DNA of 34,158 bases, taken from the NCBI GenBank assembly GCA_004114245.1, contig QZWS01000049.1, positions 1 through 34,158 of the forward strand, read 5' to 3'. The translations under genes and the position numbers were made by a program. The notes below the pieces were generated by a model, which saw nothing but the letters and a program-made list of their open reading frames with translations, was not told the origin of the DNA and made no database searches. The stretch is from Zoopage sp. CT-All (taxonomy: Eukaryota; Zoopagomycota; Zoopagomycetes; Zoopagales; Zoopagaceae). Each line of letters opens with the position of its first letter. Within the stretch, counting starts at the first letter, position 1. Positions 1-34,158 of this stretch are shown one piece after another.

Positions 1-3
1 ACC

Positions 4-3000
4 ATGTCTGCACCACCAGAACTCGATCAAGAGGGACAGCTTCCATTCCTCGCTCAAATGCAGGCGGAAAAGGCCAAGGCTGCTGCCGTCGCTCCTGCTC
101 CGGCTCCGGCTCCAAACCCCGCTCCCGCTCAGCGCCTTGGTCCGCAGAACGCCTGGTCAAAGCCCATCCAGGTTCGCAGCAAGCTCAGTCAGGACATCGC
201 CGCCGCGCCCACTGCTCCTGCCGCGCAAGTGCAACAGCAGCAACCGCCCACCGCACCTGCATCGATGCAGCAGCAGCAGCGCTATGTCCCACAGGTGATG
301 CCTGTCAACGGCATGGGCCAGATAATGTCTCCAACGCAGCAACACCAAGCCATGCAGGGCATGATGTCGCCACAAAGCTCGGCTTGGGGCATGCAGCAGC
401 AGCGATCCGGTCCACAGGGCCAAAAGATGGTCCCTGGCCAGCCAATGCCCATGCCTGGTGCGATGGCCATGTCTCCGCAGCAAGCCATGGTCGCCGTTGC
501 TGGATCGCCGTCCATGATTGCCGGTATCCCGAACATGCCTGGCATGGGAGGCTCTCCACACATGGCCGCTGGAGCTCCTGGCTGGCAGCAGTACCAAATG
601 CCATTTGCTCCTGCAGGATTTCCTCCAAATTTCGACCCGCAACAAGCGCAGGCGTACTATCAGCAAATGTACATGGCTGCTGCCATGAACTACGGTCATA
701 TGCGCCCAGGCATGATGCCGCCGATGCCAGCCATGCCACAGCAGTCGCCCAGCATGACCCCTGGTCTTCCGCCTTCGCAAACAACCCCGCAGCAGGTCCC
801 TGGTATGCCGCCGTCGCCCCGGTCACAGCCGCCGTTGTTCAGTCCGCCACCCAAGGGCATGAGCCGTGCGATCAAAATTGTGAATCCAAACACGGGTGAA
901 GTGCTCAACACGTCCGCACCGTCGACGCCTAAAACACCAGCGCACGTGCCCGAGGAGACAAAGCCTGTGGCTACTGCTGCCGATGTCAAGACCAGCGAGC
1001 CCGTGGAACAGGCTGCAAAACCTACGCCTCCTACAAGTGGAAGTCGGGCTATTTCGATCGTCAACCCGGACACCAAGAAACCAGTTGAGCTTGCCAAGCC
1101 TCCTGTTTCTCGCTCATCTGCTAGCTCGCCGCCTCCTTCTACTGTCACCAAGGCATCGGAGATCGCGGCCGAGGAGCCGGTTGATTCAATTCCAACTGCT
1201 GAAGCCTCGCTGGAAGGCCAAGACAAGTCCAATAATTCTGATGGTGCATCGGTTGCGTCGGAACTTGTCTCCAAGAAGAAGCGCAAGAAGAAGAAGAAGA
1301 AAAAGGGCGGAGCTGCGGGCTCGTCCGCTGCAGATGACGGCGAGGATGACGAGCAGGAAGGCGATCAGTCCATTCCTCTGGATGAAACACCAGTGGCCCC
1401 TGAATCGGAGCCAGAGCTTGCCATTGAGCAGCCGATCGATGAGACAGCTGCTGTCGTCGAAGAGCCAGAGACATTGGAATCCGCTGTCGTCGAAGAGTCG
1501 CCGATTCCTGCGCCGATTACCACTTCCTCGCCAAGCGAGCAGGGTGAAGATGTTCTGGGCGACCTTCCGTCCTCCATGGACACCACTGTGCGTAATGCGC
1601 CACTTTCGCCTTCGATGTCCACTCCCATCACCCCGTCATCTGGGACCTTCCCGGAGGGTACAGAGCCGAAGCGAAAGGCATCGATGCCGCCGCCGGGCCT
1701 CGGCATGCCGCCAGGTCTTGGTGGCAGCGGCACGCCCATTGGACCGGGCTTTGGACCAGCAATAGGACCGGGCTCCCGCCTGAGCGCAGTCCCGACAAGC
1801 TCGATTCAGTCAAGTATCCGCCCAACATCAAGTCGCCATTTGCCAATGCACAGGCGTCTGAAAAGCTCAAATACAATATCACCTTTTTGAGGGAGTTCAT
1901 GGACATTATCAAGGACAAGCCTTCGGGCATGAACGTCGAGGTAATGGAGGATAGCAAGAGCGGCGAAATGGGACGCACCCAGAGCGGTGGGCGTCGTGGC
2001 GCACGTCAGTCCATGCCTGCCAAGGCTCCGCCACCGGGTATCAATACTGATCCGACCAAGATGTCCAGCGAAGAGCGCTTCATCGCCGCGTCGCTTCGAT
2101 CTGGTGGTCAGCCAGGCCGAACGTTCTCGCAATCGGGCGGGCCTGGTAGTATGCAGCGGACGTCCAGCGGTGGCATGGGCATGCCCGATCGAAACAAGGG
2201 CCAGCAGCACGGCCGTTCTCAGCGTGGTGGCCGTCAGGGCGGTGGTGGTCGTCGTGACCAGCAGGGTGGTCCCACCATCCCGATGGATCAGGTCGCGCCG
2301 CTTGCAATGTCCGACGAGCGCTGGAAGGCCAAGGAGGCTGAAGTGCTCCCGAAAGACTCTCCCGAGGTCGTGCAACGCAAGGTCAAATCGCTGCTCAACA
2401 AGCTCACGCTTGAGAAGTTCGACTCCATTTCTGAGCAGATCGTCGAATTCGCCAACATGTCTTCCAAGGAATCGGATGGTTTTACACTTCGCCTTGTCAT
2501 CCAGCTTGTTTTTGAGAAAGCAACCGACGAGCCCAATTTCAGTGCCTTGTACGCCAAGCTCGCCCACAAAATGCTTACCAGCGTCAGTCCCGACGTTCTC
2601 GACGAGAATGTGCGCAACAAGGACGGCCAGGTCATGGGCGGCGGCCCGCTGTTCCGCAAGTACCTGCTGAATCGCTGTCAAGAGGAATTCGAGAAGGGCT
2701 GGAAGGCCAACTTGACCGACAATGCCACTCCTGAGGAGCTTCTGTCGGATGAGTACTACATCGCCATGAAAGCTAAGCGTCGTGGTCTTGGGCTGATCCA
2801 GTTCATCGGTGAACTTTTCAAACTCGAGATGTTGACGGAGAAAATCATGCACGAGTGCGTTCGCCGGCTTCTCTCCAACGTGCAGGATCCTGAGGAGGAG
2901 GAGACAGAGTCGCTTTGCAAGCTTATGATCACGGTCGGCAAGCGCCTGGACCGTCCCGAGGCAAAGGGATTCATGGACGTGTACTTTGGTCGCATCCGTG

Positions 3001-4863
3001 AGCTGTCGCAGAATAAGAAGCTGATCAGCCGCATTCGCTTCATGCTCCAGGATCTGCTGGAGCTGCGCAATGAGAAGTGGGTGCCGCGTCGTGCTGCTGC
3101 TGGTCCCAAGACAATTGCCGAGATCCATAAGGATGCCATCAAGGCCAAGGAGGAGGCCGAGGCTGCGCGTCGTTCGCATAGCTCGGGACGTGGTATGCCC
3201 CCGGTGCATCAAATGCATGGCGGCGGGCGTGGTCGGCGTGATAGCGTCAACAAGGACCAGAAGCCGTCTGGCCAGTTTCCTCCGCCAGATGGTTGGAGCA
3301 CAGTCGGTGGGGGCCCAGCCTCGGCAAATGCGCCGCCACAAAGTCGCAAGACAAGCGACCTGTCTGGCTTTGGCAATCTCTCGAGGACGAAGAATGCCCC
3401 AGTCGGTGGCCTTGGACCGGGCGGTTCCACCTTTTTCGGGGGCATTGCTGCTGCAAGCAAGTCCAAGGAAGATCACCCCGCGAGCGGTGGCTCCTCCGGC
3501 TCCTCAAGACTGCCTCCTGGCTTTGGCAAGGCATCTACCGTTGGCGTCAAGGCCGGCACCGCATTGACGGCAAATGCTTTTAGTGCGCTGATGGAGGGAA
3601 GTGAGGTCGCCACGTCGCCACCACGCGAGGCTGCCTCGTCGCCGCCAAAGGAACGTCGCAAGCTGCTGCTCATACCCCGAAGCACATCCGGCTCGGGGGC
3701 GCCCGCTACATCTGAGGTATCGCTGCTAAGCCGCGTCAGTGATGCTCCGCCTGCGGTGTCCAAGCTAACCAAGCAACAAGCGAAGCTCAAGATCGAAAAC
3801 CTGATCAACGAGTACCTTTCGGTCAAAGACCTCGAAGAAGTCGTTCTCAGCGTCAAGGAGCTCGGCGTCGACTACATCGCCGATTTCATCGATGCCTGCG
3901 TCGATGTCGTGGTCAATAAGAAGGTCGACGATGTAACGCTGGCGGCCCAGATGTTTGACCATCTTCTTTCAACCGGCACTGTCACCGCGGAGCAGATGTA
4001 CCCCATGCTTAAGGAAAAGATCAAGGCCGTTGACGATTTGAGCCTTGATGTACCGCAAGCCCATCGCTACGTGGCACTGCTCGTCTACGGCTCCCAGATG
4101 CCCTTGTCCGTGGTGACAAGAGCAGCCATGGCAATCGGCGGTTTCGGACAGCAGAAGTTCCTCGGCGAGTTCCTCCGGATCGTCAAGGAGAAAGAAGGCG
4201 TCGAGGTGCTTAAAAAGCGCGTCGAGACCGATAAATTCGATCTCCACAAGGCCATTAGCCGATCCGGTGATGTCATTGCGGATTTTCTTGATCGGTACGG
4301 CCTGTTTGAGCTTGCCCCATCATACGCTATTGTCAAGCCCCTGAAGAAGATGTTTGGAACGGATGAAGCAGACGCAATCATCACATATTTTGAGGTTCGT
4401 TCCTGCTTCAAAGGTGCACCCGACTTATCTACGACAATAGAAAAACGTACCGATAGCGCTAAGAAACTCGCCCGAGTTCGTGCGTGTAATGGCGACGGCC
4501 TTCATCAGGTATATGGCGGGCCACACCATATTCGCGGATGGCTTCGAGGCCCCTTCTGCGGATCCATCGCCCAAGATTGAAGCCAAGGAACGCGAGATCT
4601 TTGGCCGTTACAAGGAGCTGCTGATAATCTATGCCTCCGCATTCAAGTCGGTACCGGTGCGCGTGGCACTTTTGCAATCGGCGGCTGCCTTTGCTGAAGA
4701 GCACAAGTACCCCAAGGACTGGCTCGTCAGATTTCTGAGCATGCTCAAGGAATCCCGCCTTGTCGACAAGGAGCTAATGGGTGTATGGCGAAACCACGAG
4801 CGCAAGGCGATGCGCTTTGATCTCTTGGCACAGATTGAAGAGTGGTACAAGACGTTGAGTTAG
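4..4863 (+). CDS. eIF4G: Translation initiation factor eIF4G, three-HEAT form
   Basis: Cytoplasmic scaffold of the cap-binding complex, bridging eIF4E, eIF4A and eIF3. The first ATG (4) sits in an ACCATG context, but more 5' sequence may lie outside the window. The N-terminal 560 residues are Gln/Pro/Met-rich and hold two copies of an 'SRAI-IVNP-T' motif (near residues 284 and 345) and a poly-Lys tract. A Y-x4-L eIF4E-binding-like site lies at 1872-1892. MIF4G spans about 2370-3080, MA3 about 3770-4390 and a W2-like C-terminus about 4580-4860. The reading frame changes between 1700 and 1810. An intron ending at the acceptor at 1809 (donor 1715 or 1658) would fix it, but an indel cannot be excluded. 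A second intron, 4395-4440, is well supported: joining there restores the MA3-to-W2 linker. With donor 1715 the product is about 1572 aa. Confidence 0.93.
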
Positions 4864-5011
4864 ACTTCCAGCAGTGGATCAGATGTTGTCGGGTGGGATG
4901 GCCGAGGTCAGGTGCGCTGATTCCATTGTACAATTCTTGCGTGACCGACGGCACATTTGCAATGAACATGATTTAGCCAATATGCTGGCCAAGTAAGTGT
5001 TGAGGCAGAAT

Positions 5012-5087
5012 TGCGATGGGTCGCCAGTTGGACTGAATGTATTCCCTTGAACATGACAAACCTGCAATGGGTCGCGAGTTGGACTGA
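5012..5087. repeat. Pair of 25-bp direct repeats
   Basis: The 25-base block at 5012-5036 recurs at 5063-5087 with 23 of 25 bases identical. The core reads TGGGTCG-AGTTGGACTGA and the copies start 51 bases apart. They lie in the 380-base gene-free spacer between eIF4G and copy 1 of the secreted-protein unit. No function can be assigned; they may be promoter elements or remnants of a local duplication. Confidence 0.75.
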
Positions 5088-5145
5088 GAAATCACTCGTG
5101 GCCCATGGCAGTCAGTCTACGGCACCAAGTTGCGGCGCTCCCCAA

Positions 5146-5177
5146 CAGTCAACACAAGGGATTTGCTGTGTTGACTG
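5146..5177. repeat. Perfect 11-bp inverted repeat (hairpin)
   Basis: Left arm 5146-5156 (CAGTCAACACA) is the exact reverse complement of right arm 5167-5177, with a 10-base loop. The right arm coincides with the left edge of homology shared by the two copies of the secreted-protein unit. The other copy (14041-14053) keeps only the right-arm sequence. It could be a cruciform or protein-binding site, or a scar at the edge of the duplicated unit. Confidence 0.8.
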
Positions 5178-6421
5178 CTGTAGCTTTTTCTCACACAGTT
5201 CTCGAACTCTGACACAGAACAGCACTTGACGACACACTTTCTCATGACGCCAAAGTCCTAACTCTTGTCGCCCTTGTCCTAGCATCATGCAGCTTTGTAT
5301 GCACCGTGCATGCATCCACAGCATTGCCAACCGGACCTGGCAAGTTGCATACCATGACGTCCAACCTGCCATCTAGCGGTCCTCACTTTGTCAGTGAAAT
5401 TGGTCCTCCCTCACCCATTGTCGACAAGAAGGCCCTAAAAATACTGCGGAAAGCCCTGCCAACATTCCAAGATAAAGACAAAATCATCGAGGCTGATATG
5501 GCTAGCAGGCTCCAAGACTTGGGATACTCATCAGCCCATCAACTTGATCTTGATCAGTTTGATTTGGAACCAAAGGAGTGGTTGTGGCTATTCTATCTTA
5601 TTCTGAAGCATGGAAACTGGATTACAAATGGTGGAGATCAGCTGATGGCACGGGCGAGCTCGCTCATTTTTGGCAGCCCCCTTGCACCACCTACACCAGT
5701 GCTGTTCTCATTGCTCAAATTCGAACCTATTAAGGCAATTGGCAAGGTTGTTACTCTCTTTGGATATAATGATTCTCACTTCAAACAAAATGTGTATCCG
5801 ACGATTGGATCCTTTATTTCGTTTCGACGGTATGCATTACAGCCCAGTCTTAGATGGTTGCAAACTCCTGATCCTTCGACGCAACTCCAAGTCCACGGTG
5901 GCATGCTCAATTATAGAGAATTATTTCACCTTAGCGAGATGTTTCACAAGCATTGGGATATTTCAAATGACATCTGTCTTCAACATTCAGCAAGGCTTCA
6001 GATGTTTTATAATGCGAATAATTATCATAGTATCAACATCCCCAGTCAGAATTATCACTGCCCAAATCCGGCAAGCAAACCAGTTCATAATATCTTGGCG
6101 TCATCATGGCATAAGATAAACCGGGAGGGAATGGACAGTATTATGCATCATTGTTCGCTTGATGGAAGTGAACCTAGCTGCATGATTGGGAATGCTGCAG
6201 AGCCGCTCAGAGCCACATTACGCAAGTCAAAAAAGGAAGACCAGGAGTCTTATCCAGAATTTAAAGCATGGCTGGATAGGTGTGAGAAGAAATATGCCCC
6301 TAGACATTTATCGATTTGACAAGATGGCGAGCCGAGTAGGAGCTGGTGTAGGAGGAAGGAATGAATGGTTTGATGGCTTCACACCAGCATTGATTTGGAG
6401 ATAATGTCTGCAGGGTGCACA
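5169..6421 (+). repeat. Duplicated secreted-protein unit, copy 1
   Basis: A block of about 1.25 kb matches the reverse complement of 12821-14053. Homology starts at TGTTGACTGCTGT (5169-5181), runs through the promoter, coding region and about 100 bases of 3' flank, and stops at GTGCACA (6415-6421). Sequence beyond both edges is unrelated. I see no terminal inverted repeats or transposase, so this is called a duplicated gene cassette rather than a transposon. Confidence 0.8.
5244..6319 (+). pseudogene. Secreted four-cysteine protein family, copy 1, signal peptide frameshifted
   Basis: Paralog of the gene at 12913-13989, roughly two-thirds identical in protein by eye. The ATG at 5244 matches the paralog's start, but one A is missing from the following A-run, so translation stops after five codons. 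The remaining reading frame is open for more than 330 residues and still encodes a decayed hydrophobic leader with no in-frame ATG. The first in-frame ATG is at 5354, which would give a 321-aa cytosolic product. The four mature cysteines (in ICLQH, YHCPNP, PSCMI and DRCEKK contexts) are kept. The family is not recognised. The copy may be a recent pseudogene, or a loss-of-secretion allele if the deletion is not an assembly error. Confidence 0.7.
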
Positions 6422-7098
6422 CTTTAACTGTATATGTACTAGTACAACATAATCAAAGGAAAGAAATATGGATGATAGTGAAAAGTCATAGATATGATTA
6501 ATTCTTAATCCTATAGTTGAATGGCATGCAGACTAAATAAGGTGAGTTTTATAAGGGATGTGATGGACATGAATGTGTGAAATATAATCAATGTTTAATT
6601 TACTTCCTTGTGTCACTGTGCCATATAGCACATAGCAAGGGATGGCTGTAGTGACTATTGCCTTTTCTCACCCACTTGGCAAAGTACACCATCTTGTCCC
6701 AAGGACTTCCCTCTCCTCTTACTTTGCCAGTATATTTTTTTCCTTGAGGGCCTGATGGCAGAATCAGTGCCTTATCAAGACATGCTGTTACTCCTGGAGG
6801 AGCAGCTAGCACCATATGACAAAAACCCTTCTCCTACTTCTATGCTAACAAACAGCAGGCAAGGATGGGGTCCTTGGGGTGTTACAACCCATTAATGTTG
6901 GGTTTTGTAAGATCACAGATGTGTTCAGGGTATAGAATTTCTGTATTTGTCAGGAGACAAGTTGTGCTCACTCTCCTTTTATACTAAGGATTACTAATGC
7001 TATGTTATCACTTTGAGGATGTCTTTGTTCTTCTGGGTTCTGTTGCATTCCAGGCTGTTGAGTCTGACGAAGCCGTCGCTCATATCACAACAGTAAGC
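6422..7098. other. AT-rich gene-poor spacer with an orphan ORF
   Basis: The stretch between the 3' flank of copy 1 and the end of RIC8 is AT-richer than neighbouring genes. On the minus strand, 6815-6600 is open for 71 codons (MVLAAPPGV...KKYTGKVRGEG...), with a composition that looks like a coding relic. It has no recognisable domain and no intact extension upstream. It may be a fragment of a mobile element. Nothing else is supported here. Confidence 0.35.
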
Positions 7099-8867
7099 TC
7101 ATTTATTCACATGTGGCGAACGCGAATGATCGCTCTCATCAACATCAGCATGATCCAGGTCCTCGAACTCGCCCATTCGAGCATGTCTCAGGCCAGGGTT
7201 ATGCACTTGGATTACGCCCGTTCGATTGAGGCGGTCGAAGAGTACAAACAGACGTTCAGCTTCGCTTTCTTTCTCCTCGTCCGTCATGTCAACAGCTTGC
7301 GTTTCCATGCTGCCGGAGACCGCTTGGCCAGTAATGGTATTGACTTGGCTAGTGATGGAGTGCTCTGATTGTTCGGGAATGTGGAATGCACCGCGAGAGA
7401 GAAGAAATCCAGCAGCATTGCCGAGGCCAATTTGACGGGACATCTCGTCGCCTGCCATGGCAGGTCAGCTACCCAGTGGTGTGCATTCACAAGGCTCACC
7501 GTCGCTGTTGCAAATTAGAAAGAATAGCTCCCCGACCAAGACTTTCGAGCGCTCCAGATGGACCGAAGTGAGCATGCGTATGAGCCGCGCCGTAAGACCC
7601 ACGCCGACATGGACTGGTTGTGACCGGTCCCTGTCTGCATTAGCCGAGGAGCTGCTGAGAAGAGCGGATTCGACCTACAAGTCACTGGGAAGCACCATTT
7701 CTTGGACAATGCTTTTGATATCGTCATCTTCTGCGAGCAACTTGAGTAGAGCAAGGATAGGCGCCAGACGCTCCTCAATCCAGTCTTTGCTGGCCAAGAG
7801 CTCCTTCTCCGTGTGATGGCCAAGGATGTGGTCAACACCTTGGACAAGGTTACGCACAACAAGATCTGGCTGTTGCGCAGGAATATAAAACGGACGGTAG
7901 CGCGCGATCGGAAATGACAATAGAGCGTGAACAGCATGTACAGCGGGCGTTGAAAGGCGACAGGCGAGGTCGTCAGGAGTGTTTGGCTGCCGAAGGAAGT
8001 GAATGATGGGTTCTGTCATACTACAAGATGCGTGCTGGGTGAAATCAAAAAAGGTGAAATACGGTGCAAAAGGCGCGCTGGAGTCACCGTGGATACGGGT
8101 CGCATGATGTACGAGGATGTTGTACAATAGCTTGAGCACTTCCATGTGAATCAAATCAATGCCAAATGACGATCCTGATTCTGTCGACGAAAGCGTCTAG
8201 CGCCAGGATACAAATGTGCATAGAAAGGACAACTTGATACCAACTTGAGAGCTTGAGTGAAAGCGGGATCGAGGGCAAGTCGATGCGCGAAATCGACATC
8301 GCTGACAGTAAGCAGAAAGAGGAGTCGCATCAGCAAGAATGCTCCATCACGGCCACCATCACCAGCCTATCATGCATCAGGATGCAAGAAATGGTGAGAT
8401 ATGAATGGACAATGAATCGTTGAGCAATAGCGTTGCAACCGAGATCACGAACAATAGCGCGCGAGTCGGCGTTGAGAATGAGAATGTTGACGAGACATTT
8501 GATCGCCTCAAGTTCAGCCTCACCCATGGGCGACATTGTCCTTGAGAATGCTGCCTGTGAGTAGATCACACTCACGCCCTAGTAGAACGATCTAGAGACT
8601 GAGACTGGCAGAATTACTGCTACCTGGCGGGTAAACAACGGCTCGCATCCAGCTGGGATGCGTGTAGCGACCTTGATAGCAGATAAAGCATCCAGCCTCA
8701 GATCTTCATATATGGCTTATATCAACCCGTTGAATTGGAGTGAAATTACTGGTCTCGGTCCAGGGACCACTGGAGTCGCCATTCGTACTGCTGGCAAGAA
8801 GATCAAGCAATTCCACGAGACAGGCCGTCTTCACGTCGGCGCCACCCTGCGCCATGTCTTTGCTCAT
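7099..8867 (-). CDS. RIC8: RIC8/synembryn, G-alpha chaperone and exchange factor
   Basis: Armadillo-type cytosolic chaperone and guanine-nucleotide exchange factor for heterotrimeric G-alpha subunits. Seven exons fit: 8867-8750, 8715-8624, 8554-8411, 8366-8241, 8196-7679, 7630-7500 and 7451-7099, giving 493 aa, close to the family length of about 530. Family landmarks read in order: EAIKCLVNIL, LMRLLFLLT, HMEVLKLLYNIL, GLTARLIRMLT, IGLGNAAGFLLSRG and a C-terminal MTDEEKESEAERLF block. All joins keep frame. The 34-nt first intron (8716-8749) is the weakest placement, but it is needed because the upstream frame meets TGA. An alternative ATG lies at 8855. The gene is divergent from the CPSF6-like gene, 117 bp away. 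Confidence 0.88.
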
Positions 8868-8984
8868 AAGTGCTCGGCTTCAAGCTAGTCCTCTTGAAGA
8901 CATACCAGAGACAAGGCGACGAAGCAGCTGATGAGCAGCCGCGGGGCCGTCGGGCATTCTTGGGCAGTCCAACTTCCCCCACAA
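8868..8984. promoter_or_regulatory. Shared divergent promoter region, RIC8 / CPSF6-like
   Basis: Only 117 bases separate the two inferred start codons, which point away from each other, so both promoters and 5' UTRs must lie here or overlap the genes. No TATA box or recognisable factor site is visible; the segment is GC-rich. Confidence 0.45.
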
Positions 8985-10286
8985 ATGGCGGACGCATTCG
9001 ATATCTACGACGACGCCGCATTCGACACTGTGCGCCGGATTGTCGCCCTGCTTGATCCGTTGATTGCTATTCGCTGTCTAGGTGGTGCCGGAGACGAATC
9101 AGCTGGCCTCGTCGCAGCCGGCGTCCGTGAATCCCGAGTCAAATCTGCCCACCGCGTCTCATGTATGCCGCTTTGCTTGCTTCTGTCGTCTTCTCTGTGC
9201 TTTCATTGTGATGCACTTGTATTTTATCCTTGATCATGGCCCTATCATTGTGACGCCTGCTGGAGTTGCGCACCCATTCCCTCCCGTGGTATTGGGCGTC
9301 TCTAACGCGCGTGTTGCAGACAGAGTATACTGGAAACGGACAAAAGCCTGCGTCTTTTGATGGTATCAACCAGTGCGGCTAGTTTATTCATCCTGAACCG
9401 CCCTGCTTTCTCCCACAGTGCACGAGCAGATTCGTGAACCAAACGCACCCTTCACACCCGACCCCGCTGCGACCCGCGCCATCATAATTTCCGAGCTGCA
9501 CTGGGTACGACTATGCGTCGCTTTTTTACAGCGAACCTGGCCTCGTGTAGTGGACATCGGATGAGGATTTGAGAAAGGCAGCGACCGCTGCAGGCGTCGA
9601 TCTGTCAAAATTGCTGGACATCTCATTCCAGGAGCTGAAACTTAACGGAAAGTCCCGTGGGTACGTGTGTAGATATCATGATGACCATACAACTGGTTTC
9701 AATAACACGATGCGTTTGCCGATGCGTTTATGTTGTCTAGTGTCGCGTACGTGGAGTTTGCGAATGAGGAAGCAGCACAGCGTCTCAAAGAGAAGTTCGA
9801 ACGAACGTATGCGATGCTCTATACCATGGCGTCGTTGACCACTGCGTGGGACTGTGTAGTCCGTTAGAAGGCGGGCAGATGCCACAGGTCGTCTACTCTG
9901 CTCCGTCTGGAAACCCATTCCGCATCATGCCGCGTGAAGGCGCTGCCCGGAAGCTTCCCTATGCTCCCCAACACCAGCCTGTTGCTCCGCTGTCATATGC
10001 TCCCCGTGGCGGGTATGCGGCTGGCGGCAGTGGATATCGCGGCGGAGCGCACACAAGTCAGGGTCGTGGCGGGTATGCTGGTTCGTCCGGATCGATTCCT
10101 ACGGGTCCACAAGCGATGTATGCCACCGCTGGTCAGCAACACGGGTATGCATATGCTGCAGCACCGCGCCCCGCGGCATATCAGCCACCGAGTATGACGC
10201 TGTCCCTTCCAATTGTCCCTCGCTTATCATGGCAACTAGATCGGCCATCTGCTGGTGAATCGAGTCCGAAGCGTCGCAAGTTTTAG
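8985..10286 (+). CDS. CPSF6/CFIm68-like RRM protein of pre-mRNA 3'-end processing
   Basis: Probable cleavage factor Im large-subunit relative, a nuclear RNA-binding protein acting in poly(A)-site choice. Seven exons fit: 8985-9029, 9082-9162, 9320-9362, 9419-9504, 9551-9660, 9741-9806 and 9860-10286, giving 285 aa. The N-terminus MADAFDIYDD resembles the acidic start of the family. The single RRM is rebuilt across three exons: SELHW|WTSDEDLRKA, then LNGKSRG|VAYVEF. This matches the diagnostic WWT-DEDL of CFIm68. The tail is Gly/Tyr/Pro-rich with RGG-like stretches and ends in SPKRRKF, a likely nuclear signal. The RRM joins are strong; exons 2-3 are inferred from frame. It converges on the tryptophan gene with 76 bases between stop codons. 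Confidence 0.82.
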
Positions 10287-10362
10287 GTCTGCGGGCAATA
10301 TACTTTACACAATACGAGCATCATGTGGTGTCAAAGGATATACTTCTACGCTGGCATTTTGC

Positions 10363-12690
10363 TCACACTGCTGCCTTGGCACGCAGCACAAACTCGGTGA
10401 TCAACGCAGCATCCTGGTCTCCCACCGCATTCTCCACGCCACTGCACACATCGACGGTCCACGGTTGAACTCGAGCGACGGCTTCGGCCACGTTGTAGAC
10501 ATTCAAACCACCTGCGAGTATGTACGGCGTGTCATTGGCGACAGCTTTGATGACGGACCAATCAAAAGTCATCCCTTGACCACCATGGTGCTTCGCCGTC
10601 GATGCGGCCTTGGCATTGGTAGCGCGTGCCGCATCCAAAAGGACAAAGCAGTGCAAGCCAGTCCGATGAATAGATTCAAACCGCTTGGCATCAATCTCAG
10701 CATCTCCCGTCATGTGAAGCGCGCGTATGACAGGCCGTGGCAGCCAGGCCGTGGCCTCTTCAGGCTCATCGCCGTGCAGCTGGATATAGTCCAAATTAAG
10801 AGAGACTGCTATGTCAGCAACGTCGCTGAGAGACTGGTCCTGAAATACACCGACAATGGCAGGTCGCGTCATCCGCTGGAGCGTGGCAAGGTGCGCATCA
10901 AACCAGGATCTTGGCGATGCCACAACAGCTGATGAGCCAGAGGCAACAGGTTCCTGCATGCGATCGGGCATGGAACGCACAGCATCGATGATTATCTTGG
11001 CCTGTTCATGGGAAACACGCCGACGAGAGCGGGGCGCAAAAATGAGCCCAATAAAATCAGCCCCGGCCATTGTAGCGGCTACAGCCGCGGATGGAGTGCG
11101 GACACCGCATATCTTTACCCTTGGATGCTTCCCAGGCTGTTTGCTTGGTGGCATAGCAATTGCAGGGGTCGGCGAGGACGACTGGCGACAAGCAGCCAAG
11201 GCTTTGACCATCTGCGCCGGATCCTCGGCACGCATCAGGGCCTCGCCAACCAGCACTGCGCGAGCGCCCACATCCGCGTATTGCTTTGCATCCTTTGCAC
11301 TCTGAATTCCGCTCAATGCACACAGAACAACATCATCGGGGACATTGGCTGCGAGTCGGGAGGTCGTGGTGGCATCAACGGTAAATGTGTGCAGATCACG
11401 GTTATTGACGCCAACGACACGGGTTCCAGCTGCAATGGCACGCTGCATCTCAATTTCGTTGTTGACCTCGATGATGGGTTCCATGTGAAGATGACGGGCG
11501 CGTTGCAGAAGGAATGCGAGCTGCGTGTCGGAGAGAATCGCCACGATGAGAAGCACGGTGTCGGCGCCATGAATCCGTGCCAGCAGGAGCTGATACTCGT
11601 CGACAACGAAATCCTTCATCAACACGGCCGGGCGCGGATAGATTCCGGCAAGCGCATCCCTTGCCTGTCTCAAGTCCTCCAGAGTACCGCGGAACCAATG
11701 CGGTTCGGTGAGAACGGATATCGCTGCGGCACCAGCCTCGGCATAGACCCTGGCCTGGACGCCTGCATTGACGTTGAGATTTATTGGGCCTCGGGAAGGC
11801 GAAGCACGCTTGATTTCCGCCATAACTGCTGTGGACGACTTATTGGCGGCAAGCAGAAGACGAGCGTGGAGGTTGATGGTGGGCGGCGCATAGGGGAGCA
11901 ACTTGATCAGATCCTCCATCGTCTGTCCCGGCATCCCGCGCAAGTCGGCGATGTCCTTGATACGCTGGTCCCGGATTTTGGTAAGAATGCTTGGCGCGGC
12001 GCCACCCGTGGATTCCTCGACAAGGGACTGGGCTAGACCACTCTGGCCTGAGCTACACCCAAACTCGGGCTGCTCGGCCCAGGTCCCACCATGCATGCGC
12101 AAAAAGTTCTCCAGCATCGAGACGCCACGAACACCACTTAGGATGCTCTCTGGATGGAACTGAACACCCTCGACACAAAGAGTCCGGTGCCTGATGCCCT
12201 GGATCACGCCAGACTCTGTGCGCGATGTCACAATCAAGGCCGGTGGCAGAGTGGCAGGATCCCCGGCGAGGGAATGATACCGGGTGACCACGACACCCTC
12301 TTTCGGCAGCCCGTGATACACGCCGCAACCGTCGTGGGCGAGCGCACTCGCCTTGCCGTGGACAATCTCCCCGGCGTGCCCCACGACGCCGCCAAACACC
12401 TCATACATGCACTGGTGGCCCAAACACACGCCCAGCACGGGAATCTTTCCAGAAAAATACTCGATGACGGCCTTTGAAATTCCGGCGTCGGTGGAGGGGT
12501 GTCCGGGGCCGGGGGAGATGACGATGTGGGTGGGAATGAGCGCACGGACGGCGTCGACGGTGGTCTGGTCGTTGCGCAGCACATGCACTGTGGTCGCGGG
12601 GAATGCGGCCAGGAATTGATATATGTTGAATGTAAAGGAGTCGTAGTTGTCGATGAGGACGACGACAGGGGCTGGCACCGATGGGGACAT
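10363..12690 (-). CDS. TRP1: Trifunctional tryptophan biosynthesis protein (GATase-IGPS-PRAI)
   Basis: Fungal fusion enzyme catalysing three steps of tryptophan synthesis: the glutamine amidotransferase half of anthranilate synthase, indole-3-glycerol-phosphate synthase and phosphoribosylanthranilate isomerase. It is one intronless frame of 775 aa from the ATG at 12690, which puts VVLIDNYDSF near residue 10 as in homologues. An in-frame ATG at 12756 is the alternative. GATase: GVCLGHQ with nucleophile Cys89, and the FHPES histidine. IGPS (about residues 245-505): AEIKRASPSRG, LMKDFVVDEYQ, GVNNRDL. PRAI (about 530-775): VKICGVR with catalytic Cys, FDW with the acid, and DVCSGVE where DVSSGVE is more usual. 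It needs a TrpE-type partner encoded elsewhere. The orthologue is called trpC in Aspergillus and trp-1 in Neurospora. Confidence 0.97.
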   Translation of the reverse strand: MSPSVPAPVVVLIDNYDSFTFNIYQFLAAFPATTVHVLRNDQTTVDAVRALIPTHIVISPGPGHPSTDAGISKAVIEYFSGKIPVLGVCLGHQCMYEVFGGVVGHAGEIVHGKASALAHDGCGVYHGLPKEGVVVTRYHSLAGDPATLPPALIVTSRTESGVIQGIRHRTLCVEGVQFHPESILSGVRGVSMLENFLRMHGGTWAEQPEFGCSSGQSGLAQSLVEESTGGAAPSILTKIRDQRIKDIADLRGMPGQTMEDLIKLLPYAPPTINLHARLLLAANKSSTAVMAEIKRASPSRGPINLNVNAGVQARVYAEAGAAAISVLTEPHWFRGTLEDLRQARDALAGIYPRPAVLMKDFVVDEYQLLLARIHGADTVLLIVAILSDTQLAFLLQRARHLHMEPIIEVNNEIEMQRAIAAGTRVVGVNNRDLHTFTVDATTTSRLAANVPDDVVLCALSGIQSAKDAKQYADVGARAVLVGEALMRAEDPAQMVKALAACRQSSSPTPAIAMPPSKQPGKHPRVKICGVRTPSAAVAATMAGADFIGLIFAPRSRRRVSHEQAKIIIDAVRSMPDRMQEPVASGSSAVVASPRSWFDAHLATLQRMTRPAIVGVFQDQSLSDVADIAVSLNLDYIQLHGDEPEEATAWLPRPVIRALHMTGDAEIDAKRFESIHRTGLHCFVLLDAARATNAKAASTAKHHGGQGMTFDWSVIKAVANDTPYILAGGLNVYNVAEAVARVQPWTVDVCSGVENAVGDQDAALITEFVLRAKAAV

Positions 12691-12820
12691 GGTCGAGCAG
12701 TTGACAGTGTGCAACGTGTTTGAAGCTGCAGGCTCCCTTGGTGCCCCATTTGCCATGCTCAAGGCACTGCTGGTAGCATCTCTGCTCTCTGCTATCTTGA
12801 TTGCTATGGTTGTGCACCCT

Positions 12821-14053
12821 GCAGACATTATCTCCAAATCAATGCTGGTATCAAGCCATCAAACCATTCATTCCTTCCTCCTACACCAGCTCCTACTCAG
12901 CTCGCCATCTGGTCAAACCGAAAAATATTCAGGGGCATATTTCTTCTCACACCTATCCAGCCATGCTTTAAATTTTGAATAGAACCCGTCCTCCATGCCT
13001 CCCTTTTCTGCCTCACGTAATGCGGCTCTGAGCGGCTCTGCAGCATCCTCAATCACGCAGCTACGTTCACTTCCATCAAGCGAATAGTGTTGCATAATAT
13101 TCATCACTCCCTTCCAGTTTACTCTATGCTCTGATGATGCCGAGATATTATAAACTGGTTCGCTTGTCGGATTTGGGCAGTGATACTTCCGACTGGGGAT
13201 GTAGATCTTATGATAATTATTCGCATTATAAAACATCTGAAGCCTCGCTGAATGTTGAAGACAGATGTCATTTGAAATATCCAAATGCTTGTGAAACATC
13301 TCGAAAAGGTCAAATAATTCCATATAATTGAGCATGCCGCCGTGGATTTGGAGTCGCAACGAGGGATCAGGGGACTGCGTCCATCCAAGTTTGGGTTGCA
13401 GTGCATTCCGTCGAAACATGATAAAGGAATGAATCACCGAATGCACGTAACGATTTTTGTCATCACCATCAGGTCTAGGGAGAGAAACAATTTTGCCGAT
13501 TGCCTTAATGGGTTCGAATTTGAGCAACGAGAACAGCATTGGTGCACCGGCGCTGCGGGAAATGAACGTGCTCGCCCATGCCTTCCGCCGATCCTCACGG
13601 CTTGTAACCCGCTCCCCATGCTTCGGAATAAGATATAATAGCCGCAGCCACTCCTTTGGTTTCAAATCAAACTGATCAAGACCAAGTTGGTGGTCTGACG
13701 AGTATCCCAAGTCTTGGAGCTGGACAACCACAGCAGCCTCGGTGAGTCCGCCGATTTCACGTCGGGATGTTGACAGGGCTTTCCGCAGTATTTTTAGAGC
13801 TTCCTCGTCGGCGATGGGTGAGGGAGGACTAATTTCATTGTCAAAGTGGGGACTGCTGGATGGCAGGTTGGATGCCATGCTATGCAACTTGCCAGGTCCG
13901 GTTGGCAATGCTGTGGACGCATGCACGGTGCATACAAAGCTGCATGATGCTAGGACAAGGGCAGCAAGAGTTAGGGCTTTTGGTGTCATGAGAAAGTGTG
14001 TCGTCAAGTGCAGGAGAAGCGAGCTGGTGAAAAAAAACCAACAGCAGTCAACA
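12821..14053 (-). repeat. Duplicated secreted-protein unit, copy 2 (inverted)
   Basis: Reverse-complement homologue of 5169-6421. The right edge (14041-14053, ACAGCAGTCAACA) stops 7 bases before the EF-hand start codon. The left edge (TGTGCAC at 12821) lies 65-130 bases from the two possible tryptophan-gene start codons. The unit thus occupies essentially the whole spacer between two divergent genes. About 100 bases of 3' flank differ from copy 1 at only about four positions. Confidence 0.8.
12913..13989 (-). CDS. Secreted four-cysteine protein of unknown function, copy 2
   Basis: Single-exon gene of 358 aa. The ATG at 13989 opens a classic signal peptide (MTPKALTLAALVLASC..., cleavage probably after VHA near residue 25). 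The mature part has exactly four cysteines, all conserved in copy 1, which suggests two disulfides. No transmembrane segment follows. The best conserved blocks lie around LFSLLKFEPIKAIGKI, HGGMLNY, DISNDICLQHSARLQMF and AWLDRCEKKYAP. The domain is not recognised. The segment around residues 75-90 and the loop after IGKI differ strongly between copies. By context (fungal, secreted, duplicated, diverging mature part) an effector or host/substrate-interaction role is possible, but this is inference only. Confidence 0.8.
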   Translation of the reverse strand: MTPKALTLAALVLASCSFVCTVHASTALPTGPGKLHSMASNLPSSSPHFDNEISPPSPIADEEALKILRKALSTSRREIGGLTEAAVVVQLQDLGYSSDHQLGLDQFDLKPKEWLRLLYLIPKHGERVTSREDRRKAWASTFISRSAGAPMLFSLLKFEPIKAIGKIVSLPRPDGDDKNRYVHSVIHSFIMFRRNALQPKLGWTQSPDPSLRLQIHGGMLNYMELFDLFEMFHKHLDISNDICLQHSARLQMFYNANNYHKIYIPSRKYHCPNPTSEPVYNISASSEHRVNWKGVMNIMQHYSLDGSERSCVIEDAAEPLRAALREAEKGGMEDGFYSKFKAWLDRCEKKYAPEYFSV

Positions 14054-14060
14054 ATCCGCC

Positions 14061-14577
14061 ATGACTCGCGTCCACCTTCTCGACGCCGACGGCGAATTCA
14101 CGCCGCTGTTCGAATGCGTGCTTTGCAGTATATTTGAAAAATTTGACGTGGACGGGGACGGTGTTTGGAACGAGGCGGAGCTCGACGCGTACGCTCGCTT
14201 CACCAACGGCGCTCCCGTAAGTCGCTGTCATTGGCATACTGTGCTGCTAGCCAGACGGATTTAATGTGCGGCCTAGTTTGACGACGAGGTCAAGGAAGAG
14301 ATGCGGGATAATTTGGAGGTGAACGAGAAGGGCTGGCTAGAGCTGGGCGGCTTTATGCAGATGTACCACCTGCAGACAGAGGGCGACGAGAACGAGACGT
14401 GGAATGATCTGGCCAAGCATGGATACGATGATCAGTTGGATCAGGTGAGTGTGCGTAAGAAATAGATACATTTTCAGTCGGGGATATGAGTTGGATGCAT
14501 AGCCCTCCCGAAGACAGAGGCTCCGCCTTACTGCAGCCGTCGTCACGTGGACTGCTGCTGAGAAGCATGTCGCTTGA
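14061..14577 (+). CDS. Small EF-hand calcium-binding protein
   Basis: Three exons (14061-14216, 14277-14444, 14503-14577) give 132 aa. One canonical EF-hand loop is visible at residues 29-40 (DVDGDGVWNEAE) with acidic groups at positions 1, 3, 5 and 12. The second half (FDDEVKEEM, GWLELGGFMQMYHLQT, ETWNDLAKHGY) resembles the paired helical part of EF-hand/Miro-like calcium-binding proteins but has no intact loop. Exons 1 and 2 are strong. Exon 3 depends on the acceptor at 14502 and runs into the opposite-strand SPC25 coding end. The start codon is only 7 bases from the duplicated secreted-protein unit, so its native 5' region may have been replaced. Confidence 0.7.
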
Positions 14578-15527
14578 ACGCTGCGCGCATTCGCTTCACA
14601 AAGCTGTAAAAGTCACGGCTGTCGTTGAGCCAATCGACGTGGTTGTGCAAATCCTTTAGCATCGGCCTGCACTCTGGCACTACGCAACGGAGCACCATCA
14701 TTGCGAATTAGATATGCTACAGAAGCATATGAAATCGACAGCATACCGGTGTAGAGTCGCTTGGATACATCGACGCTGAAGCAATACCGACGCGTCCAAT
14801 CCGAGTCGTCGATGTGTGTGAAGCTAAACATCATCACGTCCTCTACGAAGCCATCAAATGGTCAGCCAGCGAGAGACACAGAAATGAGGCGTGCCCTGCA
14901 CGGACTGGAGGTACATCCCGGTGACATTCTCCAAAATGCGCAACTCCTTGTCGCAGCTTGACGACTGCTGTTCCAGCACCCGCGCCCTCTCCTCCTTGAC
15001 TAGCCGCCCGGCCAAGCAGATTAGCACACCCAACGTAGCAAAATATAGATCGACATACGCTTGAGTTGCTCCTGAACCTCGCCCTTTATCGCATCCACTT
15101 GCCGCGCCAATTCCGCACGCTGCTGCTGCAGATCCTCCACCTGGCGCTGCGTCTCGACCAGCATGCGCTGCGACTCGGCAACCTCGCCCTGCTCGGCCTC
15201 GACCTCTGCCCGCAGCACTTTCGCGCGCTCCTCCCACGTCACGATATCCTTCTCGAGCTTCACCCGCCGTTCCTCGGCCAGCGAGAGCAGCGCGATGCAA
15301 CGCTGCCGTGCGTTGGCGAGCGCAGTGCGCTGGGTGAGGAGATAGGAGTCGGTATCGCGCAGGAAGGTGTCGATAGTGGCGCGGATATTTGCTAGCTGGA
15401 AGGTGCCCGCCGGGGCAACGCCGAGAGAGTCATCCATCGCCATAGCCACATCGAGCTGCTTCGCGGGGGCAATGAGGGTGGTGCGCGTCGAGGGACGCGA
15501 GGGAGTGAACGGCGGGTTGACGCTCAT
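14543..15527 (-). CDS. SPC25: Kinetochore protein Spc25 (NDC80 complex)
   Basis: Nuclear component of the four-subunit NDC80 complex that links kinetochores to microtubules. Four exons (15527-15059, 14999-14902, 14840-14747, 14679-14543) give 265 aa. The order is a basic Ser/Thr/Pro-rich N-terminus, a long coiled coil (about residues 60-185, for example AEERRVKLEKDIVTWEERAK) and a C-terminal RWD-like domain (VMMFSFTHID, YCFSVDVSKRLY, DFYSFVKRMRAAF). This matches the family architecture and length. Three introns of 59-67 nt restore the frame exactly. ATG 15527 gives MSVNPPFTPSR; an upstream in-frame ATG at 15575 would add 16 residues. It converges on the EF-hand gene and seems to overlap it by 35 bases. 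Confidence 0.85.
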
Positions 15528-15575
15528 CGCGCGGGTGGTGTGGATTCGTTGTTGTGGGTTGGAGTGCCTGTCCAT

Positions 15576-16889
15576 GCAGAGGTTGCGGCCACGTCATGGA
15601 AACCGGGTTGGAGGTGCATGCTGTGCAGTTGGTTGGTATTCCATGCTGAATATGGGAATATGATGACTTTTATCTCTCTCAAGATTTGAACCAGATTGAG
15701 ACATTAGTATATTGGATTTGCAGCAAAGCAAATAACTTGGCAGCTAGTCAAAAGATATTGCAATGACCGCAGTCTAGGGAGTCTGCCGGGACTAGCCCGG
15801 TTGGACAGAGGCAGTACAAATGAGGGCGGCACAGCCGTCCTCTCCACCCTGGTTGGCCCATCCAGGTCAACACCAGTGCACCCCCTGCCAATACATCCAG
15901 CTTCCCCCCCTGCCTGCCTCCAGTCCTGCCTAGCCTAGCCCCAGCCCTGCCTCAGCCCTGCCACCAACCCAGTCCTTGCATTGTCCGCCGAACCCAGCCC
16001 CGATTCCACCCGGGCATCACAGGTGTTGTATCTGGTAAATAATGCTAAATCCAATACTATTTGTTGTGTTTGGGGTGATGTGTCAGCAGATTGCAGATGT
16101 GGAATGTAATCTTATTCTTTTATATATAACAGAGCAACTTTGGCTAGTTTATAGACCTAAAATTTAACCTTTAGGGTTTGGGGTTTGTATATGATACCAT
16201 CTACATTGCACTAGAATATGACTATTGTAATTAACATATATTCTTTATACTCATGTTATACTGCTCCTATTTCTCAATATGTGCCTGAGATATCAACTTG
16301 CCAAGCCAATGGCTTTCAGCGCTACTATGTATTATTTTACATAGAAGAATGAAATCTAATTGCATTGAACTGTGTCAATTTAAACAACATTCCTGCAACC
16401 CCTTGTTATCAGGGCCATGGAGTGCTCACACAGCCGCAAATGCCAATATTGCACCATCATACCCCATAAATGGAGACATGGCAGGCACCACAAACAATTT
16501 GCTTATAGTCGCGACAAATGAATGGAGCCCCCAATGGAGGACAGACAAAAATTACAATAACCCCATCAGCTGCCCACCGACACGGTCTAGTCTAGTAAAA
16601 GGCGAGGCTAGAATTCGCTTGTTGGTGAGCAAGGGGCGGTGGGGGCCAGCAGGTGGCTGGGCCAATGGCCGATCCACCCACTCCGATAGTTGGTCAAGCC
16701 CAAATTGTGGGAATGAGCTTCGGCCATCGGAGCTTTATCCCAAATGCACCCGGCCACACGCATAACCTCCGCACGCTCTACGATCATACGAATAGCACAC
16801 ATTCCGCATGGTCGACTATGAACGTGGTTGCTGGTCGCTGGGTCGGCGGCTGCATTCTGGTCTCCTTAGGACTGGCTCTGTCATCACGC
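15576..16889. other. Gene-poor spacer with C-rich and AT-rich tracts
   Basis: No gene can be supported here. 15860-16010 is strongly C-rich with degenerate CCTGCC/CAGCCC reiterations. 16030-16330 is AT-rich with a run of TATATATAA-type sequence near 16120. A 155-codon frame from 16298 has no recognisable domain. The final 100 bases presumably hold the enoyl-CoA hydratase promoter. The abrupt composition changes suggest old inserted DNA. Confidence 0.5.
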
Positions 16890-17923
16890 ATGTTTACCCC
16901 AGCCGCTCGCCGCGCTGCCACTTTCGCCGCTCACTTGGCCCCCGTGCATCCAGCGCAGCGCGTCGTTGGTCCTCTGCGTGGTATGTGCTCTCGTGTCTGG
17001 CCTCCCTTGAGCGCACCCATCTCCATCCCTCCGCATATTTACACTGACACCCTCCCCCACCCTCCTCGTCTTCCTAGCCATGTCCAATTCGGCCGAAGCC
17101 GCTGCCAAATATGAGCACATTCTAACCGAGCGCAGGGGCAAGACCGGCCTCATCACCCTTCACCGCCCGACGGCGCTCAACGCGCTCTGCACGCCGCTCT
17201 TCCGCGAACTAAACCACGCCCTGGCGCAGTTCGACTCTGACCGTGATATCGGCGCGATTGTCCTCACCGGGTCCGAGCGTGCCTTTGCCGCCGGGGCTGA
17301 CATCAAGGAGATGAAGGATTTGGAGTTTGTTGCCAACTACAAAAGCAACTTCCTGGGCGAGTGGACGATGCTCTCGGGCGTGCGCAAGCCCGTCATCGCC
17401 GCCGTGAATGGGTTCGCACTCGGCGGGGGCTGCGAGCTCGCCATGATGTGCGATATCATCTATGCGGGCGACACGGCCAAGTTTGGCCAGCCCGAGATCA
17501 AGCTGGGCACCATCCCCGGAGCCGGGGGCACGCAGCGGCTAGTGCATGCCGTGGGAAAGTCCAAGGCCATGGAAATGGTGCTGGCCGGGTCCTGGATGAT
17601 GACGGCCGAGGAGGCAGAGCGCGCCGGTCTGGTGTCGCGGGTCTATCCCAAGGCCGAGGTGGTGGAGCGCGCGGTGGCGCTGGGGAATGAGATCGCCGAG
17701 AAGAGCCAGCCTGTGGTGCAGATGGCCAAAGAGGCAATCAACCAAGGTATGCATTGTCTACAATGCCTGTGTGCTCTGATGGCGGGCAGCGTTTGAAGGA
17801 TCACTGCAGAATGGGCTGCTGTTCGAGCGCCGTCTGTTTCACTCAACGTTCGCGATGCACGACCAGAAGGAGGGCATGGCGGCGTTTTCCGAGAAGCGAG
17901 CGCCCAAGTTTGAGGATAAATGA
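16890..17923 (+). CDS. ECHS1: Mitochondrial enoyl-CoA hydratase (crotonase)
   Basis: Hydrates trans-2-enoyl-CoA in mitochondrial beta-oxidation and branched-chain amino-acid breakdown. Three exons (16890-16980, 17078-17746, 17790-17923) give 297 aa, the usual length for the precursor. Exon 1 encodes an Arg/Ala-rich presequence without acidic residues ([15 protein letters not shown]). The crotonase fold follows: oxyanion-hole segment [11 protein letters not shown], first catalytic Glu in GGGCELAM (about residue 149) and second in [15 protein letters not shown] (about 169). The C-terminal exon ([29 protein letters not shown]) matches the family end. Both introns are clear GTATGT/GTATGC...AG. 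ATG 17080 at the start of exon 2 could give a leaderless isoform. Confidence 0.95.
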
Positions 17924-18145
17924 GTGGGCAGGCCAGCCTTTGAATGAGGAGGCTAGAGGAGCAATGCAAATCCATTTCCCGTGGGCACATGGACCCGCTG
18001 ACTATGTACATACACTACAACTGAATCTGAACATCTTGAAGACGTTCCAACACTATAGGTCAAGCGTGGCTGAATGAGGATGCTAGAAGTCGCATGTTCC
18101 CACCACTACTGCACCCTGCACCACAACTCCACCAGCGCATAAATC

Positions 18146-19178
18146 ATGGACAGCAACAGCGATGCACATCCCCGAGAATCAATAGCAATCACCACAGCAA
18201 TGCGCAATGAACCCAGTGCGCGGGCTGCCGAGCTACGGCGACGGCAGCCGTACAATACCGTCTTGGTCGAGGACGAATCCGGGCCAGAAGATCAGACACG
18301 ACGCGCAGGAATCGCTCCTATACTAGACGGCATTGCAGATACCACGTCCCGCGAACAGGACCCAGATAACGACGAGCGGAGAGAGGGGTCCTCTGGTGCG
18401 GCCAAACCGGCGACTGCGGATGAACCTGCCCCGGGCAAAGATGACATCGCATCCACCGAGCCGGCAACCAATGCCTTCTTTGAGTGCAACATATGGTATG
18501 CTCGTTTCGCATGTGATGCAATTGTGTAATCGCATTTGCAGTTTTGACTCTGCGTCTGATCCGGTGCTCACACTCTGCGGTCATCTTTTCTGGTATTTCA
18601 TGCTGCTATTGCACTGTACCGCGCACTAACGAGCATCTAGTTGGCCCTGCCTACATACGGTGCCACCCTTTCTCCTGCACCAATGACGTGTAATTGCTAA
18701 CTCTGCTTTGCAGTGGTTCGAGTCGCAGCCACACACGCTACTCTGCCCACTCTGTAAAGCTGGCTGTGGACGAGACAAGGTTATTCCCATCTACGGTCGT
18801 GGCAGCGATGCTGTAGACCCGCGCACCAAGGAAATCCCGCAGCGACCACGCGGCCAAAGACCTGAGCCAGCGGTGCGAATGCCATGGGGGAACGCGTTCA
18901 TGCCATTTGGCATGGCCGGTGGCGGCGCAATCCAGCGGGGCAGGGGATTGGTGTTTGGCGGCGGCAATGTGCATTTTGCCGTCGGCGGGGGAATGGGCTT
19001 CATGCCGCCGTTCTGGGGGATGCCAAATGTGAGTGTCTACACTGCATCTGAGCAACTGAGCAGACGCTGATAGAACGCTGGTGGCCAAGCGGGCGCTGCA
19101 GACGCAAACCAGGCATTTCTGTCGCGGCTGTTTACGATGGCTGGGTTTCTGGTCATGATTGCTGTACTCTTCTACTAA
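18146..19178 (+). CDS. RNF5/RNF185-type membrane-anchored RING E3 ligase
   Basis: Probable ubiquitin ligase of the ER membrane acting in ER-associated degradation. Five exons (18146-18495, 18542-18592, 18641-18659, 18714-19028, 19074-19178) give 279 aa. The acidic, Ser/Ala-rich N-terminus (about 110 aa) is longer than in animal RNF5. The RING, assembled over four exons, reads C-x2-C (FECNIC), CGHLFCWPC and CPLCKAGCG, a C3HC4 arrangement. The RING is followed by VIPIYGRG, a hallmark of the RNF5/RMA1 group. After a Gly/Pro/Met-rich region the protein ends in one hydrophobic segment (MAGFLVMIAVLFY), a C-terminal tail anchor. Exon 3 is only 19 nt, yet required to complete the RING. Confidence 0.9.
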
Positions 19179-19323
19179 CCATGCATGCGACCGACCACGT
19201 GACAAAATCAATCTCTGTGCCTGCTTTTCGCCTCTCACGCTGCTGAATCTGCGAATCCCCCCGCTACGCCGCATCCTCTGCATCCCAGTCAGCGGCCCGC
19301 TCCGATCCGCTCCAACTCGCAGA

Positions 19324-21013
19324 ATGTCGTCATCTATCATAGTCGCAGGCGCCCCCGGTGCAGCATCCGTCGACGGTCTCCAACGCCAGATCCTCGACCA
19401 AGGAGCTCGCGTTCGTGACCTCAAGCTGGCCAAGGTCGACAAGGAGCAGGTGGATGCTGCCGTCGCAGTGCTGCTGAACCTCAAGAAGCAGCTGGCAGCG
19501 CTGACCGGGGAGGCTGTCGGCGATAAAAAGGGGAAATTGTTCACGCTCAAGACGCCCAAGGGCACGCGCGATTACACCGACAAGGAGATGGCGATTCGCG
19601 GCAAGATCTTTAGCACTATTGTTGATGTGTTTCAGCGCCATGGGGCTGTGACCATTGATACGCCGGTGTTTGAGCTCAAGGCGAGGCATGTCCTATTCGC
19701 CCCCTGAACTCACCTCCTTCCAGGAAATTCTCTCGGGGAAATACGGCGAGGATAGCAAGCTCATCTACGACTTGGAAGATCAAGGCGGCGAAAAGTGCTC
19801 GCTGCGCTACGATCTCACCGTCCCCTTTGCCCGTTTCCTGGCAATGAATGGTGCCGTATACCAAAACATCAAGCGCTATCATATTGCCAAGGTGTACCGC
19901 CGAGACCAGCCCGCAATGACCAAGGGGCGCATGCGCGAGTTCTACCAGTGCGATTTTGATATCGCTGGAACGTACGAGAAGATGGTGCCGGATGCCGAGG
20001 TGGTGCGTATTACTGTGGAGATTCTCGACGCGCTCGATGTTGGCGCCTACTCGATAAAGCTTAATCATCGCAAGCTGCTCGACGGCATTTTTGAAGTCTG
20101 TGGCGTGCCGCAAGATAGAATCCGACCAATCTCGTCGGCCGTGGATAAGCTCGACAAGTTGCCGTGGGAGGCGGTGCGCCATGAGATGACGCACGACAAG
20201 GGCCTCGACGAGTCTGCGGCCGACCGCATTGGCGAATACGTCAAGCTCCGTGGTGGTCGCGCGCTGCTAGCCAAGCTCGAGGCGGATGAGCGCCTTAACG
20301 CGAGTGCGCACGCCCGCGAGGGTCTCGCCGACATGGCCCTCGTGTTCCGTTATCTCGATATCTATGGTGTTCTGGACCGCATCTCGTTCGATCTCTCCCT
20401 TGCGCGCGGCCTTGATTATTACACCGGAATTATCTATGAGGCCACGCTGCTTCACCAGCCAGAGGAGCTTTCGTCGGAGAAATTGGGAATCGTTGCCAAC
20501 GCCGAGGACGAGGATGCAAGCATTGGTGTGGGCTCAATCGCAGGCGGTGGGCGCTACGACGAGCTCGTCAATATGTTTGCCGCCGGTGCCGGTGGCAAAA
20601 AGCCGGTGCAGATCCCCTGTGTCGGCGTCAGCATCGGCGTTGAGCGTGTCTTCTCCATTTTGCTTCGCCGCACCCAGCTTGCCGAGGTCAAGGCAAACCA
20701 TTGCGAAGTGTATGTGATTGCCGTCGGCGACGGCCTGCTTGAGGACCGAATGCGGATTTGCAGCGAGCTGTGGAGCGCCGGCATCAGCGCCGAGTTCATG
20801 TATAAGAACAAGCCCAAACTGCAACCGCAGTTCAATGTCTGCGATCGCGACATGATTCCGCTTGCAGTGATTATTGGTCGCGACGAGGTGGACGCTGGTG
20901 TGGTGAAAATCAAGGATATGCGCGAGAAGAAGGTGGAGGAGCAGGGCGGAGTGTCGGTGACTCGCGGGGAAATGGTGGCTGAAATTAAGAGGCGCCTTGG
21001 CAAGACTAGCTAG
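19324..21013 (+). CDS. HTS1: Histidyl-tRNA synthetase
   Basis: Class II synthetase charging tRNA-His. Two exons (19324-19680, 19724-21013) give 548 aa. A WHEP-like helical hairpin (about residues 15-65) precedes the catalytic core. The core shows motif 2 ([22 protein letters not shown]), the HisA signature [10 protein letters not shown], motif 3 (GVSIGVERV) and an anticodon-binding C-terminus. The family sequence VFELK-EIL is continuous only if the intron is 19681-19723, which starts with GC instead of GT. A GT donor at 19690 would insert three residues. The first in-frame ATG is 19324, but the frame stays open upstream and encodes an Arg-rich, acid-poor stretch without ATG, a possible mitochondrial leader from a non-AUG start. 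It lies 145 bases after the RING gene. Confidence 0.95.
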
Positions 21014-21112
21014 ATGTGGACTTTGAGGATAGATACCCATGTTTTGACGATGTTTACTGAGTGGCCGTGTCGGTGGACCTGATCACGCAGCACCATCAGC
21101 CAATCATTGCAC

Positions 21113-23013
21113 ATGATCCTACAGCCGGTCACAGCCCAAGATGCCCGGATCCTGCGTGCAGTGTATCCTTGTTTCCGGCCCGAAATATGCATAAGGCAGC
21201 GGCTTCTAGGTCGGCTGGTGTCCGCCGACGATGTGGTCACCTTGACCATCCTCGGCTCATTGTGTGCGTTGCGCATCGCATCCTCAAGCCCGACAGACAC
21301 CATGGCCTGCGTCTCTGTCACTCACAATACCAGCATATCCATTGCTTATCCAGAGCCTGCTCTCGATGCTCTCGTTCCAAGTTCCTCGGACCCGATCTAC
21401 CCCGCAATGGTGGCTGTTCGCGATTACTTCACCCTGTCGGCCAGGTCCAGCTATACTATTCAAGGACGGCCGCTTCTGCAAAACCATCTTATTGTCATTC
21501 CAAAGGACCCTATTTCTACACGGAGATGTATTTTGGATTGCTTGGATCGGGCCGCTATCTCCCACATATCCGTGCCAGCCGCCCGACTACTTAAACCATC
21601 TGCTCACGGCGATGCGATTTACTCTCGATTAGCATCATCCACATCGCCGTCGGTTGTGGTACTATATAACGCAGAGTTACTTACGCATGCTGTCGATGCA
21701 GACCATGACCAGCAAGTCAGAGCAAGCTCCTCGCTCGCTTCAGCGTTTTCACGCCTCTCGAATGTATAGTCGTGCGCTTTCGGTGAAGGGCATCTGACCC
21801 ATAAATAGGTATTTACACTAGCGATTTTCCGTGATGGGTCTCCAATACCAGGACCACTGAAGCAGGCGCCGCTCGTGCATGTCCCTGCTCCATCTGCGTT
21901 AGTACATTTGTCGTATTATGCGCCATTAACATCGTCCAAGTCCGCACCGACGAGCTGTCATTGACGATATGTTATCGCGGACACAGTCGCCCAGTTTGAC
22001 CAAGTCCCTTGCTGCTCGCTGGGAAAACGTAGGCCTTTATTGCAACCGCATTCCGACAATTCAACGGTGCTAGGCAACAGCTGGTCAATGCGAAAGCGCC
22101 ATTCGCCGTTGTATGCGTTCTGCTCTGCTCTCTCCAGCACCCAGCAGCCTTCCACCAGCCTCTACTGAAACGTCGACCATCAGACTCGCCGACATTGGGG
22201 GATACACGAAACTAAAGCAGCGTCTTGTGCTCATGCTTTCACACGCCATATCTTCCAAATCGCTTCTTGGAATTGCACCCCCGTCAGGCATTCTCCTGTA
22301 TGGACCGACGGGTTGCGGAAAAACTGCTCTCGGCTGCGCACTTGCTGCTCACCTCCACCTGAACCTTGTCAGCATCAAGGCGTCAAACATTTACTCAAAG
22401 TATTTTGGACAGACAGAGGCACAGATCCGCCGGGTGTTTGCCCAAGCCAGAGAACGCGCGCCTTGTATGCTGTTGATCGACGAGGTCGAGGCCGTCGCAG
22501 CCAAGCGCTCTTTGGGAGGCGAGTCTGGGGTGGGCGTCAATGAACGTGCACTGAGCACGTTCCTAAACGAACTTGATGGCATCGAGCCTGACTCAAGACG
22601 GGGTATTGTGGTTGTTGCTTGCAGTAACCGACCCGATGCCCTCGACGATGCCATTCTGCGACCTGGGCGGCTCGACCAGTGGTTCTATGTGACTCGACCT
22701 GCTATCGACGACAGGATAGGAATAATTGACGCCCTTCGACAGCGAATCAGACTTGATGAGCATGCAACGTCACAGAGTATTGCCAGTTTGACGCACGGGT
22801 ACACCGGTGCTGGACTCCTTGCGCTGTTTCGGTAAGCTGCCTTTCACAGCTAGTTCACATGCCACTGTGCAATTTAGAGATGCCGGTATAGCAGCACTTA
22901 CTCAAGATCCGGCATGTCCTAGCATCGAAATGCGACATGTCGAGGATGTGATCAAGACCCGGCCAAATGCAAACTTTGAGGATTCTAGATACGACCGATT
23001 CGGAACGAAATAA
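21113..23013 (+). CDS. CDC48/AFG2-type AAA ATPase with degenerate first ATPase module
   Basis: Five exons fit (21113-21763, 21809-21901, 21987-22028, 22074-22831, 22878-23013), giving 559 aa. An N-domain (about residues 1-75, LLGRLVSADDVVTL) resembles the CDC48/AFG2 double-psi region. Residues about 105-250 align in layout with a first AAA module but lack Walker A and B (VVVLYNAELL replaces the DE box). The second module is complete: DIGGY, Walker A GPTGCGKT, Walker B MLLIDEVEA, NERALSTFLNELDG, sensor SNRPD and arginine fingers LRPGRLD. The C-terminus VIKTRPNANFEDSRYDRF resembles SPATA5L1/AFG2B. PEX1 or PEX6, which also have a dead D1, are alternatives, but the protein is much shorter. Intron 21902-21986 is the least certain join. 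Confidence 0.75.
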
Positions 23014-23066
23014 AACCGTGAAACCATATCCAAGCGCTACATCTACATTTTACTGGCCATAACTGA

Positions 23067-24706
23067 TCATTTTGCGTCACTAAAATCCTCGCCTGACTCA
23101 ATATCAGAGTCGGAATCCGACTCTGACTGAGTCACTTCGCTTCCAGTCTCGTCCTCACTATCACTGCTATTGTTTCCAAAGCCAATATAGCCCGACTCCT
23201 CGAAATCCTCCACGACCAACAATTCTGCATCTTGGCTATCAACCACGGCATTTACGATGACTGATGACCGTGAGACATGCGGGAGGCGACATTTGTCCCC
23301 CTTCAAGCATACCGCCGCCTGGTAAAAGTCCGGACAAATGCGGAGATGCAGGTCAGTGCATGCTTTGCCGTTGGCACAGAATCCAGTTGACGCAAAGTCA
23401 CGACACGCTCTCGCATTGTCAGGGACATCAACATGCGTATAGCGGCAATCGACACGTGTACAGTTCCGGTACCTTTGGTAATAGATGCAAAGTGGTGTGT
23501 TCTCGTCGGCCGGTTGGTGGGAAAACCGACAGCCCGAGATAGTACAGCCGCCTTTGAGATAACGGGAGCACAGAGCGATGCGGGCGGTGTCGTGAATATT
23601 GTGACAGGCCTCGCCGTTGCGACAATAGCCTAATAATATCAGTAAAGGGCAGCGAGAGGTTCTCGCGCAGACCAAGCCGTCCAAAGAATTTGCAATATTT
23701 TTGCCGCTTGAGAGTCATATTTCCGCGCCTGACCACGTCAAAATTACCGAGAATGCCACACGCGAGCGCACCTTTGCTTCGGAGCGACCAGTCGTCGCTG
23801 TGCCAGCTCTGCGCGAACGAGATTGCCACGTTTCGTTCGCAAGTATTGCACTCCTTGAATCACGAGTTTTCTTGGTGTGGCTGTAGACGTAGCGCCGGAA
23901 TCCAATTGTTGCTGCGGGGACGCCTGGGCTGATGCTTTTCTAATCAGCTTCGTTCCCGACGGGTCCTTGATGAAACGAATCCCATTGATTAGCAACGACC
24001 CGTCTTTATCTAAAAGGCGATTTAGACGGCTTCCAGAGACGGGGGTGGAGCAGCCTTACCTGCGCGTGCTTTGACGAGCTTGCGCTGGCTCCTCTGATAA
24101 GCCTCATTTCCAATCATGACGACCCCATTCGAACCACGACTAGCACGCGTCACTTTCTTACTCATATTGTAGATGCTGTACTAATTGGTGTGGGGCTTGA
24201 CAGTAGTTGCTGGGGTGTTGGCTTTATGTTGAGCCACAGCGGTCATCGGCGCCAAGCTATTTGACGAGTGACCTGCAAATAGATTAACAAGCTCGAAACC
24301 CCGCCGGTGCAGACTCTACCCGAACCGATGCGAATGAGCTTGTTGCCGCGAGACACATAGGTGTTGGATGCAGCGGCTGGGTCTGCCCGACCGAGACCTT
24401 GCCAACGTTAAGCCCCGCGCCTTACTAATCGACGAACCCTACCTTTGGACGAGGCGGCACCGGTCTTGTTGACCAGAGTAAGATTGCGAGATCCGGTGTG
24501 AAAGCTGCCCCTGCCGCTGCGGGCTCCATGATGAGGCCATCTGCCAGATCGAATACCAGCAACGGCGCCACGGAATGGCGCAGGCTGCTGCTGTGACCTG
24601 TGGTCCTCTATGGCGCCTATACAACGATAAATACAGCTTGACAAAAGATCCCGAGCATGCTTGAGAGGCGGGCAATTTGGTCGCGAATCTGCTGCTCCGT
24701 GGACAT
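23067..24706 (-). CDS. ZC3H3-like protein with five tandem CCCH zinc fingers
   Basis: Nuclear RNA-binding protein of the ZC3H3 group, linked in other species to polyadenylation and mRNA export or RNA surveillance. The gene has about eight exons. The likely start is the ATG at 24706 (MSTEQQIRDQIARL). Short repeated motifs of the type G-NKLIR/VR follow (SRGNKLIRIG, INGIRFIKD, IQGVQYLR). Five consecutive CCCH fingers come next. The first is completed across an intron (KYCKFFGRLG|YCRNGEACHNIH), then CSRYLKGGC, CIYYQRYRNC, CRDFASTGFC and CPDFYQAAVC. The tail is a Ser/Asp/Glu-rich acidic stretch ending at 23067. Finger number and upstream motifs are diagnostic. Exact boundaries of the N-terminal exons between 24100 and 24650 are uncertain. 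It converges on the AAA gene (53 bases between stops). Confidence 0.8.
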
Positions 24707-24837
24707 GTATCGGATGATGAGAAGCTCCTTTTTTTGTGTCCGACCGAAAGATCGTCGCCATCTTCATCCCGACGTCAATCAGCCCACTACTGCGTATTCA
24801 CTCAGATCGACTTTTCTCTGCTGATTGGCAAGATGCC

Positions 24838-25850
24838 GGTTGGTGAGGAATAGTGCCATGGCGGCGTCGTCGAGGTCTCATGCGATGATGACCGATTTCT
24901 TGTCGAGAAACTACCACGCCATTGAAGCATGAGAAGCGACGTTTAACCATATACAAACACCCGCTGGCATTAGAACAGGTACTTAGCGAGACGAGGCTCT
25001 CTCTGACACTTGCACAATTGATTGATTCCGAGTTTGGTGCCAGGCATGAGTAATGGATTATTATCATTCACAATTGCGAGGATGGTACCGAGGTCGCAAC
25101 GCCACGAAAGAAGAATACGAGTACCAGAATGTCATTCTTTATACGATCGCTTATGTTAATGGAGTGAAACTGTGGCCGTATGGACAGCAGCACCTCCGTG
25201 AATCTCATCAGCATGTTCCTCAAGCATCTGGATCTGCAATGTATCTGCAAGCGCAACAAGGAGTTGCAGCAGACAGATGAAATCAGCAAGTCTTTATTTC
25301 TGGCCAAAGCATGATCATCGGTTTGGGCGATCGTCACGCAACGTTGATCGCGGTCGTATTCACGAATTTGCCATTCAATACCCTCCTGGACGCCCCTGTG
25401 TCACTTTGGAGTCATGACTGAATAGAGTGGCGGCGCTTGGGACATGGTGGGCGTTAGCAGGAAGACAATGCCCTCGCGATTAGTTTCGGTCTACTGCAAA
25501 TTGCCGCCTTATCCAGTAAGGATATCTTTGCATCGTCAAGTTCTATTTCATCGGATGAAGGTTTGTTGGATAGTTTAGTCGCAATTGTTAGTTTGCGGGC
25601 ACCCACAACGCTTCCGCTGGTGCCAACATCTGCGAAATAGACGAAGTGACAACTGCTTCAAATCAAATGAACGGAGCCAGGACCCAAGATGCTGATGAAT
25701 CAACATTCTGGAAAGCTACTAGGATGGTATCAAAGACGATCCTGCCCCACAATAACGTGGTGAATGCCTCCAATTAGAATGAAATTTCAATGGTGATTCT
25801 TGATGACGCAGGAAAATATATTCATTATTGACTTTGGTGATCGGCATAAA
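24838..25850 (+). pseudogene. Fragments resembling a PI3/PI4-kinase-superfamily catalytic lobe
   Basis: This stretch has coding-like fragments in shifting frames but no continuous gene. ATG 24838 opens 24 codons. 24930-25050 encodes a plausible helical piece (ALEQVLSETRLSLTLAQL). 25190-25312 reads NLISMFLKHLDLQC. 25320-25337 encodes GLGDRH, the catalytic-loop signature of PIKK and PI3/PI4 kinases. 25460-25620 reads like a HEAT-type exon (ALAISFGLLQIAAL). 25793-25845 encodes VILDDAGKYIH followed, one base out of frame, by IDFGD, the activation-loop signature of the same superfamily. Order and strand fit, but stops and slips intervene. I read it as a decayed kinase gene; a real gene with many introns is less likely. 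Confidence 0.35.
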
Positions 25851-26718
25851 CATCTGTCAAGCTGTTGAACATAGAGCATAGCACTGCCATATGTGGCATC
25901 TGAATTTCAGTAACTTGTTCAGATGAAACTGTCAATGCTGCCATCTTGGTTGGAGTGATGACAAAGCAATCAATAGTTTGCTCTTCAACTACTTGGAGGG
26001 CATAAGCTACTACTTGTTTCTTGGCATTCTCAATGATAAGTAGCTCTTTGTCTGCCTCTGGATACTTGGCTTCAAAAAGACAGATCTGGTGTCCCTGACA
26101 TTGCAATGAAGCCCAATTTGCAAGGCATAATGACTGTTTTGGATGACTGAGAGCCAGTTCTGCCGACAATTTTGGCGAATTTGGGGCGAAGTGAAGCGTA
26201 CCATGCGTTTGTAAATACAGCCTCGTCGGGTTTGATCACGTGACCTCCGTTGCCTGTAGAGTTGACATTTAACCGCCAGGCCAATTGTGTTTCGAATTCC
26301 TTGGCCAACTCTTCATATTTTTCCACAAATTGAATAGTCTCTTGTGGATCAAACTCGAATTTGGCATGAACAATAGAGAGTTGATCATGGAAAATGCATG
26401 ATTGGCCATGGACATTTTGGACACTGTAAAGTATTTAACTACTACAAAAAAATTAGCCTTAGCTAAAGTATAATATGCTCTACCTTGGTTTAGTATGTCA
26501 CATGTTGAAACATAAAGTGCTTCGCTGGGGAACAACACTGCTCCGGTGCTTTCGAGCATGGTGGGCGTCATTTTATACAGGCTCATCTGATGGATGGGTT
26601 CCAATTCGATTTTCAGATAGGCGACAGTTGCATAGAGGATACGACGATACAGTGTGGGCGAGAGTGTGTTGACAAAAGGTTGGTTGGCCTGTCGTGATGA
26701 GCGGGTCAGTCGCGGCAT
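25825..26718 (-). pseudogene. Frameshifted gene with PD-(D/E)XK-like nuclease core
   Basis: Three minus-strand frames join into one decayed gene. 26718-26380 starts MPRLTRSSRQANQPF and contains ANHAFSMINSLLFM. 26370-26075 reads FEFDPQETIQFVEKYEELAKEFETQLAW...MSGTPDLSF and then stops. The third frame continues with LFEAKYPEADKELL...VVAYALQVV...CFVITPTK. Across the last slip, GTPD and E-A-K are spaced as in PD-(D/E)XK nuclease folds, including the restriction-like domain found in some Crinkler-type secreted proteins. At least two frameshifts mark it as a pseudogene. The nuclease assignment rests on motif spacing alone. Confidence 0.5.
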
Positions 26719-26765
26719 AGGTGGTGAGAACGGCAGATTTCATTTTATGCAACCAGCTAACCAAC

Positions 26766-27530
26766 ATGATGATCCAACGCACTACAAACTCTGCACCAAC
26801 CGCCAACGATTTGACAGGCGATATGGTTGTTGCATATATGGATAAACATCTTGGTGATGGGTGGTGCGACGATGGGGCAAGAGAACGAGTGCGACAACAA
26901 ATCAACGGATCGTCCATGCCCTTGTACACCGCCAGAAACGGATTTTATCTTTGCTTTGTCTCTTTGTCAAGAGTTGCGACTAAAGTCTTTCCTCTGCTGC
27001 TTGAGTTGAACGAAATGTGTACGTCTTGCAGTGCTCGGCTATGTTGCTGATGGTGGATAGATCCTCCGATCCCTCCCAAGCACCCGTATCTTATTCTCCT
27101 CAACGAGAAGCCCGATCTTGATGCAGTCCAGCGCAAACCTAATTTCATTCGATTTGGTCCCGAGAAGAACACGTATCATATGCAAGGACCGGTTGGACGG
27201 CATCTCATTTACAGCTATCCCGACAAGGTAGTCAAGAAGAAGCGGACGCGCGCGTTCACCCGCCCGACTCGAGTTCGTCCTTTCACTATACGGATTTGTA
27301 TTATATACATACTAGACGACGATGAAAGCACGCCAAAAAAGGCGCGACACAGCAGGTCGGTAGCAGCCAAGAGCTATCCGTTACCGCCCTCCAAATCGCA
27401 AGCCCTGTCGCCCCCGAGAGCAACTAGCGCCACTGTTCCCCAACCACAGGACAGTGGTGCGTACGTTCCCTTGCGTCGTTCAGTAAGAATACGCAATATT
27501 GCTGCGCGGAAGAAGCCTGTATCAGTATGA
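26766..27530 (+). CDS. Unassigned protein with basic C-terminal tail
   Basis: Exon 1 (26766-27018) joins exon 2 (27061-27530) through a 42-nt intron with a strong GTACGT donor, giving about 240 aa. I do not recognise the family. The N-terminal half is compact and looks globular (DMVVAYMDKHLGDGW, NGFYLCFVSLSRVA, FPLLLELNEMYPPIPP). Then come NFIRFGPEKNTYHMQG and IYSYPDKVVKKKRTRA. The last 90 residues are Ser/Pro-rich and basic, ending in RRSVRIRNIAARKK, suggesting a nuclear or chromatin protein. An extra 39-nt intron (27277-27315) may remove an odd hydrophobic ICIIYIL segment. The start codon lies 47 bases beyond the opposite-strand pseudogene. Confidence 0.6.
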
Positions 27531-27795
27531 ATGTATAGTATATGTATTGTTAGTCCAGAGGTCAGTCCACTCGGCTCCCTACAACTATGACCAATCAATC
27601 TCCCCTCCACCCACTGCTGTCCCCCGCCAATAGAGTCTTGTATCCAAATATACGACCATCCAAAGGGCTGCATAGACAGCGGCAGAAAGCACATCGACGT
27701 TCGGCAAACATCGGCGGGTCTGCAGTCCACAGTCCAAGCGAAAAAAGCAGCATAGAGCTGGATTAATCTCTTCGCTCACCATCGTACACACTGCA

Positions 27796-29098
27796 ATGGA
27801 CGACAAGCTCAGTCTCGCTCTCGAGGACATTGTCATGCACGAGCGCAAGGCAAAGCGGGCCGCACACCAGACAAAGAAAGCGAAGAGAGCGTCGCAGTCT
27901 GGTGGCGGGGGGAAGCAGGCGATGACCATCGATGCACCAGAGCGGAAGGCCGTGGCGAGGAACAAACTGCGGGCCCGCAATGGCACCGCACTCACCTCCC
28001 CCACCAGCACATCGGTGAAAGGTCTTAAGGGAGGAATTAGGAAGCGGATGGGCGAGGCGCCTTTCGTTCCCGCGAACAAGGTGACGAGATCCCGATCCCA
28101 TGCGCTTGATGATTGATGGTGCGACTCCTCCGCAGTCGGCATACAAGCAGAGCAAATCAGCGCGTCCGGTGACAAAGCAGCAGCAGGCAGCATTCCAGAA
28201 CTATCGGATTTCTGTCAACAACACGGCCGCTGCATCCCCGTCGACCAAGAGTCGATCGCAGTCAAAGAACATAACCATTTCCATCCCAAACACGTCGGCG
28301 TCGCCGAGCAACGGCGCCATGGCGATGACGCTGAATCGCCCGTCTACAAACGCTCCTCCCACCAATCTCGCCATTCCTCCGGTGCCGATCAAGAAGCAGC
28401 CGACCAAGGCCAAGCCGACCAAGACCAAGCGTATGCCTAGTTGATGCGCTCACCCAACCCACGCCTTCATCTAGACGCTGCTCCCGCAATGCCCCTGGCT
28501 GCTCCAGGGTTTGGCATCCCGCCTGCGCATCTTTGGGCGCTTGCTGCCCAGGGCGAGTACCACTCCCAGTATCAGCAGCAGTATGGATTCGAGCCATCGG
28601 CTATGCCACAGGGAATCGTCCCCGCTCAGCTTGCGGCTGCACCGGCACAGTCATCGAAGCTTGCAGGCCCACCAAAGCAAATCTCTCTGCAAGGAGCTGC
28701 CGGACCGTCTACGGTGATTATTTCCAATATGCACGAGAAGGTCACCGAAGAAGACATTAGGGTAATGCTCGCAGCGTTTAAACCGCTTTCAGACTCGCTC
28801 CAACGTTTGTAGACGGTCATGGTCGCGCATGGAGAGATTCTGAGCAGTCAGATGTTCTTCAACAGTAACGGACGGTCAACCGGGAATTGTGAAATTACGT
28901 ATGCATTGCGAAGTGAAGCCGAAAAGGCGGTCGAAGCGCTTCACGGCGTTTCCGCCGATGGTACATTCCCGCTCGCTGATGGAAACCCTTCTGATGCATC
29001 CTCGTGCAGGTCGCATTCTCCATCTGACCATCAAGACTGTTCCGACCACGGCCGTCATCACATCCAAAGGACATTCGTCCGGAAAAGCCCCTGCGTAA
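27796..29098 (+). CDS. ALYREF/POLDIP3-type mRNA export adaptor with one RRM
   Basis: Five exons (27796-28080, 28136-28430, 28475-28761, 28813-28960, 29010-29098) give 367 aa. The N-terminus MDDKLSLALEDIVMHER matches the short UAP56/Sub2-binding motif of REF-type adaptors (consensus around LD-SLDDII). A basic, Ser/Thr-rich middle (KKAKRAS, SKSRSQSK) and an Ala/Gln/Pro-rich linker follow. The RRM is near the C-terminus (about residues 255-345): STVIISNMHEKVTEEDIR, then GEILSSQMFF, CEITYALRSEAEKAVEAL and GRILHLTI, spliced over three exons. A C-terminal RRM is closer to POLDIP3/SKAR than to ALYREF, where it is central. It is expected in the nucleus, loading export factors onto mRNA. Converges on transportin (152 bases between stops). 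Confidence 0.78.
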
Positions 29099-29250
29099 TG
29101 CTCCTGCTCAACCGTGCTTAGTGTTTCTATCTTGTTTAGTGGTATGTATTCGGATCAAATGACGGATGAGTGATGCGGTGGGAGTTAGTGCGAGACTGTA
29201 AGACTCAATTGAATCGCGTTCCTATCATCCAATACAAGCCTGCAGCTATT

Positions 29251-32178
29251 TTATAGCCCGTATCGCTCATGGAGCTTATTGCGTGACTGGGGCGAGAAGT
29301 TGGCCGCGTATGCATTCCAATCTGGAATCATATTCTTGTAGCCAGTGAGGATCTACGGCGAGCCAGTTGACCATGCCCAGAAAACACCCAACATACCTGC
29401 TTGTACTCTTCTACGAGTTGCTCGGGTGTGCTGAACCAAGAAAGCGCGACCTCGCAAAATAGATGGAACGACTAGGACAGAATAAGGAAGTGGTCAGTGG
29501 ACAGTGGTCCTACGCTGACAAGGGCCTGCGGATTGACTTGGATGACCCGGTTCATGCCAAGACAGGATGTTCGTTTTTCATCATTGTCAGTGACGTTGCG
29601 CACACACGAGCACCATCGGAAAGCAAACGTCTCAAGAAGGGGGGCGACTTCGTCGGGGCATGCAAATCCAAGGCGGCCGATTGAAATGGCAATGTTTTCT
29701 GCAAGCATGCGCGTCGTGCTGACATCGTTAAGAATCGGAACGAGACGGGCGAGAAGCGATTGTACAAACGGTTTGATATCGGCGCCTGCTCAATCGTCAA
29801 TGCTGGCGCACAGCTTGGGAAGCAGACAAACCTGCTTTCACAGCGATCTCACCCGACGACCACGCCGCATTGTTACATACGCTCGTGGTATCGGGCGTGA
29901 CTACGATGTTGGCCACGATTGCGGGTATGAAGCTGGCTAGATGAGGAGCCAGGCGGGGATAGCACCACATGGATATATCTCCGAGAAGGGCAAAAGCGGA
30001 CTGGCGAACCGATGGAGTCGAGTCCTATGGCAAATTAGCGCCGATGGAAAATCGCAGCCAAGCGACTCACGGTCATCGTCGCCAACACCATGGGCAACAG
30101 CGGCGGATTGCTGCTGGCGACAAAGTCGTCGCAAGCGGGCCCAAACCCTTGACAGATGCCGCTGATAAGGTCCATGGACGAGATAAGCAGACCCGTCTCG
30201 GCTTCTTCGACCTCGTTTGGATTAGCGATGTGGGCCATCTGCTGTCGCAGCTGAACGCTCATGATCGTCAGGCAACGCTGCCACATCGCGGGCACACCAT
30301 CGGCCATCGCAGGGCCAACAGCAGTCACCAGCGACGCCATGCACTCCATGAGCGCCTCAAGATCGACGTCCTCGTTGGACAGCGTCGTCCACTTGTGCAG
30401 CAGTCGTGGGATAAGGGCGGCAGTGCACGCGGGCGTGGATTTAAGCGGGTTGCCAACGGCGTCCGCGAGCGAGCCGATTGTGTCGTAGAGCAGAAACATA
30501 TTCTTGCGCTGGTACTTGTCAAAGGCCATGGACATGGTCGAGACGATGGCTTCCAGATGGGGGACGAGGAGCGTGTTGGCCTCCTCTTCAAGGTTGGCCA
30601 GGGCACTGCATGCGGCAGACTGCACCCGCTTGTTGCTGTCCAGACACATGTGAAGGAGACCGCGGAGGACCGGAACAAAGTACTTGTCGCGCTCTTCCGG
30701 CTGCGGAATCTCGCAGATCCAAATAACGTAGCGACTCACTGTCCAGCAGGCGATGGAACGAACCAATGGCTTTGCGTGAGTGAAATTTTGCAGCAGGAAA
30801 GGAATGAGGCCTGGGAGCGAGGGCTCGAGGCCGGTCATGCAGCCGTCCGAGATGGCGCCAAGAGCGAGCATGCCCGATTCGCGCAAGAGCCACTCGTTAG
30901 ATTGCAATTGCTGGGTCAGCAAGGGCAGGACAAAGGGAAGGATGGCATTTCCAAATGCCGTTGCCAGCGTGTCCAGCGTTGCCGCCGCGCACTTGCGAAG
31001 CGTCCAATCCTCAAAGTCTTCGTCGTCCTCGTCGTCGTCCTCGTCATCGCTCTCTCCGTCACCGGCCTCGCCATCTGCGCCGCCCGTGCCCTGGGCTTTA
31101 TTCTTGCGCTGCCAAGGCTTGACATCCTCCTCCCGGTCCGGCACATTCCCGTCCTGGTCATCGTCGTCCATCATAATCAGCTCCATTTCGCTGTACACCA
31201 GCTTGTTGAGGAGCAATGGCAATAGACGCGTGAGCTGAGTAGCCAGGTACTCCTTCATATCCTCCATCTCGGCCAGCGCCATCCAGAATTCGCAGGCCTC
31301 GAGGGCCACGGTTTCGTCCTCATCGCTGGTGCGCTGGATCATGTAGTCGAGGACGGCGGGGAGCTGCGGCATGAGGCTGCTGGCCGAGTGCTCCAGCAGC
31401 GATGACATTGTCTGGCATACGACACGCTGGATCTCTGGGTGGTTGTCGGTGGCAGCTCGGCGAAATAGCGCGTCGCAGAACGCTGCCATGTATGGACTGA
31501 GAAGCTCGGACCTGGTCCAGACCAGCGAGTTGATGACCTTGATTGATAATGCGCGGATGCGCACCTCGGGATGGTCGACGAGGTTAATGGCACGGGGGAT
31601 GAGAAAGTTCAACGGGCGCTGCCCGCCAAATTCCGCAGCCGTCAGGCGCGGCGCCGCGTCCTCGCAAACCTTGTACAGCGCGTCCAGCCCACCATGCACC
31701 ATGTTTGGATCGGGCGAGTCCATCAGGTTGACTATTCGCTCGATCAACTTGGGCCAGGACTCGAGCGGCTCGTGGAGAACCATGGCGGCGACAATGGTGC
31801 CGGCGGTGGAGCGGACATCCTTGTTTTGGTCGCCCAGCGCCTCGAGGATCCAATGCTTGGTGTAATCGCGCGTCGTCGGCTCCAGAGCTTTGAAGCTGCT
31901 GCGGAAGATATTCTTGAGAATCAGACCGGCCACGGCGCGCACGCTGGCATCGGCAGAGTGATGCTGGGTCAGCACAAACACCAGATAGTTGGTGTATTCC
32001 GGCACGCTCGACTGCAGAAACTCCAGGCGCTATACATGATCTAGCACAATTCCTGAGGCGAGAAAGGAGGACGCACGGTGCGGACCTGGTCCTGCACGGA
32101 CTGCTCGTTGCTCAAGCTGCCCTGCAGCAGCTGGAGAAGTTCGGAGAGGCCCTGGGCCTGCGGCTGCCAAGCTTCCAT
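29251..32178 (-). CDS. KAP104: Transportin (karyopherin beta-2, Kap104/TNPO1)
   Basis: HEAT-repeat nuclear import receptor for PY-NLS cargoes such as hnRNP-type RNA-binding proteins, regulated by Ran-GTP. Six exons (32178-32086, 32029-30071, 30000-29832, 29785-29520, 29471-29397, 29352-29251) give 887 aa, matching the 890-residue human protein. The start MEAWQPQAQGLSELLQLL, the repeat SGLILKN-like (AGLILKNIF), the long acidic H8 loop (about residues 335-375, SDDEDDDEDDED) and the C-terminal SVCNNAAWSSGEIA, ENIAISIGRLGF and DNDEKR segments follow the family end to end. All five introns (44-70 nt) keep frame. The 5' end faces the stop of the homeobox gene, which is on the same strand 192 bases upstream. 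Confidence 0.95.
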
Positions 32179-32370
32179 CTAGCACGGCAATTCGTCACGT
32201 TGTGGCTGTGCAAATGGGCGCTTGGTGGGGCATACGGTGAAGGTACGCGTCGGGCGGATGAGCGATGGCGATGCTGGCGACAGCTGGGCTGAAAAAGGAC
32301 CTAGACATCGTGCTTTACCCGGCGGGCTGCTCGGGCGCCCATATGTGATCTACAAGTCGCGAAGGGACGT

Positions 32371-33162
32371 CTAATGGCCTGCATTGTTGCGCAGAACAAA
32401 CCGCTTGATGGTGCGACTGTTCAGGGCCAGCGGCACAGTCTCGCTTGCCTCCACCTGGACAGACACTGCCTTGAGCATACGGCGTCGGGCATTTATAAGC
32501 CAGTTGCTGAGTTGGTGCGGCAGCAGGTCTGTGTCGGCCAGCATTCTCCGCTTCTGTTCCTCGGAGGGGTAGGGATAGGCGGTGTTGTTGCGAATCCACT
32601 GCCGCAGATACTCCACTGCCGATTCTGGAAGCCTTGACCGCTGGGCATGACTACGAGCTCTACGGACTGGCCCCGTGTCAGAAGAGGCACTTCTTTTCCT
32701 GGGCGACGCGCAGGTGGCTGGCTCCAGCGGAGTCGTGATGATTGCTGCCGTTTGTGGGTGACATGCTGCAGGGATCTCGATTGGCGTGTGGAAGTGCGCC
32801 CTCCAGCGAGCCAGGCCAGATGCAACGACGGCTTTGATGTGATTGAGCGCAGCATCCGACGATTTCGACGTGGCCAGTACGTGGCAGCGGCGTGGAGACG
32901 CTGTTGGGGATAAAACGCGACCGCTTCTCAACAGCTTGGCCGTGTCTTGGATATTCGCGCCATTCTGGTCGGCAATGATCCAATGGCCGTGGCAAGCAAA
33001 GCAATTCTCCTTAGTATGACTGCCATGGATCAGAACAACCGGAGAAAATATTCGACCGGATTTCGCGCCCACTGTGGCAGCAGCCGGTGTGCTGCCATTC
33101 ACGGCTCCTGGAGAGGCAGAGTCTCCCGGAGTTGCACATGCATTTTGCAATGCGAACAACAT
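32371..33162 (-). CDS. TALE-class homeobox transcription factor
   Basis: DNA-binding protein with one homeodomain near the C-terminus (about residues 170-229 counted from ATG 33162). It reads SRLPESAVEYLRQWI, then AYPYPSEEQKRRML, then NWLINARRRM. The three extra residues between helices 1 and 2 (PYP) and the N-W-x-I-N-A-R recognition helix define the TALE group. The preceding region is Pro/Ser/Ala-rich and unrecognised. The frame stays open upstream to 33381, including ATGs, but that part is unlike protein sequence and contains the direct repeats at 33280-33340, so the start at 33162 (263 aa) is preferred. TALE factors in fungi include mating and developmental regulators; the role here is unknown. 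Confidence 0.85.
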   Translation of the reverse strand: MLFALQNACATPGDSASPGAVNGSTPAAATVGAKSGRIFSPVVLIHGSHTKENCFACHGHWIIADQNGANIQDTAKLLRSGRVLSPTASPRRCHVLATSKSSDAALNHIKAVVASGLARWRAHFHTPIEIPAACHPQTAAIITTPLEPATCASPRKRSASSDTGPVRRARSHAQRSRLPESAVEYLRQWIRNNTAYPYPSEEQKRRMLADTDLLPHQLSNWLINARRRMLKAVSVQVEASETVPLALNSRTIKRFVLRNNAGH

Positions 33163-33279
33163 GATTGTTGTTGCCGATAGAATAGATAACGTGTATGAGA
33201 GCGACGCGACTTGATATGAGCGAGGATGCAGGTGATGGGAACGGCTGTCAAAATACGCTTGACGTGTTCTGTCGTGAGA

Positions 33280-33340
33280 AAATTGATCACTCCCACCACT
33301 GTTCCGTTCGCAAATTGATCTCTCTCCCACCACTGTCCCG
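33280..33340. repeat. Tandem pair of about 28-bp repeats upstream of the homeobox gene
   Basis: AAATTGATC-CTCCCACCACTGT-CCG occurs at 33280-33306 and again at 33312-33340, with a 2-base insertion in the second copy. The pair lies about 120-180 bases upstream of the preferred homeobox start. The TTGATC core resembles the TGAT half-sites bound by TALE proteins, so autoregulation is possible but unproved. Confidence 0.6.
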
Positions 33341-33469
33341 CTTTCCATTCGACAAGCAATTTTCGCTGCTATAAATGACATTCGTATATTTATATCAATG
33401 CTGTGACTGCAAAAGGAAATGATCGATGCTATACAGAGATAGCCACGGCTTTTGGATGGATGAGCGGCG

Positions 33470-34158
33470 CTAGCGCTTGAGCCGCGTCCACCAGCCCATC
33501 AAACTCGTATCTCGCGACATCCACGCGAACACTCCTCCAAAGGCGCTTCTTGTTGCTGTAACAACGCCTCGGCGCCGCTCGGTATTCGCCTTGCTCACCT
33601 GCGACGGCACTGTGTCGTCGATCACGATATCAATCGTAGGATCGAACTTCATTGACTCGATGTTTGGACTCGCGACCAATGTTTCCAGCGATAGAGACGA
33701 TTTGCAGGGTACACGTCCATCGCGACTGGCACTATGCGACAAGGGAGGACGCAACCAATCGCCGCTGCCAGCCATCGCCAAGTCGTCCCAATCCTCCATT
33801 ACCATGTCAGCAACGGCATCGGCATCGATATCATCATCGGCTGTTGTGACAATAATAGGTGGCATGCAGGCTATCGCATTCGCGGGCGCATTATCATCCA
33901 AACTCATCAAATCCGCTGGGATGGCTGTTTGATGCTCGGTGTTTGGCGGCGGAATCACAAGCACGTCGACATCTTCGTCTGGAACGAGAATATCGCCGCT
34001 CTCAAGCACCGGACCAATCAAGGCGGAGGCCAGCGACATGGAATCGTCGCCATCTCCACCCCATCCCGAGGAATAATCGCTGTCGAAGCTGCACTCGCTT
34101 CCCTCGCTGGGAACAATCGAGCACGCCCTTTGTGCAAACGGCACTTGTCTCCGCCCGC
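33470..34158 (-). CDS. Acidic protein of unknown function (5' end outside window)
   Basis: The frame runs open from the right edge of the window to the stop at 33470, so the gene is cut at its 5' end and at least 228 codons are present. No domain is recognised. The sequence is Asp/Ser-rich in its first two-thirds (SGWGGDGDDS, VPDEDVDVLVIPPP, TADDDIDADAVADMV). It ends in a basic, aromatic tail (SKANTERRRG, FAWMSRDTSLMGWWTRLKR) that could be an amphipathic membrane or chromatin-binding end. It shows no coiled coil, signal peptide or repeats. The composition suggests a largely disordered regulatory protein. Confidence 0.6.
   Translation of the reverse strand, partial: GRRQVPFAQRACSIVPSEGSECSFDSDYSSGWGGDGDDSMSLASALIGPVLESGDILVPDEDVDVLVIPPPNTEHQTAIPADLMSLDDNAPANAIACMPPIIVTTADDDIDADAVADMVMEDWDDLAMAGSGDWLRPPLSHSASRDGRVPCKSSLSLETLVASPNIESMKFDPTIDIVIDDTVPSQVSKANTERRRGVVTATRSAFGGVFAWMSRDTSLMGWWTRLKR

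Follow-up and report, generated by a model that had tools for sequence, protein, structure and literature searches.

Within the 34,158-nucleotide stretch analysed here (the window, contig C297 of an 8.6-Mb assembly of 419 contigs), two inverted copies of a cassette carry members of a protein family that, with moderate confidence, we read as lineage-restricted, secreted-looking, mostly helical and under diversifying selection, likely by contact with a changing external partner. Amino acids in this family change at least as fast as silent positions. Sequence alignment placed positions 5169-6421 on the forward strand end to end with 14053-12811 on the reverse strand, with 1050 identities in 1273 columns (82.5% including gap columns, 85.9% excluding them), and a separate repeat listing of the window also recovered the inverted arms. 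An earlier note on this DNA had described an inverted duplication of about 1.25 kb, which alignment and genome search bore out; its bounds at 5169-6421 and 14053 stood, while the inner end of copy 2 moved 10 bases farther, from 12821 to 12811. The features of the two copies are as follows.

5169..6421, forward strand: copy 1 cassette, with 5' leader, coding frame and 3' flank (alignment with 14053-12811, genome search).
5244..5353, forward strand: sequence for the signal peptide of copy 1, whose expected start codon at 5244 does not share the frame of the remainder, one base being absent in comparison with copy 2 (alignment, stop-to-stop frame).
5354..6319, forward strand: open reading frame of copy 1 from its first in-frame ATG, 321 amino acids, with no signal peptide and five cysteines (open reading frame list, cysteine positions).
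6317..6421, forward strand: stop codon and conserved 3' flank of copy 1 (alignment, flank search).
6422..6458, forward strand: putative continuation of the ancestral 3' flank, common to both C351 paralogues and unseen beyond copy 2 (shuffles).
12811..14053, reverse strand: copy 2 cassette, putatively the moved copy (genome search, alignment, shuffles).
12913..13989, reverse strand: copy 2 gene, encoding an intact, secreted-looking protein of 358 amino acids with mature cysteines C243, C271, C311 and C347 (open reading frame list, family alignment).
12811..12915, reverse strand: stop codon and conserved 3' flank of copy 2 (flank search, alignment).

Conserved and diverging blocks coexist along the coding sequence of the pair. 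Counted from the stop codon, the final 105 bases (6317-6421) show 4 differences, matching the "about four" counted earlier, and the signal-peptide block was likewise found to hold few differences (2 synonymous and 2 nonsynonymous in 27 aligned codons). The proteins are 68% identical, so that about one-third of residues are changed, as previously estimated, and the most divergent 30-codon blocks reach a pN of about 0.3. The claim that both copies keep exactly four cysteines did not hold: the mature part of copy 1 has five and that of copy 2 has four.

The duplication belongs to a larger family. Iterated searches of the 8.6-Mb genome yielded at least 12 loci spread over 9 contigs, ten of them besides the two copies, and not two cassettes only; weak matches on C268 (E 0.97) and C259 (E 0.079) were left out of this count. 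Nine of the 12 loci carry an intact single-exon reading frame of 349-407 codons with a signal-peptide-like start, defined by simple rules (in-frame methionine, hydrophobic stretch, small residue at -3, A or S at -1), and the members on C228 and C269 carry stops. Four cysteines are invariant in all ten aligned family proteins and form a family-wide core, which may be joined by two disulfides; by their signal-peptide-like starts, the proteins are predicted to enter the ER and be secreted. Structure prediction returned a mostly helical model (pLDDT 73.4, pTM 0.70).

To establish whether the family is known, we searched several libraries. No Pfam match reached its cut-off in any of the ten members scanned, NCBIfam and PADLOC gave no match for the family, and PDB sequence matches were found only at E values of 0.27 and 0.84, none of them convincing. 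The protein database held no match at E ≤ 10 for copy 2 among 4297 scored candidates, nor for the 10-row alignment among the best 7996 candidates (those with the most shared words), and Foldseek found no match at E ≤ 0.001 for either of two predicted models. Below threshold, the full-length members matched DsrE (0.018), BBS7 (0.015) and phage gp53 (0.061) in Pfam. The earlier statement that the family is not recognised is borne out in Pfam, PDB, the protein database, NCBIfam, PADLOC and the fold search, and by these libraries the family appears lineage-restricted and devoid of a known domain, though very distant relatives could be missed. Among the open-access papers listed in our literature searches, none described a family like this for Zoopagales, as judged from titles and the starts of abstracts.

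For the segment after the signal peptide, the best Pfam match was the F-box (PF00646), with E values of 0.011 and 0.049 for fragments of C209 and C352, respectively, and 0.12 for the full-length C209 protein. At 16.0 (C209) and 14.0 bits (C352), these matches fall below the curated cut-off of 20.5 and were left as weak. The C275 and C293 fragments and the other full-length members gave no F-box match, the putative F-box segment (residues 21-70) of the C209-first model had a block pLDDT of 38-57, and a profile of the segment matched only two PDB chains, neither an F-box (E 0.32 and 0.34). In general, a signal peptide is not expected ahead of an F-box protein. The resemblance in these two distant members hints at a possible origin, with membership not established. 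A bolder version of the family's history, which we consider unlikely, is a Zoopagales-specific secreted superfamily with a new helical four-cysteine fold, derived from an F-box ancestor that would have gained a signal peptide, and with a surface diversifying against prey or host.

We then assessed selection on the coding sequence. The two copies differ at 176 bases, distributed 74/57/45 over codon positions 1/2/3. Counting by NG86 gave an omega of 1.09 for this pair, and maximum likelihood with kappa free (5.5) gave 1.82 (LRT 9.06 against omega = 1), with a bootstrap 95% range of 1.33-2.93 and no value of 1 or less in 100 resamples. When kappa was set to 1, 2 and 3, omega was 1.20, 1.41 and 1.56 (LRT 0.8, 3.0 and 5.2), and at the first two of these settings it was not significantly above 1. 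Across four close paralogues, M0 gave an omega of 1.25 (LRT 4.3 against 1), and M2a was better than M1a (LRT 40.4), assigning an omega of 5.3 to about 18% of codons. The preference for M2a persisted when columns at distances of up to 3 or up to 6 from a gap were dropped (LRT 36.0 and 27.8) and when another pairing of the four copies was used as topology (LRT 59.3). In 100 simulations of the fitted neutral model, the LRT peaked at 7.41 and never reached 40.4. Thirteen codons had a posterior above 0.9, eleven of them at copy 2 residues 172-187, 289-296 and 327-334 and the remaining two at residues 54 and 229. When copy 1 and copy 2 were compared at codons variable among the 8 other members, omega was 2.29 (LRT 10.3, 198 codons); at codons conserved in those members it was 1.23 (LRT 0.4, 154 codons). 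The signal peptide gave 0.58 over 25 codons, an unreliable value, as kappa ran away in the fit. Diversifying selection on the product, one of the explanations put forward in the earlier note, is well supported by the pairwise likelihood, the site models, the gap filtering and the neutral simulations, with the dependence on kappa as a caveat.

Gene conversion at the ends, another of those explanations, is not needed. Uneven conversion could in principle have homogenised the ends while the middle diverged, with no selection for change, and the density of synonymous differences is indeed uneven, with pS at 0.09 and 0.07 at the ends against 0.40 in one central block. Conversion, however, reduces silent as well as replacement differences and does not lift dN over dS, and informative sites favoured one tree at 97 positions against 16 and 9 for the others, with the exceptions scattered as judged by eye. 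We regard conversion as a very improbable account of the pattern.

Relaxed constraint deserves more weight, though we still hold it to be improbable. Under this explanation copy 1 would be a young pseudogene that lost its start, and the whole family would be loose and drifting near an omega of 1. Consistent with it, the expected ATG of copy 1 is out of frame, stops occur in the C228 and C269 members, and several paralogue pairs lie close to 1 (C351a-C351b 1.03, C281a-C281b 0.97, C209-C293 1.00); pairs other than that of the window range from 0.66 to 1.37, and C275-C352, at 0.66, lies below 1 (LRT 6.2). These pairwise values count against the reading we favour. Drift, however, tends to an omega of 1, yet the branch of copy 1 stood at 2.16 in a separate two-ratio fit (LRT 6.2 against 1); the corresponding fit for copy 2 gave 2.33 (LRT 3.2, not significantly above 1), and a joint fit gave 1.89 for copy 1, 1.69 for copy 2 and 1.09 for the rest of the tree. 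Relaxed constraint must also accommodate 355 codons of copy 1 that are still open, net length differences to copy 2 within the frame that are whole codons, conserved blocks side by side with diverging ones, and an M2a that beats an M1a with a neutral class included, at a level that the neutral simulations fall short of.

The start of copy 1 is itself peculiar. At ATG 5244, the counterpart of the copy 2 start, a one-base deletion follows immediately, and a stop is reached after five codons. The open frame of 355 codons runs from 5252, and its first in-frame ATG, at 5354, lies behind the signal peptide. The missing base sits near a run of A, and copy 1 may have been damaged recently, may have newly lost its leader, or may carry a sequencing error there; its product may perhaps not be secreted at all.

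Beyond the coding sequence, we searched the genome with the 3' flank. Four copies were found, all downstream of family members. Over a stretch of 83-86 bases, these flanks differ less than synonymous sites in five of six pairwise comparisons (p < 0.05; p values from 0.0007 to 0.041), the C351 pair being the exception (p 0.28); the six comparisons reuse sequences and so lack independence. A hairpin in the flank was considered as an explanation and rejected: relative to shuffles, copy 1 had a z of -2.2, but copy 2 had -0.16, C351a 0.79 and C351b -0.26. Copy 2 folds like copy 1, C351a keeps part of the fold and C351b folds differently. A flank that is itself a mobile or widely spread element was also rejected, with only four copies, all by family members. 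The 15-mer ATTGATTTGGAGATA occurs exactly at the four flanks and once within another reading frame, on C165, an occurrence taken as chance, and three further places match it with one mismatch. The functional 3' element suggested in the earlier note is thus partly upheld: divergence below that of synonymous sites in five of six comparisons speaks for it, and the small number of copies found and a hairpin that the C351 copies do not consistently keep speak against it. Because the flank is steadier than synonymous sites, was found next to no genes other than the four closest members and has no kept hairpin, it is probably a constrained 3' UTR outside the selection that favours change in the protein.

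The surroundings of the cassettes bear on which copy moved. Past position 6421, the similarity of copy 1 to each of the two C351 paralogues extends about 37 bases farther, at a score that none of 500 shuffles reached in either case. Past the 3' end of copy 2, there was no homology to the C351 paralogues above that of shuffles (103 and 353 of 500 as good), and upstream of the cassette edge neither copy resembled the C351 copies above shuffles. Since this extended 3' similarity to the C351 paralogues is present in copy 1 and missing from copy 2, we infer from the 3' side alone that copy 2 is the moved copy. The copied segment would have comprised 64 bp of leader, the complete gene and some 100 bp of 3' flank; it would have landed, inverted, about 6.4 kb from its source, in the space separating two neighbouring genes.

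10363..12690, reverse strand: TRP1 (GATase-IGPS-PRAI), neighbour of copy 2, with the ATG at 12690 taken as start (Pfam, homologues, tree).
14061..14216, forward strand: first exon of a putative EF-hand-like gene (Pfam EF-hand_6 at E 1.8e-4, below the curated cut-off; read from the sequence).

The edges of copy 2 lie 8 positions from the ATG of the EF-hand-like gene (14061) and about 120 bases from the assumed ATG of TRP1 (12690); in the open reading frame list, a longer TRP1 frame starts at 12828, within the copy 2 flank. Such an arrangement, with copies moved and inverted and one placed in a narrow gap, would fit a mobile-element gene or remnant in place of a host gene family, as would a roughly 200-bp repeat near copy 1 that has dozens of matches. 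Four 3' ends and 12 gene copies stand against at least 44 further matches of that repeat, however, and none of the ten members scanned had a transposase, reverse transcriptase or integrase match in Pfam. Neither terminal repeats nor target-site duplications were seen by eye in the window sequence, no direct repeat of at least 30 bases was listed, and selection acts on the protein. A mobile element therefore seems to us a highly unlikely source of the cassette.

TRP1 also served to place the genome. Its best match, among those listed, was an ENA protein (57%); of the matches with a named organism, the nearest were Thamnocephalis sphaerospora (55%) and Syncephalis plumigaleata (51%). When a tree was built from 36 sequences (the window and 35 selected from 120 listed matches), the window fell in a set of nine rows with Thamnocephalis, two Syncephalis, Piptocephalis and four other rows, with support of 100/99. 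On this one gene, the organism is treated as lying within or close to Zoopagales.

Taken together, the family most likely consists of effector-like proteins in an arms race, with predicted secretion and a putative target and activity. In the favoured reading, the mature protein would contact a changing partner outside the fungus, such as prey, host or a competing microbe, and a putative binding role would be directed at this external target, while the 3' flank would stay similar as a constrained 3' UTR outside the selection for change. Secreted-looking, multicopy, diversifying families may also have a recognition role. The family might accordingly act within or between fungi, in cell recognition, incompatibility, mating or competitor killing, with self/non-self discrimination driving diversification. 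No known recognition domain was found at Pfam cut-offs, and we judge this alternative to have a minor share of the probability. Size and composition count against effector-like proteins as well: with 349-407 amino acids and 4-6 cysteines after the signal peptide, the proteins are not small and cysteine-rich, exceeding the textbook effector in length and containing less cysteine. Small size and richness in cysteine are a frequent but not obligatory trait of effectors. The bolder version with an F-box ancestor, if true, would give a first molecular handle on how the Zoopagales that attack amoebae, nematodes and fungi act on their victims. A small, delimited family with an arms-race signature of selection offers concrete proteins for expression and testing.

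Known systems offer two comparisons, both made by description. Candidate effectors under positive selection are reported in Sporisorium reilianum (PMC5811872), and effector superfamilies in Taphrina (PMC7036362). Like these, the present family looks secreted and evolves fast; unlike these, which belong to plant pathogens, it comes from a Zoopagales-like fungus and its proteins are larger and cysteine-poor. A second parallel is found in the cDNAs of sea anemone BDS toxins, for which PMC3853724 describes UTRs that are more conserved than the coding sequence and a KA/KS above 1, citing snake venom phospholipase A2 isozymes (Ogawa 1992) as a similar case. The BDS toxins and the present family are alike in a UTR steadier than the coding sequence, an omega above 1 and related products that are secreted or look so, a likeness of description. 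The former, like the phospholipases, are animal toxins, and the product here is a helical protein of about 360 amino acids that is not known to act as a toxin. A UTR steadier than its coding sequence would, in this family, be a case from an early-diverging fungus beside those reported for animal toxins.

The family of secreted-looking, fast-evolving proteins to which both cassette copies belong seems to have lost members as well as gained them. Two further members, L025 on contig C228 and L012 on contig C269 of the same assembly, carry in-frame stops, and L012 matches the family only in part and has repeats nearby; together, these observations point to loss of members beside gain.

In the region 12811-14061, copy 2, the inverted and putatively moved cassette, occupies the greater part of the space separating TRP1 from the EF-hand-like gene. 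Its start codon lies ~70 bases from that of the EF-hand-like neighbour, so that, judging from this spacing, the two genes would have to share one very short divergent promoter. The window also includes a gene with a recognizable domain:

32371-33381, homeobox KN gene of the TALE type (Pfam E value 7.7 × 10−15)

Where the copy 1 cassette begins on its 5′ side, an 11-base inverted repeat (5146-5177; arms 5146-5156 and 5167-5177) lies across the boundary. Two repeated stretches also occur in the window, one of which (6617-6838) has a copy on contig C217 (261-481) at 90% identity. The other, a repeat of ~200 bases near copy 1 (6896-7094), had at least 44 further matches in the genome at 78-93% identity, a count for which 40 of 101 candidates were scored and in which some among the matches listed are pieces. 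One match lies less than 1 kilobase from L012, the broken family fragment on C269, and another is on C275, a contig that also bears a family member. In size, this repeat is like a SINE or a MITE.
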